From a bacterium (GTDB lineage: Bacteria; Elusimicrobiota; Elusimicrobia; UBA1565; UBA9628): 64,000 nt of DNA. The notes beneath the pieces were generated by a model, which worked only from the letters and a program-made list of their open reading frames with translations, was not told the origin of the DNA and searched no databases. The stretch covers positions 1 through 64,000 of the forward strand of contig JAKAQO010000005.1 of assembly GCA_021822495.1 (NCBI GenBank), in the 5' to 3' direction. Made by a program: the position numbers and the translations under genes. Below, one piece after another: positions 1-64,000 of this stretch. How positions within the stretch are numbered: the first letter of the stretch is position 1; the number at the start of each line of letters is the position of its first letter.

Positions 1-135
1 GTCGATGTTGAGGTAGGCAGTCGTCTGTTGGGAGGCGAAGGCTTTGCCGAGTCCCAGGGTTGTGGCGGCTATAGCCAGAACCAGGGTAGCAAGTCTTTGA
101 GTCCACTTCTTCGTCCATCTGTTTTGCATTGTCAT
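1..135 (-). CDS. Exported protein, 3' part outside window
   Basis: Only the first 45 codons are present; the gene runs off the left edge. Seen: a basic N-terminus (NRWTKKWTQR), a hydrophobic stretch (LATLVLAIAATTLGL) and a KAFA cleavage-like site, which together make a Sec signal peptide; the mature part starts about SQQTTAYLNID. The start at 135 has an AAGGAG ribosome site 7 bases upstream. A longer in-frame start at 198, also preceded by AGGAG, would add 21 basic residues and make an unusually long signal peptide, so 135 is preferred. It follows another exported protein on the same strand and is probably its operon partner. Function is not recognisable from this fragment. Confidence 0.7.
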   Translation of the reverse strand, partial: MTMQNRWTKKWTQRLATLVLAIAATTLGLGKAFASQQTTAYLNID

Positions 136-216
136 TTCTTTTCTCCTTTGCGCGTTAATTATTTTTTTGATTTTAAAGTCATTTTTTATTGAGTTCATAA
201 TTTCTCCTGAGCGCGA

Positions 217-1143
217 TTATTTTTGCGTCTTGACGACCAATTGATAATAAACATGCGTCGGTATATCTTGTTCGAGAATATCGGCGGAAATGACAAAAAA
301 GAAGGCTTTTCCGCGATACTCGGGAAGATCCGGAATATGAACGATAAGAGGCGTTTCTTTGATCATATTGGGCGCTACGCTGATAATCTCTTTCGCGGGC
401 CTCACCCATTTTGGATCGGGAGCGTCTTGAACTCCAGGAGGAAGGGGAAGCTCCACTTCCCAGTTGGCAATGGAACGCAGTTGGAAGTTAAGCTTCTGAT
501 CGTTGGGGTTGACGATTTTAATCGAGAGATGTCTTTCTTTCATCAGATCAAAGTCTTTTCCCAGCGGAACGTCTTTAGCCACTCCCGCGGAAGGAAAGAG
601 ATCAAAGTTAAGATTCGAGAGTTTTTTATTCACGAACTTTTCTTTGAGTTGCTTTTCAGTGGGCGGCGTGCTATTGATGAAGAGTAAAAGGCGGCTTTCC
701 AGCCCCGTTTGATACATTCCGTGTTTTCCCACAGAGCGGCTCCAGATGTCGACTTGGAATTTTCTCCCCAAAAGCTTGGGATCATTGGGAATGGAAATAA
801 TCACATCTGAGACCGCTTCGTGGAGCGGTTGCACCGTGAAATGGTGTTTGGCGAGTTTGACCCAGCTACTATCAGGAATGCGCTCGAAACCTTTTTTGAG
901 CCCGCCCTTAGGAACTGGAATGACCTCGCTCTCGATGTTGATGGGTTTGTCGCCCTCGTTGATCAGGCGAAGCGGAAGGTTGATGAGTTTGGTGAGAGAA
1001 TAGGTCAGACCGATTTGAAGATTCTTGACCGCGACCTCTCCAAACGGCGTTCTCATTCCGATTGAGGCTTGAGCGTTTTTATACGCAAGCGCTGTCAACG
1101 CGAGAGCCAAAAGCCCCCAAGTTTTTATTTTTTGCTTTTTCAT
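217..1143 (-). CDS. Exported protein of unknown function, possible Ig-like fold
   Basis: 308 residues with a signal peptide (MKKQKIK, then LLALALTALAY, cleavage near AQA). The rest is beta-rich, with phrases such as LPLRLINEGDKPINIESEV and LSIKIVNPNDQKLNFQLRS that resemble immunoglobulin-like or chaperone-like periplasmic domains. That resemblance is inference and no family is claimed. The start at 1143 is chosen because AAGGAG lies 7 bases upstream; the ATG at 1161 has only an A-rich leader. It sits upstream of another exported protein on the same strand, so the two probably form an operon for a surface or envelope function. Confidence 0.7.
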   Translation of the reverse strand: MKKQKIKTWGLLALALTALAYKNAQASIGMRTPFGEVAVKNLQIGLTYSLTKLINLPLRLINEGDKPINIESEVIPVPKGGLKKGFERIPDSSWVKLAKHHFTVQPLHEAVSDVIISIPNDPKLLGRKFQVDIWSRSVGKHGMYQTGLESRLLLFINSTPPTEKQLKEKFVNKKLSNLNFDLFPSAGVAKDVPLGKDFDLMKERHLSIKIVNPNDQKLNFQLRSIANWEVELPLPPGVQDAPDPKWVRPAKEIISVAPNMIKETPLIVHIPDLPEYRGKAFFFVISADILEQDIPTHVYYQLVVKTQK

Positions 1144-1177
1144 TTTCGTCTCCTTTTTCATTTTCTTTTTCTTAATT

Positions 1178-1208
1178 TACGCGCGCGTCTTAGAATCGCG
1201 CGCGCGTA
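1178..1208. repeat. Perfect CG-rich inverted repeat upstream of an exported-protein gene
   Basis: TACGCGCGCG and CGCGCGCGTA form 10-bp arms around an 11-base loop, about 35 bases upstream of the minus-strand start at 1143. There is no T-tract on either side that would make it a standard terminator. It could be a leader hairpin or protein-binding site. The rest of 1209-1362 shows nothing recognisable. Confidence 0.55.
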
Positions 1209-1362
1209 TGAGGAAAGTGTAGCGGGTTTGAGGCGGGAGGTCCCGAGAATTTATCGCGAAATTAAATTCGCAAAAAATTCACAATTGAAACTTTTTTCAG
1301 GAAACAAAAAAGCAATAAAAGGTCGAATTTTTGGAGAGAAAAAATGATAAATAAAGAGGGGC

Positions 1363-1653
1363 TTAAATCTTTTCCAGGTGAGAGGTGATGGCGTTTTTAA
1401 ATTGGGGAGACAAGGCGTTCCAGTCGAGAATATCGACGCGAAACGGAAGGTCGGATTCGGCGAAGGCTTCTTTAATCCGTCTTAAACGGCGTGAATCAAT
1501 TTTTTTTGGCCCGATAAGGGCGATATCCAAATCGGAATATTTTTTGGGAGCGCCTCTGACTCGTGATCCGAACGCTTGCGCTTGACAATCCGGGGCTAGT
1601 TCTCTGAGAATCTTTCGGATGTGTTTAAGATGCTCAGATGAAACCTTAATCAT
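1363..1653 (-). CDS. mntA: MntA-type nucleotidyltransferase antitoxin
   Basis: 96 residues. The minimal nucleotidyltransferase signature GSX10DXD is exact: G29-S30, then ten residues, then D41-L42-D43. In type VII toxin-antitoxin systems (known for the MntA/HepT family) this enzyme AMPylates a tyrosine of the HEPN toxin and so neutralises it. The start overlaps the end of the upstream toxin-like gene by 8 bases, the usual arrangement for translationally coupled pairs. It could instead be a housekeeping MNT protein of the HI0073 class, which is also always paired with a HEPN protein. Confidence 0.85.
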   Translation of the reverse strand: MIKVSSEHLKHIRKILRELAPDCQAQAFGSRVRGAPKKYSDLDIALIGPKKIDSRRLRRIKEAFAESDLPFRVDILDWNALSPQFKNAITSHLEKI

Positions 1654-2065
1654 TGCGGCTTTTGAGGGCGCTCAAAAGTTTTTTGGCGTCAAGAAGAAAA
1701 TCTTGAGCCTTCTCGAAAATTTCCTGGGCCGTTAGGGGATCATAGGTATGAACGGTTTTGTTTCGAGCCTCGTGATAATCCATCCAATTTTCGACATCAT
1801 CCAATAGTTGATTTTCCGCCGCGATGCGAAAAAGTTCTTTGCGAGAAACTCCGTCGACGTAGGATGAACCAAGATTTAACTCCAGCCAACGCTTCATGAA
1901 TTTCCAAGAGAGTTCATAAGTGAACTCGAAATTTTGAATGACGCCGGCTCGAATGGTTTCTTTTTGATTGGCCGTAAAACGCATTTTTTTCGCGTCTTTG
2001 GCGACGAGAATTGCGCGCTTAAGAGACGAGACGGCTTTTTCAAAGCTGCTAAGATCAAGAGTCAT
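1646..2065 (-). CDS. hepT: HepT-like HEPN toxin (HI0074 family)
   Basis: 139 residues, all-helical HEPN type. The motif R101-NKTV-H106-T-Y108 matches the RX4HXY signature of HepT: R and H form the RNase site and the Tyr is the residue AMPylated by the partner. The partner gene follows with an 8-base overlap. Likely role: an RNA-cleaving toxin held inactive by the MntA-like enzyme. The promoter sits directly against the ATG (TATCAT ends 7 bases before it), so the transcript is probably leaderless. Family assignment is secure; activity as a toxin is inferred. Confidence 0.85.
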   Translation of the reverse strand: MTLDLSSFEKAVSSLKRAILVAKDAKKMRFTANQKETIRAGVIQNFEFTYELSWKFMKRWLELNLGSSYVDGVSRKELFRIAAENQLLDDVENWMDYHEARNKTVHTYDPLTAQEIFEKAQDFLLDAKKLLSALKSRND

Positions 2066-2072
2066 ATCTAAG

Positions 2073-2102
2073 ATGATACCAGCCTAAAGCCCTTGAGCAC
2101 AA
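2073..2102 (-). promoter_or_regulatory. Promoter of hepT-mntA
   Basis: On the minus strand, TTGTGC (2102-2097), an 18-base spacer and TATCAT (2078-2073). The -10 box ends 7 bases before the ATG at 2065, so transcription should begin at or next to the start codon. Confidence 0.5.
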
Positions 2103-2122
2103 GGGAAAACACGCAAAGCGCG

Positions 2123-5100
2123 CTAGGGGTAGGTGGGCGTAAAGTAGACGGTAATGACCTGGGTCCCAAGAACGGAACTGGAGGTGGGGCGCCAGAACTG
2201 AAACCACATCGTCGCGCTTTGCCCAGCGGGAATTTCAAAACCATTTTCATTTCCGGCGTAATTGCCGCTTGTCTGGGACGGCGTTGTCGTCGTCGTGATA
2301 GCCGTGTTAAAAGATGCGGAACTGGGCTGCGTTGAATTCCACAAACCTTGCAAAACCGCGACTTCTATCGCGCTTGACACTCCAAGACTCCATGGCGTTC
2401 CAGCGGTTGAGGTGGAAGCGTTCAGAAGAATGGTTTCGGGGATGTTTCCGGTGTTGGTGATGGTGACCGAGCTGGCGGAGACAATGGACATGATGTTATT
2501 CATCGTGATTTGAATGGTCGCGACCGATGTTGAGAGAGAGACCAAGAGCGGAATGGGGAACGTATAATTGCGAACACCCGCGACGTTAATCGAGCCCACT
2601 CTAAAATAAATCGTAGTTTGAAGGGAAAGAGCTGTGATGGTAAGCGTGGAGTCAAGGACGTTGGCGGTGATGGAGGAGACAATAGTTCCGGAAAAATCGG
2701 AAGCAGTGGAGGCGTCGAGTTCGTAGCCTTCGGCGGAATCAGATGAGGGAGAAACTTGAAGCGCGTTCCAGCCTAAACTCACCGATGAGAAATTGACCAG
2801 AAGAAATTGTGTCGACGAAGGCAAAAGAGATAAAGTCGCCAAGGACTGGGATGGAAAATTCGTTTCCGCTCCGCACCCCGAAGCTTGAAGATAGGCTGTG
2901 TAGGTTGTGTTGGGCATCAGAGAAGTTTCCACCCAGCTTGTCTGAGTGGGCGGCAAAAGCCCGGAATTCGCTCCGCTGACGCTATCGAACACCTCTACAT
3001 TTTGAGGATTTCCTTGGACCGGAGACCATTGCCAGGTAATTGAAGTCGAGCTAGGGCTCACTCCTTGGAAATTGGAAAGAGTATAAGTTGAGGTGGAACT
3101 GACCACTCCATTGCCTCCATTGGTTGCGGAACTTGTTCCTCCAGCGACGTTATAGTTTAGCTCGCAGGCATTTCCGGAATTTAATACATTAATGGAGACA
3201 ATTCCACCGCCGCCGCCACCGCCATTTCCTGCGGTACTGGTCCCTCCAGGTCCGCCGGAGGCATTTACTCTTCCAGAACCGTTGAAATAGTTTGCGGTTA
3301 GATTAACAGCGCCACCTGCGCCGCCACCGCCAGGGTCGCTTACATTTTGCGCGCCGTAACCCTGAGCGTCAATAAAACCATCAATGGTGATGCTGGAGGC
3401 TTGAATGATGATGGTTCCTCCGCCATTGCCGCCGGCGCTTGTCGTAGAACCGCCCTTGCCGCCGCCGCCTCCTCCGGAGCCAGCGAGAATAGGGTTTGTA
3501 ACGGAGTCATAGGCTGAGCCTCCTGTCGTTCCAGTGCCGGCTCCGCCACCGCCTCCATGTCCGCCGCCTCCGCCGCCAGTATTTCGTGATGAAGAGGTCC
3601 CGCCGCCCCCGGGCCCTGATCCCGTTGTTTGGAGAGCTCCGCCCGCGAAGCCCAATCCAGAGACGGTGATGGTAGCGCCGGAAGCAAGATTGAACGTTCC
3701 GCCAATAAAAAAATTTACCTCTGAATTTTGAGGATTGCCCATGACATTGGTCTCCGTCAGGCTTGATCCAGACAGCATCGTGAAATTCCCATTAAAATAC
3801 AACTGCTGGGTTGAATCCTGGGTCAGGCCGGAACCGCCATAAATGAGAACGCTCCCAGCAGCGGCCGTACCAGTGGAAATCGTCAAACTAATTTGCGAAC
3901 CAGAGAGATTTCCCAACGTCAAACTTGAGAAACTGATGGCGGGAGAGCTGGCGCTGACGGAAACATTAGCGCCCGTGTTAAGGTTAATTGTAACGGGGCT
4001 TCCCAGGTTGGGAATTCCAACGGGATTCCAGTTATTCGCGGTATACCAGTTTCCGTCTCCGCCGTTTCCGGTCCAAACAAAGGGAGCGATGGGAGTCTGG
4101 GTCGAACCCGCGATTAAAAAATTGGGCGATTGGTCCCAATTGAGGCTTCCAACTCGAAAGGCGTAAGTGGTTCCCGGAAGAAGTCCCGCGACAGTAAGCG
4201 TAGAAGGTTCGACTCCTCCAAAACCAATTGAAGAAATGACTGTCCCAAAATTAGATATTCCAAGGGCGTTGGCGGTTGCGGCATCGAGTTCATAGCCTTC
4301 GCTTGTCGCCGATTGCGGAGATACTGGAAGCGGCAGCCAAGAAAAAGTCGCGCTTGTTAAATAAACAGCTTGCAACTGGGCTCCTGAGATTGTTGTCGTT
4401 AAAGTTGAGCTTGAGGTAAAGAGTATGTTTGTTAAGGTCCCGTCCCAGTTATAAGAACCAGCTTCAAAATAATAAGTGGTGTTAGCGTTAAGGCCCGTAA
4501 GGGATAAAGAAGTGGCCTGCGCATCTGAAGTGGATGAGGAGTAAGTCGTTCCATTTCCTGAAAAATCAGTCGAAGAGGCTTGAAGAACATATCCCGCGGC
4601 ATTGACAAAAGACCAGGATACAATGGCGCTACTTTCATAAATTTCTGAGATGGTGGGATTGCTTGGTGGAAAAGACAGGGTGATAGTTGAACCGATTTGG
4701 GTCCAAGCCGTTGCGATGTCATTATTGTTGATTGCTTGGATTCGGAAAAAATAAGTGGTATTGGGTTCAAGCCCGGTAAAACTCGTCATTGAAGAATCCG
4801 GCTCCGTGGTAAAGCTGACAGCATAAGGGGCTAAAACTCCAGGATTAAAATCCTGCGCGGTTGAAACTTCAACAGTGTAAGTCGTCAAAGAAATTGGATT
4901 TCCATCGGCATTCCAAGACGCGGAAAAGCTGGTTTGGGTTACAGTCGAAAAAGGAGAGACGCTGCTTAAGGGAAGCGCGGCCAAAGTTGAGGTGGAGTCA
5001 AAAGCATTAGCGCTTTCTTGTCCGTTATTTCCAGTCGCGAAAGCCTGGAAATAATAGGTCGTATTGGAGTTGAGTCCTGCGCTGCTAATAAAAGTCGCAT

Positions 5101-8100
5101 ACGTTGTTTGGGTTGAGACGGAGTTGGGAGAAAAATTCTGGCTAGAAGAAATCTCAACGGTGTAAAGAGTTCTAGGGCCATTAGTCCCGCCAGACCAATT
5201 CAGTTGAATCTGACTGCTGGTAGGCGGGGAAAGAGAAAATTCAAGAGCCGAGGGAGCTAAGACTAAAGTTGAGGTTGAACCGAGATTGGTCCATGAAGTT
5301 GCGACCCCGTCATTACCAATGGCGCGAATTCGAAAATAGTAGGTTGTATTGGCGTTGAGTTCGACAAACGTGGCAAAAGGCGCTAAAGGCGCGGTCGTAA
5401 AAGAAATATCAAAGGGAGCGGAAATTCCCGATTTAAAACTTGAGTTTGTTGAGACCTCAACGGTATAGCTTGTCACATTGCCTGGATTCCCATTGGCATT
5501 CCAGCTGACGGAGAAACTGCTTGTCGTTATATCGCTAAAGGTTGTCGCGGCGCTTAAAGGCGAGGCTGCTTCAGTGGATGTTGAACCAAGGGCGACAAAA
5601 GCGCTTGGAGCGTCTGAGTAATTGACTCCGGCGGCAAAGAGGTAATACGTTGTGTTTGGATTAAGTCCAGTAAGAGTGGCTTCTTCAACTGATCCAGCTG
5701 GCACTGTTGAAAGAGAAATATTTCCGGAATCAGCGTTTGGGTAAGAAGAATTTGTGCTGAGAACTACGGTATAGGTTGTGATGTTAAGCGGATTGCCATT
5801 AGGCAGCCAAGAGACGCTGGCGGAGGTAATCCAGACGGAAAGCCATGAGTTGGGAGCTTGGGCGGGAATATTGGTGAGAGTGCAGGCGCCTCCTAAATTA
5901 GTAAAAGCGCTTGCACTGGCTCCGGTTGAAGCTTGCACCTCGAAAAAATAGGTGGTATTAGGTGATAGCGGAAAGCTGGAAACCGAAACTGAAAAGGTCG
6001 CGGTCGTGGCGATAATGCCGGAAAAATTAGATGCGGTTGAGCTGTGAACGGTATAGACTGTTCCCGCTGGATTTCCATTAGAACCCCAGTTGGCTGTGAT
6101 TGAACCGCTGGAAATATTCGTGAAACTGGGGCTAACAACAGAAGGTGGTTCTACCGTAAGATAGGTTTGAGTGGATCCCAAAAAAATATAATCTGGAACT
6201 TTGTCCCAATTCAGCGTTCCTACTCGGAAATAATAAACGGCATCCGAAGCCAAAGGCGGATTTGCGACGGTTAAAACATTTTGAGAAACGGAAAGGGTCA
6301 CTGAGGATGATATAATGCCGCCTTTAAAATCACTCGTTGATGCGTCGAGTTCATAACCTTCGGAAGTGTCGGAAGAAGGAGTGGTAGGCATGGTTGCCCA
6401 GTCAACTGTGACAGAAGTAAAGTAAACATTCAAAAAGGTTGTCGGCAAAAAAGTTGTGATATTGGCGAGCGTGCTGGTTGAACCTAAAGCCGTGTAGTCC
6501 GGCGTATCGTCCCAGTTAAGCGAACCCACCCGAAAGTAATAGCTCGTGTTTGGGTCTAGGCCGGAAATAGTGAGGGTGCTTTGGGAGTTATTGAACGTGA
6601 TGGAAGAATAGACAAGGCCGGAGGTAAAGTTCGTGGAAGAAGCGTCGAGTTTATAGCCTTCGGAAGTATCGGAAGAAGGATTTGGGGGCAGAGCCGCCCA
6701 GTTCACCGTTATTGAACTTAAATTTACTTGGAGATAGGTGGTCGACAGGGTTGAGGGATTGTTGGCGAGCGTGCTGGTTGAACCTAAAGCCGTGTAGTCC
6801 GGCGTATCGTCCCAGTTGAAAGAACCCACGCGAAAATAATAGGTTGTGTTTCGGTCTAGGCCTGAAACAGTGAGGGTACTTTTGGAATTATCAAAGGTGA
6901 TGGAAGAATAGATAAGGCCAGAGGTGAAGTTCGTGGAAGAAGCGTCGAGTTCATAGCCTTCGGATGTGTCAGAAGAAGGAGTTGGGGGCAGAGCCGCCCA
7001 GTTCACCGTAATTGAACTTAAATTAACCTGCAGATAGGTGACGGGTAAAGATTGGGGAGTATTGGCGAGCGTGCTGGTTGAAGCTAAAGCCGTGTAGTCC
7101 GGCGTATCGTCCCAGTTAAGCGAACCCACCCGAAAGTAATAACTCGTGTTTGGGTCTAGGCCAGAAATAGTGAGGGTGCTTTGGGAGTTATTGAACGTGA
7201 TGGAAGAATAGACAAGGCCAGAGGTGAAGTTCGTGGAAGAAGCGTCGAGTTCATAGCCTTCAGAAGTGTCAGAAGAAGGAGTTGGGGGCAGAGCCGCCCA
7301 GTTCACTGTAATTGAACTCAAATTTACTTGGAGATAGGTGGTCGACAGGGTTGAGGGATTATTGGCGAGCGTGCTGGTTGAACCTAAAGCCGTGTAGTCC
7401 GGCGTATCGTTCCAGTTGAGAGAACCCACGCGAAAATAATAGGTGGTGTTGGGGTCCAAACCTGAAACAGTGAGGGTGCTTTGGGAGTTATTAAACGTGA
7501 TGGAAGAATAGATAAGGCCGGAGGTAAAGTTCGTGGAAGAAGCGTCGAGTTCATAGCCTTCGGAAGTGTCAGAAGAAGGAGTTGGTGGCAGAGCCGCCCA
7601 GTTCACCGTAATTGAACTCAAATTAACCTGAAGATAGGTGACGGGTAAAGATTGGGGATTATTGGCGAGCGTGCTGGTTGAACCTAAAGCCGTGTAGTCC
7701 GGCGTATCGTTCCAGTTGAGAGAACCCACGCGAAAATAATAGGTGGTGTTGGGGTCCAAACCTGAAACAGTGAGGGTGCTTTGGGAGTTATTAAACGTGA
7801 TGGAAGAATAGATAAGGCCGGAGGTAAAGTTCGTGGAAGAAGCGTCAAGTTCATAGCCTTCAGAAGTGTCAGAAGAAGGAGTTGGGGGCAAGGCGGCCCA
7901 ATTAACCGTTATTGAACTGAGATCATTTTGTAAAAATGTTGTTGATAGGCTCTGGGGGGGATTGGATAGGGTTGAAGTCGAAATTGGAGATGAATAGGAT
8001 GAACACCCTCTGGTATTGCAGCCATTTACTTCCAAATAATAAGTCGTGTTAGAGAGAAACCCCGAAATGGTGGCGTAGGTGTTGGCGGTTGAGGAAGAGT

Positions 8101-8329
8101 AAACAGGGCTAGTAAAGCCCGAATTAGAGGAAATTTGAAGAGTGTAAGAAGTATCGTTATTACCTGCGCTCCAACTAGCTGATATGGAAGAAGGCGAGAC
8201 GACAGTGGCCTGGAGTCCAGAGGGGGTATTAGGCGGCGGGCCTGCGAAAGCAAGGGGACTTATAAACAATAAAACCCCCGTCATGAAACAAACACGAAAA
8301 TGTCTAAAGCGCAAGAGAAGGGTTCTCAA
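2123..8329 (-). CDS. Giant secreted fibronectin type III repeat protein
   Basis: 2068 residues. Signal peptide (VCFMTGVLLFISPLAFA), then about 14 fibronectin-III domains, each ending in a motif like L-x-x-N-T-T-Y-Y-F-R-V-G. A segment starting FVWTGNGGDGNWYTANNW (about residue 1418) leads into a glycine-rich region (about 1555-1715), followed by two more FN3-like domains and a C-terminal beta domain. Likely role: surface adhesin or fibre; the FN3 count and export are seen, the role is inferred. The start is TTG at 8329, inside the stop codon of the upstream regulator gene (TTGA overlap), with no Shine-Dalgarno, so translation may depend on coupling. The alternative ATG at 8284 would leave a signal peptide without positive charge. 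Five FN3 units are near-identical at DNA level. Confidence 0.9.
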   Translation of the reverse strand: MRTLLLRFRHFRVCFMTGVLLFISPLAFAGPPPNTPSGLQATVVSPSSISASWSAGNNDTSYTLQISSNSGFTSPVYSSSTANTYATISGFLSNTTYYLEVNGCNTRGCSSYSSPISTSTLSNPPQSLSTTFLQNDLSSITVNWAALPPTPSSDTSEGYELDASSTNFTSGLIYSSITFNNSQSTLTVSGLDPNTTYYFRVGSLNWNDTPDYTALGSTSTLANNPQSLPVTYLQVNLSSITVNWAALPPTPSSDTSEGYELDASSTNFTSGLIYSSITFNNSQSTLTVSGLDPNTTYYFRVGSLNWNDTPDYTALGSTSTLANNPSTLSTTYLQVNLSSITVNWAALPPTPSSDTSEGYELDASSTNFTSGLVYSSITFNNSQSTLTISGLDPNTSYYFRVGSLNWDDTPDYTALASTSTLANTPQSLPVTYLQVNLSSITVNWAALPPTPSSDTSEGYELDASSTNFTSGLIYSSITFDNSKSTLTVSGLDRNTTYYFRVGSFNWDDTPDYTALGSTSTLANNPSTLSTTYLQVNLSSITVNWAALPPNPSSDTSEGYKLDASSTNFTSGLVYSSITFNNSQSTLTISGLDPNTSYYFRVGSLNWDDTPDYTALGSTSTLANITTFLPTTFLNVYFTSVTVDWATMPTTPSSDTSEGYELDASTSDFKGGIISSSVTLSVSQNVLTVANPPLASDAVYYFRVGTLNWDKVPDYIFLGSTQTYLTVEPPSVVSPSFTNISSGSITANWGSNGNPAGTVYTVHSSTASNFSGIIATTATFSVSVSSFPLSPNTTYFFEVQASTGASASAFTNLGGACTLTNIPAQAPNSWLSVWITSASVSWLPNGNPLNITTYTVVLSTNSSYPNADSGNISLSTVPAGSVEEATLTGLNPNTTYYLFAAGVNYSDAPSAFVALGSTSTEAASPLSAATTFSDITTSSFSVSWNANGNPGNVTSYTVEVSTNSSFKSGISAPFDISFTTAPLAPFATFVELNANTTYYFRIRAIGNDGVATSWTNLGSTSTLVLAPSALEFSLSPPTSSQIQLNWSGGTNGPRTLYTVEISSSQNFSPNSVSTQTTYATFISSAGLNSNTTYYFQAFATGNNGQESANAFDSTSTLAALPLSSVSPFSTVTQTSFSASWNADGNPISLTTYTVEVSTAQDFNPGVLAPYAVSFTTEPDSSMTSFTGLEPNTTYFFRIQAINNNDIATAWTQIGSTITLSFPPSNPTISEIYESSAIVSWSFVNAAGYVLQASSTDFSGNGTTYSSSTSDAQATSLSLTGLNANTTYYFEAGSYNWDGTLTNILFTSSSTLTTTISGAQLQAVYLTSATFSWLPLPVSPQSATSEGYELDAATANALGISNFGTVISSIGFGGVEPSTLTVAGLLPGTTYAFRVGSLNWDQSPNFLIAGSTQTPIAPFVWTGNGGDGNWYTANNWNPVGIPNLGSPVTINLNTGANVSVSASSPAISFSSLTLGNLSGSQISLTISTGTAAAGSVLIYGGSGLTQDSTQQLYFNGNFTMLSGSSLTETNVMGNPQNSEVNFFIGGTFNLASGATITVSGLGFAGGALQTTGSGPGGGGTSSSRNTGGGGGGHGGGGGAGTGTTGGSAYDSVTNPILAGSGGGGGGKGGSTTSAGGNGGGTIIIQASSITIDGFIDAQGYGAQNVSDPGGGGAGGAVNLTANYFNGSGRVNASGGPGGTSTAGNGGGGGGGIVSINVLNSGNACELNYNVAGGTSSATNGGNGVVSSTSTYTLSNFQGVSPSSTSITWQWSPVQGNPQNVEVFDSVSGANSGLLPPTQTSWVETSLMPNTTYTAYLQASGCGAETNFPSQSLATLSLLPSSTQFLLVNFSSVSLGWNALQVSPSSDSAEGYELDASTASDFSGTIVSSITANVLDSTLTITALSLQTTIYFRVGSINVAGVRNYTFPIPLLVSLSTSVATIQITMNNIMSIVSASSVTITNTGNIPETILLNASTSTAGTPWSLGVSSAIEVAVLQGLWNSTQPSSASFNTAITTTTTPSQTSGNYAGNENGFEIPAGQSATMWFQFWRPTSSSVLGTQVITVYFTPTYP
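6463..7962 (-). repeat. Five tandem 300-bp repeats within the FN3 gene
   Basis: The phrase TTGGCGAGCGTGCTGGTTGA recurs at 6463, 6763, 7063, 7363 and 7663, exactly 300 bases apart. Each unit encodes one 100-residue FN3 domain (…WAALPPTPSSDTSEGY…). Copies differ at few positions, indicating recent duplication or gene conversion. The repeats invite copy-number change by recombination and are a likely short-read assembly trouble spot. Confidence 0.95.
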
Positions 8330-9153
8330 AATGAATTAAGCGAGCAATTAAGCGTTGATGTTAACGACGTAGTTAGCTGGCGCTTATCACAAGGCATAGG
8401 TCTTCTTGATCGTGCGTATGGGGATATGCGGGGGGGGGGGGGGGGGGGGGGGGGGAACCGGTATCCCAAGCCGTGAACGGTTTGAAGGCGGCGAGATTCA
8501 GACTTAAGCTTTTTTCTCAAAGTTTCAATATGCTTGTCTAATGTCCGAGTTTGAACGTCTTCCGGGTATTTCCATACTTCAAAAAGAATAGTCTTGCGTT
8601 CAACCACCTTGCCGTCTTTCTTAATGAGAAAGGCCAAAAGATCGAATTCAAAGCGCGTCAAGGGCAAGACCTTTCCTTTTAATTTCGCCTCTCGCGACAA
8701 CAAATCAAGAGAAATATTCCCGCTTTCAAAGGAAGTGCGCGGGAGGTTATCTATTCGCCCATTGCGCAGTTCTCTTCGGATCAGGTTTTGAGCGCGGGCC
8801 AAAAGTATTCTCTCATCGAAAGGAGAATGAATGAAATCATCAGCCCCCGCGTCCAGGCAGGAAGCGATGCCGTTTTCGGATAATTGGGACTGAACATAGA
8901 GAATGGGCGCGGTTTTTCCGTTTGATCCTTCCTTAAAAAGCCGGAGGAGGCTTAAATTCTTTCCCGGGCCCACCCAAATCAAGAGTTGCGGAGAAAACGT
9001 TTTGATTTCCAAAGAAGGCAACCGGCGTTTTAAAAGGCGAAACTGGCGAATCAGGTAATCTTGTTTCTCCAGCGCCCGCATGACTTCGAGCGATTTGGAG
9101 CTGTCCTCGCTCAACAACGCGACGCGCAAAGAAGGCGTGGAAGGGTTCTCCAT
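8326..9153 (-). CDS. OmpR-type winged-helix regulator with degenerate receiver and poly-proline tail
   Basis: 275 residues as read. Residues 1 to about 125 resemble a receiver domain, but the usual phospho-acceptor Asp after the third strand is missing (SPQLLIWVG where PDLILLD is typical), so control by phosphorylation is doubtful. Residues about 145-236 form a winged-helix DNA-binding domain ending in the classic VHGLGYRF. Immediately after GYRF a run of 26 C encodes eight prolines and then an unremarkable tail. The DNA-binding domain is complete in any reading phase; only the tail and stop change. Its stop overlaps the TTG start of the FN3 gene, suggesting that the two are expressed together. 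A palindrome covers its own start codon. Confidence 0.85.
   Translation of the reverse strand: MENPSTPSLRVALLSEDSSKSLEVMRALEKQDYLIRQFRLLKRRLPSLEIKTFSPQLLIWVGPGKNLSLLRLFKEGSNGKTAPILYVQSQLSENGIASCLDAGADDFIHSPFDERILLARAQNLIRRELRNGRIDNLPRTSFESGNISLDLLSREAKLKGKVLPLTRFEFDLLAFLIKKDGKVVERKTILFEVWKYPEDVQTRTLDKHIETLRKKLKSESRRLQTVHGLGYRFPPPPPPPPRISPYARSRRPMPCDKRQLTTSLTSTLNCSLNSF
8430..8455. repeat. 26-base homopolymer (G on plus, C on coding strand)
   Basis: An uninterrupted run of 26 G inside the 3' end of the regulator gene. The three possible reading phases after the run stop at 8326 (as given), 8387 or 8373. Only the first overlaps the FN3 start codon. Tracts of this kind mediate slipped-strand phase variation in other bacteria; here the length could also be a sequencing or assembly error. 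Confidence 0.9.
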
Positions 9154-9166
9154 ACTTAATAAGTAT
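9152..9166. promoter_or_regulatory. Palindrome over the regulator start codon, candidate operator
   Basis: ATACTTA-A-TAAGTAT is a perfect palindrome with 7-bp arms. It contains the start codon of the minus-strand regulator and overlaps a possible -10 box (TATACT, 9167-9162). Autoregulation by the DNA-binding protein is a reasonable inference. Confidence 0.45.
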
Positions 9167-9172
9167 ATAAAT

Positions 9173-10015
9173 TTAGTTGAATTTCTCGTTTTTCGCGGCG
9201 GCTTTTTCGATGTCCTTGGCGATTTTCCTCAAGGCGGCCTCCGAAACGGCTTTAAGGCGAATTTGTTTTTTCTTACGCTCGGATTTTGGAAATTTCTTAA
9301 GATCGGTCGAGTCCCGGGTTCCAGTGGCTGTTTCAGTCCAAAAAACCTTCCCCGTGCGCCCGTTAATGAGTTGCGCCTTTAAAATGACCGGGGTGAAAAA
9401 ACGATCCAAGAGATACGCTCCGCCCAACCATTCGGCGGTTTCTTGTAGGGCTTCTTCTCCCCCGATGGAAGCGGCAATCCACTGCTGCTTAGGACCCAAG
9501 GCAAAGGAGGCGGCCACGCCTTCGACAAGCCCTTCGATTAAACCGCTTCCAACTAAATAGGCCAACCATATTTTTTTGATGTGTCCATAGCCTTCCACTC
9601 GAATTTGAAGAAAGATCGAGGCGCCTGCTGATTGACTCAGATTTTGCCAGGCGGCGGAGGATGTGGGCAATTGGAAGTGCGTAAATGGAATTTTCTGATC
9701 CAAAGAGATCACATTGAAAAAATAACTGCGAGAAAGACGATTTCCCATATATTGCGTCATTTCCTGGCTGACGGCTTCCAGTTTTGCTTTGGTAAGAGCC
9801 GCTTCCTTTTTATAAGAAAGCTTTTTTTCGCCCTTGGGGACATTCTCGATTTCCTTGCGTTTGGATATTTTGACTGAAAATTGGACAGGAAGAAGAGCAA
9901 GATTGAGTTTTTGGGGGGGAGTCAGGATTATGCCCTCTTTGGCCCAATGAGAACAGGCGCACAAAATAGAAATTCCGCAAATGGCTAGCAGATTAAGGTA
10001 TTGTCGCGCTGGCAT
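9173..10015 (-). CDS. Putative lipoprotein of unknown function
   Basis: 280 residues. The N-terminus ends in a lipobox-like LCAC (hydrophobic LLAICGISI before it), so it is probably lipid-anchored at the envelope. The mature part has a basic, helical first half, a small Gly/Ala-rich hydrophobic segment (GSGLIEGLVEGVAASFAL) and a later LINGRTGKVFWTETATGT stretch of the kind seen in envelope assembly lipoproteins that bind partner proteins. No family is claimed. It lies 19 bases upstream of the regulator gene on the same strand, so it may belong to the same surface operon. A TAAAAT box ends 7 bases before its ATG. Confidence 0.65.
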   Translation of the reverse strand: MPARQYLNLLAICGISILCACSHWAKEGIILTPPQKLNLALLPVQFSVKISKRKEIENVPKGEKKLSYKKEAALTKAKLEAVSQEMTQYMGNRLSRSYFFNVISLDQKIPFTHFQLPTSSAAWQNLSQSAGASIFLQIRVEGYGHIKKIWLAYLVGSGLIEGLVEGVAASFALGPKQQWIAASIGGEEALQETAEWLGGAYLLDRFFTPVILKAQLINGRTGKVFWTETATGTRDSTDLKKFPKSERKKKQIRLKAVSEAALRKIAKDIEKAAAKNEKFN

Positions 10016-10126
10016 TTTGCTTATTTTACATTAAAACATAGAAGAGAAAATTTTGCCGTTTTATTTGTTACAATAATTAAAGATTGTTCTAAATGCAATT
10101 AAATTATTAGGAGAGGTAAAGAATAG

Positions 10127-10948
10127 GTGAATAACATTCCGATGAAGTCCTTGCTTGAAGCTGGCGTTCATTTTGGTCATCAGACCTGGCGCTGGAACCC
10201 AAAAATGTCGCGCTTTATTTTTGGCGCGCGCAACAACATTCATATTATCGATTTGCAGAAAACAGTCAAGGAAATCAAGAAAGCCTATTCCTTTGTCAAG
10301 GACGAGGCCGCCCAGGGAAAAACCTTTCTGTTCGTGGGAACCAAAAAGCAGGCTCAGGAAATTATAAGAACCGAGGCTCAAAGAGCGCAGGTTTCTTTTG
10401 CCGCTGAAAAATGGCTGGGTGGAACGCTGACTAATTTTTCAACTCTCAGGAAATCCGTTAAAAGGCTCGATGAGCTTGAGAAATGGCAGACGGATGGCCT
10501 TTTCAAAGTGATTAGCAAAAAAGAGGCTTCAAGACTTTCTAAGGAAATGTTTAAACTGAACAAAAACTTAGAGGGAATCCGAAAGATGGATAAACTCCCC
10601 GGCATTCTTTTTGTCGTGGATCCAGTTGAGGAAGAACTCTCCATCGCCGAGGCTAAACGCTTAAACATTCCCGTAGTCGCCGTTTGCGACACGGACTGCG
10701 ATCCGGATTTGATTGATTATCCGATTCCAGGTAATGACGACGCGGCGCGCTCGATTAAATTTTTCTGCTCCTTGATGGCCGACGCTATTTTGGAGGGCCG
10801 CGCCGAACGCACGGCTCAGGAATCTGCCAGCGTTGAAGCGGCTGAAAAACAAATGATGGAAGCTCAAGTTTCTCCTGATGGAGAAGTTTCAACGGAAGTG
10901 GAAGAGATGGTTTCTGAAGACGCGACCCAAACGGTTCCGGAGGCTTAA
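10127..10948 (+). CDS. rpsB: 30S ribosomal protein S2
   Basis: 273 residues, clear S2: [19 protein letters not shown] near the N-terminus, then the IDLQKTV and FVGTKKQAQ blocks and [10 protein letters not shown]. The acidic C-terminal tail (after about residue 230) is longer than in E. coli. The start is GTG at 10127; a strong AGGAGAGG lies 10 bases upstream, and no ATG fits better because the next one (MKSLLEAG) would remove conserved residues. It heads the translation/lipid operon that runs to proS. Confidence 0.97.
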
Positions 10949-11794
10949 ATGACCACGACCATGGATCTCAATAAATTGATTCTTGAACTCCGCGCTAAAA
11001 GCGGAGCGGGGATTAGCGACTGCAAAAAAGCTTTGACGGAAACAAACGGAAACTTTGAGGAGGCTCTGACGGTTTTAAGGAAAAAAGGGCTTTCCGACGC
11101 GGCCAAGAAATCCGGACGCGCGACGAAAGAAGGAGCGGTCGCTTATGCGGTTTCCGGAAAATCCGGGGCGCTCATTGAACTTAATAGTGAAACTGATTTT
11201 GTCGCAAGAACCGCTGAGTTTCAAGCCTTGGCGCAAAATCTGGCGGACAAATTCGCCTCCGGGGAAATGAAAGATATCGCCCAAGCCTCGTCGTTGATTC
11301 AGCCTGTCTTTCAAAAGCTGGGTGAAAATATTCAGCTTCGGCGTTTTGAGCATTTTTCTCTTAAAGGACATGGTCTCATTAGCGGATATATCCATCTCGG
11401 AGCCAAGAAAGGCGCGCTTATTGAGATTTCGACTTCCACCGAAAAAGCGGCGGCTTCCGAAGAGCTCTTAAGTCTTTCCAAGGAGCTTTTGCTTCAAATC
11501 GTGGGCTCTTCCTCAAAATACCTCTCCAAGACCGACGTTTCCCAGGCGGAGATCGAGAAAGAAAAAGAAATCTATACCGAACTCCTGAAGAAAGAAGGAA
11601 AGCCGGAAGCCTCTATCCCCAAAATTGTGGAAGGAAAAATCAACAAGCTTTTCTATCAATCCTTGTGCTTGTTGGAACAGTTAAGCATTCGGGACAACAA
11701 GACTCCGGTTTCTCAGATGATCAAAGAGACGGCGACCAAATTAGGGGCTGAAATTTCAGTCGTTCGTTTTGCCCGCTATCAGCTGGGGGAATGA
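10949..11794 (+). CDS. tsf: Elongation factor Ts
   Basis: 281 residues. The N-terminal UBA-like domain carries the signature LRAKSGAGISDCKKALTE, followed by the dimerisation core with ALIELNSETDFVARTAEF. EF-Ts is the nucleotide exchange factor for EF-Tu. Its ATG directly follows the rpsB stop (TAAATG) with GGAGG inside rpsB, the classical rpsB-tsf arrangement. A second ATG at 10961 (MDLNKL) is also possible. Confidence 0.97.
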   Translation: MTTTMDLNKLILELRAKSGAGISDCKKALTETNGNFEEALTVLRKKGLSDAAKKSGRATKEGAVAYAVSGKSGALIELNSETDFVARTAEFQALAQNLADKFASGEMKDIAQASSLIQPVFQKLGENIQLRRFEHFSLKGHGLISGYIHLGAKKGALIEISTSTEKAAASEELLSLSKELLLQIVGSSSKYLSKTDVSQAEIEKEKEIYTELLKKEGKPEASIPKIVEGKINKLFYQSLCLLEQLSIRDNKTPVSQMIKETATKLGAEISVVRFARYQLGE

Positions 11795-12558
11795 AGCCCG
11801 CATCTTCCGATTCCGCGTCTCAAACAGACAGCGCTATTTCAAAAGGCGCGCGTGGGCGTTATAGTCGAGTTCTTCTCAAGCTTTCAGGGGAATCTCTCTG
11901 CAAAGAAGGAGAACACGGTATTGATTCCGCCCAACTTTCCTGGATCGCGCGCGAAATCAAGGCGGCCTACGATGAAGGCATTCAAATAGGCATCGTAGTC
12001 GGCGGTGGAAATATCTGGAGAGGGGCCAATCGCGGAGAAGCCATTGGCCGCGTTACCGCTGATTATATGGGAATGCTTGCGACCGTCATGAATGCGATGG
12101 CTCTTCAAGACGCGCTTGAGGACCTCCAAATTCCAACCCGCGTTCAAACGGCGATTGAAGTCGCCAAATTGGCCGAACCCTATATTAGAAGAAGGGCCAT
12201 TCGCCATTTAGAAAAAAAGAGAGTCGTGATTTTTGCCGGCGGAACCGGAAACCCTTATTTTACGACCGACACCGCGGCGGCCTTGCGCGCCGTTGAAATC
12301 GAAGCCCAAGCTCTTCTTAAAGCGACCCAGGTGGACGGGGTTTATACCGATGATCCAAAGAAAAACAAAAATGCCAAGAAACTTGAGGAAGTGCGCTTTA
12401 TGGATTCCATTCGCGATCGCCTTAAAGTTATGGACGCGACGGCCTTGACTCTCTGCATGGAAAACCAGATGCCGGTTCTTGTCTTTGACTTGCATATCAA
12501 AGGAAATATCGCTCTCGCCGTATCTGGAAAAAAAGTCGGAACCTTGATTAAGGAGTAA
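11791..12558 (+). CDS. pyrH: UMP kinase
   Basis: 255 residues of the amino-acid kinase fold. Visible blocks: VLLKLSGESLC, GIVVGGGNIWRG, ADYMGMLATVMNA and TGNPYFTTDTAAALRAVE, all typical of bacterial hexameric UMP kinase, which phosphorylates UMP to UDP. A 25-residue N-terminal extension before RYSRVLLKLSG is longer than usual. It overlaps tsf by ATGA. Confidence 0.96.
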   Translation: MKPASSDSASQTDSAISKGARGRYSRVLLKLSGESLCKEGEHGIDSAQLSWIAREIKAAYDEGIQIGIVVGGGNIWRGANRGEAIGRVTADYMGMLATVMNAMALQDALEDLQIPTRVQTAIEVAKLAEPYIRRRAIRHLEKKRVVIFAGGTGNPYFTTDTAAALRAVEIEAQALLKATQVDGVYTDDPKKNKNAKKLEEVRFMDSIRDRLKVMDATALTLCMENQMPVLVFDLHIKGNIALAVSGKKVGTLIKE

Positions 12559-12563
12559 AACCT

Positions 12564-13136
12564 ATGCCGGTAACCGAAGCGGTTAATTTGATTCTCGTCA
12601 AGATGGAAGAAGAGATGAAGGAGCGCCTCCAAAAATTAGCCAAAGAATTTTCAGTGTTGCGGACGGGACGGGCCAACCCCTTGATTCTTGAAAGCGTCAA
12701 GGTCGAATACTACGGCCAAAGCGTTCCGCTCAAACAAGTCGCGGCTGTTTCCGTTCCCGAGGCCCGCACGCTTGAAATTCGTCCGTGGGACCCCTCCATT
12801 TTAAGCGATCTCGAAAAAGCCCTTCAAAAAGCCGATCTCGGCGCCCTTCCCCAAAACGACGGAAAAATGCTTCGCCTTTCCCTGCCGATGATGACGGAGG
12901 AACGAAGAAAGGAACTCATCAAACTAGTCAAAAAAATTGGCGAGGAGTTTCGGGTCGCCATCCGCAATGAACGCCATGGGGCCTTGGATTTAATTCGCAA
13001 ATCGGAAAAAGCCAAGGAAATTTCCCAAGATGACGTCAAAGCCCTTGAGGCGCGAGTCCAGAAAACAACGGATTTGTATATCCAGAAAGTGGATCAGCAG
13101 ACATTAGCTAAAGAACAAGAAATTTCCACTATTTAA
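12564..13136 (+). CDS. frr: Ribosome recycling factor
   Basis: 190 residues, the normal length. The RRF signatures FSVLRTGRANPLILE and VEYYGQSVPLKQVA are present near the N-terminus, and EERRKELIKLVKKIGEEFRV lies in the last helix. RRF splits the post-termination ribosome with EF-G. It starts 5 bases after pyrH, with AAGGAG just upstream inside the pyrH end. Confidence 0.97.
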   Translation: MPVTEAVNLILVKMEEEMKERLQKLAKEFSVLRTGRANPLILESVKVEYYGQSVPLKQVAAVSVPEARTLEIRPWDPSILSDLEKALQKADLGALPQNDGKMLRLSLPMMTEERRKELIKLVKKIGEEFRVAIRNERHGALDLIRKSEKAKEISQDDVKALEARVQKTTDLYIQKVDQQTLAKEQEISTI

Positions 13137-13880
13137 GTGTTGCCTTTTCTTCGCGTAAAAAAATCCTCGGACAAGGCTTCTTCCACTATTTTTGATCCAA
13201 AGCGAATGCCCAGGCATATCGCCATCATCATGGATGGAAACGGAAGATGGGCCAAAAAAAGAAATATGCCGCGCGTCATGGGTCATAACGCTGGGGTTGA
13301 GTCCGTTCGCGAAATTGTAAGAGCTTGCGCGGATTTAAAAATAGAGGTTCTAACTCTTTATTCCTTTTCCACTGAAAATTGGAAGCGGCCCAAGGAAGAA
13401 ATTCGGGATTTGATGGGCATTCTAGCTTACGCCCTCGAAAAAGAAACCCCGGAACTTTTAAAAAATAACGTCCGGCTTAAAATTTCCGGAAAAACCGAGG
13501 AACTGCCGGAGAATGTTCAGAAATCCCTGGCGAAATCAGTTGAAACTCTCAAGAAAAATACCGGGCTCATTCTCAACCTCGCCTTGAACTACGGTTCCAG
13601 GCAAGAAATTACCGATGCGGTCAATAAACTCTTAACCCAGGGAAAAACCGCCGTTTCGGAAAAAGATATTTCGGATTCTCTCTACACCGCCGACATTCCC
13701 GATCCCGATCTTTTGATTCGCACCTCGGGAGAAAGCCGCGTGTCCAATTTTCTTCTTTGGCAAATCGCCTATGCGGAAATTTATGTGACCACTGTTTTGT
13801 GGCCAGATTTTAGACGCGCCGATCTCGTGAACGCAATCCAGGATTTTCAGTCTCGTGAAAGGCGCTTCGGAGGTCTTTAA
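13137..13880 (+). CDS. uppS: Isoprenyl (undecaprenyl) diphosphate synthase
   Basis: 247 residues of the cis-prenyltransferase family. The diphosphate-binding motif IIMDGNGRWAKKR includes the catalytic Asp (about residue 33); later blocks are TLYSFSTENW and PDPDLLIRTSGESRVSNFLLWQIAY. It makes the C55 lipid carrier for peptidoglycan and polysaccharide. The start is GTG at 13137 immediately after the frr stop; the adjacent TTG at 13140 is an alternative. Confidence 0.95.
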   Translation: MLPFLRVKKSSDKASSTIFDPKRMPRHIAIIMDGNGRWAKKRNMPRVMGHNAGVESVREIVRACADLKIEVLTLYSFSTENWKRPKEEIRDLMGILAYALEKETPELLKNNVRLKISGKTEELPENVQKSLAKSVETLKKNTGLILNLALNYGSRQEITDAVNKLLTQGKTAVSEKDISDSLYTADIPDPDLLIRTSGESRVSNFLLWQIAYAEIYVTTVLWPDFRRADLVNAIQDFQSRERRFGGL

Positions 13881-13883
13881 CCC

Positions 13884-14666
13884 ATGCTCCTTCCCCGGCT
13901 TTTGACCATCTCCATCGGGCTGCCGGCCTTAATTTTTCTCATCCATCTGGGGGGGATGACCTTTTCCATGTTTACGATCGCGATTTCCCTTCTTTGCCTT
14001 TATGAATATGAGGTTCTCTTGACCTTGGCCAAACGCCCGGTCCAGAATTTCAGCTGCGTTGTTTTGGGAACTTTTTTGGCCGTCAACCAAACCCTGGGAG
14101 GTTCGACAGCTTTTGGAATTTTCGCGGTCATCGCCTTTATTCTGCTTCGCGAAATGGCGTCTTCACCGGTGCGCTATTCCTTGGATCGCGCGGCTTTGAC
14201 TCTTTTTGGGACATTGTGGTTGGGGCTTTTGCCGCCTTACATGGCTTCTATTCGCGATTTAACTCCTAATGGAGAACGCCTGGCCTTTCTTTTATTTATT
14301 TCGATTTGGCTTATGGATTCCGGCGCCTACGCCGCGGGACATTGGTTGGGACGGCGCAAACTTTCGGCCTTGAGCCCTAAAAAAACCTGGGAGGGGGCCA
14401 TTGCCGGGTCTTTTTGCGCGATAGGCGTCTCCTATGCCTTTCACTATTTTTATCCCGCTGAACTGGGGCTGGTCAAGGCCCTGGGAACTGGCGTTATTAT
14501 TTCACTAGCGGGACAGCTCTCGGATTTGGCAGAATCTATGATTAAGAGGGCATTAGGGGCTAAAGATTCCGGCCTTCTTCTGCCCGGGCATGGAGGAGTT
14601 TTGGATCGTTTCGATTCCTTTCTGCTTGCCGCGCCGGCAGTTTATTATTGGTTGATATTCAAATGA
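13884..14666 (+). CDS. cdsA: Phosphatidate cytidylyltransferase
   Basis: 260 residues with about six or seven hydrophobic segments. The C-terminal CDP-alcohol signature runs from MIKRALGAKDSG to LLPGHGGVLDRFDS, giving high certainty. It forms CDP-diacylglycerol from phosphatidate and CTP at the inner membrane. It sits between uppS and dxr, a conserved bacterial order, and ends in an ATGA overlap with dxr. Confidence 0.95.
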   Translation: MLLPRLLTISIGLPALIFLIHLGGMTFSMFTIAISLLCLYEYEVLLTLAKRPVQNFSCVVLGTFLAVNQTLGGSTAFGIFAVIAFILLREMASSPVRYSLDRAALTLFGTLWLGLLPPYMASIRDLTPNGERLAFLLFISIWLMDSGAYAAGHWLGRRKLSALSPKKTWEGAIAGSFCAIGVSYAFHYFYPAELGLVKALGTGVIISLAGQLSDLAESMIKRALGAKDSGLLLPGHGGVLDRFDSFLLAAPAVYYWLIFK

Positions 14667-15844
14667 AAAAAGTCGCGATACTCGGTTCGACGGGTTCCAT
14701 CGGCGTCAATGCCTTGGATGTTATTTCCAAAATGTCCGGTGAATTAAGCGTCGCAGGTCTTGCAGCCCATTCAAACGCCAATCTTTTGATTAAACAGGCT
14801 AAAAAATTTAAGCCCTCTTTAATCTCTCTTTTTGATCCTGCGGCTTCTGATAAATTTCATGGCAGCCTCAATGGTTCTTGCCGCTATCTCCCTTCTGGCG
14901 TTGAGGGTTTGGTTCAAATGGCTTCCGACCCCAAAGTGGATATTGTCTTAACGAGTTTAGTCGGGGGAGTGGGGTTTGCTCCTCTACTGGCCGCTATTCG
15001 GGCTGGAAAAACTATCGCCTTGGCTAATAAAGAGCCAATGGTCATGGCCGGCGCGCAATTCATGAAAGAGGCGGAAAGGTGGCAGGCTAAAATCATCCCC
15101 GTTGATTCCGAACCCTCGGCCATCTTTCAATGCGTCCAAGGCGAGTTAATGAGGCGCGGCGGAAAAGAGCCTTATTCTAAAATCATCCGACGAGTTTTTT
15201 TAACGGCTTCCGGCGGAGCGTTTTACCGCAGAAAAGGATCTTTGGATAAGGTCAGCGTGGAAGAAGCCCTTCATCACCCGACCTGGAAAATGGGCAAAAA
15301 AATCACGCTTGATTGCGCGACCTTGATGAACAAGGGTTTTGAGTCCATTGAGATTATGAACCTTTTCGGTCTTGACTACTCTCAAATTGAAATTTTGATT
15401 CATCATCAATCCATTATCCATTCCGCGGTCGAATTTACCGACGGTTCGGTTTTGGCGCAAATGTCTCTGCCGGACATGAGGCTTCCCATTGAATACGCGA
15501 TGACCTATCCTCAACGTGGAATGCGGGTCGTCAAGCCGCTTAATTTAGCCGAAATTGGTTCGCTCACTTTTGACAAGCCCGATTTCCAAAGGTTTCCATG
15601 TCTTTCCTTGGCGGCGGAAGCGGCCAGGAAAAAGGGGGGGCTTGAGGCCGTTCTCAACGCCGCCGATGAAATTGCGGTAGAAGCCTTTACCCGGGGAAAA
15701 ATTAAATTTACGGATATTCCGCGTTTGATTGAAAAAACGATGAAAAAGTTTAAGCCGAAAAATTCGCTCCCCAGTCTTGCCGAGGTCGTCGAAATCGATC
15801 AATGGGCCCGCCAAAAAGCGGAGGAGATTGTTTCTATATTATGA
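14663..15844 (+). CDS. dxr: 1-deoxy-D-xylulose 5-phosphate reductoisomerase
   Basis: 393 residues. The NADPH-binding N-terminus is KKVAILGSTGSIG, then ALANKEPMVMAG, the metal/substrate motif VDSEPSAIFQC and HPTWKMGKKITLDCATLMNKGFE. It makes MEP for isoprenoid synthesis and so feeds UppS. The start at 14663 is chosen because it begins exactly at the family N-terminus and overlaps the cdsA stop (ATGA); the upstream in-frame start at 14648 would lie inside cdsA. Confidence 0.96.
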   Translation: MKKVAILGSTGSIGVNALDVISKMSGELSVAGLAAHSNANLLIKQAKKFKPSLISLFDPAASDKFHGSLNGSCRYLPSGVEGLVQMASDPKVDIVLTSLVGGVGFAPLLAAIRAGKTIALANKEPMVMAGAQFMKEAERWQAKIIPVDSEPSAIFQCVQGELMRRGGKEPYSKIIRRVFLTASGGAFYRRKGSLDKVSVEEALHHPTWKMGKKITLDCATLMNKGFESIEIMNLFGLDYSQIEILIHHQSIIHSAVEFTDGSVLAQMSLPDMRLPIEYAMTYPQRGMRVVKPLNLAEIGSLTFDKPDFQRFPCLSLAAEAARKKGGLEAVLNAADEIAVEAFTRGKIKFTDIPRLIEKTMKKFKPKNSLPSLAEVVEIDQWARQKAEEIVSIL

Positions 15845-16956
15845 TGATTCATCTTTGGTCTTCCGTTCAATCCGCCGCCGCGATAGCCTTTACCTTTGGA
15901 CTGGTCATTTTCTTGCACGAATTTGGGCATTTTTTTGTTTGCCGTCGTTTGGGGGTTCGCGTGGAAAAATTCGCCTTTGGAATGGGCCCCGAGCTCTTTG
16001 GCATCACCGACAAAAAAGGAACTCATTTCGCGGTTTGCGTGCTTCCTCTCGGAGGCTATGTTAAACCCGCGGGAGAAGACATCTTCGAGGGAACGGGAAA
16101 ACCCGATGAGTATTTTTCGCAGTCCTGGGAAAGGCGGGTCGCCATCGTCATGGCGGGGCCCGTCATGAATTATATTCTAGCTTTTTGCGTCTTTACCGGT
16201 CTTATTTTCCTTAAGGGAGAAATTAAGCCAAGCTCGAAACCCATTATCGGAGATATGCTCAAAAATTATCCGGCGGCGGAAGCCGGGCTTAAGGTTGGAG
16301 ATGTCATTGACTCAATTGACGGAACGAAAATTTCCACCTGGAAAGAGATGGCGGATTTGGTGCATCAGGATTTAGGGAAAACTCTTCGTCTGACTTATAA
16401 TCGCGCAGACGCAACAGCCACGATTGAAATTATTCCCAAGAAAGATCCTCAAACCGGATACGGAGTGATTGGCATCGTGCCGGAAACCATCACTAGGAAA
16501 TTAGGCTTTTTCGCTTCAGCCAAGGCGGGGGCTAAACAGTGCTGGAAGATTACGGCTTTGACCGTCAAAACTCTTTACACTAAAATCGCCAAAAGAGAAC
16601 GTCCTGATTTGGCGGGCCCGGTCGGCATCATGCAAATGGTCTCAAAAGCGGCCCACTCGGGCTTGGACGATCTTTTCTTTTTGATTGGCCTGATTTCAGT
16701 GGCCATAGGATTTTTTAATTTCCTTCCGGTTCCTCTTTTAGACGGCGGACACGCGGCCCTTTATATTTGGGAAGGCCTTTCCGGAAAAAAATTGACCCAA
16801 GGGCTTATTGAGACGACCAATAAAGTGGGAATTGTTTTTCTGGTGTCTCTTCTGGTTTTTGCGACCTATAACGATATCCTGCGCTTGCGCGGAAAAACCC
16901 CGTCTTCCGTTCTCGTTCATTCGACCCCTCAAGCGGCAGCGTCCTCAAAAAAATGA
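15841..16956 (+). CDS. rseP: RseP-type intramembrane zinc metalloprotease
   Basis: 371 residues of the site-2 protease family. H26-E27-F-G-H30 is the catalytic HExxH in the first membrane segment, a single PDZ domain lies about residues 115-190 (AAEAGLKVGDVIDSIDG), and the C-terminal motif FNFLPVPLLDGGH supplies the third metal ligand. It cleaves anti-sigma factors and signal-peptide remnants within the inner membrane. The start overlaps the dxr stop (ATGA); an upstream in-frame ATG at 15802 would add residues unlike the family. Confidence 0.95.
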   Translation: MMIHLWSSVQSAAAIAFTFGLVIFLHEFGHFFVCRRLGVRVEKFAFGMGPELFGITDKKGTHFAVCVLPLGGYVKPAGEDIFEGTGKPDEYFSQSWERRVAIVMAGPVMNYILAFCVFTGLIFLKGEIKPSSKPIIGDMLKNYPAAEAGLKVGDVIDSIDGTKISTWKEMADLVHQDLGKTLRLTYNRADATATIEIIPKKDPQTGYGVIGIVPETITRKLGFFASAKAGAKQCWKITALTVKTLYTKIAKRERPDLAGPVGIMQMVSKAAHSGLDDLFFLIGLISVAIGFFNFLPVPLLDGGHAALYIWEGLSGKKLTQGLIETTNKVGIVFLVSLLVFATYNDILRLRGKTPSSVLVHSTPQAAASSKK

Positions 16957-18503
16957 GCGCCCAGACAAAAGCCGTTTCCACTAAAGAGGGAATCACTGCG
17001 CGCACTCAGGATTACGCGCAGTGGTATTTAGACGTCATTAAGCGCGCGGATTTGGCCGAGCACTCTGGAGTTCGCGGTTGCATGGTCATTAAGCCTCATG
17101 GTTACGCTATTTGGGAGACGATGCAAAAAGAACTGGATCGCCGCTTTAAAGAAACGGGGCATGTCAACGCTTATTTTCCGCTGTTTATTCCGCTGTCATA
17201 TCTTTCCAAGGAAGAAAAACATGCCGCAGGTTTTGCCAAGGAATGCGCGGTGGTCACCCATCACCGGCTTAAATCGCAGGACGGAAAAGTGATCGTCGAT
17301 CCTGATTCCGAATTAGAAGAGCCCTTGGTAGTCCGCCCGACGAGTGAAACCATTATTTGGGCCCAGTATAAATCCTGGATAGAAAGCTACCGCGATTTGC
17401 CGCTTTTGATTAATCAATGGGCCAATGTCGTGCGCTGGGAAATGCGCCCTCGGCTTTTTTTAAGAACAGCCGAATTTTTATGGCAGGAAGGCCATACCGC
17501 CCACGCAACGGAAAAAGAAGCCCTCGAAGAAACCTATAAAATGCTTGAAGTTTACGCTGATTTTGCCGAAAACGTAATGTCCATTCCGGTCATTCGCGGA
17601 CATAAAACGCCCGGCGAGCGCTTTGCGGGCGCGGTTGACACCTTGTGCATCGAGGCCATGATGCAAGACGGGAAAGCCCTGCAGATGGGAACCAGCCACT
17701 ATTTGGGCCAAAATTTTTCAAAAAGCGCCGACGTCAAGTTTTTAAACAAAGAGGGAAAACTTGAATACGTCTATGCGACGAGTTGGGGGGTGAGTACACG
17801 GCTCATCGGCGCTTTAATCATGACTCATTCCGATGATTTGGGACTTGTTTTGCCGCCTAGACTTGCGCCCATTCAGGTCGTCATCATTCCGATTTATAAA
17901 AATGACGAGGAAAGAGAAAAAACTTTGGCCGAGAGCCGCGCGGTTTTATCGGAACTGAAAGCTCAAGGAATTTTAGCGCGTTTGGACGACCGGGACGGGC
18001 TCATGCCGGGCGCGAAGTATTACGAGTGGGAAGCGAAAGGCGTACCGCTTCGCATCGAGATTGGGCCCAAGGACATCGAAAAGGGCTCTTTGTGTTTGGT
18101 CCGGCGTTTTGTTTTAGAAGAGCCCAATGAAAAGCCGGAGGATTTAAGGCGAAGACGAAAATCGTTTTTGCCAAGGTCTGAATCCCTTGGCGCGGTTAAG
18201 CCGATTCTGGAGACTATGCAAAAAGAGCTTCTGGAAAGAGCCCGTGCGCTCCAAAAATCGCGCACGAAGATTATTAATACTTTGGAAGAGCTTGAAGCAT
18301 TTCTCAAAACTGGCGGCGGCTTTGCCCTGCTTCATTGGGCCGGAAATGCCGAGGATGAGGACGCGATGTCCAAACGCTTTGAAACGACCATTCGCTGTAT
18401 TCCTTTCCCCGAGGAATTACCGTCCGATGGAAGAGGCGAGGGGAAATGTATTTGGACGGGGCGCCCTTCTTCCCAGCGCGTCATTATCGCTGCGGCGTAT
18501 TGA
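16953..18503 (+). CDS. proS: Prolyl-tRNA synthetase, archaeal/eukaryotic-like type
   Basis: 516 residues. Class II motifs include GCMVIKPHGYAIWE, VRPTSETIIWAQYKSWIESYRDLPLLINQWANVVRWE (read as two adjacent blocks) and TAEFLWQEGHTAH. There is no inserted editing domain between motifs 2 and 3. An extra C-terminal domain ends in Tyr, as is known for the short archaeal-type enzymes, rather than the bacterial form of about 570 residues. It overlaps rseP by ATGA and is the last gene of the operon. Confidence 0.95.
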   Translation: MSAQTKAVSTKEGITARTQDYAQWYLDVIKRADLAEHSGVRGCMVIKPHGYAIWETMQKELDRRFKETGHVNAYFPLFIPLSYLSKEEKHAAGFAKECAVVTHHRLKSQDGKVIVDPDSELEEPLVVRPTSETIIWAQYKSWIESYRDLPLLINQWANVVRWEMRPRLFLRTAEFLWQEGHTAHATEKEALEETYKMLEVYADFAENVMSIPVIRGHKTPGERFAGAVDTLCIEAMMQDGKALQMGTSHYLGQNFSKSADVKFLNKEGKLEYVYATSWGVSTRLIGALIMTHSDDLGLVLPPRLAPIQVVIIPIYKNDEEREKTLAESRAVLSELKAQGILARLDDRDGLMPGAKYYEWEAKGVPLRIEIGPKDIEKGSLCLVRRFVLEEPNEKPEDLRRRRKSFLPRSESLGAVKPILETMQKELLERARALQKSRTKIINTLEELEAFLKTGGGFALLHWAGNAEDEDAMSKRFETTIRCIPFPEELPSDGRGEGKCIWTGRPSSQRVIIAAAY

Positions 18504-18530
18504 CAAAGTGAATCACTCCTGATACACTTT
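18500..18530 (+). promoter_or_regulatory. Promoter and operator of the RelE-type TA pair
   Basis: TTGACA (18500-18505), 17 bases, TACACT (18523-18528). The ATG at 18535 is 6 bases beyond the -10 box, implying a leaderless transcript. AAAGTG (18505-18510) and CACTTT (18525-18530) form an inverted repeat, and AGTGA-A-TCACT (18507-18517) a shorter palindrome, both inside the promoter. These fit autoregulation by the antitoxin complex. Confidence 0.7.
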
Positions 18531-18534
18531 GGAT

Positions 18535-18759
18535 ATGCCAACTAAAAACCCTCGTCTTCTGGTGACTCTTGAGCCGAGTCTTTACAAAAAAGTGCGCTCC
18601 ATCTCAAAGACTAACGGTACGACTTTATCCATGACCGCAAGGGATTTGATTCGCGAAGCTTGCGACAATATAGAGAATATCGGCCTTTCAGCCTTGGCTG
18701 ATCAACGGATGAAATCATCCAAAATCCGCTGGCTTTCCCATAAAGAAACTTGGATATAG
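18535..18759 (+). CDS. Antitoxin-like ribbon-helix-helix protein
   Basis: 74 residues. LLVTLEPSLYKKVRSISKTNG followed by TLSMTARDLIREACDNIE reads as a ribbon-helix-helix DNA-binding protein. It precedes a RelE-like gene and overlaps it by 10 bases, the standard antitoxin-toxin order. The ATG at 18535 is preferred to the TTG at 18529 because it lies just downstream of a strong promoter. Role as antitoxin is inferred from fold and context. Confidence 0.75.
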   Translation: MPTKNPRLLVTLEPSLYKKVRSISKTNGTTLSMTARDLIREACDNIENIGLSALADQRMKSSKIRWLSHKETWI

Positions 18760-19055
18760 AGTTCTTTCGCCTCGCTTACCATCCTAAGGTCGCGCGGGAG
18801 GATATTCAGCTTCTCAATCGCGATATAAAAAATCGCATCAAAAAGGCCATTGAGTCCAGATTAACGCGCGCGCCGCAAGACTATGGCAAGCCTTTGAAAG
18901 GAAACTTGCGCGCCTATTGGAGTTTGCGAATAGGCGATTATCGAGTCGTTTATCAGATCGCACCGCCTTTCGTACGGGTTATTCAGATTATTCACCGCAA
19001 AGACGCCTATCAGGCGGGAATACTGGAGGCGAGAAGACGAGGTTGGTTGGAATAG
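18750..19055 (+). CDS. RelE/ParE-family toxin
   Basis: 101 residues. FRLAYHPKVAREDIQLLNRDIKNRIKKAI, PLKGNLRAYWSLRIGDYRVVYQI and VIQIIHRKDAYQ match the RelE/ParE fold, with the central LRIGDYRVVY strand characteristic. Family members are mRNA interferases (RelE) or gyrase poisons (ParE); the basic surface favours the former, but the sequence cannot decide. The start is TTG at 18750 inside the antitoxin gene, implying coupled translation. Confidence 0.85.
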   Translation: MDIEFFRLAYHPKVAREDIQLLNRDIKNRIKKAIESRLTRAPQDYGKPLKGNLRAYWSLRIGDYRVVYQIAPPFVRVIQIIHRKDAYQAGILEARRRGWLE

Positions 19056-19140
19056 TATGTTCTAAAATTTCAGAGTATGCTATAAAAAACCAGACAGGGT
19101 CCTTGCTGTTTTTATATAATTAAATCAGTGCATCATTTTT

Positions 19141-19213
19141 GGGCCATTAGCTCAATTGGCAGAGCAGGCGCCTCTTAAGCGCAAGGTTACAGGTTCGATT
19201 CCTGTATGGCCCA
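19141..19213 (+). tRNA. tRNA-Lys (anticodon CTT)
   Basis: The acceptor GGGCCAT pairs with ATGGCCC, the D-arm is GCTC/GAGC, the anticodon loop CTCTTAA gives CTT, and the T-arm ACAGG-TTCGATT-CCTGT is complete. The outermost anticodon-stem pair is a G-A mismatch. The 3' CCA is not encoded beyond the discriminator A. Confidence 0.95.
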
Positions 19214-19223
19214 TGGGTTGCCC

Positions 19224-19305
19224 GGGCGGGTGGCGGAACTGGCAGACGCGCACGGCTTAGGACCGTGTGCCGCAAGGCGTGGGGGTTCAAATCCCCCCTC
19301 GCCCA
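19224..19305 (+). tRNA. tRNA-Leu (anticodon TAG)
   Basis: The acceptor GGGCGGG pairs with CTCGCCC, the anticodon stem CACGG/CCGTG encloses CTTAGGA (anticodon TAG), a long variable arm (TGCCGCAAGGCGT) marks a class II tRNA, and the T-arm is GGGGG-TTCAAAT-CCCCC. It starts 10 bases after tRNA-Lys, so the two are probably co-transcribed. Confidence 0.95.
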
Positions 19306-19348
19306 TATCAGCAAAAGATTTGAAGCCGACAAATGAGAGGAGAATATC

Positions 19349-20614
19349 ATGGGAATTTTTACATTCGCGGAAAAGTCAGACAAACCGAAGTTCAAGAAAA
19401 CCAAGGAAGAGGGGTGCGTTGTTTCCGCCTCCATTGAAATTCCAGAGCCGCTGATCCAAAATGAAAAACATAATGTTTTGCTTTGGGTTCAGGAGCAGGC
19501 CAAAATTCCAGGCTTTCGCCCCGGCAAAGCGCCGATGGCGATGGTCGAAGCCCATTACCCTGACACCATTAGGGAAAGAATCCTCAACCGCGTCGCGGAA
19601 AAATTTGTTCCGGATTTGATTAAAGAATTAAATTTAGTTCCCGTGACGGCTTCAACGATTACCAATGTGGATTGGAACAAATCCATAAAATTAGACGTTC
19701 AAATCGAAATTGCGCCGCAAGTCGATCCTAAAGACTACTCAAAAATTTCGGTTTCCCGAAAAAAGCAGATCGTGACTGATGAAGTTCTTTCCGCGGAGTT
19801 GGATAAGCTGAGAGACGCTCATTCCCGCCTTGAACCTTCAGAGGAAGAAGTCCTTGGAAATCAACATTACGCGGTCATTAGTTACGCCGCTCTTCAGAAC
19901 GGAAAACCGCTTCCTAAACTTAAGAATGATTCGGAACTCGTTGATATGTCTTCGGATCAGCTCATTGAGGGCTTATCTTCCGGGCTTTTGGGGATGAAAA
20001 AAGGGGAAACAAAGGAAATCAAGATTAAGTTCCGGGAAAAGGATACCCTGCTTAATGTCGCTCTTGTTGAAATTAAAAAAAAGGTTCTTCCCAATCTTGA
20101 TGAAGAATTCGCCAAGGACATGGGGCTTGAGTCTTTGGAAGATTTGAAGAAAAATCTTAAAGATTCCCTTCAGCAGGAATACTCCAAACAGGAAGAAGAT
20201 GAAGTTCGTCGGGAAATCGAAAAGGCTCTTCTTAAGTCCAACCCCATTCCCGTGCCTCCAACCTTGGTTGAGCATGAGGCGGAACGCTTTGTCGAAAGTC
20301 TCGAAAAACAAAGCCGTCGCTCCATTCCCCAGGTTGATCTGGAAAAACTCAAAAAAGAAATTCGCCCTCAAGTCGAGGACAACTTAAGGCTTTCCTATAT
20401 TTTCCTGGCTATTGCCGATAAAGAAAAATTAGACATGACCGAGGAAGACTATCAAAAAGAACTCGATGAAGGTCTTAAAGTCCTTAAATCCGATGTCGAA
20501 AAAGAAGAAAGACGCAAATTCTTTGAGCGAAACAAATCCGGGCTTGCGCGAATTATCCGCGAGAGAAAGGCAAGGCAAATGGTGCGTGAAAAAGCGATTG
20601 TAAAAGAGGGATAA
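19349..20614 (+). CDS. tig: Trigger factor
   Basis: 421 residues. The ribosome-binding N-terminal domain carries the signature PGFRPGKAP around residue 50-60. A PPIase-like domain spans about 140-225 and lacks the usual FKBP active-site pattern. A long charged helical C-terminal chaperone domain completes it. It binds nascent chains at the ribosome exit. AGGAG sits 7 bases before the ATG. It leads the tig-clpP-lon quality-control cluster (clpX is absent here). Confidence 0.95.
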   Translation: MGIFTFAEKSDKPKFKKTKEEGCVVSASIEIPEPLIQNEKHNVLLWVQEQAKIPGFRPGKAPMAMVEAHYPDTIRERILNRVAEKFVPDLIKELNLVPVTASTITNVDWNKSIKLDVQIEIAPQVDPKDYSKISVSRKKQIVTDEVLSAELDKLRDAHSRLEPSEEEVLGNQHYAVISYAALQNGKPLPKLKNDSELVDMSSDQLIEGLSSGLLGMKKGETKEIKIKFREKDTLLNVALVEIKKKVLPNLDEEFAKDMGLESLEDLKKNLKDSLQQEYSKQEEDEVRREIEKALLKSNPIPVPPTLVEHEAERFVESLEKQSRRSIPQVDLEKLKKEIRPQVEDNLRLSYIFLAIADKEKLDMTEEDYQKELDEGLKVLKSDVEKEERRKFFERNKSGLARIIRERKARQMVREKAIVKEG

Positions 20615-20619
20615 AAACC

Positions 20620-21219
20620 ATGGTGCTTCCCACGATACTTGAAAAATGGACTCAAGGGGCGGCTGTCAGCTATGACATTTTTTCGCGGCTGCTCAAAGAA
20701 AGAATCGTTTTTGCCGGCGGACAAGAAGGAATGTTTACGACCGACGCGGCCAACGATCTCATCTCCCAACTTCTTTATTTAGACGCGGAAGACCCCGCCA
20801 AGGACATTCAGCTCTACATTAATTCTCCCGGTGGAATGGTGACGGCCGGCTGGGCGGTTTATGACACCATGCAATACATACGCGCGCCTATTTCGACACT
20901 GTGCATCGGTATGTCGATGTCTTTTGGCGCTATTTTGCTTGCGGCCGGAACCAAGGGGAAACGTTATATTTTGCCGCATGCCCGAGTCATGATTCACCAA
21001 CCGCTGACCCGAGGCGGCATTTCCGGGCAAGCCACCGATATCATCATTGAAGCCGAGGAAATCTCGAAGACGAAAGAAAAAACCGTCGAGATATTGGCCT
21101 TGCATACAGGGCAATCCCCGGAAAAACTCCAAAAGGACATGGAACGCAATTTCTATCTTTCGGCCCAGGAAGCCAAGGAATACGGAATTGTCGATCACAT
21201 TCTTCCGCATAAGAAATAA
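20620..21219 (+). CDS. clpP: ATP-dependent Clp protease proteolytic subunit
   Basis: 199 residues, the normal length. Catalytic Ser101 lies in CIGMSMSFGAILLAAG (E. coli has ASMGA, so the residue after Ser is Phe instead of Met) and His126 in RVMIHQP; the third residue is in the following helix. It forms the 14-mer peptidase chamber. It begins 5 bases after tig. Its ATPase partner is not in the window; lon follows instead. Confidence 0.95.
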   Translation: MVLPTILEKWTQGAAVSYDIFSRLLKERIVFAGGQEGMFTTDAANDLISQLLYLDAEDPAKDIQLYINSPGGMVTAGWAVYDTMQYIRAPISTLCIGMSMSFGAILLAAGTKGKRYILPHARVMIHQPLTRGGISGQATDIIIEAEEISKTKEKTVEILALHTGQSPEKLQKDMERNFYLSAQEAKEYGIVDHILPHKK

Positions 21220-23651
21220 TGGAAACCCCTAAAACCCAAGAGTTCTTGAACTTGCCAAACGTTCTGCCTTTACTCGCGGTCCGGGATGTCGTCTTTTTCC
21301 CGCATACCCTTTTACCGCTTTCAGTCGGGCGCATTCGTTCTATTCGGGCCATCGAAGCCGCCATTAAGGGCGAGAAAAAGTTCATCGCGGTGGTCGCGCA
21401 AAAAGATATGCGGGTTGAAGAGCCGCAAATGCCTGATGTCTATCAAAAAGGAGTTTTGGCCTCGGTCGAACAATTTCTCAGAATGCCGGACGGGACGCTG
21501 AAAGTTTTCTTGAGGGGAATCACTCGGCTATCGGTCATCGCCTCGAAAGATGTCGCGGAGGGCTATTGGGAAGCCGAAATCGAATATCCGGAATCCAAAA
21601 TTAAATTTGTCCCAAGTAATACGACCAAGGCGTTGATGCGCCATTTACTAGAGGTTTTTGAGGAACAGTCTCAGATCGCTCAACACCCCATTGCTGATAT
21701 TCTTCAAGCGCTCAAAGAAGTCTCAGAGCCGGCCCAATTATGCGATATGGTGGCCGCGCATTCTCTCTCAAAGGCCGCTGAAAGGCAAGAGATTCTTGAG
21801 ACTATCGATATTGATCGCAGGCTTGAACGCTTGATTGAACTTATCCGAACCGATATTGAAATTTTAAGCCTTGAGCGCCGCATCCATTCTCGCGTTAAAA
21901 CTCAGATTGAGAAAAACCAGAAAGAATATTATCTCAACGAGCAGATGAAGGCTATTCAAAAAGAGCTCAAGCAGAAAGACGATTTCGCCCAGGAAATAGA
22001 AGAACTTAAGAAAAAAATTGCGGAAGCTAAAATGCCGAAAGCGGCCGAAGAAGCGGCGACCAAGGAACTTGGGCGGCTTGAGAAAATGATGCCTTATTCT
22101 CCGGAGTCGACCGTTTCAAGGACCTATCTTGACTGGATGATTCACATTCCTTGGTCTAAAAGAACGCGCGAGCGTTTGGACATCGAATGGGCCGCTAAAA
22201 TTTTAGATGAAGAACATTACGATCTTAAAAAAATCAAAGAACGAATTTTAGAATATATCGCGGTTTGTAAATTGACGAAGGGGCTCAGAGGCCCCATTCT
22301 CTGCTTTGTCGGCCCGCCAGGAGTAGGAAAGACTTCCCTGGGGCAATCCATCGCCAAAGCGATGGGACGGAAATTTGTCCGTTTGAGCTTGGGCGGAGTT
22401 CGGGACGAGGCGGAAATTCGCGGCCATCGCCGCACCTATATTGGGTCTCTTCCGGGGAGAATTGTTCAGTCCCTTCGCAAAGCTCAAAGTAAAAACCCGG
22501 TCTTTCTTCTTGATGAAATAGACAAGATGGGCATGGACTGGAGGGGGGACCCCGCCGCCGCGCTTCTTGAGGTTTTGGACCCAGAGCAAAATTCCACTTT
22601 CACCGATCATTATTTGGACGTCGAATTTGATTTATCTCAGATTATGTTTATCTGCACCGCCAATACCTTGGACGGAATTCCTTCTAGTCTTCAGGATCGG
22701 CTTGAAATTCTCCGCTTTAGCGGTTACACTCATCAAGAAAAGAAACTCATTGCCCGCAAACACCTCTTGCCCAAGCAACTTAAAGAACACGGGGTGAATC
22801 CAGATTTGCTTTCCATTTCTGAACCGGCCCTTGAAAGGGCTATCTTGGAATATACTCGGGAAGCGGGCGTGAGAAATCTCAACCGAGAAATGGCCTCGCT
22901 ATCGAGAAAGGCCGCGATGCTGGTCGTCAAAGAGGGAAATAAGAAGATTGAAATCACTGACGAAAACATTCCTCAATTTTTGGGCATTCCCAAATTTCAA
23001 CGCGAAAAAAATATCAAAAATTCAATCGGGGTTGTAACGGGACTGGCCTGGACGGAAGCCGGAGGCGTCACCATGCCCATTGAAGTCGTCAGCTCCTTTG
23101 GGAAAGGGGAACTTAAGCTGACGGGAAAATTGGGAACCGTCATGATTGAATCCGCCCAAGCCGGTTTCTCCTATCTTAAATCCATCGCGCCGGAAATGGG
23201 AATCTCAAATGAGGTTTTTAAGGAAAGAGATTATCATATCCATGTCCCGGAAGGCGCTGTTCCTAAAGACGGACCTTCGGCTGGAATTGCGATTGCGACG
23301 GCTCTTTTAAGTTTGATGAGCGCTCGCCCCGTTTCTCCGGATTTAGCCATGACGGGAGAAATTACTTTAAGAGGGCGCGTTCTTCCGATTGGCGGACTCA
23401 AAGAAAAAGTTTTGGCCGCCCACCGCGAAGGAGTCAAAACCGTCCTTTTCCCGGAGCAAAACAAAAAAGACTTGGAAGACATTCCACCCGAGATATTGTC
23501 TGAATTAAAAATGCTTCCGGTCTCTCATTTTAAAGAGGTCGTTGAAGCCGCTCTTCTTCCCGTTAAAGGAATGCCGCCCCTCAATGTGCCGCGGCCGGAT
23601 TTCCCGACTCAAGGAAAATCCGCTCCTTCTTCGCCCGGCGCCGTTGCATAA
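21219..23651 (+). CDS. lon: Lon protease
   Basis: 810 residues. The N-terminal LON domain begins LPLLAVRDVVFFPHTLLPL, followed by a coiled-coil region, the AAA+ module with Walker A GPPGVGKTS (about residue 365) and FLLDEIDKMG as Walker B, then the protease domain with PKDGPSAGIAIATA holding the catalytic Ser (about 686) and the Lys in GLKEKVLAAHR. It is a cytosolic ATP-dependent protease. It overlaps clpP by TAATG. The Pro-rich tail after about 785 is poorly conserved. Confidence 0.97.
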   Translation: METPKTQEFLNLPNVLPLLAVRDVVFFPHTLLPLSVGRIRSIRAIEAAIKGEKKFIAVVAQKDMRVEEPQMPDVYQKGVLASVEQFLRMPDGTLKVFLRGITRLSVIASKDVAEGYWEAEIEYPESKIKFVPSNTTKALMRHLLEVFEEQSQIAQHPIADILQALKEVSEPAQLCDMVAAHSLSKAAERQEILETIDIDRRLERLIELIRTDIEILSLERRIHSRVKTQIEKNQKEYYLNEQMKAIQKELKQKDDFAQEIEELKKKIAEAKMPKAAEEAATKELGRLEKMMPYSPESTVSRTYLDWMIHIPWSKRTRERLDIEWAAKILDEEHYDLKKIKERILEYIAVCKLTKGLRGPILCFVGPPGVGKTSLGQSIAKAMGRKFVRLSLGGVRDEAEIRGHRRTYIGSLPGRIVQSLRKAQSKNPVFLLDEIDKMGMDWRGDPAAALLEVLDPEQNSTFTDHYLDVEFDLSQIMFICTANTLDGIPSSLQDRLEILRFSGYTHQEKKLIARKHLLPKQLKEHGVNPDLLSISEPALERAILEYTREAGVRNLNREMASLSRKAAMLVVKEGNKKIEITDENIPQFLGIPKFQREKNIKNSIGVVTGLAWTEAGGVTMPIEVVSSFGKGELKLTGKLGTVMIESAQAGFSYLKSIAPEMGISNEVFKERDYHIHVPEGAVPKDGPSAGIAIATALLSLMSARPVSPDLAMTGEITLRGRVLPIGGLKEKVLAAHREGVKTVLFPEQNKKDLEDIPPEILSELKMLPVSHFKEVVEAALLPVKGMPPLNVPRPDFPTQGKSAPSSPGAVA

Positions 23652-23664
23652 AAAAGGAAAACAG

Positions 23665-24762
23665 ATGAACAAAAAATATATTCTACTCACGCCTGGCCCG
23701 ACCCCAATACCGCCGTCGGTCCTTAAAGCTTTGTCTCAACCCATTCTTCACCACCGGACGCATGAATTTGGTTCGGTTTTTGAATTCGTGGCGAGCGAAC
23801 TCAAGTCCATTCTTCACACTCAAAATTCCGTTTTGATGATGACCACTTCCGGAACCGGCGCCATGGAGTCTTCGGTCGTCAATCTCTTAAGTCCTGGGGA
23901 TAAAGCCCTGGTTCTTAACTGCGGCGTATTTGGAGAACGCTTCGCTCATATCTTTAAGGCCTATGGCCTAACCCCCTTGGTTCTCAATTCTCCTTTGGGT
24001 TTTGCCGCTTCCCCCGAGGAACTGGATTCTTTCCTCAAGAAAAACTCCGATATTAAGGCCGTCTATATTCAACATACGGACACTTCGACCGGAATCCTCA
24101 ATGATTTGGAAGCCTTAAGCCGGGTCATCCGCCAAAGAACGCCAGAGGCTTTAATTGTGGTGGACGCGGTTTCAAGCCTGGGCGCGGAAGAGATGAATAT
24201 GGACGCCTGGGGCTTGGATGTGGTCGTGACCGCTTCTCAAAAGGGTCTCATGAACGCTCCCGGTCTTGCCTTTGCCGCAGTGAGCCCCCGCGCATGGAAA
24301 GCTTGTGAAGAGGCTAAACTTCCACGCTTTTATCTCGATTGGAGAACGATGAAAAATTCTCTTAAAGATAAGGAAACCCCCTATACTCCAGCGGTTCCCT
24401 TGGTGGTCGCGCAGGCTGAGGCCTTAAGACTCATTAAAGAAGAAGGGCTCTCCCATGTTCTTAAGCGCACCGCCGATATGGCTGTTTCCGCGCGCTCCTG
24501 GGCCAAGGAGATGGGGCTTAAAACGCTCGCTCAAAACCCCGCGCATATCTTGACGGCGGTTTATCTTCCGTCTGGAGTGGATGGAAACCAATTAGTTAAT
24601 TCTCTTCGAGAGGAAGAGGGGATTTCCATTGCCGGAGGGCAAGAAGCTTTGAAAGGAAAAATTGTCCGAATCGCCCACATGGGGTATATTTCCCAAGAAG
24701 ACTTGACGGCAGGCCTCAATGCTCTTCAAAAGAGACTTCCTCCCGTTCTTGAGAAAAAATGA
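23665..24762 (+). CDS. Class V aminotransferase, serine/alanine-glyoxylate type
   Basis: 365 residues. The N-terminus YILLTPGPTPIPPSVL and the PLP-lysine block VVTASQKGLMNAPGLAF are typical of the alanine-glyoxylate/serine-pyruvate aminotransferase family, a cytosolic PLP enzyme. The exact substrate pair cannot be read from sequence; some relatives feed serine biosynthesis. AAGGAAA lies 8 bases before the ATG at 23665; an upstream in-frame start at 23542 lies inside lon and would add residues unlike the family. The gene starts 13 bases after lon. Confidence 0.88.
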   Translation: MNKKYILLTPGPTPIPPSVLKALSQPILHHRTHEFGSVFEFVASELKSILHTQNSVLMMTTSGTGAMESSVVNLLSPGDKALVLNCGVFGERFAHIFKAYGLTPLVLNSPLGFAASPEELDSFLKKNSDIKAVYIQHTDTSTGILNDLEALSRVIRQRTPEALIVVDAVSSLGAEEMNMDAWGLDVVVTASQKGLMNAPGLAFAAVSPRAWKACEEAKLPRFYLDWRTMKNSLKDKETPYTPAVPLVVAQAEALRLIKEEGLSHVLKRTADMAVSARSWAKEMGLKTLAQNPAHILTAVYLPSGVDGNQLVNSLREEEGISIAGGQEALKGKIVRIAHMGYISQEDLTAGLNALQKRLPPVLEKK

Positions 24763-24781
24763 CGCGAGGCTTTCTTTTTTA

Positions 24782-25558
24782 ATGTCTTCCGTAATCTCTT
24801 TTCGCGAAACGGCAAAAGTTTACCGCTCATCTCATTTGGGCCGGACCACAAAAAAAATTGGGCTCATTGATTTCTCTCTCGATGTGGAAAAAGGGGAAGC
24901 CTTCGGTCTTTTGGGACTCAATGGAAGCGGAAAAACGACGACGTTCAAACTCGCCTTGGGGCTTTTAACCCCGGATTCCGGAACCGTCAAGGTTTTTGAT
25001 CTATCGCCTAAAACGCGTTCTTTTTATTCTCGCATTGGTTATGTTCCCGAGCTTCCCTATTTTCATTCTTTTCTCACGGTCAAAGCCTGTCTGAAGTTTT
25101 ACGCGAAGCTTTCCGGCCTTTCTCAAGGCGATATTTCCGCAAATTTAGAGCGGGTCTTATGGGAAACCGGCCTTGTCGCCCATCAAAATAAGCGAATTTC
25201 AGAGTTATCCAAGGGCTTATCTCAAAGAGTGGCCTTGGCGCAAGCCACCATTCATAATCCAGATCTTCTCATTTTAGATGAGCCCATGAGCGGCCTTGAT
25301 CCCTTGGCGATTAGAGACTTACGAGATTATCTCTCCAGGCTTTTGGAGGACGGAAAAACGATTTTTATTTCTTCTCATAGCATTTTTGAAATCGAGAAAT
25401 TGTGCCACCGAGTGGGAGTGCTTAAAGAAGGGCGTTTGGTTCGCGTCCTTCAAAGAAAAGACTGGGAGAGTTCTTCCGGCGGGCTTGAAAGCCGTTTTGC
25501 CGATATCATTCAAAACGACCCGGCCTCTAAAGCGCTCCTTAAAAACTCCATCCAATGA
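24782..25558 (+). CDS. ABC transporter ATP-binding protein
   Basis: 258 residues. Walker A GLNGSGKTTT, ABC signature LSKGLSQRVALAQ, Walker B LLILDEPMSGLDP and the switch His in FISSHSIFEIEKL are all present. The build is that of the ABC-2 exporter family (CcmA/NatA-like). The ATG at 24782 begins the family N-terminus (VISFRETAKVYR); the longer frame from 24719 would overlap the aminotransferase. It overlaps the permease gene by ATGA, so the two make one transporter. Confidence 0.93.
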   Translation: MSSVISFRETAKVYRSSHLGRTTKKIGLIDFSLDVEKGEAFGLLGLNGSGKTTTFKLALGLLTPDSGTVKVFDLSPKTRSFYSRIGYVPELPYFHSFLTVKACLKFYAKLSGLSQGDISANLERVLWETGLVAHQNKRISELSKGLSQRVALAQATIHNPDLLILDEPMSGLDPLAIRDLRDYLSRLLEDGKTIFISSHSIFEIEKLCHRVGVLKEGRLVRVLQRKDWESSSGGLESRFADIIQNDPASKALLKNSIQ

Positions 25559-26298
25559 AAAAAATCTGGGTTTTAGCTGTTGATTCTCTCCTTGAAAACA
25601 TCTGGAATAGAATTTTTATTTTGGTTGCGATTTTTGGCGGGCTTTTAATTTATGCAAGCCTTCTTTTTGGAATTTTGGCCGTCGAGCAAGAATTGCGCGT
25701 ATTGATGGATTCGGGACTGGCTCTCATTGAGCTCGTCACCCTTATTTCAGGACTCTACTTTTCCGCGACCTTGTTTTTAAAAGAAATTGAGACCAAAACC
25801 ATCTATTTGATTTTATCCCGTCCGCTCAATCGTCTGCAATATCTATTAGGGCGCGTCTTAGGACTCATCTTGTCTTTACTCTTAATCATGCTTTTAATGT
25901 CTCTTCTCCACATTGTCCTACTTTTACTTCACGGTTGGAGCTGGCAAAACTCTTATCTTTTATCTCTTTTAGGCGTTTTTCTTGAAGTTTTCATGGCGAC
26001 CGCTGTTGCGGTCTTTTTCTCTCTTTTCTCAACCTCATCCGTTGCCGCTATCGTTTTTTCCGGCTCTCTATGGGCCTTGGGAAATTTTACTCCTGAAATT
26101 CGCTTTATGACGCAAAAATCATCCGGCCTTGCCACTATTTTTGGGCGCGTTGTCTTGTTTCTTTTTCCGCATTTTGAACTCCTAAATTGGGGGGGGCATT
26201 ATGGATCAAGCGTTTTAACCGGCGCAAGCTATGCCCTTCTCTATTCATCCGTTTTTCTTATCTTGTCTTGGCTTATTTTGCAAAAAAAAGAACTTTAA
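25555..26298 (+). CDS. ABC-2 type transporter permease
   Basis: 247 residues with about six hydrophobic spans. LFLKEIETKTIYLILSRPLNRLQYLLGRVLG is typical of the ABC-2 permease family, as partner of the ATP-binding protein encoded directly upstream. Substrate is unknown. The downstream TPR gene starts inside its stop codon (TAATG), so all three probably act together. Confidence 0.88.
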   Translation: MKKIWVLAVDSLLENIWNRIFILVAIFGGLLIYASLLFGILAVEQELRVLMDSGLALIELVTLISGLYFSATLFLKEIETKTIYLILSRPLNRLQYLLGRVLGLILSLLLIMLLMSLLHIVLLLLHGWSWQNSYLLSLLGVFLEVFMATAVAVFFSLFSTSSVAAIVFSGSLWALGNFTPEIRFMTQKSSGLATIFGRVVLFLFPHFELLNWGGHYGSSVLTGASYALLYSSVFLILSWLILQKKEL

Positions 26299-26990
26299 TG
26301 CGCTCTTTTTTGCCGGTCTTTTTATCCTGTTTTCTCCTCAACGGGCTTTTTTCTTCATTTGAGCGTCCTCTTTCCCTGCCGGATTTCTCTTTCTCCCGCC
26401 ATCCAGTTGAAATTTTGACGCTGGTTAATTTAGGCTTTCGGCGTCTTGCCGCCGACATTGAGATGATTCGCCTTCTTATCTATTACGGATCAAGTGAGGC
26501 TATGGCCGATGAGTTAAATCCGCCCAAAAACGTGCCCCTTTATCCAGGAATGTTTTTCCGCGCTGAAGAAATTTTAAGCCTCGATCCGTATTTTAATTAC
26601 GTGCGCCTTTACGCCGCTGGAGCCCTTGCTTTTAGCTTGGGTCGGCCCAATGAGGCGTTAAAACTCATGCAGGAAGGTCTTATCCTTGAACCGAATAATG
26701 AACAATACAAAGCCATTCTTGCGGCAATCGCTTTTTCTAAAAAAGGAGACTCTCAAAGAGTTGTCAATGCCCTTAGCCCTTATCTTGAATCTCCTGATAC
26801 CCCAAGTATGCTCATCAACGTCTCAGCTTTCATTTATTTTAGACTAGGGGAGATGGACAAAGCCGCTTCTCTTTACCAACGACTTTCAGATTCCAAGAAT
26901 CCAGATTATTACCCGATAGCCAAAAAAATGCTTCTAAAAATTAAAAGCATTTCCTACCAGTCTTTTCGGAAGAAAAGATTTAAACGCTGA
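26298..26990 (+). CDS. TPR-repeat protein with N-terminal membrane anchor
   Basis: 230 residues. A hydrophobic N-terminus (FLPVFLSCFLLNGLF) is followed by helical repeats; the pairs around ALKLMQEGLILEPNNEQYK and MDKAASLYQRLSDSKNPDYY read as tetratricopeptide repeats. TPR proteins mediate protein contacts; next to an ABC exporter it may be an assembly or accessory protein, which is inference. The start at 26298 overlaps the permease stop; its 3' end overlaps the convergent ald gene by 11 bases. Confidence 0.78.
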   Translation: MRSFLPVFLSCFLLNGLFSSFERPLSLPDFSFSRHPVEILTLVNLGFRRLAADIEMIRLLIYYGSSEAMADELNPPKNVPLYPGMFFRAEEILSLDPYFNYVRLYAAGALAFSLGRPNEALKLMQEGLILEPNNEQYKAILAAIAFSKKGDSQRVVNALSPYLESPDTPSMLINVSAFIYFRLGEMDKAASLYQRLSDSKNPDYYPIAKKMLLKIKSISYQSFRKKRFKR

Positions 26991-28095
26991 GGAGTTCTTC
27001 AACCTTTTTTGATTTTTGCCCCAAGGCTTCAGCCACGGCTTCGCAGGTGATTTCTCCGCCATAGGCGTTAATGCCTTTTTTAAGCGCGGGATCCCGACGC
27101 GCGGCGTCTTCAAGCCCAAATTTCGCGATGGCGCGCGCGTATTTGAGAGTGACGTTGGTTAAGGCGTAGGTTGAAGTATTGGCGACCGCTCCCGGAATGT
27201 TGGGAACCGCGTAATGAAGAACGCCGTGCTTAATGATAACAGGATTATCATGGCTGGTTGTCTCCGCGGTCTCAACGCATCCGCCTTGATCAACCGCGAC
27301 GTCCACAATGACGGAACCGGGCCGCATTTTTTTAACCAAGGCTTCGGTGACGAGTTTTGGGGCCACGGCTCCGGCAATGAGAACCGCCCCAATCACTAAA
27401 TCGGCGTTGACGACGGCGTTATGGATATTTTCCTCATGACTCATCAAGGTCGTGACAGAATTTCCAAACACGTCATCCAGATAGGCCAGGCGTTGAGCGG
27501 AAATATCTAAAATGTTTACGCGCGCGCCCATTCCCACCGCGATTTTAGCCGCATTGATTCCAACGACTCCGCCTCCCACAATGCTGACGGTTCCGCGGTG
27601 AACCCCCGGCACTCCGCCCAAAAGAACCCCTCTTCCGCCGTAATGTTTTTCTAAAAACTGGGCTCCAATTTGAACGCTCATTTTTCCGGCGACTTCAGAC
27701 ATTGGAGTCAGAAGGGGAAGACTTCCGTCTTCAAGCTGAATTGTCTCATAAGCGACCGCCCGCAAATTCATTTTTTTGAGAAAGGCCACGAGTTCCGGAG
27801 CGGGAGCCAGATGGAGATAGGTGTAGAGAATCTGGTCTTTATGAAAATAAGAAAATTCCTCGGCCAAAGGCTCTTTAACCTTGATAATCATGTCGCTGTC
27901 CGAGAAAAGTTTCTTCTTGTCCACAATGACGGCCCCGGCCGCCTTATACTCTTCATCGGTAATGCCGGATCCAAGTCCCGCGCCTTTTTCAATTAAAACC
28001 TTGTTTTTATCAGCGACCAGCGCTCTGACGCCGCCTGGGACCAGCCCTACCCGATGTTCTCTGTTTTTAATTTCTTTAGGAACTCCAATAATCAT
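26980..28095 (-). CDS. ald: Alanine dehydrogenase
   Basis: 371 residues, usual length. The N-terminus MIIGVPKEIKNREHRVGLVPGGV, the substrate region YLHLAPAPEL and the NAD-binding VSIVGGGVVGINAAKIA identify it clearly. It interconverts alanine and pyruvate with NAD. It overlaps the upstream receiver-kinase gene by ATGA, so the two are translated from one message. Its 3' end overlaps the convergent TPR gene. Confidence 0.96.
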   Translation of the reverse strand: MIIGVPKEIKNREHRVGLVPGGVRALVADKNKVLIEKGAGLGSGITDEEYKAAGAVIVDKKKLFSDSDMIIKVKEPLAEEFSYFHKDQILYTYLHLAPAPELVAFLKKMNLRAVAYETIQLEDGSLPLLTPMSEVAGKMSVQIGAQFLEKHYGGRGVLLGGVPGVHRGTVSIVGGGVVGINAAKIAVGMGARVNILDISAQRLAYLDDVFGNSVTTLMSHEENIHNAVVNADLVIGAVLIAGAVAPKLVTEALVKKMRPGSVIVDVAVDQGGCVETAETTSHDNPVIIKHGVLHYAVPNIPGAVANTSTYALTNVTLKYARAIAKFGLEDAARRDPALKKGINAYGGEITCEAVAEALGQKSKKVEELLSV

Positions 28096-29189
28096 TTTGC
28101 CTCCAATTCAAACGCAAAACGGCTACCGCCTCCGGGGCGATCTTCCACAAAAATAGTTCCACCTAGGGTCGTAACAGCGAGACGGCAAAAAGCCAGACCA
28201 ATTCCAGTTCCCGAGGCTTCCGCCGCGGATTTTGTGTGTCCCACCGCGTATTTGTCAAAAATATGGTTTTTAAGATGAGGGGGGATTCCGGGGCCCCGGT
28301 CTGAAATGGAAAAACAAGTCTTATTGTTGACTTTAGAAGTCCTTATCTCAATGTCTTGCCCCTTGGGCGAAAATTTAATGGCGTTAGACGTTAAATTAAC
28401 CAGAATCCTGAAAAAGAGGTTGGTATCGGTGGTCAAGGTTTTAGCTTGAGGGTCAACCGTCGAAACAATTCGAACATTTTTTCTTTGGCAAGAAGGATTG
28501 AACAGAGACTTCAATTTTTCCATCATGGTTTCAACCGAAATGGAGGACAACTCAACCGGCAAAGCCCGCTGTTCTGATCTTCCGATATCCAAGATGTCAT
28601 TGACCATGAGAAGCATGAAATCGGCGGCTTCCCCAGCATTGGAAAGAAGATTTTTATAGGCCTCTTCGCTAATGAGCCCGCGACTTTTAATGACATCCAA
28701 GGTTCCCTTAATTGAAGTCAAGGGAGCTTTGAGATCATGAACGATCATGTCGGAAAGGTCTTGCTGAACTCGGTGAAGAATTTCAAGATCGTAATTGCGC
28801 CGCGCAAGTTCGTCTTGGGATTCTTTTATTTTTAAGTGGACCTTGACGCGAGCCAAAAGTTCTTCAATAGCGAATGGCTTTTGAATATAGTCTTGGGCTC
28901 CGACTTCAAAGGCGGCGAGTCTTGTTTGTAAATCGCCCTTTGCGGTCAGGAAAATAACGGGGACAAACGGGCCGACTCCAGTTCTCGTCATTCGGCAAAC
29001 ATCAATGCCGTTTCCATCAGGAAGCCCGATGTCGACAATGATTAAATCCGGTCGCTTATCGTTAAAGAGTTTCAGCCCCTGGGCTGCGGTTTCACATGCT
29101 GTGACCGCAAAACCATGGGATTGAAGAACTGTCGCCGCGAAAGAACGGATATTGGCGTCGTCTTCGATTAGCAAAATATCATAAGCCAT
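28092..29189 (-). CDS. Receiver-histidine kinase hybrid
   Basis: 365 residues. The receiver domain comes first (about 1-120; phospho-acceptor D53 in LIIVDIGLPDGNG, Lys in FLTAKGD), then a short coil, HisKA with H151 in MIVHDLKAPLTS, and HATPase with N-box LVNLTSNAIKFSP and G-boxes SDRGPGIPP and GTGIGLAF. There is no membrane segment, so it is a cytosolic relay protein of the receiver-first type. Its partners are not evident nearby. It overlaps ald by ATGA, an uncommon pairing. Confidence 0.92.
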   Translation of the reverse strand: MAYDILLIEDDANIRSFAATVLQSHGFAVTACETAAQGLKLFNDKRPDLIIVDIGLPDGNGIDVCRMTRTGVGPFVPVIFLTAKGDLQTRLAAFEVGAQDYIQKPFAIEELLARVKVHLKIKESQDELARRNYDLEILHRVQQDLSDMIVHDLKAPLTSIKGTLDVIKSRGLISEEAYKNLLSNAGEAADFMLLMVNDILDIGRSEQRALPVELSSISVETMMEKLKSLFNPSCQRKNVRIVSTVDPQAKTLTTDTNLFFRILVNLTSNAIKFSPKGQDIEIRTSKVNNKTCFSISDRGPGIPPHLKNHIFDKYAVGHTKSAAEASGTGIGLAFCRLAVTTLGGTIFVEDRPGGGSRFAFELEAK

Positions 29190-29239
29190 AGCTCATTTTT
29201 AGTCTAACATATTCGGAAGACATCAAATCGTTAGTGGAT

Positions 29240-29707
29240 TCACCAGCTGGAAAATCTTAAGGCCGCGGCGCAGAAAACGATGCCCGCTAAAACAAATAGG
29301 TTGATCGTCCCCCATAGTTTCATTTTCGCGGCTAAGGCGCGTAATTGCGCGGGATCTTTTGAATTCATCATCTGGGGCCCCCAAACATAGGTGTGGAGAA
29401 GGCTTAAAACGACCATGAGAGAAACTAAAATCATTTTTACGGCAAAAATTTGGCCCCAAGGTCCCCAAAAAATTTCGGGAGTTTCGCGGATTTCCCAGAG
29501 CTTATAAAGCCCGGTCAAAAGAAGCGTTGTCCAGCACCCCCACATGACGATTTTAAACCTCGCTCCGATTTCCCGGTAAATTTCAAAGCGCGCGGAATCT
29601 TTCAGGAATTTTCGGAGTATCGGCTGAACCGCCAAGGACATGGCGAATGTCCCGCCGACCCACAAAATCGCGGCCATGAGATGAAGCCAATGAATAAAGG
29701 TATCCAT
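29240..29707 (-). CDS. CopD-like four-helix membrane protein
   Basis: 155 residues with four hydrophobic spans. HWLHLMAAILWVGGTFAMSLAVQPIL at the N-terminus carries the His and WVGG pattern of the CopD/DUF2269-type family, whose members are linked with copper or heme handling in membranes. Later spans include CWTTLLLTGLYKLWEI and LVSLMVVLSLLHTYVWGP. It lies 14 bases after the third radical-SAM gene on the same strand, so it probably completes the cytochrome operon. Substrate is not shown by the sequence. Confidence 0.75.
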   Translation of the reverse strand: MDTFIHWLHLMAAILWVGGTFAMSLAVQPILRKFLKDSARFEIYREIGARFKIVMWGCWTTLLLTGLYKLWEIRETPEIFWGPWGQIFAVKMILVSLMVVLSLLHTYVWGPQMMNSKDPAQLRALAAKMKLWGTINLFVLAGIVFCAAALRFSSW

Positions 29708-29721
29708 AATAATTAGAAACT

Positions 29722-30621
29722 CTAATTTCTGACCGGAACAAATTCATCCCAGCCGAAAAGTTCCGGATATTCTTTCCAAGGCCCTTCGCAGACAAAATCA
29801 TAACGGCAGTTGCGGCATTTTTGAGCCTTGGTCTTGCCCTCATCATGACGGTAGGCCGTGTAATCGGCGATAACCGCTTCGGCGTCATAGACGGCGGTAT
29901 GGGGGATGATTTGTTCGGCCACGTATTTTTCATAGCCCTTCATTAAACAATAGGGAATCGCTTCCGTCATGCAGGAAACTCCAGCTTTAATTCCGACATC
30001 AAGGCCTTGAAAAACAGAGGGCATAACCAGGGATTTTTTCGGCACGATTTTGTTTTTATTTTTATCGGCTTCCCCTAAGATATGGACAAACGCAAACTGA
30101 TATTGATTGACGCCAAGGGAAACAAGAAGTTTGGCAAGCTCCGGCAAGTCTTGGTAATTGCGCTCGGTAATGACCGTATTGCTTAAAATCCTCTGACCCA
30201 ATTTTCTCAAGTTCCTAATTCCAGCCACAACCTGAACAAAAGCTCCAGGAACGCGGGTCAGTTCATCGTGAATTTCGGGCTTAGAACCGTGAAGAGCGGG
30301 AGAAAACTCATTGGCGCCGGCATCAATTAATTCCCGACAGAAATCCTCATAGAAAAACCGCCGGCCGTTTGACTGAATCTGGATGGTTTCATATCCGAGT
30401 TTGCGCGCCAAACGAATTGTCTCCAAAAGACTTTTGTGAACCGTCGGCTCTCCGCCGGTCAAAACCAAGCTCGTTGCGCCGTTTAAACGGCCTTCCTCAA
30501 GGCTTTTGATGATTTGTTCGGAGGTTTTAGGTCCAAATTTCTTCCGCTTGTCTCCCTGGACGCAAAAATGACAACGGTTATTGCAGGCAAAACCGAGTTT
30601 GATATCCACTCTCTCAGGCAT
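29722..30621 (-). CDS. Radical SAM protein (third of three)
   Basis: 299 residues. The 4Fe-4S motif is C13-NNR-C17-HF-C20, followed by LVLTGGEPTVHKSLL (the GGE SAM-binding block). The C-terminal part has a CRNCRYDFVCEGPW cysteine cluster that could bind a second cluster. Subfamily not recognised. It starts 3 bases after the preceding radical-SAM gene with no obvious ribosome site, suggesting coupled translation. Substrate unknown; by context it may act on a cytochrome, heme or peptide product of the same operon. Confidence 0.85.
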   Translation of the reverse strand: MPERVDIKLGFACNNRCHFCVQGDKRKKFGPKTSEQIIKSLEEGRLNGATSLVLTGGEPTVHKSLLETIRLARKLGYETIQIQSNGRRFFYEDFCRELIDAGANEFSPALHGSKPEIHDELTRVPGAFVQVVAGIRNLRKLGQRILSNTVITERNYQDLPELAKLLVSLGVNQYQFAFVHILGEADKNKNKIVPKKSLVMPSVFQGLDVGIKAGVSCMTEAIPYCLMKGYEKYVAEQIIPHTAVYDAEAVIADYTAYRHDEGKTKAQKCRNCRYDFVCEGPWKEYPELFGWDEFVPVRN

Positions 30622-30624
30622 GAA

Positions 30625-31584
30625 TTAATGGGGGACTGTACCTAACTTTTGGTTTTTAAGCGCGTTTTCGGCAATCCAGTCCTGGGTTCGGCAGGAACAA
30701 TAATAAACCGACATCTTAAACTGATGAATCAAAGCGTATAAAAGGTGTCCGTAAACGGTCTCTTCGCTTTTAGCGACCGGAGACCAAGTCAGTCTAAAGT
30801 CGGGGGATCCGCTTGAAGAGGCATGGTAACCACGCTTTTTTAAAGAATCAATATTGGCAGCGCTTGCGAAAAGTTCATGAAGAATCAACTGCTTGACTCC
30901 CAATTCATCGAGGTAAGACATAATATCGCGCACGACTTTTTTATCCTCTGGAATTGCCGGCATTTCAATCTCGACGTCGTTAAAGACTTCCCGCGCAAGT
31001 CTCACGGGCTCGGCGTCATATTCTCGAGCGGCCAAGTCAATTCTAAGCCCCGAAACCCCGGCGGCCTTAAGTTCCTTTAGGATGTTAAGGGTTAACCGTT
31101 CGCCGTTGGTGTAGAGATCAATCCAAAGGTCGGAGCCCAGATTTTTCTTTAAAGCCTTAATGATCTCAAAAACGCGCTGGGGGAAAAGAAGAGGTTCGCC
31201 GCCTCCGATTCCGACGCTTTTAACGCCCATTTCTTTAAGGCCCAAAATTGCCTCATCCAGAGAAGAAACCTCCCGGCCATGAACGCTCAGAACATCCTTG
31301 CGGGGCTTGGGATTAAAGCAAAAAAAACAATCGCGGTTGCAAAGGGTCGTAACGCTTAAATGACTGGCCTCTCCAGACAAACAAGGCTTGCATCCATCAG
31401 ATAATTGACGGGTAAACAGAGTTCCCCGTTCCGGCCAGCCTTTAATTCCATGAGCCTTAAGAAGGCGCAACAATTTGGCTTTTCGACGATTGGCCATTTC
31501 CGCATGGGGTTCGGGCGGCAGAGATTCCTTGCGGGCAAGCCCCAGGGCATAACGCTCGAAAGTTTCAGATAATGGCTGGGTCAT
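30625..31584 (-). CDS. Radical SAM protein (second of three)
   Basis: 319 residues from ATG 31584. The cluster motif is C82-NRD-C86-FF-C89; an upstream pair C65-KP-C68 and a late YYCSCRTQDW may be further metal ligands. VGIGGGEPLLFP is the SAM-binding block and LYTNGERL follows. Subfamily not recognised; substrate unknown. The start is set by AAGGAAA about 5 bases upstream and by its 20-base overlap with the preceding gene; a frame continuing up to 31614 has no such site. The last ten codons (NQKLGTVPH) fall in a degenerate palindromic repeat, so the natural C-terminus may have been different. Confidence 0.85.
   Translation of the reverse strand: MTQPLSETFERYALGLARKESLPPEPHAEMANRRKAKLLRLLKAHGIKGWPERGTLFTRQLSDGCKPCLSGEASHLSVTTLCNRDCFFCFNPKPRKDVLSVHGREVSSLDEAILGLKEMGVKSVGIGGGEPLLFPQRVFEIIKALKKNLGSDLWIDLYTNGERLTLNILKELKAAGVSGLRIDLAAREYDAEPVRLAREVFNDVEIEMPAIPEDKKVVRDIMSYLDELGVKQLILHELFASAANIDSLKKRGYHASSSGSPDFRLTWSPVAKSEETVYGHLLYALIHQFKMSVYYCSCRTQDWIAENALKNQKLGTVPH
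30630..30650. repeat. Degenerate copy of a GGGGACTGTCCCC palindrome
   Basis: GGGGGACTGTACCTAACTTTT resembles the perfect palindromes at 44143-44155 and 52701-52713 and the shorter one at 51141-51151. Here it is read as the last codons and stop region of the second radical-SAM gene. Confidence 0.5.
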
Positions 31585-32638
31585 GGTTTCCTTTCGTATG
31601 GAATTGGGAGCCAACCATTCCCTCGCTTAGGCTTTGGTCATAGACGCAAGCCGGCTCTTCGGCTAAGACGTTATTGTAGGCGAAATAAGCCCGGGCGCGG
31701 CACCCTCCGCAAACATTTTTAAAATTACAGACCCCGCAACGGCCTTCAAGAAGATCAGGGTTGCGAAGCTGACCAAAGAGCTTCGATTCGGTCCAGATTG
31801 TTTTAAGCGGAGTCTCCTTGATGTTTCCGGACGAAAGAGGGAGATACCCGCAGGGAAAAACGTCTCCTTTATGGGAAACAAAACACATATGAATCCCGGC
31901 CAGACAACCTTTTCGGTCTTTGGCCGAATCATCTTCGATGCGGTAATAGTGGGGGGCGCAAATGGCTTTAATGGGGAGTTGTCCTGGTTTATCTTTTTGC
32001 GCAACCCAATGAAGCCAATCCTCAACTTCCTTGGAACTCAACATGTCGGAATCCGCAATTTCAACTCCGCAACCGACTGGAACCAAAAGAAAAAGATACA
32101 GCGCAAAAGCCTCTAATTCCTTCGCGAGATGATAAATGGATTCCACCTCGGAAACATTCTTTTTGGTAACCGTAAAGTTGATTTGGACCTTGATTCCCGC
32201 GTTTTTAAGCGCCAGAAACCCTTTTAAAGCTTTGGCGAAATTTCCGGATCCGCGAAACGCGTCATGGGTTTCCGCCAAAGCCCCATCAAGCGAAATCGAG
32301 GCGTAATAAACTCCACAATCCGCCAAGCGTTCCGCGATTTTGTCAGTGACCAACGTTCCATTGGTCGCAAGACCCGAGGGAAGCCCCTTTTCTTTCGCAT
32401 AAGCGATGAGTTCAAAAATGTCTTTTCGAAAGAGCGGTTCTCCGCCGGAAAAGATAAGGACGGGCCGCCCCAGGCCTGCGAGTTGATCAATAAAGGACTT
32501 CGCCTCTTGGGTCGTCAGTTCATCGGGAGAACCCTTCGTGAGAACGTCGGTGCGGCGGCAGTGAATGCAGCGGAGATTGCATCCAGCCGTCGCTTCCCAA
32601 TAAACCCGCCTCAAAGAGGTTTTTAGAGGCGGGTTCAT
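31565..32638 (-). CDS. Radical SAM/SPASM protein of the NirJ/AhbC/AhbD heme family (first of three)
   Basis: 357 residues. C20-NLR-C24-IH-C27 is the SAM cluster, LIFSGGEPLFRKD the GGE block and YYASISLDG a conserved strand. IKAICAPHYYRI, the late CGVCNFKNVCGGCRARAY cysteine set and EEPACVY match what I know of NirJ, AhbC and AhbD, which trim propionates in heme d1 and siroheme-dependent heme synthesis. No other ahb or nir genes are nearby, so the true substrate is uncertain. The start ATG overlaps the stop of a 37-codon ORF. After EEPACVY, where relatives usually end soon, 25 extra residues are read through the remnant. Confidence 0.85.
   Translation of the reverse strand: MNPPLKTSLRRVYWEATAGCNLRCIHCRRTDVLTKGSPDELTTQEAKSFIDQLAGLGRPVLIFSGGEPLFRKDIFELIAYAKEKGLPSGLATNGTLVTDKIAERLADCGVYYASISLDGALAETHDAFRGSGNFAKALKGFLALKNAGIKVQINFTVTKKNVSEVESIYHLAKELEAFALYLFLLVPVGCGVEIADSDMLSSKEVEDWLHWVAQKDKPGQLPIKAICAPHYYRIEDDSAKDRKGCLAGIHMCFVSHKGDVFPCGYLPLSSGNIKETPLKTIWTESKLFGQLRNPDLLEGRCGVCNFKNVCGGCRARAYFAYNNVLAEEPACVYDQSLSEGMVGSQFHTKGNHDPAII
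31582..31638 (-). pseudogene. Remnant resembling the 37-codon ORF at the junction of two radical-SAM genes
   Basis: In a frame not used by either gene the sequence reads KPKRG-NGWLPIPYERKP-stop, with the stop overlapping the next ATG (ATGA). The intact ORF at 32635-32748 ends NGWLQISYGKKP-stop with the same ATGA and begins MTEPKRG. Relative to it, this copy has a one-base shift after ATGACC and lacks the middle. The same bases are now read as the C-terminal 25 residues of the first radical-SAM protein. Confidence 0.55.
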
Positions 32639-32748
32639 GGTTTCTTTCCGTACGAAATCTGGAGCCAACCATTTCTGACCGAATATAAATGAGGGAATGC
32701 CGCTTCCAAATTCTGTTTAAGAGAGCGGCCTCGCTTAGGCTCGGTCAT
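32635..32748 (-). CDS. Small 37-residue ORF, candidate peptide substrate or leader peptide
   Basis: The product begins MTEPKRGRSLKQNLEAAF and ends NGWLQISYGKKP. GGAG lies 7 bases before its ATG and its stop overlaps the next start (ATGA), so it is set up to be translated and coupled to the first radical-SAM gene. It lies 20 bases after the cytochrome gene. Small ORFs next to SPASM radical-SAM genes are often precursors of ribosomally made modified peptides; that role is inference. Against it, its first half coincides with a hairpin plus CTCGCTTAGGCTCGGTC sequence that recurs near 52460, so it may be a dispersed repeat that happens to be open. Confidence 0.5.
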   Translation of the reverse strand: MTEPKRGRSLKQNLEAAFPHLYSVRNGWLQISYGKKP

Positions 32749-32768
32749 GGAAAATCTCCAAGTATCAA

Positions 32769-33374
32769 TTAAGAATGCTGGGCTGAGGCGGAAGCCGGAG
32801 TTGAAGAAGCGCCTTTAGAAGCGGTTTTCTTCGCGGAAGACGAAGCGCCAAAAATACGCGCATAGTCTTTCGGATAATTTTGCTTAAAGCTCTTTAAAAG
32901 CTTCTCGCGATTGGCTTCCCAAGCCTCGGTATTTTTCCCGGTTTTGCGAACCTTTGAATCGTAGACCAAGAATTCAAAAATTCTTTTGCCTTCGGAAGGC
33001 CGAATATTGGCCCCGGGTTTGGACATCATTTTGTGAACGTATCGGCTCCAGATTTTTTGGCCGATCTGCCAGACCTTGGGATTTTTGAAGATTTCCGGGT
33101 CAGTTTTTTTCTCCGCCGCCTGTTCCGCGGCCGTCAACTCCAAGAATTGGGAGTTAATCGGGCGGGCAATGGTGTGGCAGGCCGAACACTTATTGAGAAA
33201 TAAGTGATAATACATCTTCATTTTGGGCGGATACTGGGAGACGTCAATGGAGGTTGGCCCAAAGTCATTGGGAAACACCCCTCCAGACTTGTCCGCCGAA
33301 TACCCCATTGAGAAAAGAGCGGCGTTTATGGCGACGGCTCCGAAGACGACTGCGATTATTTTTTTTAGCTTCAT
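32769..33374 (-). CDS. Periplasmic monoheme cytochrome c
   Basis: 201 residues. Signal peptide (MKLKKIIAVVFGAVAINAALF, cleavage near GYSA). One heme site C63-SA-C66-H67; a possible axial Met lies in HKMMSKPGANI. The C-terminal 30 residues are Ala/Ser/Lys-rich low complexity. AGAGGAAA precedes the ATG. It follows the cytochrome-porin gene by 30 bases on the same strand, as expected for a periplasmic electron carrier paired with an outer-membrane cytochrome. Redox partner and potential are unknown. Confidence 0.88.
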   Translation of the reverse strand: MKLKKIIAVVFGAVAINAALFSMGYSADKSGGVFPNDFGPTSIDVSQYPPKMKMYYHLFLNKCSACHTIARPINSQFLELTAAEQAAEKKTDPEIFKNPKVWQIGQKIWSRYVHKMMSKPGANIRPSEGKRIFEFLVYDSKVRKTGKNTEAWEANREKLLKSFKQNYPKDYARIFGASSSAKKTASKGASSTPASASAQHS

Positions 33375-33404
33375 GTTAGTTTCCTCTCTTGTTTATTTGT
33401 TCCA

Positions 33405-34844
33405 TCAAAATCCGACTTCAAACTGAAGGCTCAAGCGATTCCCCATTGGAAGTAGCGCCGCGACATTTGAATTAATTCCACCATAGTTGGCCGTTCCACC
33501 TCCGCCAAAACGATTGGTGTCAACCGTATATTCAAGGAATCCCTTGAAATTCGGCGCGAAATAGTGAGCAATCTGAGCCGTCACGTAATTAAAACGCTCT
33601 GTTCCATTCCACAAAGTCATCCAGTTTTCTCTTAAGAGGGGAACTAAGAACGCATAATCATGATAATCCCGCTTATAGGTGTAGAAGATTTCGGCATAAG
33701 CGGCCTGGTCTGTTTCCGCGGCGCCTAAAGTCATGTCAGAGTCATGAGCATAGGCATAAACCGCTCGGGCGTAGAAGTCATCATGCTCCCACAAAGCGTC
33801 AAACCCTCCGCGAACGTTTTGGACATAATGATTGGCAATAGGGGTTGTTCCACCACCCGGCAAATCTCCCGTAGATCCAGGCGCTCCTGCATCAGTAACT
33901 CCGCCGGATTGACCCCATTGACCGAAAGTTCCAACCATCAAACCATCTCCCGTATCATAAGCAAAACGCGCATAGCCGTTTCCCGCGCCGCCTTGACCGG
34001 TATTGTTGGATGAGGGATCCTTGGAATATCCAAGAGCATAATAGACAAAAGAGGCGCTCTCACTGGAAATGTGAACTTGTCCATAAATCTCACCGGTCTG
34101 GGTTTGGGTGTTGAGTGGAAAACCGGAAAGATAGGCTTGCCCTTCCATCAAAAAATCCGTCGAACGATTCGCGATGGTGGGGCTTTCAGCCGAGGTAATG
34201 GTCTGATACGGATCATCGACAAAGAAGCCGCGGCGCATCATCACGACGTTGTAGAGAAGAGAGGGATGGTAGCCAAATCTCAAATCCCCCATGCTCGGAT
34301 TAAAACCCGCTGCCTGATTGGCGTCCATTTCTCCAAAATAAGAAACGTGCTTGGCCGCATCGCCGCCAGCGATGAACATATCAATGTCATTGATGGGTTG
34401 AAATTCCGGACCGTTGAGAGGCCCCGTGCCGCCCATTTGAGAACCGGTCGTCGCGGTTCCATGTCCGGTGTCCAAGGGTCTCGAACGAACAATGACGGCC
34501 CAGGGCATGGTGGCTTCCGTCCAGAGTTCCTGGTTTTGGCTTTGAAGAACGCCATCGGTTGAACCGCGGGTTCTCACGTAACCGTTCATTTTAAACTGCC
34601 GCCCATAAGCGTTCAATGTTGGGTAATCGGCATGACATTGGGAGCAACTCATGTGGTATTTGCGCGCAAAAGCCGGAAGACCCAAGGCCTGACTAATCCC
34701 GTCAGGTCTTACTGGGCACAAATGCCTCAGACTATGAAAGTAGGGTGGCAAAAGCCATACAAGACTCAACACTAAAGCGGAAAGTAAAAGCCGCTTAAAC
34801 GCCCTCTTCACCGTTTTCGTTTTTCCATCACTCCCATCCGTCAT
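33405..34844 (-). CDS. Cyc2-like outer-membrane cytochrome-porin fusion
   Basis: 479 residues. An N-terminal hydrophobic segment (RLLLSALVLSLVWLLPP) for export, then FARKYHMSCSQCH with heme site C67-SQ-C70-H71, directly followed by ADYPTLNAYGRQFKMNGY. A heme motif, then a P-x-LN-x-GR-x-FK-x-GY phrase, then a beta-barrel is the layout known for Cyc2 iron oxidases and their relatives. The remainder alternates aromatic and polar residues and ends LSLQFEVGF, an outer-membrane barrel C-terminus. It could instead belong to a related cytochrome-porin family with another substrate. The start at 34844 has GGAG 9 bases upstream; ATG 34853 overlaps the previous stop and is the alternative. Confidence 0.75.
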   Translation of the reverse strand: MTDGSDGKTKTVKRAFKRLLLSALVLSLVWLLPPYFHSLRHLCPVRPDGISQALGLPAFARKYHMSCSQCHADYPTLNAYGRQFKMNGYVRTRGSTDGVLQSQNQELWTEATMPWAVIVRSRPLDTGHGTATTGSQMGGTGPLNGPEFQPINDIDMFIAGGDAAKHVSYFGEMDANQAAGFNPSMGDLRFGYHPSLLYNVVMMRRGFFVDDPYQTITSAESPTIANRSTDFLMEGQAYLSGFPLNTQTQTGEIYGQVHISSESASFVYYALGYSKDPSSNNTGQGGAGNGYARFAYDTGDGLMVGTFGQWGQSGGVTDAGAPGSTGDLPGGGTTPIANHYVQNVRGGFDALWEHDDFYARAVYAYAHDSDMTLGAAETDQAAYAEIFYTYKRDYHDYAFLVPLLRENWMTLWNGTERFNYVTAQIAHYFAPNFKGFLEYTVDTNRFGGGGTANYGGINSNVAALLPMGNRLSLQFEVGF

Positions 34845-34849
34845 TGATT

Positions 34850-35401
34850 TCATCTCCTTTTGTTTTTAGCGGCCCTGGATCTTCCCAAGTTTCTCCCCGC
34901 TTTAAATTCTAGCGTTTTATCCAGCACCTTGATAAGGTCAAAGGCGGTAATCACGCCAACGACTCCGTTATTTTCTGTCACAAAAACGCGGTGAATGCGT
35001 TTTTTGAGCATTTCTTTGACGACCTCGCGAAGAGGGGTTTCCTTTTTTACGGAAAAAAGTTTAGGGGTCATCCATTCCGTCACCCTGTCTTCTTCGCTTT
35101 CCGCATGAAAGCCAATGCCTTGAGCGATAGTCTCAAGAGCCCCAAGGGTTCTCAAGGCTCCGCGGTCTTCCCCGCCAGAGGAACAGGCGACATGATCGCG
35201 CTCATAATGAGTGATGTCGGTTTTAGTCAAAACCCCAACGGGAGAAGCGCCTCCGTTTAAAACCGGAGCCCCGCTGATGTTTTTATCCAAGAAGACGGAA
35301 GCGGCACGCTGCATGGTGTCTTTTGAAGAAATGGTCACAACAGGGGAAACCATCACGTCCTCGGCATGGAGTTCAAAATTGGCTTTTTGGGTTTTTCTCA
35401 T
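34850..35401 (-). CDS. CBS-domain pair protein
   Basis: 183 residues with two CBS motifs: DVMVSPVVTISSKDTMQRAASVFLDKNISGAPVL at the N-terminal side (read in pieces) and WMTPKLFSVKKETPLREVVKEMLKKRIHRVFV at the other, each ending in a G-V-[IL]-T strand. CBS pairs bind adenine nucleotides or SAM and act as sensors. No enzyme domain is attached. It overlaps both neighbours by ATGA, so it is locked into the cytochrome operon, perhaps as an energy-state sensor (inference). Confidence 0.9.
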   Translation of the reverse strand: MRKTQKANFELHAEDVMVSPVVTISSKDTMQRAASVFLDKNISGAPVLNGGASPVGVLTKTDITHYERDHVACSSGGEDRGALRTLGALETIAQGIGFHAESEEDRVTEWMTPKLFSVKKETPLREVVKEMLKKRIHRVFVTENNGVVGVITAFDLIKVLDKTLEFKAGRNLGRSRAAKNKRR

Positions 35402-35847
35402 TTAAACGCTCCGGCAACACTCTTTCTTGCAACAAAACGACTTGCCTTTTCAACCGGGAATAAACTCTGGAGAGAAAAATCTCTTTTTTTCCTTAGCGAA
35501 GATAAGACCTTGGCTAATACAAAAGAAGGACAATGATGAGGCGGCGAAGCTTCTAAATCGCAATCACAAAGCAGAACCAGCTTTCGGCGCAAGGAAAGAA
35601 GCGCCAGGGGCTTCATCAAATTAAGAGCGTAATTTGAGCGGAGTTCTTTTTCATAAGCCGCTTGAAATTCCTTTTGGGTCAATAGTCCAAGGCCCAGACG
35701 CTTTCGCAAAACGTAGCTGGGAGCAAGACCCGGAATCCAGGCATCCATGGCGCTTAAGATTTTTCCACCGGGGCGTTTCCACGAAGGAAGAATTTTGTAG
35801 CCGTTTCCGCGTTGCCCTAGCTTTTCCACGACGATTCCGCTTTCCAT
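35398..35847 (-). CDS. DUF488-like protein
   Basis: 149 residues. YEKELRSNYALNLMKPLALLSLRRKLVLLCDCDLEASPPHHCPSFVLAKVL resembles (in pieces) the DUF488 family, where a strand like VLLC-x-C-x-E precedes an HC motif. Function of the family is not established. It is the first gene of the cytochrome operon; a -10 box ends 6 bases before its ATG, so the message is probably leaderless. It overlaps the CBS gene by ATGA. Confidence 0.6.
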   Translation of the reverse strand: MESGIVVEKLGQRGNGYKILPSWKRPGGKILSAMDAWIPGLAPSYVLRKRLGLGLLTQKEFQAAYEKELRSNYALNLMKPLALLSLRRKLVLLCDCDLEASPPHHCPSFVLAKVLSSLRKKRDFSLQSLFPVEKASRFVARKSVAGAFK

Positions 35848-35853
35848 AAAACT

Positions 35854-35896
35854 AGTATAGCGCGCAAAGAAGGTTCTGTTCCATGACCTGGGTCAT
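35854..35896 (-). promoter_or_regulatory. Cytochrome-operon promoter with palindromic activator site
   Basis: TATACT (35859-35854) ends 6 bases before the ATG at 35847; no good -35 box is seen. ATGACC-TG-GGTCAT (35883-35896) is a perfect palindrome whose centre lies about 42 bases upstream of the predicted start of transcription, the position used by class II Crp/Fnr activators. A Crp/Fnr-family gene lies immediately upstream. Confidence 0.6.
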
Positions 35897-35925
35897 ATTT
35901 TTCAAAGAAATTTTTGAGAGAAGTT

Positions 35926-36594
35926 TTAACGACTCAGATCGACGAGGAATTCCGGCTTTTGAATAACGATTTTGCCGCGGGAGGAGGACAGAATTTCTTT
36001 GTCTTCAAGTTGTTTTAAAATTCGGAAAGTGGTTTCCAAGGTCGCCCCGACAAGCTCGGAGAGTTCTTTTTTCGTAAAAGGAACCGTTGGGCCATGAACC
36101 TGAAAAAGCCGCGTCAAAATAGAGGCGATTCTCTTAGGGACGGCCTCTTGCCCCAAGCATCTGAGTCCCTGAACATCCTTGAGGCGTTCCGAACAAAGAG
36201 AGCAAAGCCCGCGCACAAACCCGCCATTTCTTGAGTAGCAATCCAGGAAAATTCTCTCAGGGATCAAAATAACGTGGCTTTCCTCGGCGCAAACAGCTGT
36301 GCAGGGATAAACTCTGTTGTTTGAGCCCAGGCGGCACAAGGTGCCGAAAATCTCCCCGGGGGCCAAACTCTCCAGCGCGAAAGATTTCCCGTCCGAAGTA
36401 AATTTAAAGACTTGGAGTCTTCCTTTATATAAAACCCAGACGCCTTCCGCGGGCTCGCCTTCATTGTAAATAGTATCGCCTTTTTTAAATGTCTTAATTT
36501 TGGAAACTGAAACAAGGGAGGAAAGTTCCTGCGGAATCAGGGTCTTAAACGGGTCTATTGAGGAAAGAAATTTCGCGATTTCGTTTGCGGCCAT
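35926..36594 (-). CDS. Crp/Fnr-family transcriptional regulator
   Basis: 222 residues. The N-terminal cyclic-nucleotide-binding fold shows KKGDTIYNEGEPAEGVWVLYKGRLQVF and LAPGEIFGTLC. The C-terminal winged helix contains TKKELSELVGATLETTFRILKQLEDKEIL. The N-terminal cysteine cluster of Fnr is absent, but several Cys lie in the sensor half (TLCRL, YPCTAVC, LCSLC), so a redox or cluster-based signal is possible; this is inference. It is likely to control the operon just downstream on the same strand, 78 bases away. Confidence 0.88.
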   Translation of the reverse strand: MAANEIAKFLSSIDPFKTLIPQELSSLVSVSKIKTFKKGDTIYNEGEPAEGVWVLYKGRLQVFKFTSDGKSFALESLAPGEIFGTLCRLGSNNRVYPCTAVCAEESHVILIPERIFLDCYSRNGGFVRGLCSLCSERLKDVQGLRCLGQEAVPKRIASILTRLFQVHGPTVPFTKKELSELVGATLETTFRILKQLEDKEILSSSRGKIVIQKPEFLVDLSR

Positions 36595-36599
36595 TCCCT

Positions 36600-36628
36600 A
36601 TTATATCTCTTTTGTATTTTTTTGTCCG
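36600..36628 (-). promoter_or_regulatory. Promoter of the Crp/Fnr-family gene
   Basis: CGGACA (36628-36623), 17 bases, TATAAT (36605-36600). The -10 box ends 5 bases before the ATG at 36594, again implying a leaderless message. Confidence 0.6.
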
Positions 36629-36647
36629 CGGAATTTTAAAAAAACCG

Positions 36648-36656
36648 TGCTATAAT
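36648..36656 (+). promoter_or_regulatory. Extended -10 promoter of the cold-shock gene
   Basis: TGC-TATAAT is a perfect extended -10 element; no matching -35 box is apparent. It gives a leader of about 75 bases containing GCGGA…TCCGC, a possible hairpin, before an AAGAGG ribosome site. Long leaders are usual for cold-shock genes. Confidence 0.6.
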
Positions 36657-36740
36657 AAATTGAGTAAGAAGTCGGCGGAGCTTGTTTTCCGCTGAGAAAA
36701 CTTACCGAAGACGTTAATAAAATAAGAGGTAATAATCATA

Positions 36741-36950
36741 ATGAAAGGAACAGTTAAGTGGTTCAACGATCAAAAAGGCTATGGATTCATCACGCCCGAG
36801 GATGGAACGCCGGACGTATTCGTCCATCACAGCTCCATCTCGATGGATGGATTCAAGACTTTGAGCGAGAACCAGCAAGTTGAGTTTGAGGTGACCAAAT
36901 CGGACAAGGGTCCGAAGGCCGCCAACGTCAAACCGCTCGTCATGGCCTAA
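36741..36950 (+). CDS. Cold-shock domain protein
   Basis: 69 residues, a full CspA-type OB fold. [22 protein letters not shown] contains RNP1 (KGYGFI) and DVFVHHSSI contains RNP2. It is a single-stranded RNA/DNA chaperone. It is a single-gene unit with its own promoter upstream and a strong terminator downstream. Confidence 0.96.
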
Positions 36951-36969
36951 GCCGACGGCGGAAGGCAAA

Positions 36970-37000
36970 CCCGCGCGAATTTTTTCGCGCGGGTTTTTTT
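36970..37000 (+). terminator. Rho-independent terminator of the cold-shock gene
   Basis: CCCGCGCGAA and TTCGCGCGGG form a perfect 10-bp stem with a four-T loop, followed by seven T. The preceding stop codon is 20 bases upstream. Confidence 0.93.
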
Positions 37001-37034
37001 ATGTCATAAGGAAATTTTTGTAGAATAGTTTTGC

Positions 37035-37106
37035 GCCGGGGTAGCTCAACGGTAGAGCAATCGCTTCGTAAGCGATAGGTTGTGGGTTCAAATCCCATCT
37101 CCGGCT
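37035..37106 (+). tRNA. tRNA-Thr (anticodon CGT)
   Basis: The acceptor GCCGGGG pairs with CTCCGGC (one G-U), the anticodon stem ATCGC/GCGAT encloses TTCGTAA (anticodon CGT), and the T-arm is GTGGG-TTCAAAT-CCCAT. CCA is not encoded. A T-run follows directly and may end the transcript. Confidence 0.95.
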
Positions 37107-37132
37107 TTTTTTTTGTTCTCCCGCCCTAAACC

Positions 37133-37160
37133 TTGACCTCCCTCAAAAGTTTATTACACA
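37133..37160 (+). promoter_or_regulatory. Promoter of the tal-zwf operon
   Basis: TTGACC (37133-37138), 16 bases, TACACA (37155-37160). The box ends just before the ATG at 37161, which could not be used by this transcript; it supports the downstream start at 37185. Confidence 0.5.
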
Positions 37161-37184
37161 ATGGAAGAGGGTTGGAGGTTCGTT

Positions 37185-37544
37185 ATGAAAAAATTAGCGT
37201 CCGCCGCAAAGCTGGGTGAAGCTCGTCTGTCTTCCCCGGGAAAAATTAAGAGTCCCATGGCCGTCAAAAATTCCCAAGCGCCAAAATGGGTCAATATTGA
37301 TTATCCGCGCCCGAGCGAAAAGGTTTTAAAAGGCCATTACGCCATCCGCGTTCATGCTCCCTGGGCCAATGAAGCGCAGGTTTCTTTAAACGGAACTTCT
37401 TGGAACGGGTGCCGCAGCGATGTGGGATTTTTCTGGCATGACTGGCGCCCGGAACGCTCCGGAGTTCAAAAAATTTATGCGCGAGCCCGAAACGGCGCAG
37501 GAGCCTGGACCAAGGCAGAAACAAGAGAATGCGAGGTGGAATAA
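37185..37544 (+). CDS. Small protein of unknown function, Ig/CBM48-like segment
   Basis: 119 residues. Basic N-terminus, then a beta-rich segment (YAIRVHAPWANEAQVSLNGTSWNGCRSDVGFFWHDW, read in pieces) that recalls carbohydrate-binding or immunoglobulin-like modules in which a chain of strands ends in aromatic residues. The likeness is weak. GGAGG lies 6 bases before ATG 37185; the ATG at 37161 lies at the promoter and lacks a ribosome site. It ends one base before tal and heads a sugar-metabolism operon, so a link to carbohydrate is plausible. Confidence 0.65.
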   Translation: MKKLASAAKLGEARLSSPGKIKSPMAVKNSQAPKWVNIDYPRPSEKVLKGHYAIRVHAPWANEAQVSLNGTSWNGCRSDVGFFWHDWRPERSGVQKIYARARNGAGAWTKAETRECEVE

Positions 37545-37545
37545 A

Positions 37546-38664
37546 ATGCACAAGTCATCAAATAGCAACAAAGTGAATCCTTTAAAAGCCCTGGAGGCCT
37601 TTGGGCAAAGCCCCTGGCTTGACTCTTTAAGCCGAAAACTCATCGAAAGCGGAGAACTCGCCAAGCTCGTAAAAGAAGACGGGCTCAAGGGCATTACCTC
37701 CAACCCCGCGATATTTGACAAGGCCGTTTCCCAAGGCTCCGATTACGACGCGGCCATTCTTAAAAAATGCGACCAGAAGATCACCGAGACCGAGGCCTTG
37801 TTTGAGTCTATCGCCATTGAAGATATCAAGGACGCCGCCGAAATTCTTTATCCCGTTTATAAAAATTCCGGGGGCAAAGACGGCTTTGTCAGTCTTGAGG
37901 TGTCGCCCCGCCTGGCCCATGATTCGGCCAAAACTCTTGAAGCGGCTCGCCGACTTTTTAAGGAACTGGCTCGGCCTAACGTCATGATCAAAATTCCCGG
38001 AAACCGCGAAGGCCTTTCCGCAATCGAAAAAGCCCTTGCGGAAGGAATCAACATCAACATCACGCTTCTTTTTTCGGTGAATCGCTACAAGGAAGTTTTG
38101 GAAGCCTACATGAATGCCTTGGACTATCGAAAGAAAAAGGGGCTTTCGATTTCCGATATTTCCTCGGTCGCCAGTTTCTTTGTCAGCCGCATTGACACTG
38201 CGGTAGACGGCTTGCTTAAAGACGCCTCTCTCAAGGGAAAAACCGCCATTGCCAACGCCAAAATGGCCTACAAACATTTCCAAGAAATCTCGCAAACAGC
38301 CAAGTTTCAAGAACTCCTGAAAGCGGGAGCAAAGCCCCAGCGCCTTCTATGGGCCTCGACCTCGACTAAGAATCCAGCCTACCGGGATGTCTTGTACATC
38401 GAAGAGCTCATTGGAGAGCCCACGGTCAACACCATTCCGTTTGAAACTTGGAACGCCTTTAAGGACCATGGGAAACTCCGCGCTTCGCTTAAGGAAAACA
38501 TCTCCGAAGCCCAGGCCATGATGGAGAAACTGCCAAAAGCAGGCGTGGATTTAGATAAGGTTTGCAAGGATTTAGAAGACGCTGGGATCAAGGCCTTCGC
38601 CGATTCTTACGCTCATCTTTTAAAGAATCTTGAGGACAAAATGAAAGCCTTGGATGTTAAATAG
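37546..38664 (+). CDS. tal: Transaldolase
   Basis: 372 residues, the longer bacterial form. SGELAKLVKEDGLKGITSNPAIF near the N-terminus, the Schiff-base Lys in VMIKIPGNREG, and NINITLLFSVNRY are diagnostic. It transfers a dihydroxyacetone unit in the pentose phosphate pathway. GAGGTGGA precedes the ATG at 37546. It is followed 12 bases later by zwf, giving a compact pentose-phosphate operon. Confidence 0.95.
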   Translation: MHKSSNSNKVNPLKALEAFGQSPWLDSLSRKLIESGELAKLVKEDGLKGITSNPAIFDKAVSQGSDYDAAILKKCDQKITETEALFESIAIEDIKDAAEILYPVYKNSGGKDGFVSLEVSPRLAHDSAKTLEAARRLFKELARPNVMIKIPGNREGLSAIEKALAEGININITLLFSVNRYKEVLEAYMNALDYRKKKGLSISDISSVASFFVSRIDTAVDGLLKDASLKGKTAIANAKMAYKHFQEISQTAKFQELLKAGAKPQRLLWASTSTKNPAYRDVLYIEELIGEPTVNTIPFETWNAFKDHGKLRASLKENISEAQAMMEKLPKAGVDLDKVCKDLEDAGIKAFADSYAHLLKNLEDKMKALDVK

Positions 38665-38676
38665 TCTGCGGAATTT

Positions 38677-40206
38677 ATGAGCGAAACGCTTGTCACCCCC
38701 AAGGTTTTAAGCCAGCCGGAACTGAGCTTGATGGAAGAACGTCCGGAACCTTGCGCCCTCGTTATTTTAGGAGGCATGGGGGATTTGGCCCACCGAAAGC
38801 TTTATCCGACCCTGGCTTATCTTCACCAGCAGAACCTGTTACCCTCCAGCTACGCCGTCGTCATCGTCGCGCGCCGGGACATGAATGATGAGAGCCTAAG
38901 GCAAAACATCGGAGAATCTCTCGCCAAAGCTGGAATAAAAGAAATTCCCGCTGGATTTTTGGAAAGACTCTTTTTTGTCAACGGCGATCTCTCCGACCGG
39001 GATTTCTACGCGCGTCTTAAAACCAGGCTTCAAGAGCTCTCGAAAGATATGCGGCTAAGCGGACATCTTTTTTATTTCGCGACATCTCCGACTCTTTATC
39101 CCGTCATTTTGAGAAAAATGGCGGAAGCGGGTCTCAATAATCAAGAAGGCTTATCCACTTGGCCCCGAGTCATTATCGAGAAACCTTTTGGAACTGATTT
39201 GGAATCGGCCATTTCAATAAACAAAGAAATCCATTCCATTCTTCCTGAGAATCAGGTTTATCGCATTGACCATTACTTGGGAAAAGAGACGGTGCAAAAT
39301 ATTCTCATTTTGCGCTTTGCCAATACTTTTTTTGAACCGGCCTGGAACCGGGATCATGTCGATCATGTTCAGATTACCGTGGCTGAATCCATCGGCATCG
39401 AGGGCCGCGGACCGTATTACGACCAGTCGGGAATTTTAAGGGATATGTTTCAAAACCATCTTCTTCAGCTTTTAAGCCTGGTGGCCATGGAGCCGCCCGC
39501 GCGCTTTCAAGCCGATCCTATTAGCGACGCCAAAATCAATATTTTGCGCGCGATTCCCGACATGAACGCTCAAAACCTCGTCCTAGGGCAATACGCCGGA
39601 GCCCAAATTGATGGAAAATACTTGCCGGGATACCGCGAAGAAACGGGAATTTCAAGCGATTCAAGAACTCCCACCTTTGCCGCCGCAAAACTTGAAGTGG
39701 ACAATTGGAGATGGCACGGAGTTCCCTTTTACCTGCGTTCCGGAAAACGCCTACCTAGAAGAGTGACTGAAATTGCCGTTCATTTCAAGCACGTTCCTGT
39801 TTCAATTTTTAAGCCTTTGCTGGCCGAGGAATTAGCCGCCAACACTCTAAAGCTGAGGTTGCAACCCGATGAGGGAGTTTCGGTTTCCTTTGAGACAAAA
39901 CACCCTGGATCCAAAATATCCTTAAGCACCGTGACGATGAATTTCGACTATTACAAAGCCTTCGGCATTTCCCAACCGGAGGCCTATGCCCGCTTGATTC
40001 TGGACGCCTTTATCGGAGATCGAACGCTGTTTACCCGCAGTGATTTTGTCGAGGAAGCCTGGAGGGTTCTCGCGCCGGTGTTGGAAGCCGGCAACAAATC
40101 CAAGATTATTCCCGTCCGCCCCTATGGATTGACGGGCGGAGACTGGGGTCCGCATGGAGTGGGCGAACTTCTGGTTCGAGATGGACGAACATGGGATCAT
40201 TTTTAA
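38677..40206 (+). CDS. zwf: Glucose-6-phosphate 1-dehydrogenase
   Basis: 509 residues, normal length. The dinucleotide-binding segment is LVILGGMGDLAHRKLYPTL and the active-site signature RIDHYLGKE is intact, with VIIEKPFGTDL before it. It oxidises glucose 6-phosphate to the lactone with NAD(P). An N-terminal extension of about 25 residues precedes the Rossmann fold. Next in line is pgl, the enzyme for the following step. Confidence 0.96.
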   Translation: MSETLVTPKVLSQPELSLMEERPEPCALVILGGMGDLAHRKLYPTLAYLHQQNLLPSSYAVVIVARRDMNDESLRQNIGESLAKAGIKEIPAGFLERLFFVNGDLSDRDFYARLKTRLQELSKDMRLSGHLFYFATSPTLYPVILRKMAEAGLNNQEGLSTWPRVIIEKPFGTDLESAISINKEIHSILPENQVYRIDHYLGKETVQNILILRFANTFFEPAWNRDHVDHVQITVAESIGIEGRGPYYDQSGILRDMFQNHLLQLLSLVAMEPPARFQADPISDAKINILRAIPDMNAQNLVLGQYAGAQIDGKYLPGYREETGISSDSRTPTFAAAKLEVDNWRWHGVPFYLRSGKRLPRRVTEIAVHFKHVPVSIFKPLLAEELAANTLKLRLQPDEGVSVSFETKHPGSKISLSTVTMNFDYYKAFGISQPEAYARLILDAFIGDRTLFTRSDFVEEAWRVLAPVLEAGNKSKIIPVRPYGLTGGDWGPHGVGELLVRDGRTWDHF

Positions 40207-40210
40207 TCTT

Positions 40211-40927
40211 GTGAAACCCCTGGTTCGTTTTTTTGATCAAATGCCGGAAATGAGTCTTGTCGCCGCCGATTTTGTGCTTCAAGAAGCCCAAGAAGCGGTT
40301 CAAAATAGCGGTCGTTTTTCCTTGGCTCTTTCCGGCGGAAGCACCCCACGGGAACTCTATCAACTTCTTTCCCAGCCCAGGTTTTCCCACGCATTTCCCT
40401 GGGACAAAACCCATATTTTTTGGGGGGATGAGCGTTGGACGCCAAAGAATAATCCCGACAGCAATTTTCTCATGGTACAGGACGCGCTTTTATCTAAAGC
40501 GCCGCTTTCCAAATCCCAAATTCATCCGATAGAAACAGAAGGAATCAAAGCCGAAAAATCCGCGGAAGAATACGAAAAATTACTGAGAGATTTTTTTGCA
40601 AAAAAACCGGGTTTTGACCTGATGCTTTTGGGAATTGGTCCGGACGGGCATACGGCCTCTATTTTTCCCAATGGCCCTGCCTTGGATGAGGAAACAAGAT
40701 GGGTGCTTTCTGTTCCCGCGCCCGAAGGCATTCTCCCAAGAGTTCCGCGAATTACTTTAACTTTTCCCATCATCAATTTGTCCAAAAAAATTCTCTTTCT
40801 ATCGGGGATTAAAGACAAGGAAAAGGTGATTGACGATATTTTGGGGGCGAGGAGCGCTTTGCCGGCCTCCCGCGTTCAAGCCCAGGAAGAAACTCACTTT
40901 TTTATTCAAGGAAAGAAAGACTCGTGA
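40211..40927 (+). CDS. pgl: 6-phosphogluconolactonase
   Basis: 238 residues of the DevB family: LALSGGSTPRELYQLL, FWGDERWTP and LGIGPDGHTASIFPN, which carries the catalytic His. The start is taken as GTG 40211, 4 bases after zwf; the frame continues upstream inside zwf to 40154, and ATG at 40241 or 40250 is possible. It hydrolyses the lactone made by Zwf. It overlaps the next gene by GTGA. Confidence 0.93.
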   Translation: MKPLVRFFDQMPEMSLVAADFVLQEAQEAVQNSGRFSLALSGGSTPRELYQLLSQPRFSHAFPWDKTHIFWGDERWTPKNNPDSNFLMVQDALLSKAPLSKSQIHPIETEGIKAEKSAEEYEKLLRDFFAKKPGFDLMLLGIGPDGHTASIFPNGPALDEETRWVLSVPAPEGILPRVPRITLTFPIINLSKKILFLSGIKDKEKVIDDILGARSALPASRVQAQEETHFFIQGKKDS

Positions 40928-43350
40928 GCATTGATGAAATCGCCCCAGGCGCCCCAGGCATAGAACCACGGTGGACTTCGAGCGCAAAAGAAGGCGTCGG
41001 CACCTCCGCCGACAATAGAAGCCGGGTTTGGTTTACCCTCTCTCACGGCATATTAAATGAAATCTATTATCCTCGAATCGATCTCGCCAATATCCGTGAT
41101 TTCGGCTTTATTGTCTCTGATGGGAAGGATTTTTTCTCGGAAGAAAAAAGAGATTGCCTGCACAAAATTCGCCCCATCTCCCAGGGCGTTCCAGGATACC
41201 ATTTAAAAAACACCTGCGTTCAGGGCCGCTACCGGATTTCCAAAACCATTATCAGCGACCCCTCGGCGGATGTTCTTTTACAGGAAATTCAATTTGATCC
41301 TTTAATAGGGGAGTTGGATGATTATTCCCTGTTTGCGCTTTGGTCTCCTCATATTAAAAATGCGGGCCGTGGAAACGACGGGTGGATTGGGGAATACAAA
41401 GGTCACACTCTTTTATTTGCCCGAAAAGATAATATTACCGCGGCCTTGGCTTGTTCATTGCCTTTCAAGGCTCTCAGTTGCGGCTACGTGGGGGTTTCGG
41501 ACGGCTGGCAGGACATTCACGCCCATAAAAAGATGGAGTGGCGATATCCAAAGGCTCTCAACGGAAATATCGCTCTCACGGCTGAAATTCCGCTCAAAAA
41601 ATCCGTTAAGAAAATAGTTCTGGCCTTGGGTTTTGGCGCGAACGAAAATGAAGCCGCCCTAAGGGCCATTCAGTCTCTCTGCGGAAATTTCAAGGAAAAA
41701 GTAGAAGAGTATATCGCGGGATGGAATGAGTTTCAAAGCCATTGCATGAATCTTGGAGCAGAGGGGGAATCCGGTTTTGACATCTACCGGGTCAGCACCG
41801 CAGTTTTAAAAACCCACGCATCGAAACGCTTTTCCGGAGGCCTGATCGCGAGTTTATCCATTCCTTGGGGTTTTTCCAAGGGAGATGAAGACATTGGCGG
41901 ATATCATCTGGTTTGGCCTAGAGACATGGTTCAAAGCGCCATGGGTCTTTTGGCGGCCGGCGATGTGGAGGGGGCCAAACACTCTCTTTTATATCTCGCG
42001 GGAACCCAGGAAGCCGACGGCCACTGGCCGCAAAATATGTGGCTGGACGGAAGTTCTTATTGGCCGGGAATTCAGATGGATGAAACCGCACTTCCCATCA
42101 TTTTCGCTGATTTTTTGAAAAGGGAAGGGAAAATTTCTTGCGTCGCCGCTTGGCCGATGGTCAAAAAAGCCGCGGCCTATATCTGCCGCTACGGCCCCGC
42201 AACCGCGCAGGACCGATGGGAAGAAGATTCCGGATATTCTCCCTACACCTTGGCGGTTGAAATTGCGGCCTTGCTTGCCGCCGCTGATTTCGCGGATGAA
42301 AACGGCGAAAAAGACATGGCCCAACATTTGCGGGAAACGGCGGATCTTTGGAATTTTGAAATCGAGCGTTGGACTTTCGCCTCGGAAACCCCCTTGGCGC
42401 AAAAATACGGAGTTAAAGGCTATTATGTCCGCATTACGCCCGAACAAGAAGACCGCGTCAGTTTCCCCAATAGAGAAATGGTTTCTCTCCGCAACCGTAG
42501 TTTTACCGAAAGCGAAATCGCGGCGCATGATCTCATTAGCCCTGATGCCTTGGCCTTGGTGCGTTTCGGGTTAAGAGCTCCTAATGACCCCAAAATTCTA
42601 GATACTGTCAAAGTCATTGACGCTCTTCTCAAAAGTGAGACCAAAACGGGAGTTTCCTGGAGAAGATACAACGGAGATGGTTACGGCGAACACGAAGACG
42701 GAACTCCGTTTAATGGCACCGGAGTAGGCCGTCCGTGGCCTCTTTTAGCTTTGGAGCGCGCGATGTATGAGTTGGCCTTAGGCCGCAAAGAGGCGGTTCA
42801 AGAGATAGTTAAAGCCGTAACCGCCCAAACCAGCGCCGGCGGGCTCATTCCTGAACAAATTTGGGACGAAAAAGACATTCCGGAGCGGGAACTTTTTAAC
42901 GGGCGCCCCGCGGGGTCTGCCATGCCGCTAGTCTGGGCCCATGCGGAATACATCAAACTGATGAGGTCTCTGAGAGACGGAAAAGTTTTTGATATGCCGC
43001 CTCAGCCGGTTGAACGCTATCAGAAAAAACCGATGCGCCCTTGGGGGCGAATGTGGAGGCTCAACCATCGTCTAAGAAGGCTTCCCGTCGGAAGAATATT
43101 GAGAATCGGCCTTTTTGACCCCGCCGTCATTCGTTATTCCTTTAATGAAGGAAAAACCTGGTCTGAAATCACCGCTAAGGACTGCGGCTTGGGCATTTAT
43201 TGCGCCGACCTTGAAAGCAAAGACCTTCCCATTGGTTCTAAAATTTCATTTACTTTCTTTTGGACTGAATCTCAAAAACAAGATGACCAAAATTTCGAGG
43301 TTGAAATCGTGACGGAAAAATCTTTTTCCTCCGATTGGACTCATTCATGA
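40924..43350 (+). CDS. GH15 glucoamylase-type glycoside hydrolase
   Basis: 808 residues. The N-terminal beta-sandwich domain begins near WTSSAKEGVGTS and VWFTLSHGILNEIYYPRID. The (alpha/alpha)6 catalytic part has YHLVWPRDM (about residue 330), EEDSGYSPYT and IPEQIWDE (about 640, with the general base Glu). A C-terminal beta segment follows. No signal peptide is present, so it probably releases glucose from internal alpha-glucans in the cytosol and feeds the zwf branch once phosphorylated. The start is GTG 40924, overlapping the pgl stop. Confidence 0.92.
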   Translation: MSIDEIAPGAPGIEPRWTSSAKEGVGTSADNRSRVWFTLSHGILNEIYYPRIDLANIRDFGFIVSDGKDFFSEEKRDCLHKIRPISQGVPGYHLKNTCVQGRYRISKTIISDPSADVLLQEIQFDPLIGELDDYSLFALWSPHIKNAGRGNDGWIGEYKGHTLLFARKDNITAALACSLPFKALSCGYVGVSDGWQDIHAHKKMEWRYPKALNGNIALTAEIPLKKSVKKIVLALGFGANENEAALRAIQSLCGNFKEKVEEYIAGWNEFQSHCMNLGAEGESGFDIYRVSTAVLKTHASKRFSGGLIASLSIPWGFSKGDEDIGGYHLVWPRDMVQSAMGLLAAGDVEGAKHSLLYLAGTQEADGHWPQNMWLDGSSYWPGIQMDETALPIIFADFLKREGKISCVAAWPMVKKAAAYICRYGPATAQDRWEEDSGYSPYTLAVEIAALLAAADFADENGEKDMAQHLRETADLWNFEIERWTFASETPLAQKYGVKGYYVRITPEQEDRVSFPNREMVSLRNRSFTESEIAAHDLISPDALALVRFGLRAPNDPKILDTVKVIDALLKSETKTGVSWRRYNGDGYGEHEDGTPFNGTGVGRPWPLLALERAMYELALGRKEAVQEIVKAVTAQTSAGGLIPEQIWDEKDIPERELFNGRPAGSAMPLVWAHAEYIKLMRSLRDGKVFDMPPQPVERYQKKPMRPWGRMWRLNHRLRRLPVGRILRIGLFDPAVIRYSFNEGKTWSEITAKDCGLGIYCADLESKDLPIGSKISFTFFWTESQKQDDQNFEVEIVTEKSFSSDWTHS

Positions 43351-44138
43351 AAAGTCTTCTTAACGCTTTGCAAGAAGGCCGCCTGGTTGAACTCCCTGAA
43401 ACCGATAAAGCCAAAGCCCTTGAGTATCTCGCGCATCTTATCGAGGCGGTTCCCGACTTGGGAGTGCGCCCGGAACTGGCGGAAATGATGATTGCACGGG
43501 AAAAAGCTCAAAACACGGGAATCGGCCTTGGAGTCGCTTGTCCCCATGTGCGAACCGATGGAGAAGGAGAACTTTTGTGTTCTCTCGGTTGGAGCCCGCA
43601 AGGAATTGAATACGGCTCTTCCGATGGCAAAAAAGTTCACCTGGTCGCGATGTATTATATTCCGGTTTCTCAAAAAGGCGCCTATTTAAAGGAAGTGTCT
43701 TCTTTGGTCGCATCCGTTCGCCGGGAAGGCTGGATTCAAGAAATCGCCAATGCCGCCGATATCGCGAGCGTTCGGGAAAGGCTTTTGGACTGGGTCTCAA
43801 ATTCCATTGACCAAAGCGCTCCGGATACCAAAGCGCGCATGATTCGTCTGGAAGCCAAGCAAGCGGAAGCTTTTGCCGCGTCCTCGGCCTCTCCTGCCGT
43901 CGCGGAAGGACGCCCTTTATCGGTGGCGACGGTTCTTATTTTGATCGTGGCCGATAAAGCGTTCGCCTTAAGCGAAAAAAATGATTTAGTCGCGGCTTTG
44001 GAAAGCGACCGCTCTCTCAAAGAAATGGTTCTTCAAAAACAGCCTTTTTCAAAAGCCGGGTATTCTCTCACTTTCAGATCCGTGACCCACTACGGAGAGC
44101 GCTCGCTTTACGAATATCTCGCCGTCAAACCCGTCTAA
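43347..44138 (+). CDS. PTS EIIA-domain protein with C-terminal extension
   Basis: 263 residues. Residues 1 to about 150 match the fructose/PtsN-type EIIA, with the phosphorylated His in GVACPHVRT. The remaining 110 residues (from about MIRLEAKQAEAF) are not EIIA; they include a hydrophobic strand LSVATVLILIVADKAFAL and may be a second regulatory module. No EIIB, EIIC or HPr genes are nearby, so a regulatory rather than transport role is likely. ATG 43347 overlaps the stop of the glucoamylase gene. Confidence 0.85.
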   Translation: MKSLLNALQEGRLVELPETDKAKALEYLAHLIEAVPDLGVRPELAEMMIAREKAQNTGIGLGVACPHVRTDGEGELLCSLGWSPQGIEYGSSDGKKVHLVAMYYIPVSQKGAYLKEVSSLVASVRREGWIQEIANAADIASVRERLLDWVSNSIDQSAPDTKARMIRLEAKQAEAFAASSASPAVAEGRPLSVATVLILIVADKAFALSEKNDLVAALESDRSLKEMVLQKQPFSKAGYSLTFRSVTHYGERSLYEYLAVKPV

Positions 44139-44164
44139 AAAAGGGGACTGTCCCCTTTTTTTTT
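44137..44164 (+). terminator. A-tract/T-tract palindrome acting as operon terminator
   Basis: Six A, GGGGACTGTCCCC, then nine T, placed directly at the stop codon of the EIIA gene. The stem and T-tail form a working-looking bidirectional terminator. The core palindrome recurs at 52701-52713, shorter at 51141-51151 and degenerate at 30630-30650, so this is also a dispersed repeat. Confidence 0.75.
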
Positions 44165-44203
44165 CTGGAAAAGTAAAAAATTGGTAAAAACGGGAAAAAC
44201 CCC

Positions 44204-44232
44204 TTGACAGCGGGGCCTTCGCGCTTTACACT
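44204..44232 (+). promoter_or_regulatory. Promoter of the TPR-kinase operon
   Basis: TTGACA (44204-44209), 17 bases, TACACT (44227-44232), near consensus. The ATG at 44240 is only 7 bases beyond, so the transcript should be leaderless; the AAGG just before the ATG is too close to act as a ribosome site. Confidence 0.75.
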
Positions 44233-44239
44233 TAAGGGT

Positions 44240-46633
44240 ATGAGAACAAAGTATTTTCTCGGGGCGTTTTTTTTAGCGACTCTTGAATTGGCAACGCTTT
44301 CTTCCTTTACGTTCGCGGATTCGGATTCAGATAACAACCAATATCTTCCGCCCCAGGTAGTTCAAAAAGAAGAGCTTAAAATTGCCGCCAAAAATGATGA
44401 CATGGCGCCCATCGTGCTCCAGGTTAAAAACGACTATCAAGGCCGCCTAACGCCTGGCCAACTTCATAGTTTTGATCAATATGTCGCGTCTAGGGAAACT
44501 ATTCGGGACAGTATCCGAAAATACATTCCTAATATTGATTTCAGCCATCCCAATCAAGATCATCCTGAAATTTTGCAAGCCATTCAACAACATCCTGACC
44601 TCTATCAAAAAATGAACGTTTTTGGAAAAGAAAGCGCGCGGAATTTAGAAGCCATACAAGAAAACCCAAAAACAGGAGACCCTTTTCTTTCGGCGATTTT
44701 TAAAGCCGATGGTTTTGGACGAGATATCCTGAAGATTTACGCTCCCGGAGGCTCTCACAGTTCCGCCTCGCCGACAGCCGCCGATTACGTCCTTCAAGGG
44801 CGTTTAGCTTCTTCTTCCGGAGACAATAAGGCCGCGCTCAAAGACGCCAAGGCGGCAACGAAAATGGATCCCCAAAACGCCTCCGCCCAAACTTTACTCG
44901 CCCAGTCAGCCTTTCAAACCGGCAACTATCCCGAGGCGGCCTCCGCCGCCCAAGAAGTGTTGCAAAACCATCCCAAGGATAAAACCGCTTTGGCTATTTA
45001 CGGACTCTCGGAAGGAAGAAATCCAAGAGTGGATGAACCTTCAACCTCTAACGCCGCGCCAAATTCCGCCATGCCTTTTCAATCCAACAGCTACGCCGCC
45101 GCGCAAGGCATCGCCTCTCCCGGAGATTCTCCTGCGGCATTGCCCACAGCGCCCTCTTCCGTGCCCTTGGACGCCAATCTCGCTTTTCACATGGGAAATT
45201 ACCGGGACGCCTTGGCCGGGGCCGATCAGGCGCTTAAGGCCAATCCGGCGGATATCGCGGCCAACCTCCTCGCCGCTGAGTCCTATGCGGGAATGGGAGA
45301 TTACGGCAATGCCTTGAACATGGTCAAGGCGGGACTTCAGACCTCCCCGAACAGCCCCAGGCTTCTGAACCTGCGCTCGCAATATCTTTCAAGACAAGGG
45401 CGTTATCGCAAAGCTCTCGCATCTTCTGATGTAGTTCTCGAGGGGAATCCCCAGAATGCCGAGGGATACTACAGCCGCGCCATGGCTTTAGCGGGAGTGG
45501 GAGACAGAAATGGGGTCATTGATTCTCTCAAAAGAGCCGCCGAGCTGGACATGAAATATCAGAAGCTTGCTCAAAAAGCCGCGAGCCTGCCCCTTAACTC
45601 AGACCTCAGGCTTTTATTTAACGGCCCCGGTAAAAAAGGATATTCTAGACTGGGCTTCTTGGGTCTTCCTTGGATTCCCAGGGTTAACACGCGGGGAAAA
45701 ATGATTTTAGGAATTATTCTTTTGTCCTTGTCTGGCTTCATGTTTTTTGGAAGCAAAAAAACTTTTGCTCGTGCCAAATCTGAAATGCCCTTGCCTGAGT
45801 CCGAGGGAAAAACGATAATTCTCTCCGCCAATCGCATCGCCGGGCAATATCAAATCGTTCGCCGAATTGGATCTGGAGGAATGGGCCTTGTGTATGAGGG
45901 GACCGACGTCAATTTGGGACGAAAGGTGGCCATTAAACATTTAAGAGAAGATTTAGCGGGCAACCCCCAGGAAAAAGCGCGTTTCTTGTCCGAAGCGCGT
46001 TTAGTTGCCTCCTTGGACCACCCCAATATTCTTCGCATTTATTCGATTGCCGAGGAAAAAAATGAGGTCTATCTTATTTTTGAGTTCATCGAAGGGAAAA
46101 CCTTGGAGGAATGGACTCAAGGACGCAAACTCAGTCTTTCCCAGACTTTTCAAGTCTTTAAGCCAGTAGCCCAGGCCTTGGATTATGCGCATGAAAAAGG
46201 CATTATCCACCGCGATATGAAGCCTTCCAATATCATGATTGGAAATAACGGAGTCGTTCACGTGATGGATTTTGGAGTGGCCCGAGTAGCCAAAGACCCG
46301 TCGATGACCTCACAAATGACCAAAACCATCGTCGGCACTCCGGCTTACATGGCGCCGGAAACCCAAGACGGGTTTGTCTCCAGGGAATCGGATATTTACG
46401 GCCTGGCGGTCTGCGTCTATGAATCTCTGACCGGCCAACTGCCTTTTGCCGCGACTCCCACGGGAACGGTCAATAAAATCAAACGCGTCTATCCCTTGCT
46501 TTCAGGCTTGGGCCTTCCCAAAACGATGGACCCTATTTTTAACCGCGCCTTTGACCCCAACCCCGCTTCGCGTTTTAAAAGCGCCAAGGAATTTATGTCG
46601 GAACTGGAGAAAACGGACGGAGTCGCGGTTTAG
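44240..46633 (+). CDS. Exported TPR domain fused to a Hanks-type Ser/Thr kinase
   Basis: 797 residues. Signal-like N-terminus (YFLGAFFLATLELATLSSFTFA), a periplasmic region with TPR repeats (for example DNKAALKDAKAATKMDPQNA), one membrane span about 490-505 (MILGIILLSLSGFMFF), then a kinase domain about 540-795. Kinase motifs are complete: VAIKHL, the HRDMKPSNIM loop, DFGVARV, and a GTPAYMAPE P+1 loop. The domain order is the reverse of most PknB-type receptors, where the kinase is N-terminal. Likely role: senses an envelope signal through the TPR part. It heads an operon with two membrane paralogues, which are possible substrates. Confidence 0.9.
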   Translation: MRTKYFLGAFFLATLELATLSSFTFADSDSDNNQYLPPQVVQKEELKIAAKNDDMAPIVLQVKNDYQGRLTPGQLHSFDQYVASRETIRDSIRKYIPNIDFSHPNQDHPEILQAIQQHPDLYQKMNVFGKESARNLEAIQENPKTGDPFLSAIFKADGFGRDILKIYAPGGSHSSASPTAADYVLQGRLASSSGDNKAALKDAKAATKMDPQNASAQTLLAQSAFQTGNYPEAASAAQEVLQNHPKDKTALAIYGLSEGRNPRVDEPSTSNAAPNSAMPFQSNSYAAAQGIASPGDSPAALPTAPSSVPLDANLAFHMGNYRDALAGADQALKANPADIAANLLAAESYAGMGDYGNALNMVKAGLQTSPNSPRLLNLRSQYLSRQGRYRKALASSDVVLEGNPQNAEGYYSRAMALAGVGDRNGVIDSLKRAAELDMKYQKLAQKAASLPLNSDLRLLFNGPGKKGYSRLGFLGLPWIPRVNTRGKMILGIILLSLSGFMFFGSKKTFARAKSEMPLPESEGKTIILSANRIAGQYQIVRRIGSGGMGLVYEGTDVNLGRKVAIKHLREDLAGNPQEKARFLSEARLVASLDHPNILRIYSIAEEKNEVYLIFEFIEGKTLEEWTQGRKLSLSQTFQVFKPVAQALDYAHEKGIIHRDMKPSNIMIGNNGVVHVMDFGVARVAKDPSMTSQMTKTIVGTPAYMAPETQDGFVSRESDIYGLAVCVYESLTGQLPFAATPTGTVNKIKRVYPLLSGLGLPKTMDPIFNRAFDPNPASRFKSAKEFMSELEKTDGVAV

Positions 46634-46648
46634 AGTTGAGAGGAAATT

Positions 46649-48244
46649 ATGTCTAAGGTTGATGTCATAGAAGCGAGACGAGCCCTGCGCCGAAAAAAGC
46701 GCGACAAGAAAGGCGGCGGGTTCTGGCTTTTGTGGAATAAAATTCGCTCTGCTTTGGGACTTGCCTCGGAAGAAGCGGGGGCTGGCGGCGCTTCAGCCGG
46801 AGGAAGTGCCCTATCCGGCGGTGGCGCGGCGGCCTCTGCCGCGTCAAGAGGAGCGGCGGAAGCTTTAGAAGCCGGACAAGGGCTCGGACGGGTTTCGGTT
46901 CTGAGTTCTGGCATGGCCACGCCCGCCTCTCAAAGTTCCATTTGGGCCACGCGCGCGGCTCTGGCGGCGGCGGGAATGGGGGTCGTCGCCGCGGGAGCGA
47001 TTGGCTTTTCTCGCGCATTTTCAAATTCATCCGCCAAGGCCGGCCCGCATTTTGGCCCCATTGCGTCCCTAATTCATATTTTTAGGCCGCAATATGGAGC
47101 CTCAAAATCCTCCGCGAATTCCCTAGCCTCGGGAAATTCCGCCTCTTCCTTGGCTTCGCGCGCGGGCCAATCAAATTCCCCTAACTCCGGCAAAGCGGGA
47201 AAGGCCTCTTCCGCCAAAGACTCCGGAAAGACTGCGGCCTTTCCTTCCGCTTTCAACGGACTTCCTTCCGCCAAATTGAGCACGGATTTAAATGACGGCG
47301 GTCCCGTGGCCGCGCAATCTCTCAAAGAGGCAGGCCAAGGGGCGCAGGAAGCGGCCTTGGTTAAAAACGGTCAATTTAGCGCGAATAATAAAATTGCGGT
47401 CACCCCGATGGCGGCAGCGGCCTTATCGCCCTATCTTGTCGCCGGTGTCTCTATTGGAACCAAGGGCCGCGGCTTTAGCCGCTCTTACGGCGGCCTTCGC
47501 GGAATGTCGGAGTACGTTCACCCCATGGACGCTTCCGCCTCCGGATGCGCCTCGGGAGATTCTTCCTGCGATTCCGCCGCCGGGAACGCCATCAATCAAT
47601 GGCAAAACGCGCCTATTGTCGAAAGCGGTCAAGGAATTTCAATGGGCGGCGCCAACGCTGGAACTTCGGATAATCCTCCACCGGCCAATTCTTCAAGCGG
47701 AGGCGGAGGGGGAAACACTGCCGGTAATTACGGCAACATGGCGGGAGATATTTCCAATGTCTGTTCGGCCGATCAAATTCAAAAGGGATATGTCTCAAAT
47801 GGCAATTCTTGCGTGCCCGGGTTTACGCCGGGTCAGAAAAATTCCACCCCATGGCAAGCCCAGGTTGATTTAAGCAGACTTTTAACACAAATTGCCAGTG
47901 GCATTGTTATGGCAGCAGCGATTTATTTCCTACTTGCGGATATCTTATTTGGTTCTGGATTTGGACCGCAAACCCTCATGGCAACTTATTTCCGTATGAC
48001 TGCAAAGATTTTGGCCTGGGTCGCAGCCGCCATGGGAGTAGCAGTTATTGGCCTTGGTGGATATATCGTTGCACAGGGTGGTGGAATGCAAGGTTGGACA
48101 AGCGTTATTACGGGTGGTATCATTACGACTTCGAGTGTTGTTGAAGCCATTGATCCTGCTGGTTTTACAAGCATGAATGAAACGATGCTCTTAACTTCTA
48201 TCGCCTTGGGATCTGTTGTAACGATGCTCGCAAACTTACTATAG
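46649..48244 (+). CDS. Low-complexity membrane protein, paralogue A
   Basis: 531 residues, not recognised. A basic N-terminus (RRALRRKKRDKKGG), a first membrane span about 100-120, then a long Ala/Gly/Ser/Asn-rich stretch, a cysteine motif VCSADQIQKGYVSNGNSCV (about 370-388), the phrase STPWQ, and a C-terminal block of about four hydrophobic spans. The next gene has the same layout. Codon choice changes at about 47,880, where the C-terminal block begins: GCA and GGT become common although the rest of the gene prefers GCC, GCG, GGC and GGA. AGAGGAAA precedes the start. It follows a receptor-like kinase and may be its target (inference). Confidence 0.7.
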   Translation: MSKVDVIEARRALRRKKRDKKGGGFWLLWNKIRSALGLASEEAGAGGASAGGSALSGGGAAASAASRGAAEALEAGQGLGRVSVLSSGMATPASQSSIWATRAALAAAGMGVVAAGAIGFSRAFSNSSAKAGPHFGPIASLIHIFRPQYGASKSSANSLASGNSASSLASRAGQSNSPNSGKAGKASSAKDSGKTAAFPSAFNGLPSAKLSTDLNDGGPVAAQSLKEAGQGAQEAALVKNGQFSANNKIAVTPMAAAALSPYLVAGVSIGTKGRGFSRSYGGLRGMSEYVHPMDASASGCASGDSSCDSAAGNAINQWQNAPIVESGQGISMGGANAGTSDNPPPANSSSGGGGGNTAGNYGNMAGDISNVCSADQIQKGYVSNGNSCVPGFTPGQKNSTPWQAQVDLSRLLTQIASGIVMAAAIYFLLADILFGSGFGPQTLMATYFRMTAKILAWVAAAMGVAVIGLGGYIVAQGGGMQGWTSVITGGIITTSSVVEAIDPAGFTSMNETMLLTSIALGSVVTMLANLL

Positions 48245-48265
48245 AATTTTAATCTTGGAGGCTCT

Positions 48266-49849
48266 ATGAAAAAAGCCACGATTAATTTAAAAGAAATGCC
48301 GGGAAAAGTGATCAGTTCTCCGGCGAAAAAAGAGAAAAAAAGAGCCGGGCTTGCCTGGCTTTGGAGTAAAATTAAAGCCCCCTTTGTCGGCGCGACCGGC
48401 GGTGACGGCGCGGCCGGAGGTCTTGCATCCGCCTCTCGTGCGGGCGGAGTGTTGGAAGAAATCGGCAGTTCCGCCGCGGAAGAAGCCGGAGGCTTGGCCC
48501 GCGGAGCCGGAGAACTTGCGGAAGAAGCCGGAGGCTTAGGTCAACAATTTGATGAACTCGCCGCGAGAGTCGCGGCCCGCTTAGGAGCGGAGGCTTCTCC
48601 CTGGGTCGGAAAAGCGATTATGGCGGCAATTACCGCCGGAGTCGTGGCAACCGGGGTTTTGGCCGCCCATCATTTAATGAGTGCCTCTGGAAGTTTAAAA
48701 ACGCCTTACGGCGGCCCTATCGCTTCGGGAATTAACGCCCATCCATCGGGTCCCAATGCTATCGGAAACACCCCAACCGGTTATGTCGCTTCCAGAGCCA
48801 ATACCGTAGCCGGAAATAATACCGCTACGCCCCAATCCGCCAAAACGCCCACTTCAGGAAAAACAGCGGTCCCCAATGTTCCTACTCCCTCAGGTGGGAA
48901 AACTCCAAATCTTGGGAGTCTCGCCATGCCTTCAAACGCCTCTTTTGGAGGCGGAGCTCCCATTGGGGGGGCGGGGGCCGCTCCTCAGTATATGGGTCAA
49001 GCCGCACAGGAAGCGGCGATGCAGAAAATTGCCTGGAAGCCTCAAGCAACAGTCACGGCCATGACTTCTCAAAACGCTAACATTAACAGGGGAAGCATGG
49101 GTTTTAGAGGCGGGCGGGCATTCAGGAATGGTCAAAGCTTGGCGGCCTTGCGCTCGGCGGTCGGCTATAATGCCGCGATGAACGGATACAGCAATGGCAA
49201 TTCAGGTGCCGCGCAAAACGCCATCAATCAATTCGACAATCAGATGACCTCGGGCGGCGGGATTTCCGCAGGAGGCATCACGACCGGAAGCGCGGATTCC
49301 GCCAATTCCGTAGGCGGACAAACTCCATCCATGATGGGGGGAGGCGGCGGAGGGAGCGGCTATGGCACGTCAAGCGCCGGAGATATCGGCCAAGTTTGCA
49401 CGGCCGACCAACTTAGCAAGGGTTGGATTAGCAATGGGAGCGCTTGCGTTCAGCCGCCGGGCGCTGGTGGAGGCAACAATGCTTCCCCATGGCAATGGGC
49501 GCTTAACCTAGCTAATATGCTTCTTGGAATTGCGGGTTCACTCGTTATCGTTGCTGGCATTCTTGTAGCGACTGGGTATGCAGACCCCGTTTTTCAAGGA
49601 TGGCAAATACCAATTGGCGACATATTGGCAGGAATAGCGATTGGAATGGGTGTTGCCGCTGCTTATTTGGCGACAAGGATCGGCTCAGCAGGCGGACATC
49701 AACAAGCTTTGATGGTTGGTCTTGAATCCATATCCGTCATCGCAGGCGGAGTTATGGTTTTCTTTGGTGGGACAGGTTGGGGTCTTTTCAATCTTGCCAC
49801 GATAGCTCTTGGCGCCATGGCTGTGTTAGGGCCTCTGTTAGGTGGATGA
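48266..49849 (+). CDS. Low-complexity membrane protein, paralogue B
   Basis: 527 residues. Same architecture as the upstream gene: lysine-rich start (SPAKKEKKRAGLAWLWSKIKAPF), an Ala/Glu/Gly helical stretch, a first span about 110-130, a low-complexity Asn/Ser/Gly centre, VCTADQLSKGWISNGSACV (about 375-393), SPWQW, and a hydrophobic C-terminus of several spans. The shared cysteine motif and layout show a tandem duplication, though the centres have diverged. GGAGG sits 7 bases before the ATG. Codon use again shifts in the C-terminal block (from about 49,510). Function unknown; perhaps an envelope or surface structural pair. Confidence 0.7.
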   Translation: MKKATINLKEMPGKVISSPAKKEKKRAGLAWLWSKIKAPFVGATGGDGAAGGLASASRAGGVLEEIGSSAAEEAGGLARGAGELAEEAGGLGQQFDELAARVAARLGAEASPWVGKAIMAAITAGVVATGVLAAHHLMSASGSLKTPYGGPIASGINAHPSGPNAIGNTPTGYVASRANTVAGNNTATPQSAKTPTSGKTAVPNVPTPSGGKTPNLGSLAMPSNASFGGGAPIGGAGAAPQYMGQAAQEAAMQKIAWKPQATVTAMTSQNANINRGSMGFRGGRAFRNGQSLAALRSAVGYNAAMNGYSNGNSGAAQNAINQFDNQMTSGGGISAGGITTGSADSANSVGGQTPSMMGGGGGGSGYGTSSAGDIGQVCTADQLSKGWISNGSACVQPPGAGGGNNASPWQWALNLANMLLGIAGSLVIVAGILVATGYADPVFQGWQIPIGDILAGIAIGMGVAAAYLATRIGSAGGHQQALMVGLESISVIAGGVMVFFGGTGWGLFNLATIALGAMAVLGPLLGG

Positions 49850-49878
49850 TTGGAGTCTCGGGGGAGTCTTAGGAGTCT

Positions 49879-49950
49879 TAGGGACACATCACCTAATTGA
49901 ATGTCCTGTCGCCGGGTTGCCGGGATTAAGTATTGTGTCCCTAGAATTTC
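49879..49950. repeat. Inverted-repeat element bearing a direct repeat shared with 51163-51186
   Basis: TAGGGACACA (49879-49888) and TGTGTCCCTA (49934-49943) are perfect 10-bp inverted arms. The 24 bases at 49927-49950 recur at 51163-51186 with two differences, so the DUF4143 gene between is flanked by direct repeats. GAGTCTTAG is also duplicated in tandem just before. No transposase is present. Confidence 0.6.
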
Positions 49951-49957
49951 CCCAGAA

Positions 49958-49994
49958 ACATGTTATACTAAAGTATAACTTTAATATAACATGT
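49958..49994. promoter_or_regulatory. Nested palindromic operator of a DUF4143 gene
   Basis: ACATGTTATA (49958-49967) and TATAACATGT (49985-49994) are perfect 10-bp arms, the right one covering the start codon at 49991. TTATACT-AA-AGTATAA (49963-49978) is a second palindrome inside. No good promoter pair was found, but TATACT occurs within it. Confidence 0.55.
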
Positions 49995-51136
49995 ATAAAA
50001 GAATCCAGACTTTAAAAAATTTGGGGCGGGATTCTTGTTTTCTTTGGGGAGCCAGGCAAACCGGAAAAAGCACGCTTTTGGGACGTCTCTTTCCGGATTC
50101 TCGAAAATACGATCTCCTTCTTTCCGATGAATTCGCGCGCTTGTCGACCCGCCCTTCGCTTCTCAGGGAAGAAATTCTGGAGTCTCCGCTCCCACATAAG
50201 CCGGTCATTATTGATGAGGCGCAGAAAATTCCATCTCTTCTTGATGAGGCTCAATGGCTCATCGTCAATAAAGGCATTCAATTTATTTTTTGCGGCTCAA
50301 GCGCTAGAAAACTTAAAAGGGGCGGGGCCAATCTTTTAGGCGGACGCGCCCTTCGTTATGATCTTTTTCCTCTTGTCTATCCGGAAATTCCGGATTTCGA
50401 CCTCTTGCGCGCGCTCAATAACGGCCTCATTCCAAGGCATTACCAATCCGATCACGCCCCGGATCTTTTGCGCTCCTATGTCGGCGATTATTTGAAAGAA
50501 GAGATTTACGCTGAAGCCGCGGTTCGGCGAATTCCGGCTTTTTCGCGTTTTCTGGAAGCCTCGGCATTCAGCAACGGAGAAATAGTTAATTTTCAGAATA
50601 TCGCCGCCGAATGCGGCGTCAGCGGCCCGACCGTCAAACAATATTTTCAAATTCTTGAAGACACGCTGTTGGCGAGATTTATTTCCTCATTTCGGAAAAA
50701 GCCCAAACGACGCGTGGTGCAAGCGCCGAAGTTTTATTTTTTCGATGTCGGACTCGCCAACTTCCTTCTTAATCGCGGAAAAATCTTGCCCAAAAGCGAG
50801 TCGTTTGGAAAGGCTTTCGAACATTTTATCTGCCAGGAAATCTCGGCTCACAGCCATTACTCGGGGCTCCATTACCCAATTTATTATTGGCGAACCTCCT
50901 CTCAATTCGAAGTCGATTTTATCCTGGGAGATCATCAAGTCGCCGTGGAGATTAAGGCGGCGGAGCGGGCGGAAGAGCGGCATCTAAAGGGCATTCGCGC
51001 ATTTCGAGAAGAATATAAAACCCAGAAGGCGATTCTCGTCTCCTTGGATCCAAGGCCGCGCGTCATTGATGGGGTTTCCATTCTCCCTTGGAAAGAATTT
51101 CTCTCCCGGCTTTGGGCCGAAGAAATTATTTATTAA
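49991..51136 (+). CDS. AAA_14/DUF4143 ATPase
   Basis: 381 residues. Walker A GARQTGKST (about 20-28) and Walker B KPVIIDEAQKIP, then the arginine region, a winged-helix-like middle (AECGVSGPTVKQYFQILEDTLL) and a C-terminal DUF4143 part with a nuclease-like EVDFILGDHQVAVEIKA. Such proteins are common accessory genes of unsettled role, often linked to mobile or toxin-antitoxin-like loci. The start codon lies in a palindrome, suggesting self-regulation. Flanking direct repeats suggest that it arrived as a cassette. Confidence 0.88.
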   Translation: MYKRIQTLKNLGRDSCFLWGARQTGKSTLLGRLFPDSRKYDLLLSDEFARLSTRPSLLREEILESPLPHKPVIIDEAQKIPSLLDEAQWLIVNKGIQFIFCGSSARKLKRGGANLLGGRALRYDLFPLVYPEIPDFDLLRALNNGLIPRHYQSDHAPDLLRSYVGDYLKEEIYAEAAVRRIPAFSRFLEASAFSNGEIVNFQNIAAECGVSGPTVKQYFQILEDTLLARFISSFRKKPKRRVVQAPKFYFFDVGLANFLLNRGKILPKSESFGKAFEHFICQEISAHSHYSGLHYPIYYWRTSSQFEVDFILGDHQVAVEIKAAERAEERHLKGIRAFREEYKTQKAILVSLDPRPRVIDGVSILPWKEFLSRLWAEEIIY

Positions 51137-51186
51137 AAAAGGGACAGTCCCTTTCCAAACCCTAAGTCTTGTGTCCCCAGAATTTC
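51135..51186. repeat. Palindrome GGGACAGTCCC and right-hand direct repeat
   Basis: A6-GGGACAGTCCC-TTT (51135-51154) begins at the stop codon of the preceding gene and may terminate it. TAAGTCTTGTGTCCCCAG and following bases (51163-51186) match 49927-49950 at 22 of 24 positions. Confidence 0.6.
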
Positions 51187-51196
51187 AGAATTCCCA

Positions 51197-52375
51197 TTAC
51201 AGATCAATCAGCAGGGAAGGCTGAGAGAGAATCTTCTCAACTGAAAGAACCGCAACTCCATTTCCAAGAGAATAATCTTCTTTCCCGGGGTAAAGAACAT
51301 ACCCCTGATCCAACTTTAAGTCCCGCATACAGGCAAAAATTCCCGGGACATCTTCCCTGCGCGGATTTCCGTTCAATTTAATCTCAAAAGGAAGAAGGCG
51401 ACTCCCATGGGCAAGAAGGAGATCAACCTCATAACTGGCCGTTCTTAAAAAATAGGCTTGTCTTGAGGGAGCGTTGAGTTGAAAGAAAGATAAAATTTCC
51501 TCGATGACGAAGGATTCCCAGCTGGATCCCCGGGCGGGGTGCGAAAAAAGAGATTCCGAACCCGCGATTCCCAGGAAATAATGCAGAAGACCGGTGTCTC
51601 GAAAATAGATTTTTGGGCTTTTGACCAAACGCTTTCCAATATTGGCGAAATAAGGCCTAAGAACGCGAATCATGAAGGCTTGCTCTAAAATTCCAACGTA
51701 GCGGTTGACGGTGTGGTAGCTGACGCCGAGACTTGAAGCCAGTTGAGACGCGTTCCAAATCCCGCCGTTGACATGGGCCAGCATGGTCCATAACCGCCGC
51801 ATATCCAAGGAAGAAACTTCGACTTTGAGAGCGGACAAGTCCCTCTCAATCCATGTGCGCGTATAAGCCTCGAACCAATCCATCCGAGCGGAAGACGACC
51901 GGCTTAAGAAAACGTCAGGAAAGCCGCCGCGAAACCAGAGATTTTCTAATGTAAAATCGCGCCTTTGCCCGCGCACCTCATCCCAGCGAAATGGAGTCAG
52001 ATCAAGAAAGCCAACGCGGCCGGCCAAACTCTCGGAAATTCCGCGAACCAAGGCCGGAGAAGCCGAGCCCAGTAAAATTAGGCGTCCGTTTTGGCGATGG
52101 CCTGAATCCAAGAAGCTTCTCAAAACGGGAAAAAGGTTGGGCTGACGCTGAGCCTCGTCCAGGATAAAACGGGAGCCAAGACGGTTTAAGGCGTCTTCCG
52201 GATCGGCAATGAAGCGAGCGGCGTCGGAGGGTTTTTCCAAATCAAAATAAGACCAGCGCGGAAAGGCAGAACGGATAAAGGTCGTTTTTCCGCATTGACG
52301 CGGACCAAGAAGACATACGGCGGGAAATTCCCGCAGGAGTTTTTTAAGGCGCCCCTCGAAATGACGCTCAATCAT
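51197..52375 (-). CDS. AAA_14/DUF4143 ATPase, second copy
   Basis: 392 residues. Walker A GPRQCGKTT (about 24-32), Walker B RFILDEAQRQP, a sensor-like LILLGSASPAL, a winged-helix middle (LASSLGVSYHTVNRYVGILEQAF) and a C-terminal EVDLLLAHGSRLLPFEIKL nuclease-like motif. It is the same family as the gene at 49991 but clearly diverged, and it faces the opposite way. The two share a short intergenic gap with repeats. A perfect palindrome and a good promoter lie directly before its ATG. Confidence 0.88.
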   Translation of the reverse strand: MIERHFEGRLKKLLREFPAVCLLGPRQCGKTTFIRSAFPRWSYFDLEKPSDAARFIADPEDALNRLGSRFILDEAQRQPNLFPVLRSFLDSGHRQNGRLILLGSASPALVRGISESLAGRVGFLDLTPFRWDEVRGQRRDFTLENLWFRGGFPDVFLSRSSSARMDWFEAYTRTWIERDLSALKVEVSSLDMRRLWTMLAHVNGGIWNASQLASSLGVSYHTVNRYVGILEQAFMIRVLRPYFANIGKRLVKSPKIYFRDTGLLHYFLGIAGSESLFSHPARGSSWESFVIEEILSFFQLNAPSRQAYFLRTASYEVDLLLAHGSRLLPFEIKLNGNPRREDVPGIFACMRDLKLDQGYVLYPGKEDYSLGNGVAVLSVEKILSQPSLLIDL

Positions 52376-52379
52376 ATCT

Positions 52380-52410
52380 GCATTATAGAATTTACACTTC
52401 TATAATGCAA
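52380..52410 (-). promoter_or_regulatory. Promoter and palindromic operator of the second DUF4143 gene
   Basis: GCATTATAGAA (52380-52390) and TTCTATAATGC (52398-52408) are perfect 11-bp arms. On the minus strand TTGCAT (52410-52405), 18 bases, TATAAT (52386-52381) lies within them; the ATG at 52375 is 5 bases beyond. A repressor bound here would block the promoter, and the message would be leaderless. Confidence 0.7.
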
Positions 52411-52603
52411 AACGGAAGGGGGGGGGCCGCTTCTCTTACGGAATCTGGAAGCGGCACTTCCTCGCCTAGGCTCGGTCGGATTCTCGCTCATCCGTCGCTT
52501 CGCTCCTCCCTTGCGACCCGCCAGTCGCGCTGTCGCGAAATTTCATTTCGCTTTTCGTCCCCCGGACGCGCGCGACTTGGCTTCGAATCCCTTCCCATAA
52601 AAA
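52411..52603. repeat. Repeat-rich spacer without genes
   Basis: Contains a copy of the tRNA-Ser 3' end followed by a G run (CGGAAGGGGGGGG, from 52413), a hairpin GCCGCTTC/GAAGCGGC (52426-52433/52448-52455), then CTCGCCTAGGCTCGGTC (about 52457-52473), which also occurs with T for C at the start of the 37-codon ORF near 32,730. A TTCGAATCCCTTCC stretch just before the tRNA is an inverted partial T-arm. No coding sequence is credible. Confidence 0.55.
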
Positions 52604-52690
52604 CGGAAGGGGGGGGATTCGAACCCCCGATACCCTTGCAGGTATGGCAGTTTTCGAGACTGCTCGTTTCAACCGCTCACGCACCCTTCC
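52604..52690 (-). tRNA. tRNA-Ser (anticodon CGA)
   Basis: The acceptor GGAAGGG pairs with CCCTTCC, the anticodon stem GCAGT/ACTGC encloses CTCGAAA (anticodon CGA), a long variable arm (CATACCTGCAAGGGTATC) marks class II, and the T-arm is GGGGG-TTCGAAT-CCCCC. Discriminator G. Confidence 0.95.
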
Positions 52691-52692
52691 TT

Positions 52693-52717
52693 AAAAAAAA
52701 GGGGACTGTCCCCTTTT
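52693..52717. terminator. A8-GGGGACTGTCCCC-T4 palindrome
   Basis: Perfect palindrome with A and T tracts, lying between tRNA-Ser and the PIN-domain gene. On the minus strand it sits just upstream of the tRNA, so it may terminate transcripts coming from the vapC side. Same core as at 44143-44155. Confidence 0.6.
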
Positions 52718-52724
52718 AATAAAT

Positions 52725-53153
52725 TCAAGACGGAAAAGCGAATCCTTTCGTTTCAAAGCCCATCGCCTGAGCCGCAAGGCCCATTCGAACGTCATGAGTT
52801 AAAATCGTGAGCTTATCTTTAATTTTCTGCTCGCAAAGAAGAGCGCTGGCCAAATGAATGGCGTCCAAAGAGCCGACGATGGTCGGAAAAGCCCGAGACG
52901 CCGCCTTGAGGACCGCTTCATTCAGAGAAATCGTCGAAGTTGAATCAAGAACCATCCCCAATAAGCGCGTTTTTTCCGAGACTTCCTCATCTTTTAGTTT
53001 TCCTTCCAGCCTCAGCCGGTCCAAGGTTCTTAAAGACTCAAGGCGAGTGATAGCGCTGGTGTAGCCTTCCTCCCAGCGTCCCCATTCTTTAATCGCCTCC
53101 GGTTGCCCCAGAAGTTTTCTTAGGATGACTGATGAATCTAAATAGGCCTTCAC
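52725..53153 (-). CDS. PIN-domain toxin, VapC-type
   Basis: 142 residues. The acidic PIN residues are D6 (KAYLDSSV), E39 (TRLESLRT), D97 (GSLDAIHLASA) and D121 (LTHDVRM), an intact Mg-dependent RNase site. VapC toxins cleave tRNA or rRNA. It overlaps the antitoxin-like gene upstream by ATGA, the standard order for this class. Confidence 0.9.
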   Translation of the reverse strand: MKAYLDSSVILRKLLGQPEAIKEWGRWEEGYTSAITRLESLRTLDRLRLEGKLKDEEVSEKTRLLGMVLDSTSTISLNEAVLKAASRAFPTIVGSLDAIHLASALLCEQKIKDKLTILTHDVRMGLAAQAMGFETKGFAFPS

Positions 53154-53410
53154 CTGCGACCCCGCTCCTCCCTCAAAAGATTGGTTACGTCAATTCTTTG
53201 CTTAACGGGCTTAATTTTAAGATTTCTAATCCGGGCGGGAGTTTTGACAGCCGGAATTAAAACCGCCTCAAAGCCATTTCCGCCTCTAAAGGGTTCCACT
53301 TTGGCGACGGAAGTTTTTCTGTCCATGACGATCAATTCGTCCCCTTCTTTAACCCGGCTCAAATAAAAGCTAAGCCGGGCTTTTAAATCGGCAATATTAA
53401 CCCAAATCAT
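53150..53410 (-). CDS. Phd/YefM-type antitoxin
   Basis: 86 residues. MIWVNIADLKARLSFYLSRVKEGDELIVMDRKTSVAKVEPF (in pieces) matches the Phd/YefM N-terminal DNA-binding fold; the C-terminal tail is the toxin-binding part. The start at 53410 is chosen because a promoter ends 6 bases before it; a frame up to 53500 would read through that promoter. It pairs with the PIN protein that follows. Confidence 0.82.
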   Translation of the reverse strand: MIWVNIADLKARLSFYLSRVKEGDELIVMDRKTSVAKVEPFRGGNGFEAVLIPAVKTPARIRNLKIKPVKQRIDVTNLLREERGRR

Positions 53411-53445
53411 GACTATAGGATAGTCATAAATAGACATATTGTCAA
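53409..53445 (-). promoter_or_regulatory. Promoter and operator of the VapBC-type pair
   Basis: On the minus strand TTGACA (53445-53440), 17 bases, TATCCT (53422-53417), and the ATG at 53410 after 6 bases. ATGACTAT-AGG-ATAGTCAT (53409-53427) is a perfect palindrome with 8-bp arms covering the -10 box and start codon, as expected for an autoregulated leaderless TA operon. Confidence 0.75.
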
Positions 53446-53476
53446 TGGGGAGGTCCAAATTTAGTAAAATGAAAAA

Positions 53477-54250
53477 ATGTTCCGAATCGGCATCATCCAA
53501 AATAGTCCCCGCTTTCTCAAGGTCAAGGAAAACATCCTTGACGCCTTTTCCTTAATGGAAAAAAGCCGGGCGGATTTATGGGTTTTGCCGGAATTTTTCG
53601 CGACGGGATATAATTTTAAAACGAGAAAAGAAGTCTCTTCCGTGGCCGAGCCCATTTCCGGCGGGATGACTTGCGGCCTCTTAAGTTCCTGGGCGAAAAA
53701 AAACAACTGCGCCGTGGCCGCGGGTCTGCCTGAAAAATCGGGCAGCCGAATTTATAATTCAGCGATCTTGATTACCCCGTCTTCTCTCCATGTTTACCGA
53801 AAAACACACCTTTTCGGAGACGAGAAAAAATTCTTTTCTCCCGGAAACACCGGTTTTTGGGTTAAGCCTTTTAAGAATGTCAAAATTGGAGTCATGATCT
53901 GTTTTGACTGGTTTTTTCCGGAATCCGCCCGAACCTTGGCCTTAAAAGGCGCCCAAATCATCGCCCATCCCGCCAACCTTGTTTTGCCCTGGGCGCCGGA
54001 CGGAATGAAAATTCGCAGTCTTGAAAACCGGGTTTTTGCGGCCACAGCCAACCGCGTTGGAAATGAAAGAGGTCTTCGCTATATCGGCTCATCCCAAGTA
54101 ACCACCCCCAGGGGAGAAGTTGTGTTTCGCCTCGGCGCAAATAAAGCCGGGATGTCGGTGGCCACAATTGACGAAAAACTCGCTCTTCAAAAAAATATCA
54201 ACAAGAAAAATAATCTCTTTAAAGACCGGAGGCCGAAGTTTTATGCCTGA
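53477..54250 (+). CDS. Carbon-nitrogen hydrolase, nitrilase superfamily
   Basis: 257 residues. The catalytic triad is visible: E39 in LPEFFATGY, K109 in VYRKTHLF, C142 in GVMICFDWFFPE. The family hydrolyses amides or nitriles; substrate cannot be inferred. It is divergently placed from the VapBC-type pair and overlaps the thioesterase gene by 8 bases, so the two are likely co-expressed. Confidence 0.93.
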   Translation: MFRIGIIQNSPRFLKVKENILDAFSLMEKSRADLWVLPEFFATGYNFKTRKEVSSVAEPISGGMTCGLLSSWAKKNNCAVAAGLPEKSGSRIYNSAILITPSSLHVYRKTHLFGDEKKFFSPGNTGFWVKPFKNVKIGVMICFDWFFPESARTLALKGAQIIAHPANLVLPWAPDGMKIRSLENRVFAATANRVGNERGLRYIGSSQVTTPRGEVVFRLGANKAGMSVATIDEKLALQKNINKKNNLFKDRRPKFYA

Positions 54251-54716
54251 AATTAAACCCAAGCCCGTGCGCGCATCCCTAACTCAAATATCGGATTTGA
54301 CCAGCCCCGTCAACGCCAACATCAACGGTTCTGTTTTTGGAGGCGTCATTTTGGCGATCGTCGATAAAGCGGCGGCTGTCTGCGCGATGCGGCATGCGGA
54401 AAAGCCCTGCGTCACCGTCGCGATGGAGAGAGTTGAATTTCTGGTGCCCCTTTATATCGGCGACTACATTATCGCGGAAGCCCAGATTAATTTCGCCGGA
54501 AAAAGTTCGATGGAGGTCGGAGTCGAGGTTTACGCCGAAAATTTAACCAGCGGGGTTCGAAGGCATACTAACTCTTGTCTCGTCACCATGGTCGCGGTCA
54601 GTTCAGATGGGCGCCCGGCCCTGATTCCACCCCTTTTAGTCGAAACCCCGGAAGAAAAAACGCGGTTTGAAGAGGCCAAAACGCGCTACCAGCTCCGGCG
54701 CGCGCAAAAAAATTAA
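54243..54716 (+). CDS. Hotdog-fold acyl-CoA thioesterase
   Basis: 157 residues. NINGSVFGGVILAIVDKAAAVCAMRHA holds the helix of the acyl-CoA thioesterase hotdog fold, and VAMERVEFLVPLYIGDYIIAEA the following strands, as in the YciA-type family. It hydrolyses acyl-CoA esters in the cytosol. ATG 54243 fits the family start; the longer frame to 54120 overlaps the nitrilase. The 3' end overlaps the convergent SRPBCC gene by 4 bases. Confidence 0.9.
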   Translation: MPEIKPKPVRASLTQISDLTSPVNANINGSVFGGVILAIVDKAAAVCAMRHAEKPCVTVAMERVEFLVPLYIGDYIIAEAQINFAGKSSMEVGVEVYAENLTSGVRRHTNSCLVTMVAVSSDGRPALIPPLLVETPEEKTRFEEAKTRYQLRRAQKN

Positions 54717-55231
54717 TTTTTTAGAGTGAGGACTTGGGTCTTCAAGGTTTTTCCCGTCTCAAGATAGGTCTTTAGCTTCGCCAGGCAGTCTTCCCATCCC
54801 GCGCGCGCGCCTATTAAATATTTAGCGAGTCTTGGACGAGTTGAAAAACCGGGGTGAACGAGAGTCACCTCGCAATATCGGCCCTTGGCCTCGATAAAAA
54901 TCGTCGAGAGAGGGGGATGTTTCCACTTGGGCTTGACCTCCCAAATCCATGAGATTTTTTTTCCGGATTCGAGATCGATAAAAACGCCTCGGACCTCTCC
55001 TTGAGCGGTGTGAGGGGGGAAAGCCCGTCGAACCTCGCCGTCTTTCATCTTAATCCTGGGCCAAACGAGCCTCATCTTGCCCATGTTTTTCGCGTTGGTT
55101 TCCGCGCCTTCCAGCCACCAGCGGCACAAGGCCCGCGCGGAAGTCAGCGCCTCATAAATTTTTTTAGGGGTCGCCTTGATTTTGACCGTCAAGCGAATAT
55201 CTTGCGTTTTAGACAAATTTTTATTTTTCAT
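54713..55231 (-). CDS. SRPBCC (AHSA1-like) protein
   Basis: 172 residues. LTVKIKATPKKIYEALTSARALCRWW at the N-terminus and the paired strands with FIEAKGRYCEVTLVHPGFS, then a final helix GWEDCLAKLKTYLE, match the AHSA1/START-like fold, which binds hydrophobic ligands. No catalytic residues are implied. It is a stand-alone gene between the thioesterase and tRNA-Thr. Confidence 0.85.
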   Translation of the reverse strand: MKNKNLSKTQDIRLTVKIKATPKKIYEALTSARALCRWWLEGAETNAKNMGKMRLVWPRIKMKDGEVRRAFPPHTAQGEVRGVFIDLESGKKISWIWEVKPKWKHPPLSTIFIEAKGRYCEVTLVHPGFSTRPRLAKYLIGARAGWEDCLAKLKTYLETGKTLKTQVLTLKN

Positions 55232-55274
55232 AAATTATGGAACCCAAACCGGAACCCGCTCAGACGGAAAAAAA

Positions 55275-55346
55275 AGCCCACGGGGAGAATCGAACTCCCG
55301 ACCTACCGCTTACAAGGCGGTTGCTCTGCCCCTGAGCTACGTGGGC
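55275..55346 (-). tRNA. tRNA-Thr (anticodon TGT)
   Basis: The acceptor GCCCACG pairs with CGTGGGC, the anticodon stem ACCGC/GCGGT encloses CTTGTAA (anticodon TGT), and the T-arm is GGGAG-TTCGATT-CTCCC. With the CGT tRNA at 37,035 it covers two Thr codon classes. Confidence 0.95.
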
Positions 55347-55360
55347 GATAGTCATTTATT

Positions 55361-56866
55361 TTACCGTATTTTCAGCGATATTTCTCGAATAAGAAGAGCT
55401 TTTGCGTCTGAATCAATGAGAAGATAAGAAATTCCTAAATAAATGAGTCCTCCAATAAGAGCAAAACTAAAAAGTCCCAACCAGGTTCCAATCATTGCGT
55501 GAAAAATAAAAGCAAAGAGGCCCAAAGCCAAAGCGGCGATCAAAGGGCGCATCACCGAACTTAAAGCAAACTCAAAAACCCCAAGTTCAAGCGTCCGGCG
55601 ATGAATGTAAATGAGAAATGGAATGGCCGCCAATATTTCAGCAATCAACATCCCAATCGCCGCGCCCGTCATTTGCCAGCGGGGAATGAGAAGAATCCAT
55701 AAAGGTAAAACCAGGGAAAATTTAAAAATCCAGGCATAAGCGCCCCAATGAGGATTTCCTCTTGCGGAAGCGATTTGATTGGGCATATAGATGGAAAGGT
55801 TCAGCAAATTAGCGATGACAAGTATGCGAAAAGGCCAAGTGCAAACCTCGCTAAAAGCCGGTCCCAGCCACAAACTCATAAACTGCGGAATCAGGACAAA
55901 AGAAAATATTGACAGCGGCAAAAGCGCGAAAAAAGCGAGTTCCGAGGTTCTTAAATAAATTCTCTTTAGGCGTTCTTCATCTCCTCGTCCAACCAGTTCG
56001 GATAGAATGGGAAAAGAAACAGCGGCCACCGAAGCGGAAACTGAATTGAATTTTTGGGCGAGGCTCGCGGAAAGAGAATAATACCCCAGCTGCGTCAAGG
56101 AAAGCCAAAACCCCACCGCCGCGCGATCCCCTTGAGAGACCAAGGTGACAAAGATTAAAGGCGCGGCGCTTTTAGCGGCAAAGGAAACAAAAGCTTTTTT
56201 GTCTTGAGAAGAAACACCAAGAGAGGGATTAAGAAAAAGCGGATAAACCATTTTGAGTCCCAAAGCGCTCAAACACAACTGCGAAAAGACAAAAAGGAGC
56301 GCGATCGCTTTAAGCCCTAAGCCGAAATAGAGCAGCATCGAAGCGCCGCCCGTCATCAAAAGAGCCTGAACAGCGGTCAAGGCGTTGGCAAGGGAAAAAC
56401 GTTTCAGGCCCCACAAAATGTTGTTTGAAAATTGCGCCGTAAAATAAAAGGGAATGGATAAAGAAAGAAGCGCAAAGACCCCCGGCCCCTCTTGGGATAA
56501 AGAGCCGTGCAAAAAGTGATGCGCGAGAAAATACCGGCTATTCCAAACAGCCAAGGCAACCACAAACCCCGCGCCCCAGACGTAAAGAATGGTCTTTCTC
56601 AACAAAAGGGCTAAATCGCCTCGGCGCTCCTGAATTTCCTGCCATTTGGAGACAAAGTGCTGCGCGGCATAAAAACTTCCCAGATTAGCTATAAGGGCAT
56701 AGCTTAAAACGCTCCACAAAAGCGTGTAAAAGCCGTATCCATCGACGCCCAATTTTTTTACGATCCAGGGAGTGAGAAGAAAAGACAGGATAAAAACCGC
56801 GCCCTGCCCTAAGAGATTGCTGAGAACGCCTCTTAGTATTTTGCGGCCAAGGGAGGATGAACTCAT
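55361..56866 (-). CDS. Polysaccharide flippase (Wzx/MATE-like)
   Basis: 501 residues with about twelve hydrophobic spans. ILRGVLSNLLGQGAVFILSFLLTPWIVKKLGVDGYGFYTLLWS (in pieces) is the typical Wzx N-terminus. It moves lipid-linked oligosaccharides across the inner membrane. It opens the polysaccharide region: glycosyltransferases and methyltransferases follow on both strands, and UppS upstream in the window makes the carrier lipid. Substrate unknown. Confidence 0.92.
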   Translation of the reverse strand: MSSSSLGRKILRGVLSNLLGQGAVFILSFLLTPWIVKKLGVDGYGFYTLLWSVLSYALIANLGSFYAAQHFVSKWQEIQERRGDLALLLRKTILYVWGAGFVVALAVWNSRYFLAHHFLHGSLSQEGPGVFALLSLSIPFYFTAQFSNNILWGLKRFSLANALTAVQALLMTGGASMLLYFGLGLKAIALLFVFSQLCLSALGLKMVYPLFLNPSLGVSSQDKKAFVSFAAKSAAPLIFVTLVSQGDRAAVGFWLSLTQLGYYSLSASLAQKFNSVSASVAAVSFPILSELVGRGDEERLKRIYLRTSELAFFALLPLSIFSFVLIPQFMSLWLGPAFSEVCTWPFRILVIANLLNLSIYMPNQIASARGNPHWGAYAWIFKFSLVLPLWILLIPRWQMTGAAIGMLIAEILAAIPFLIYIHRRTLELGVFEFALSSVMRPLIAALALGLFAFIFHAMIGTWLGLFSFALIGGLIYLGISYLLIDSDAKALLIREISLKIR

Positions 56867-57030
56867 GGAACCGGTCGCTAATTCCCTATTAATTGAATAC
56901 CGGTCAACCCGTAAGGATTGCTGGAAGAAGGAAAATCAAATTTTCCCCGGATTTGTTGCTCTGTCGCTGATTTTATTCTTACACTTTATTAATTCAAATT
57001 AAACAAGTCAATTTATCTTATTCAAAATTT

Positions 57031-58344
57031 ATGCGATTTTTTATTGATTGCACGCAAACCTACTTTGATGGAGGAACGACTGGAATTCCTCATGTGACCC
57101 GCGCAATAGCAAACGCATGCGCTCAAGCTGGACAAGAAACAGGATTTGAATGTTATCCTGTTGCGCGCATCAGCGACCGCGTCTTCAAAATCACAGTCAT
57201 TAAAGATAAGAACGACCTGATATCTCTCTTGCGCAAAAAAAGACTCGCACTGCGAAAAAAACTTAAAACATTAATGCCATCTTCAAAAGACCGCATAATG
57301 AAGAGTAAAAATGAATTTGTAGTCACCCCGGCGCCCAGCATCATTAAAACCCTGATAGCCGGATTAAAAAAATACCAACGCAATCTAAAAAAACACATTC
57401 TCACAATTTTTGGAATGAAAATTGAATTTCAAGCGGGAGATGTTTTTTTACTGCTTGAACCAAATTGCGATCAATCTCTCCTTGATGTTGTCGACAAGGC
57501 TAAATTAAACGGCGCCAAGGTCGGATTTGTGCTGTATGATTTAATCCCACTAAAACGTCCGGAATGGCTTGACGCATCTTTTGTAGCTGAATTTAAAGAC
57601 TGTTTCCAAAAAATGCTTGAAATCGCCGACTTCTGCTTGGCCATATCCGAAAGTTCTCGAAAGGAACTAGAATCCTATCTCTCCGAAGAAACAAGACTGG
57701 TCTCTCAAAAATCCCTTAAAATAGGGGCTTTCAGTCTTGGGGTGATGCGAAACAAACAGAAATATTCCAAGATTCGTTCCAGCCTTAAAGATGTTTTCTC
57801 AACCGCATCGAAACCAAAGCCTTATCTTTGCGTATCAACTCTGGAGCCTCGCAAAAACCAATCGCTTCTGCTGGATGTTTTTGAGGAATTATGGAGTAGG
57901 GATATCCATGCCAGGCTTTGCCTTGTTGGAGGAGTATGGTGGAGAGCCGATGCTCTTTTAAATCGAATCCTCCATCACCCGCAATGGCAGAAAAATTTAT
58001 TTATGTTTAATGATTTGTCGGATGATGAAATCGTTTTCTGCTACCAAAACGCCAAAGCCTTGATATCCGCGTCCCTGGCCGAGGGCTTCGGTCTTCCGGT
58101 GGTTGAAGGTCTTAGCTTAGGATTACCGGTATTTGCAAGCGACATTCCGTCTCATCGAGAAATCGGGCAAGATTATTGCGCCTTTTTTGATCCAAAGGCG
58201 AGAGAACCCCTTTTCAAACTACTTGAGAATTTCGAGTTATCGGGGCGCTTTCCAAGCACTCAACCCACTTCTGGTTTTAGCTGGCCTGATTGGCTCCAAA
58301 GCGCGAAAGAACTCATCGATCAAATGCGCATCTGCGCCTCATAG
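57031..58344 (+). CDS. Glycosyltransferase, GT4 type
   Basis: 437 residues. The N-terminal half begins MRFFIDCTQTYFDGGTTGIPHVTRA; the C-terminal GT-B half shows YLCVSTLEPRKNQSLLLDVF and the E-x7-E block AEGFGLPVVEGLSLGLPVFASDIPSHRE (in pieces), the donor-binding site of retaining GT4 enzymes. Acceptor and sugar are unknown. The 164 bases before it (56,867-57,030), shared with the divergent flippase, hold no other clear feature. Confidence 0.9.
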   Translation: MRFFIDCTQTYFDGGTTGIPHVTRAIANACAQAGQETGFECYPVARISDRVFKITVIKDKNDLISLLRKKRLALRKKLKTLMPSSKDRIMKSKNEFVVTPAPSIIKTLIAGLKKYQRNLKKHILTIFGMKIEFQAGDVFLLLEPNCDQSLLDVVDKAKLNGAKVGFVLYDLIPLKRPEWLDASFVAEFKDCFQKMLEIADFCLAISESSRKELESYLSEETRLVSQKSLKIGAFSLGVMRNKQKYSKIRSSLKDVFSTASKPKPYLCVSTLEPRKNQSLLLDVFEELWSRDIHARLCLVGGVWWRADALLNRILHHPQWQKNLFMFNDLSDDEIVFCYQNAKALISASLAEGFGLPVVEGLSLGLPVFASDIPSHREIGQDYCAFFDPKAREPLFKLLENFELSGRFPSTQPTSGFSWPDWLQSAKELIDQMRICAS

Positions 58345-58412
58345 GCTCTATGACTCTAAACTTTAGCGCCTTCATGAGTTGGAAAATGCAAAACTTTTGA
58401 TAATATCTAAAC

Positions 58413-59564
58413 ATAAATGTCGTCTACCGTAAAATATGCCGCGTCTGCGGCTCTTTGGCCTTAAGCAAGGTGTTAGACCTTGGCAATCAATGTCTCCAAG
58501 GCTCCTTTGTAAAGCCCGGCATCGAGCAACCGCCTACCCGAAAAATTGCGACGACTCTTGTGCGTTGCGATCCGACAAAAGACGAGAAGGCATGCGGCCT
58601 GTTGCAAATGTCTCTTACGCTTCCGCCGGAGATACTCTATTCCGCCTATTGGTACCGCTCTGGAACTAATCAGACCATGCGCGATCACCTGCGAAACATC
58701 GCCAGCGAAGCCACGGCAATGGTCAATAAACCCCGAGCGCGGGTTCTCGACATTGGGGCTAACGACGGCACGCTGCTTCAGAGTTATCCACCAGATTTCG
58801 TCAAATACGGCATCGATCCATCCGACGCCGCGCAAAATATCAGCGGCGATATTGCCATCATCCATGATCTATTCCCATCGGAAGAATTGTTGAAGGAAAT
58901 GAAGGGGGGGAAATTCGACATTGTCACGGCAATTGCCATGTTTTACGATCTAGAGGACCCTGTGCGCTTTGTGCGCGAAATTAAGCGCGTACTCGCCCAA
59001 GACGGGCTTTGGGTCTTTGAGATGTCTTATATGCCCTCCATGTTGCGAATGAACTCCTATGACACAATTTGTCATGAACACCTTGAATATTACAGCCTCG
59101 CGGTCATTGAAAACACCCTCAGGCGCCTACGGCAGGAGGAGTTCGATGCGGCGTTTGACACAGATAAGCCCTACCGAAACTTCCAGGACCGCATCAATAC
59201 TCACAAGCGCGAGCTGGTAGCGCTCATTAAGAAGATAAAACGACAGGGCAAGAAGATTCACATCTACGGAGCTTCAACCAAAGGAAACACGATCCTTCAG
59301 TTTTGCGGCATCGATAAAACGCTCATCCCTTATGCAGCCGACCGAAACCCCGATAAATACGGCGCTCGAACGTTGGGAATCGATATCTCCATCATTAGCG
59401 AAACAGAATCAAGGGCCATGCAACCGGATTACTACTTGGTATTGCCCTGGCATTTTAAAAGCGAATTCGTTCAAAGAGAGCGCGAATCGTTGGAACGGGG
59501 AATCAAGTTCATCTTCCCCTTCCCTAAAATAGAAATTGTCGGCGCGAAAAAAAACAACGCTTAG
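58413..59564 (+). CDS. SAM-dependent C-methyltransferase, probably decayed
   Basis: Sugar C-methyltransferase family: a zinc-site CRVCGS start, VLDLGNQ, the SAM motif VLDIGANDGTLLQ, ICHEHLEYYS, then YGASTKGNTILQF and a C-terminal domain ending FPFPKIEIV. Two faults are seen. The frame reaches back to 58,404 and the family-like start NVVYRKICRVCGS has ATA (58,413) where ATG is expected; the first usual start, TTG 58,455, would remove the CxxC. Between LEYYSLAVIENTL and YRNFQDRI relatives have about 45 more residues (a GL…NGGS region), absent here. Either a recent pseudogene or an enzyme with a shortened core. It overlaps the convergent glycosyltransferase gene by 4 bases. Confidence 0.7.
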   Translation: MNVVYRKICRVCGSLALSKVLDLGNQCLQGSFVKPGIEQPPTRKIATTLVRCDPTKDEKACGLLQMSLTLPPEILYSAYWYRSGTNQTMRDHLRNIASEATAMVNKPRARVLDIGANDGTLLQSYPPDFVKYGIDPSDAAQNISGDIAIIHDLFPSEELLKEMKGGKFDIVTAIAMFYDLEDPVRFVREIKRVLAQDGLWVFEMSYMPSMLRMNSYDTICHEHLEYYSLAVIENTLRRLRQEEFDAAFDTDKPYRNFQDRINTHKRELVALIKKIKRQGKKIHIYGASTKGNTILQFCGIDKTLIPYAADRNPDKYGARTLGIDISIISETESRAMQPDYYLVLPWHFKSEFVQRERESLERGIKFIFPFPKIEIVGAKKNNA

Positions 59565-60613
59565 CTCAAACGACGATAGAGTTCGACAACTTGAGGAACG
59601 ACTTTGTCCCAAGAAAACATTTCCATGGCGCGGGCGCGCGCTTTATATCCTCGAACAACGCATTGTTCCTTGAAATTCCGATCTCTTAATATGTCTATGG
59701 CTTCCTCGATATTTTCATAAAGCCAACCAGCGTCTCCAACATAAAATGAAGGCCCCTCTCCGCCATTTGTGACGACTGGAAGACCGCAGGCCATCGCTTC
59801 TAAAACAGCGGTGTTCGCCGCTCCATCCAGGAGAGGGAGAAAGAGGGCGTCTGAACCCTGAAGAAGATCAAGATATTCCTCATAAGAAAGTCTCGGCAGG
59901 ATTCGGCAATGAGGATACGCTGAAAACCGGCGCGTCTCATCTTTTGGTCCCAAGATTAAAAACTCCATGACCTTTTTTTTATCCTCATTCGCCTTGACCG
60001 CCCTTTCTAATGCGGCAAAATCGCGCAAATAGGAACCTACAACGGCCAACCTTAGGATCCCCGGATTTTTTAATCGAGAATTTTTCGCCGGAAAAAAGGC
60101 CTCCGTATTAATTCCTGATGGAATAAGCGCAACATCCTTAATTTCTAGACGTAAATAAGCCGCTTCATCAGGGGTTAAAGCGATCGCGGCGCGCACGTGT
60201 TTCATGGCTTCCTTGTTCAAAAGGTATTTTTCGCGATCCCGCAGGGTAGCATGAAATGTGCAGACGATGTTTGGATGCCGAAAAAAGGAAAAAGAATTTT
60301 CCGCGCTTAGAAAATGAACGATTGAATTTTTCTTAACAATCGAGGATAATCTTCTTTCGTCTAAAAACATGCTCGCTCCGTAGTAAGATGAAAGTCTTTT
60401 CCTCCAGAGACCAGTAGATTGCAGCCAGAAGCGGCCCATAAGGCGCGCAAGCACGGAATGAGGTTGAGGTTCCACGATGCGCGCGCCAAGAAATCTTAAT
60501 CGTTCCGCCAAAACATCATAGCCGGAATTCTCGGAATGATTTTTCCAACCTCCAGGGATGCAGATGACATTCTCGCGCAACCACTCTTCAACGGCGGCAT
60601 GTCCGCTTGTCAT
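59561..60613 (-). CDS. Glycosyltransferase, GT4 type
   Basis: 350 residues from ATG 60613 (TTG 60619 is possible). The N-terminal part has IVHFLSAENSFSFF and VCTFHATLRDREKYLL; the C-terminal part has LRLAVVGSYLRDFAAL, LFLPLLDGAANTAVLEAMACGLPVVTNGG and a final helical turn. This is a GT-B retaining enzyme of the GT4 group. It lies 28 bases after the methyltransferase on the same strand. Confidence 0.88.
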   Translation of the reverse strand: MTSGHAAVEEWLRENVICIPGGWKNHSENSGYDVLAERLRFLGARIVEPQPHSVLARLMGRFWLQSTGLWRKRLSSYYGASMFLDERRLSSIVKKNSIVHFLSAENSFSFFRHPNIVCTFHATLRDREKYLLNKEAMKHVRAAIALTPDEAAYLRLEIKDVALIPSGINTEAFFPAKNSRLKNPGILRLAVVGSYLRDFAALERAVKANEDKKKVMEFLILGPKDETRRFSAYPHCRILPRLSYEEYLDLLQGSDALFLPLLDGAANTAVLEAMACGLPVVTNGGEGPSFYVGDAGWLYENIEEAIDILRDRNFKEQCVVRGYKARARAMEMFSWDKVVPQVVELYRRLS

Positions 60614-60647
60614 AATCAATTAGACTCGATCTTTAAAGGAGGTCTAT

Positions 60648-61319
60648 TTATTCCTTTCTTGCGATGAGCGCAATATTGTCAGCGAAATCACAACCCAGAA
60701 CGCGCGTAATAAAAAAAGCCCTGAAGATATATCCAAACAAGGAAATCGGGTTTCTGGGCGAATCCCCAAAAACAACGCGGTAGCCTTCAACCTTCATATT
60801 GAGCGTCGTCAAATAAGCCCATAAATCAGAAATATTATAGCAGTGCACATGCGTCATATCCCACGATAATGGATTTCGTACGCACCGCGCATTCGGGGTT
60901 TGAATGACAAGGATGCCGCCAGGCAACAAGATATCTCTGAGGCGAGTCATGAGATTGAGTCCTTCTTCGAGAGGCAAGTGTTCAATAACGTCAAGACACA
61001 AAACGGCGCCATAAGGGCGCCTAACTTCCGATAGCTCGGTATAATCGTATTCATGCTCTTTACCGATGTCTAAAGTGTGATAAACGCCGGCATAACCCGC
61101 TTTCTTTAACTTATAGAACATCCGAAAATTTCCAGCGCCAAAATCAAGCAAAGATTCCGATTTGCGTATTGCGTCAAAATATATATTTTCGATTTCGCTG
61201 AGCCCCTCTGTTGCCCACCAACGGCGCGTGGGAAAACGCGGAACATTGCCTGATAAAATCTCCTTGCGTCGCCAAAAGCTCAAATAACCGAGCTTGTTTT
61301 TCACGCCGTCTTTTTGCAT
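60648..61319 (-). CDS. SAM-dependent methyltransferase
   Basis: 223 residues. LLDFGAGNFRMFYKLKKAG is the SAM-binding motif, YGAVLCLDVIEHLPLEEGL the class I acidic block and PGGILVIQTPNARC the next strand. The C-terminal hydrophobic stretch (NPISLFGYIFRAFFITRV) may touch the membrane. ATG 61319 begins one base after the regulator stop; the frame up to 61391 is inside the regulator gene and is not used. It is likely part of polysaccharide or lipid decoration. Confidence 0.87.
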   Translation of the reverse strand: MQKDGVKNKLGYLSFWRRKEILSGNVPRFPTRRWWATEGLSEIENIYFDAIRKSESLLDFGAGNFRMFYKLKKAGYAGVYHTLDIGKEHEYDYTELSEVRRPYGAVLCLDVIEHLPLEEGLNLMTRLRDILLPGGILVIQTPNARCVRNPLSWDMTHVHCYNISDLWAYLTTLNMKVEGYRVVFGDSPRNPISLFGYIFRAFFITRVLGCDFADNIALIARKE

Positions 61320-61320
61320 C

Positions 61321-62037
61321 TCATATTCCGCGCGGAGACTTCCCAAGAGAAGCATCCGCTTGCGGCGCCGGAGCCAAGAGGCCGAGTTCAATGCCCTTGA
61401 CTACGGCTTCCGTGCGGTTGGTCACGCGCAATTTCTGAAACATATTATTGAGATGATTTTTAATCGTTTTAACCGCGCAGCCCATGTTCGCGGCCATCTC
61501 TTTGTTAGAAAGCCCCTGACTTAAATAAAGAAGAGCCTTGATTTCTGATTGGGTCAGGGCCGCGGAGGAGGGACGCTTAAGCCCCTCGGAAAGTTGACGA
61601 AGGCCTTGCAAAATAATTTTAACAATTGAATGGGGAATGAAAACTCCGTCTTTGGCGAAAATTCTCAGAGCCGCCAATAGTTCGGATGCGGGAAGCATCT
61701 TTGAAAGATATCCGTTCGCCCCGGCCTGAACCGCTTCCAAAACATGCTCTTCATCTTCGTAGCTTGAAAGCATCATGACCAGCGCCTGCGGACAAGACTT
61801 TCGCACTTCCCGGGTGGCGGCGATTCCGTCCAGAAGCGGAAGCTTGATGTCCATCAAAATAATATCGGGGTTGAGTTTTTTAGCCAGACGCACCGCTTCA
61901 TGCCCATCAGAAGCCGTTCCAACGACTTGAAGGGTTTTGTCATTGGCCAAAACGTCCTCGATGCCTTCCCTAAAGAGGGTTTGATCATCCGCGATAAGAA
62001 CCCGGACTCTTTTTCCAGTCTGATTTTCATTTGCCAT
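61321..62037 (-). CDS. NarL/LuxR-type response regulator
   Basis: 238 residues. The receiver has VLIADDQTLFREGI, acceptor Asp in DIILMDIKLPLLDG and Lys in a late strand; the GerE helix-turn-helix is LTQSEIKALLYLSQGLSNKEMAANMGCAVKTIKNHLNNMFQKL (in pieces). A kinase partner is not nearby. It leads the methyltransferase and glycosyltransferase genes on its strand and may control polysaccharide output. Confidence 0.93.
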   Translation of the reverse strand: MANENQTGKRVRVLIADDQTLFREGIEDVLANDKTLQVVGTASDGHEAVRLAKKLNPDIILMDIKLPLLDGIAATREVRKSCPQALVMMLSSYEDEEHVLEAVQAGANGYLSKMLPASELLAALRIFAKDGVFIPHSIVKIILQGLRQLSEGLKRPSSAALTQSEIKALLYLSQGLSNKEMAANMGCAVKTIKNHLNNMFQKLRVTNRTEAVVKGIELGLLAPAPQADASLGKSPRGI

Positions 62038-62083
62038 AACCCTAACAGGATGCCATATCCTTTTAAAAAAAACAAGGGGTGAG

Positions 62084-64000
62084 TTACGGAATGGAAATCC
62101 GGCCGCCAGAAAGGGTTAATCCAGCTGGAATAATTTTAAAGGGATGAACGGAATCAGCTTCCAAGGGGAATTTCTCTTTCGCCCACATCTCAAGCAAAAA
62201 ATGGGGTATCGGCGCCCGCCACAAGCGCAACGACTCCAACGAAACAATTAAATCTTGCCCGCCTTGCGCCGAATCTCCTGAAATCCTTGCGCTCACTTTG
62301 GCCTGGATTGGAATTTTTCCCCACTGAGCGCTTAAATTTAAATTTTTGTCAATGGACAAACTCTTCACAGCCATATTCGGGAGGAGGCCTTGGATAAAGC
62401 CGGATAAATCAGCGGATGAGATTTGGGCCGAGGAAATGTCTGCCTCATTCATCTTCAGAAAACGAAAATCCCCGTTCCATTTTTCTTTCTCATTGAGGAC
62501 TGGAATGAGAGAAAGGTCTTTCATCTCGATTCTCAAATTCGAAACAGCAACCCCCTTGACGCGAATGAGCGCGGCCGAAAGTTCCGCATGAGGATAAGAA
62601 GCGCTTTGAAAGTCCCAATCTCCTAAGTTCAGCGTCACATCTTCAGCTTCCGCGTTCTTGGTGGAATAAAGTTGAAAGTGAATCTTTTTTTCGCGAAAAG
62701 GCGGCGCTTTGAGCTGCTTTTGCTTAAACAAAATAGCCAGGCTGTCATCTGGAAGCCGCCACTGAGCGGCCTGTTCATAATTTAAGAGAAACCAGCCGTC
62801 CGGATCAAAAACAGTTTTTCGCGCGTCTTTAAGCCCGCCAGACGCAGGCCCTAAATGTCCATTCTTAAGCAAAAGAAATTCCGAGAATTCGCATAATCTT
62901 TTTTGAGGGAGAACGACGCTCATCTGTTTAAGCCCCAAAACGTCTTTCATCCATTTCAGATTAAACTCGTTAAAATAAGCGGCATTGGAAACGAGGGTTA
63001 TGGGGTTGATAATTCGTTTTGAATCTGAAAGCTGGGCGGCGGTTTCCAAGACGCTTTTGAGATACCAGCGCTGATTAAGCGGCGGGTTCTGGGGAAAAAG
63101 AGAAATTTCGTGGATTGGGGTCGGAATATCCAAGGGCGAGACCCAATGCGTATTAAAATTGGCGATGGTCAGAATTTGAAACCCGGCGGCAAGCCATAAA
63201 ACCGTATTGGGCCAAGCGGATACCGCGGCAACCACAAGGCCTGAAAGCCCTGGAAGCAAAAACCCCAATTCTTTATCAGGAACGAGCGTCCAGAAAATAT
63301 AGGAAGAAACGACCATCGCTAAAATCACCCAGCCCCAATCCCGGTGGCGCTTATATTGCGCCGTTAAAATTCCTGCCAGTCCCAAGGCCCAAACCAGAGG
63401 GCCCAAGCCGTCCATCATTTTAAAAAGATAAGCGATGACCCCGCCGTTTAGAAAAGGAATCGCTAAAGAATGAGCGGCTTCAAAAAAGCCAGATATGACA
63501 AACGGAAAATGGTAGAGATACCAAGGCGAAAAAAAGAGAAGAGACAGCGCCATGGCGGAGGTAATTTTCCAGCGCTTATTTGGGAATTTAAGATTCCCCG
63601 CAGCCGCCACAAGAATGGGGATGAAATAAGAAAAAAAGCTTTCCTTCATCAACATCCCGGCGGCAAAGAGAACGCCGAAAAGAAGGCTTCCAACCCATTT
63701 TGAAAAACCCTCCGAAACCAGAAACGCCCATAACGCCGCCGCGGCCAAAGCCGACACCGGCAAGTCCCAAACCCGGGTTGTCATCATTCTCCAAATAACA
63801 GGAGAAGCGCAAAAAGAAACGACGGCCAAAACCGCGGTATAATCTGGCCTAAAAAAATAGGAGGAAGCAAAAATTGAAAGGCACAAGAGGATAAAGTAAG
63901 CGTAATTGACCCACAAGGCCGCCTGCGCGGGATGGGCGCCAGAACAAGCGAAAATCAAGCTGAGAGGATAAAGCGGGGGAGTTTCGCCGCCCGCAGATGG
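62084..64000 (-). CDS. Membrane glycosyltransferase of the GT39/ArnT type, 5' part outside window
   Basis: The frame is open to the window edge, with PSAGGETPPLYPLSL before the first possible start, typical of the N-terminal region of PMT/ArnT-like enzymes. Hydrophobic spans run through about the first 250 visible residues; a soluble C-terminal half of about 380 residues follows, ending LTLSGGRISIP. The upstream part, including the expected acidic pair, is missing. It would transfer a sugar from a polyprenyl carrier on the outer face of the inner membrane. It lies 46 bases before the regulator gene. Confidence 0.75.
   Translation of the reverse strand, partial: PSAGGETPPLYPLSLIFACSGAHPAQAALWVNYAYFILLCLSIFASSYFFRPDYTAVLAVVSFCASPVIWRMMTTRVWDLPVSALAAAALWAFLVSEGFSKWVGSLLFGVLFAAGMLMKESFFSYFIPILVAAAGNLKFPNKRWKITSAMALSLLFFSPWYLYHFPFVISGFFEAAHSLAIPFLNGGVIAYLFKMMDGLGPLVWALGLAGILTAQYKRHRDWGWVILAMVVSSYIFWTLVPDKELGFLLPGLSGLVVAAVSAWPNTVLWLAAGFQILTIANFNTHWVSPLDIPTPIHEISLFPQNPPLNQRWYLKSVLETAAQLSDSKRIINPITLVSNAAYFNEFNLKWMKDVLGLKQMSVVLPQKRLCEFSEFLLLKNGHLGPASGGLKDARKTVFDPDGWFLLNYEQAAQWRLPDDSLAILFKQKQLKAPPFREKKIHFQLYSTKNAEAEDVTLNLGDWDFQSASYPHAELSAALIRVKGVAVSNLRIEMKDLSLIPVLNEKEKWNGDFRFLKMNEADISSAQISSADLSGFIQGLLPNMAVKSLSIDKNLNLSAQWGKIPIQAKVSARISGDSAQGGQDLIVSLESLRLWRAPIPHFLLEMWAKEKFPLEADSVHPFKIIPAGLTLSGGRISIP

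Follow-up and report, generated by a model that had tools for sequence, protein, structure and literature searches.

What process could unite an outer-membrane cytochrome-porin, three radical SAM enzymes (RS1, RS2 and RS3) and a Crp/Fnr-family regulator in one gene cluster? An initial annotation of the 64,000-nucleotide stretch analyzed here (the window) regarded this system as undescribed and proposed electron uptake involving a modified heme or a modified peptide. Novelty holds for the combination only, as Cyc2 in the phylum Elusimicrobiota, to which this uncultured bacterium belongs, was already reported in 2021 (PMC8357290).

Gene organization and the Cyc2-type porin

All nine genes, predicted before as eight or nine near-contiguous genes on one strand, were confirmed on the minus strand between positions 29240 and 36594 (Table 1), and Pfam/NCBIfam domain matches agree with the earlier assignment of the CBS, DUF488-like, CopD-like, Crp/Fnr, cytochrome c and three radical SAM products. 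Their spacing is operon-like, with overlaps of DUF488/CBS (4 bp), CBS/porin (4 bp) and RS1/RS2 (20 bp) and gaps of 3 bp (RS2/RS3) and 14 bp (RS3/CopD). The most likely start codons are the ATG at 32638 for RS1, rather than the TTG at 32668, and the ATG at 31584 for RS2. A response-regulator/kinase gene lies 50 bp beyond the operon, followed by alanine dehydrogenase. Since three other species of the genus share the gene order, the arrangement is not a product of chance. A CopD relative at another locus (L097) likewise adjoins CBS and porin genes.

Table 1. Features of the operon and their positions in the window
Feature	Position	Strand	Basis
Crp/Fnr-family regulator, 222 aa	35926..36594	-	Pfam cNMP_binding 4e-19, HTH_Crp_2 5e-12
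Operator TATGACCCAGGTCATG, CRP/FNR-type palindrome TATGAC-N4-GTCATA	35882..35897	-	conserved motif
Predicted -10 box TATACT	35854..35859	-	class II spacing from operator
DUF488-N3 family protein, 149 aa	35398..35847	-	Pfam PF22751 1e-8
Tandem CBS-domain protein (CBS x2), 183 aa	34850..35401	-	Pfam CBS 3e-27
Cyc2-type outer-membrane cytochrome-porin fusion (predicted), 482 aa, one CXXCH	33405..34853	-	motifs and structure model
Periplasmic monoheme cytochrome c, 201 aa	32769..33374	-	CXXCH; weak Cytochrom_C and SorB matches
37-aa ORF overlapping RS1 start	32635..32748	-	window-specific
RS1, radical SAM/SPASM of predicted AhbD type, 357 aa	31565..32638	-	TIGR04545, eight SPASM Cys, tree
RS2, radical SAM of unnamed family, 319 aa	30625..31584	-	Pfam Radical_SAM 3e-16
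RS3, HxsC4-like radical SAM, 299 aa	29722..30621	-	NF038332 170 bits
CopD-like membrane protein, 155 aa	29240..29707	-	Pfam CopD 4e-12

The porin was compared with a published Cyc2 screen (PXFAR[Q/K][T/Y], CXXCH and PXL, at least 365 aa, one CXXCH; PMC8406198). Its motif string, PAFARKY-HMS-CSQCH-ADY-PTL, contains all three elements: PAFARKY ends three residues N-terminal of CSQCH, and PTL follows ADY in accordance with the rule that PXL stands four residues after CXXCH. Length and heme number also agree with the screen, and the C-terminal residue is Phe. The leading A of the full consensus AXPXFAR is G in the window porin and A at loci L004, L005 and L023. No match was obtained in Pfam and NCBIfam, and no solved structures related by sequence were found. 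The predicted structure, of moderate confidence (mean pLDDT 65), comprises an N-terminal helix at residues 10-42, noted in regard to the signal peptide that Cyc2 proteins carry, and the barrel sought by structure prediction, with 16 strands from residue 119; its best structural matches are OprO (Z 25.3) and OprP (Z 25.2), the published templates for Cyc2. By those published sequence and fold tests that were run, the protein is predicted to be of Cyc2 type, as initially suggested.

The proposed periplasmic monoheme partner is likewise borne out: the cytochrome carries CXXCH, matches Pfam Cytochrom_C weakly and SorB with 25 bits, and in eight genera the porin has it or a related cytochrome as neighbor, some of these pairs lying beside an alternative-complex-III-like operon. 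The operon shares with Cyc2, the fused cytochrome-porin iron oxidase of Mariprofundus and Acidithiobacillus, the N-terminal PXFAR[QK][TY]-CXXCH-PXL series, a length over 365 aa, a 16-strand OprO/OprP-like barrel and a periplasmic cytochrome partner. In contrast to Cyc2, the operon adds AhbD-type and HxsC4-type radical SAM genes and a Crp/Fnr regulator, and the partner is a monoheme cytochrome instead of the diheme Cyc1. Whereas characterized Cyc2 proteins oxidize Fe(II) (PMC8406198), the window porin is known from sequence and model. The Cyc2 tests and the cytochrome partner indicate that the operon likely serves electron uptake.

A conserved operator and its predicted regulon

The operator lies between the regulator gene and DUF488, the next gene downstream, and its center is 42 bp upstream of +1, which coincides with the DUF488 start codon (predicted leaderless). 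It is the only site with at most one mismatch in the whole 64 kb and is kept in three related genomes (G001, G003 and G004). The same motif precedes regulon genes in G018 and G022, and a related motif occurs in X33. In 825 kb, 13 matches were observed (1.8 expected), contig C51 of G018 holds six operators in 38.5 kb (0 in 40 shuffles), and 11 control regions contained none; nor was the operator found in G008, G021 and G026. The -10 box lies at identical spacing in all 13 copies examined. A terminator scan gave no more matches than chance.

In G018, which belongs to another genus and has the genes scattered, the operator stands separately before the porin, the cytochrome, DUF488, RS1 and the RS2 operon; in G022, it precedes the RS1 and RS2 operons. 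From this shared operator, the porin, cytochrome, DUF488, AhbD-type and RS2 genes are predicted to form one regulon. Radical SAM and cytochrome genes co-occur in other genera, and the radical SAM promoters, where separate, bear the same operator; with the barrel in the porin model, none of the three outcomes that the initial annotation named as refuting its idea was observed. The G018 regulon also includes a B12-type radical SAM protein and a radical SAM-isochorismatase fusion; in other genera, the latter comes with a tyrosine phenol-lyase homologue. The conserved operator supports the suggested control by a Crp/Fnr-type regulator, and the adjacent one, with five Cys invariant across three lineages, would be the protein that binds it.

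Candidate roles of the radical SAM enzymes

RS2 orthologs occur in 35 of 57 related genomes, many of them without a detected porin; the RS2 model (pLDDT 88) gave weak viperin-like structural matches. For RS3, the best family is NF038332 (HxsC4), at 170 bits below the cut-off of 500. RS3 orthologs sit in HxsA4/B/D clusters of related genomes, often with RS2 in or near them; both enzymes are related to the maturation clusters of His-Xaa-Ser peptides. It is possible, if doubtful, that they are mere HxsA4 maturases placed in the porin operon by rearrangement. This would fit the co-occurrence of RS3 with HxsB (together in 28 genomes, with five discordant; Fisher 6e-11, phylogeny uncorrected), the contiguous HxsD-HxsB-RS3-RS2 in G034, and the presence of HxsA4, HxsB and HxsD elsewhere in this genome (G000:C4, about 475 kb). 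However, an HxS-repeat peptide, HxsB and HxsD are absent from the window operon, and in G018 and G022, two genomes in which neither RS3 nor HxsB turned up, RS2 is part of the porin regulon. Because three genomes (G003, G004 and G008) pair RS2-RS3 with the porin while HxsA4 and HxsB were undetected, the two enzymes probably have another substrate. No single co-conserved RS2 partner emerged across all genomes, and no RS2 relatives were found on plasmids.

The idea of a modified peptide found no direct support. Upstream of RS1, the sole short-peptide candidate for a RiPP precursor is the 37-aa ORF, which is absent from G001, G003 and G004 and lies at an insertion of ~80 nt seen in the window only and partly similar to the RS1 end; a cassette test revealed no conserved precursor peptide beside a maturase. 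The cytochrome has a Ser/Ala-rich C-terminal tail that ends in HS; this tail was rejected as an HxS-like substrate, being confined to this genus and missing in the RS2-RS3-bearing G008.

RS1 (Radical_SAM and SPASM domains) had been placed with the NirJ/AhbC/AhbD type, and profiles and tree refine this placement. Its best family is TIGR04545 (AhbD) with 397 bits, below the equivalog cut-off of 500, and NirJ2 is also close (314 bits). Like AhbD of Methanosarcina and Desulfovibrio, it has CX3CX2C plus C-terminal CX2CX5C...C (criteria in PMC10452713) and eight SPASM Cys; the first spacer is 17 (published, 20-33), with most orthologs inside the published range. Its clade is separate from heme-operon AhbD-type copies. 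RS1 is predicted to be an AhbD-type heme synthase, set apart from known AhbD by its score and by its place beside c-type cytochromes. Because the genome (95% complete) has HemE and no AhbC over the cut-off, a role as AhbD of the siroheme route was rejected; the data agree best with oxygen-independent decarboxylation of coproheme. Since the genome retains a HemQ-like gene, heme b might be made without RS1, whose coproheme source is left without an assigned enzyme because no ferrochelatase was detected. An AhbD-type gene lies directly next to hemE in eight relatives whose genomes showed neither HemQ nor HemN. TIGR04053, another AhbD-like subfamily, occurs near the porin in G008, G021 and G026. 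RS1 relatives at L101/L036 lie beside nitrate-reductase-like genes (recognized by eye).

In Haloferax volcanii, anaerobic growth draws on AhbD and aerobic growth on a HemQ-type enzyme (pitA), with ahbD adjoining denitrification genes and a shared palindrome (PMC5746218). The window likewise has an AhbD-type gene by respiratory genes, a shared palindrome and a HemQ-type gene elsewhere, whereas Haloferax has denitrification genes and no Cyc2; a haloarchaeal relative in a comparable setting (L135) groups with TIGR04053, a subfamily other than that of RS1.

It seems unlikely that RS1 and partner radical SAM enzymes make an unusual heme for the porin. NirJ2 similarity, the unusual heme of the Cyc2-family Cyt572 of Leptospirillum (PMC8406198) and the two additional radical SAM proteins of the G018 regulon would agree with it, but RS1 looks closer to a heme b synthase, its best profile being AhbD, the CXXCH motifs of porin and cytochrome both point to ordinary c-type attachment, and those two proteins are outside the window operon. 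The modified heme initially proposed has no direct support.

A reading of the operon

Taken as a whole, regulator-switched Cyc2-type uptake with heme b supply by RS1 and modification by RS2/RS3 explains the locus best (probability about 0.55). The Crp/Fnr-type regulator, with its conserved Cys, would activate the genes in class II manner via the operator. The porin would take up external electrons at the outer membrane, and we infer both this direction and the donor, probably Fe(II); the electrons would pass to the periplasmic cytochrome and the respiratory chain. RS1 would convert coproheme to heme b by oxygen-independent decarboxylation and so provide for the cytochromes under conditions that do not suit the peroxide-dependent HemQ-type route, and RS2 and RS3 may modify some component of the system. 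Of the initial working idea, electron uptake thus stands as likely, and modification of a heme or peptide is only a possibility.

An outward conduit (electron disposal to minerals or partners) or NO/nitrite chemistry is improbable: TGAC-N4-GTCA resembles HcpR sites (wyTTGACnnnnGTCAArw; PMC1274295) and RS1 relatives have the nitrate-reductase-like neighbors noted above, but characterized Cyc2 proteins oxidize Fe(II) and none of the operon's genes was recognized as a nitrogen-oxide reductase.

With low probability, the regulon might build a new redox component, either a modified heme or small carrier made by RS1 with co-regulated radical SAM enzymes (RS2; in other genera the B12-type protein and the isochorismatase fusion), or a cytochrome or porin carrying a radical modification from RS2/RS3; if so, it would tune the extracellular electron conduit. 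New here are the operator with its predicted regulon, the placement of RS1 outside the siroheme route and the kinship of RS2/RS3 to His-Xaa-Ser clusters. In a mostly uncultured phylum, a Cyc2-type conduit is thereby tied to a specific operator, a likely regulator and radical SAM enzymes, which offers a concrete co-regulated gene set for iron-oxidation testing and raises the question of whether radical SAM enzymes supply or alter the heme of Cyc2-type conduits.

The cytochrome-porin and its partners

The nine genes of this Elusimicrobiota operon, from the Crp/Fnr regulator to the CopD-like gene (Table), are kept in the same order in three congeneric species (G001, G003, G004), with protein identities of 74-95%. 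In a further congener, G002, PORIN sits close to the edge of a contig, and RS1, RS2 and RS3 have no strong match. A short, species-specific DNA similarity between the RS1 end (31585-31660) and the sequence upstream of RS1 (32636-32750) looks like a local duplication.

Table. Genes (minus strand, in order) and operator of the operon at 29240-36594
Feature	Position	Description
Crp/Fnr regulator		five invariant Cys
operator	35883-35896	ATGACCTGGGTCAT, upstream of the DUF488 gene
DUF488
CBS
PORIN	33405..34853	cytochrome-porin fusion, 482 aa
CYT	32769..33374	monoheme cytochrome c, 201 aa
RS1	31565..32638	radical SAM (rSAM) protein
RS2	30625..31584	rSAM protein
RS3	29722..30621	rSAM protein
CopD-like
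response-regulator/kinase		after the CopD-like gene
alanine dehydrogenase		next gene

PORIN has no match in Pfam, NCBIfam or PDB sequence searches. Its N-terminal motif (ALGLPAFARKY-HMS-CSQCH-ADY-PTL-NAYGRQFKMNGY) is common, with small changes, to 17 related Elusimicrobiota proteins, all with a C-terminal Phe. The published Cyc2 screen uses PXFAR[Q/K][T/Y], CXXCH, PXL and a length of at least 365, and Cyc2 was modelled as a 16-strand porin on the templates OprO/OprP (Keffer et al., 2021; PMC8406198); PORIN agrees with all of this in motifs, length and fold. Its AlphaFold2 model has 16 strands at a mean pLDDT of only 65, Foldseek matches are 16-strand porins including OprO, and VIA-align ranks OprO and OprP top (Z ~25). 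The initial reading as a Cyc2-like cytochrome-porin with a barrel is borne out, and a Cyc2-type conduit is well supported. Open-literature searches, which cover few subscription journals, gave no description of the gene combination that was initially called undescribed; Cyc2 itself is already known from this phylum, in an acid-mine-drainage MAG (PMC8357290). A Burkholderiaceae plasmid homologue shares the motif and adjoins a c-type cytochrome gene, whose product has no recognisable relationship to CYT.

In eight genera (that of the window, G005, G007, G008, G014/G020, G018, G047, G052), the gene beside PORIN is CYT or encodes a related monoheme cytochrome. Near PORIN in G018 and G047, and near the second PORIN copy of G003 (L087, G003:C26), an operon resembling alternative complex III encodes pentaheme c7-type cytochrome, molybdopterin oxidoreductase, Fe-S and NrfD-type proteins. 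Both arrangements fit an electron chain that would comprise PORIN, a periplasmic cytochrome and a membrane complex; which way electrons flow, what donates them and what the rSAM proteins do are proposals.

A shared operator and its regulon

The main new result is a well-supported regulon. The operator, a CRP/FNR-type palindrome (TATGAC-N4-GTCATA), has no second copy within one mismatch in the 64-kb window and is retained in G001, G003 and G004 although the flanking DNA differs. In G018, from a different genus, the regulon genes are dispersed across 38.5 kb. The palindrome lies there upstream of PORIN, CYT, DUF488, a B12-type rSAM gene and, with one mismatch, RS1; it also heads an operon in which a small rSAM gene and RS2 are joined by genes for an rSAM-isochorismatase fusion and a homologue of tyrosine phenol-lyase. 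G022 carries the palindrome before RS1 and a two-change version before the same operon, and X33, which has a regulator ortholog, carries a related site before DUF488. The expected co-occurrence of PORIN, cytochrome and rSAM genes is seen in other genera; CBS, RS3 and CopD are tied to the regulon solely through operon membership in the window's genus.

In 825 kb of examined sequence, 13 operators were observed against 1.8 expected, a count over genome regions, in which the four copies of the window's genus represent one lineage. The G018 region has six, and 40 first-order Markov shuffles yielded none; 11 other regions (~190 kb) contain none. Since every one of the 13 copies has a -10-like hexamer 21-22 nt further downstream, the operator centre falls 41-42 bp before the predicted +1, as in class II activation; nine of the 13 have a start codon at this +1. 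The core TGAC-N4-GTCA resembles HcpR sites (PMC1274295). Control by the Crp/Fnr regulator, as first proposed, gains from the conserved operator and the second-genus regulon, while we infer that the adjacent protein binds the site; its invariant Cys suggest a putative redox or Fe-S sensor.

TTGACC-N2-GGTCA-type palindromes also occur near a Burkholderiaceae Cyc2-family gene (L133:3572-3583) and before a Thermus TIGR04053 gene neighbouring a nitrite reductase (L139:2417-2428). The rSAM (RlmN-like)-isochorismatase fusion recurs (L097, L071, L072, L080, L099), frequently accompanied by a B12-type rSAM and a homologue of tyrosine phenol-lyase, and belongs to the same regulon in G018.

RS2, RS3 and the His-Xaa-Ser clusters

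The best family for RS3 is HxsC4 (170 bits, cut-off 500). Its orthologs (48-65% identity) are frequently found in clusters that also contain HxsA4, HxsB, HxsD and many rSAM genes, some with nitrogenase-like genes; G034 has an unbroken HxsD-HxsB-RS3-RS2 run. Both RS3 and HxsB occur in 28 genomes, RS3 alone in four, HxsB alone in one and neither in 24 (kinship ignored). Of the four genomes with RS3 alone, three (G003, G004, G008) are the ones that place RS2-RS3 next to PORIN-CYT. Because neither HxsA4 nor HxsB was detected in these three (completeness 94-97%), RS2-RS3 probably act on another substrate in the porin setting. RS2 represents an unnamed family (35/57 genomes) with two Cys ahead of the rSAM motif, an invariant HELF and a Y-x-C-S motif; its confident structure model weakly resembles viperin and other rSAM folds. 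No substrate emerged for RS2 or RS3. A large cluster elsewhere in the window's genome (L126, L127; G000:C4:450000-489800) encodes HxsA4 (98 bits), HxsB (502), HxsD (65), NifH-like and NifD/K-like proteins and many rSAM proteins.

RS1 and heme synthesis

RS1 scores highest with AhbD (397 bits), followed by TIGR04053 and NirJ2 (314 each), AhbC (210), NirJ1 (209) and NirJ (194), and its eight SPASM Cys (spacing 17-17-37-2-5-2-17) match the AhbD pattern save the first spacer. The suggested NirJ/AhbC/AhbD heme type holds in these respects; in the tree, which includes no experimentally characterised AhbD and whose long branches leave deep joins unsure, RS1 falls in an Elusimicrobiota clade apart from NirJ, NirJ1, NirJ2, TIGR04053 and heme-operon AhbD-type copies.

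The window's genome has HemE, a HemY-like neighbour (by eye) and a weak HemQ-family match, with no HemN over cut-off and no AhbC detected; ferrochelatase (PF00762) has no match in it or in a further 20 of the genomes searched, nearly all with HemE. Eight related genomes (G014, G019, G020, G023, G025, G027, G029, G031; for instance L104 in G025, L105 in G020 and L106 in G027) have an AhbD-type gene directly beside hemE, then ferrochelatase. As neither HemQ nor HemN was detected in these eight, this arrangement suggests that an AhbD-type enzyme ends their coproporphyrin route. TIGR04053, an AhbD-like subfamily other than that of RS1, lies near PORIN in G008, G021 and G026, so the rSAM-PORIN association probably arose more than once. 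Haloferax has two coproheme decarboxylases, one for oxygen and one for growth without it (PMC5746218). From this precedent, the HMM order, the SPASM Cys, the heme-gene inventory and the AhbD-hemE genomes, the likeliest role of RS1 is heme b synthesis without oxygen, linked to the production of cytochromes.
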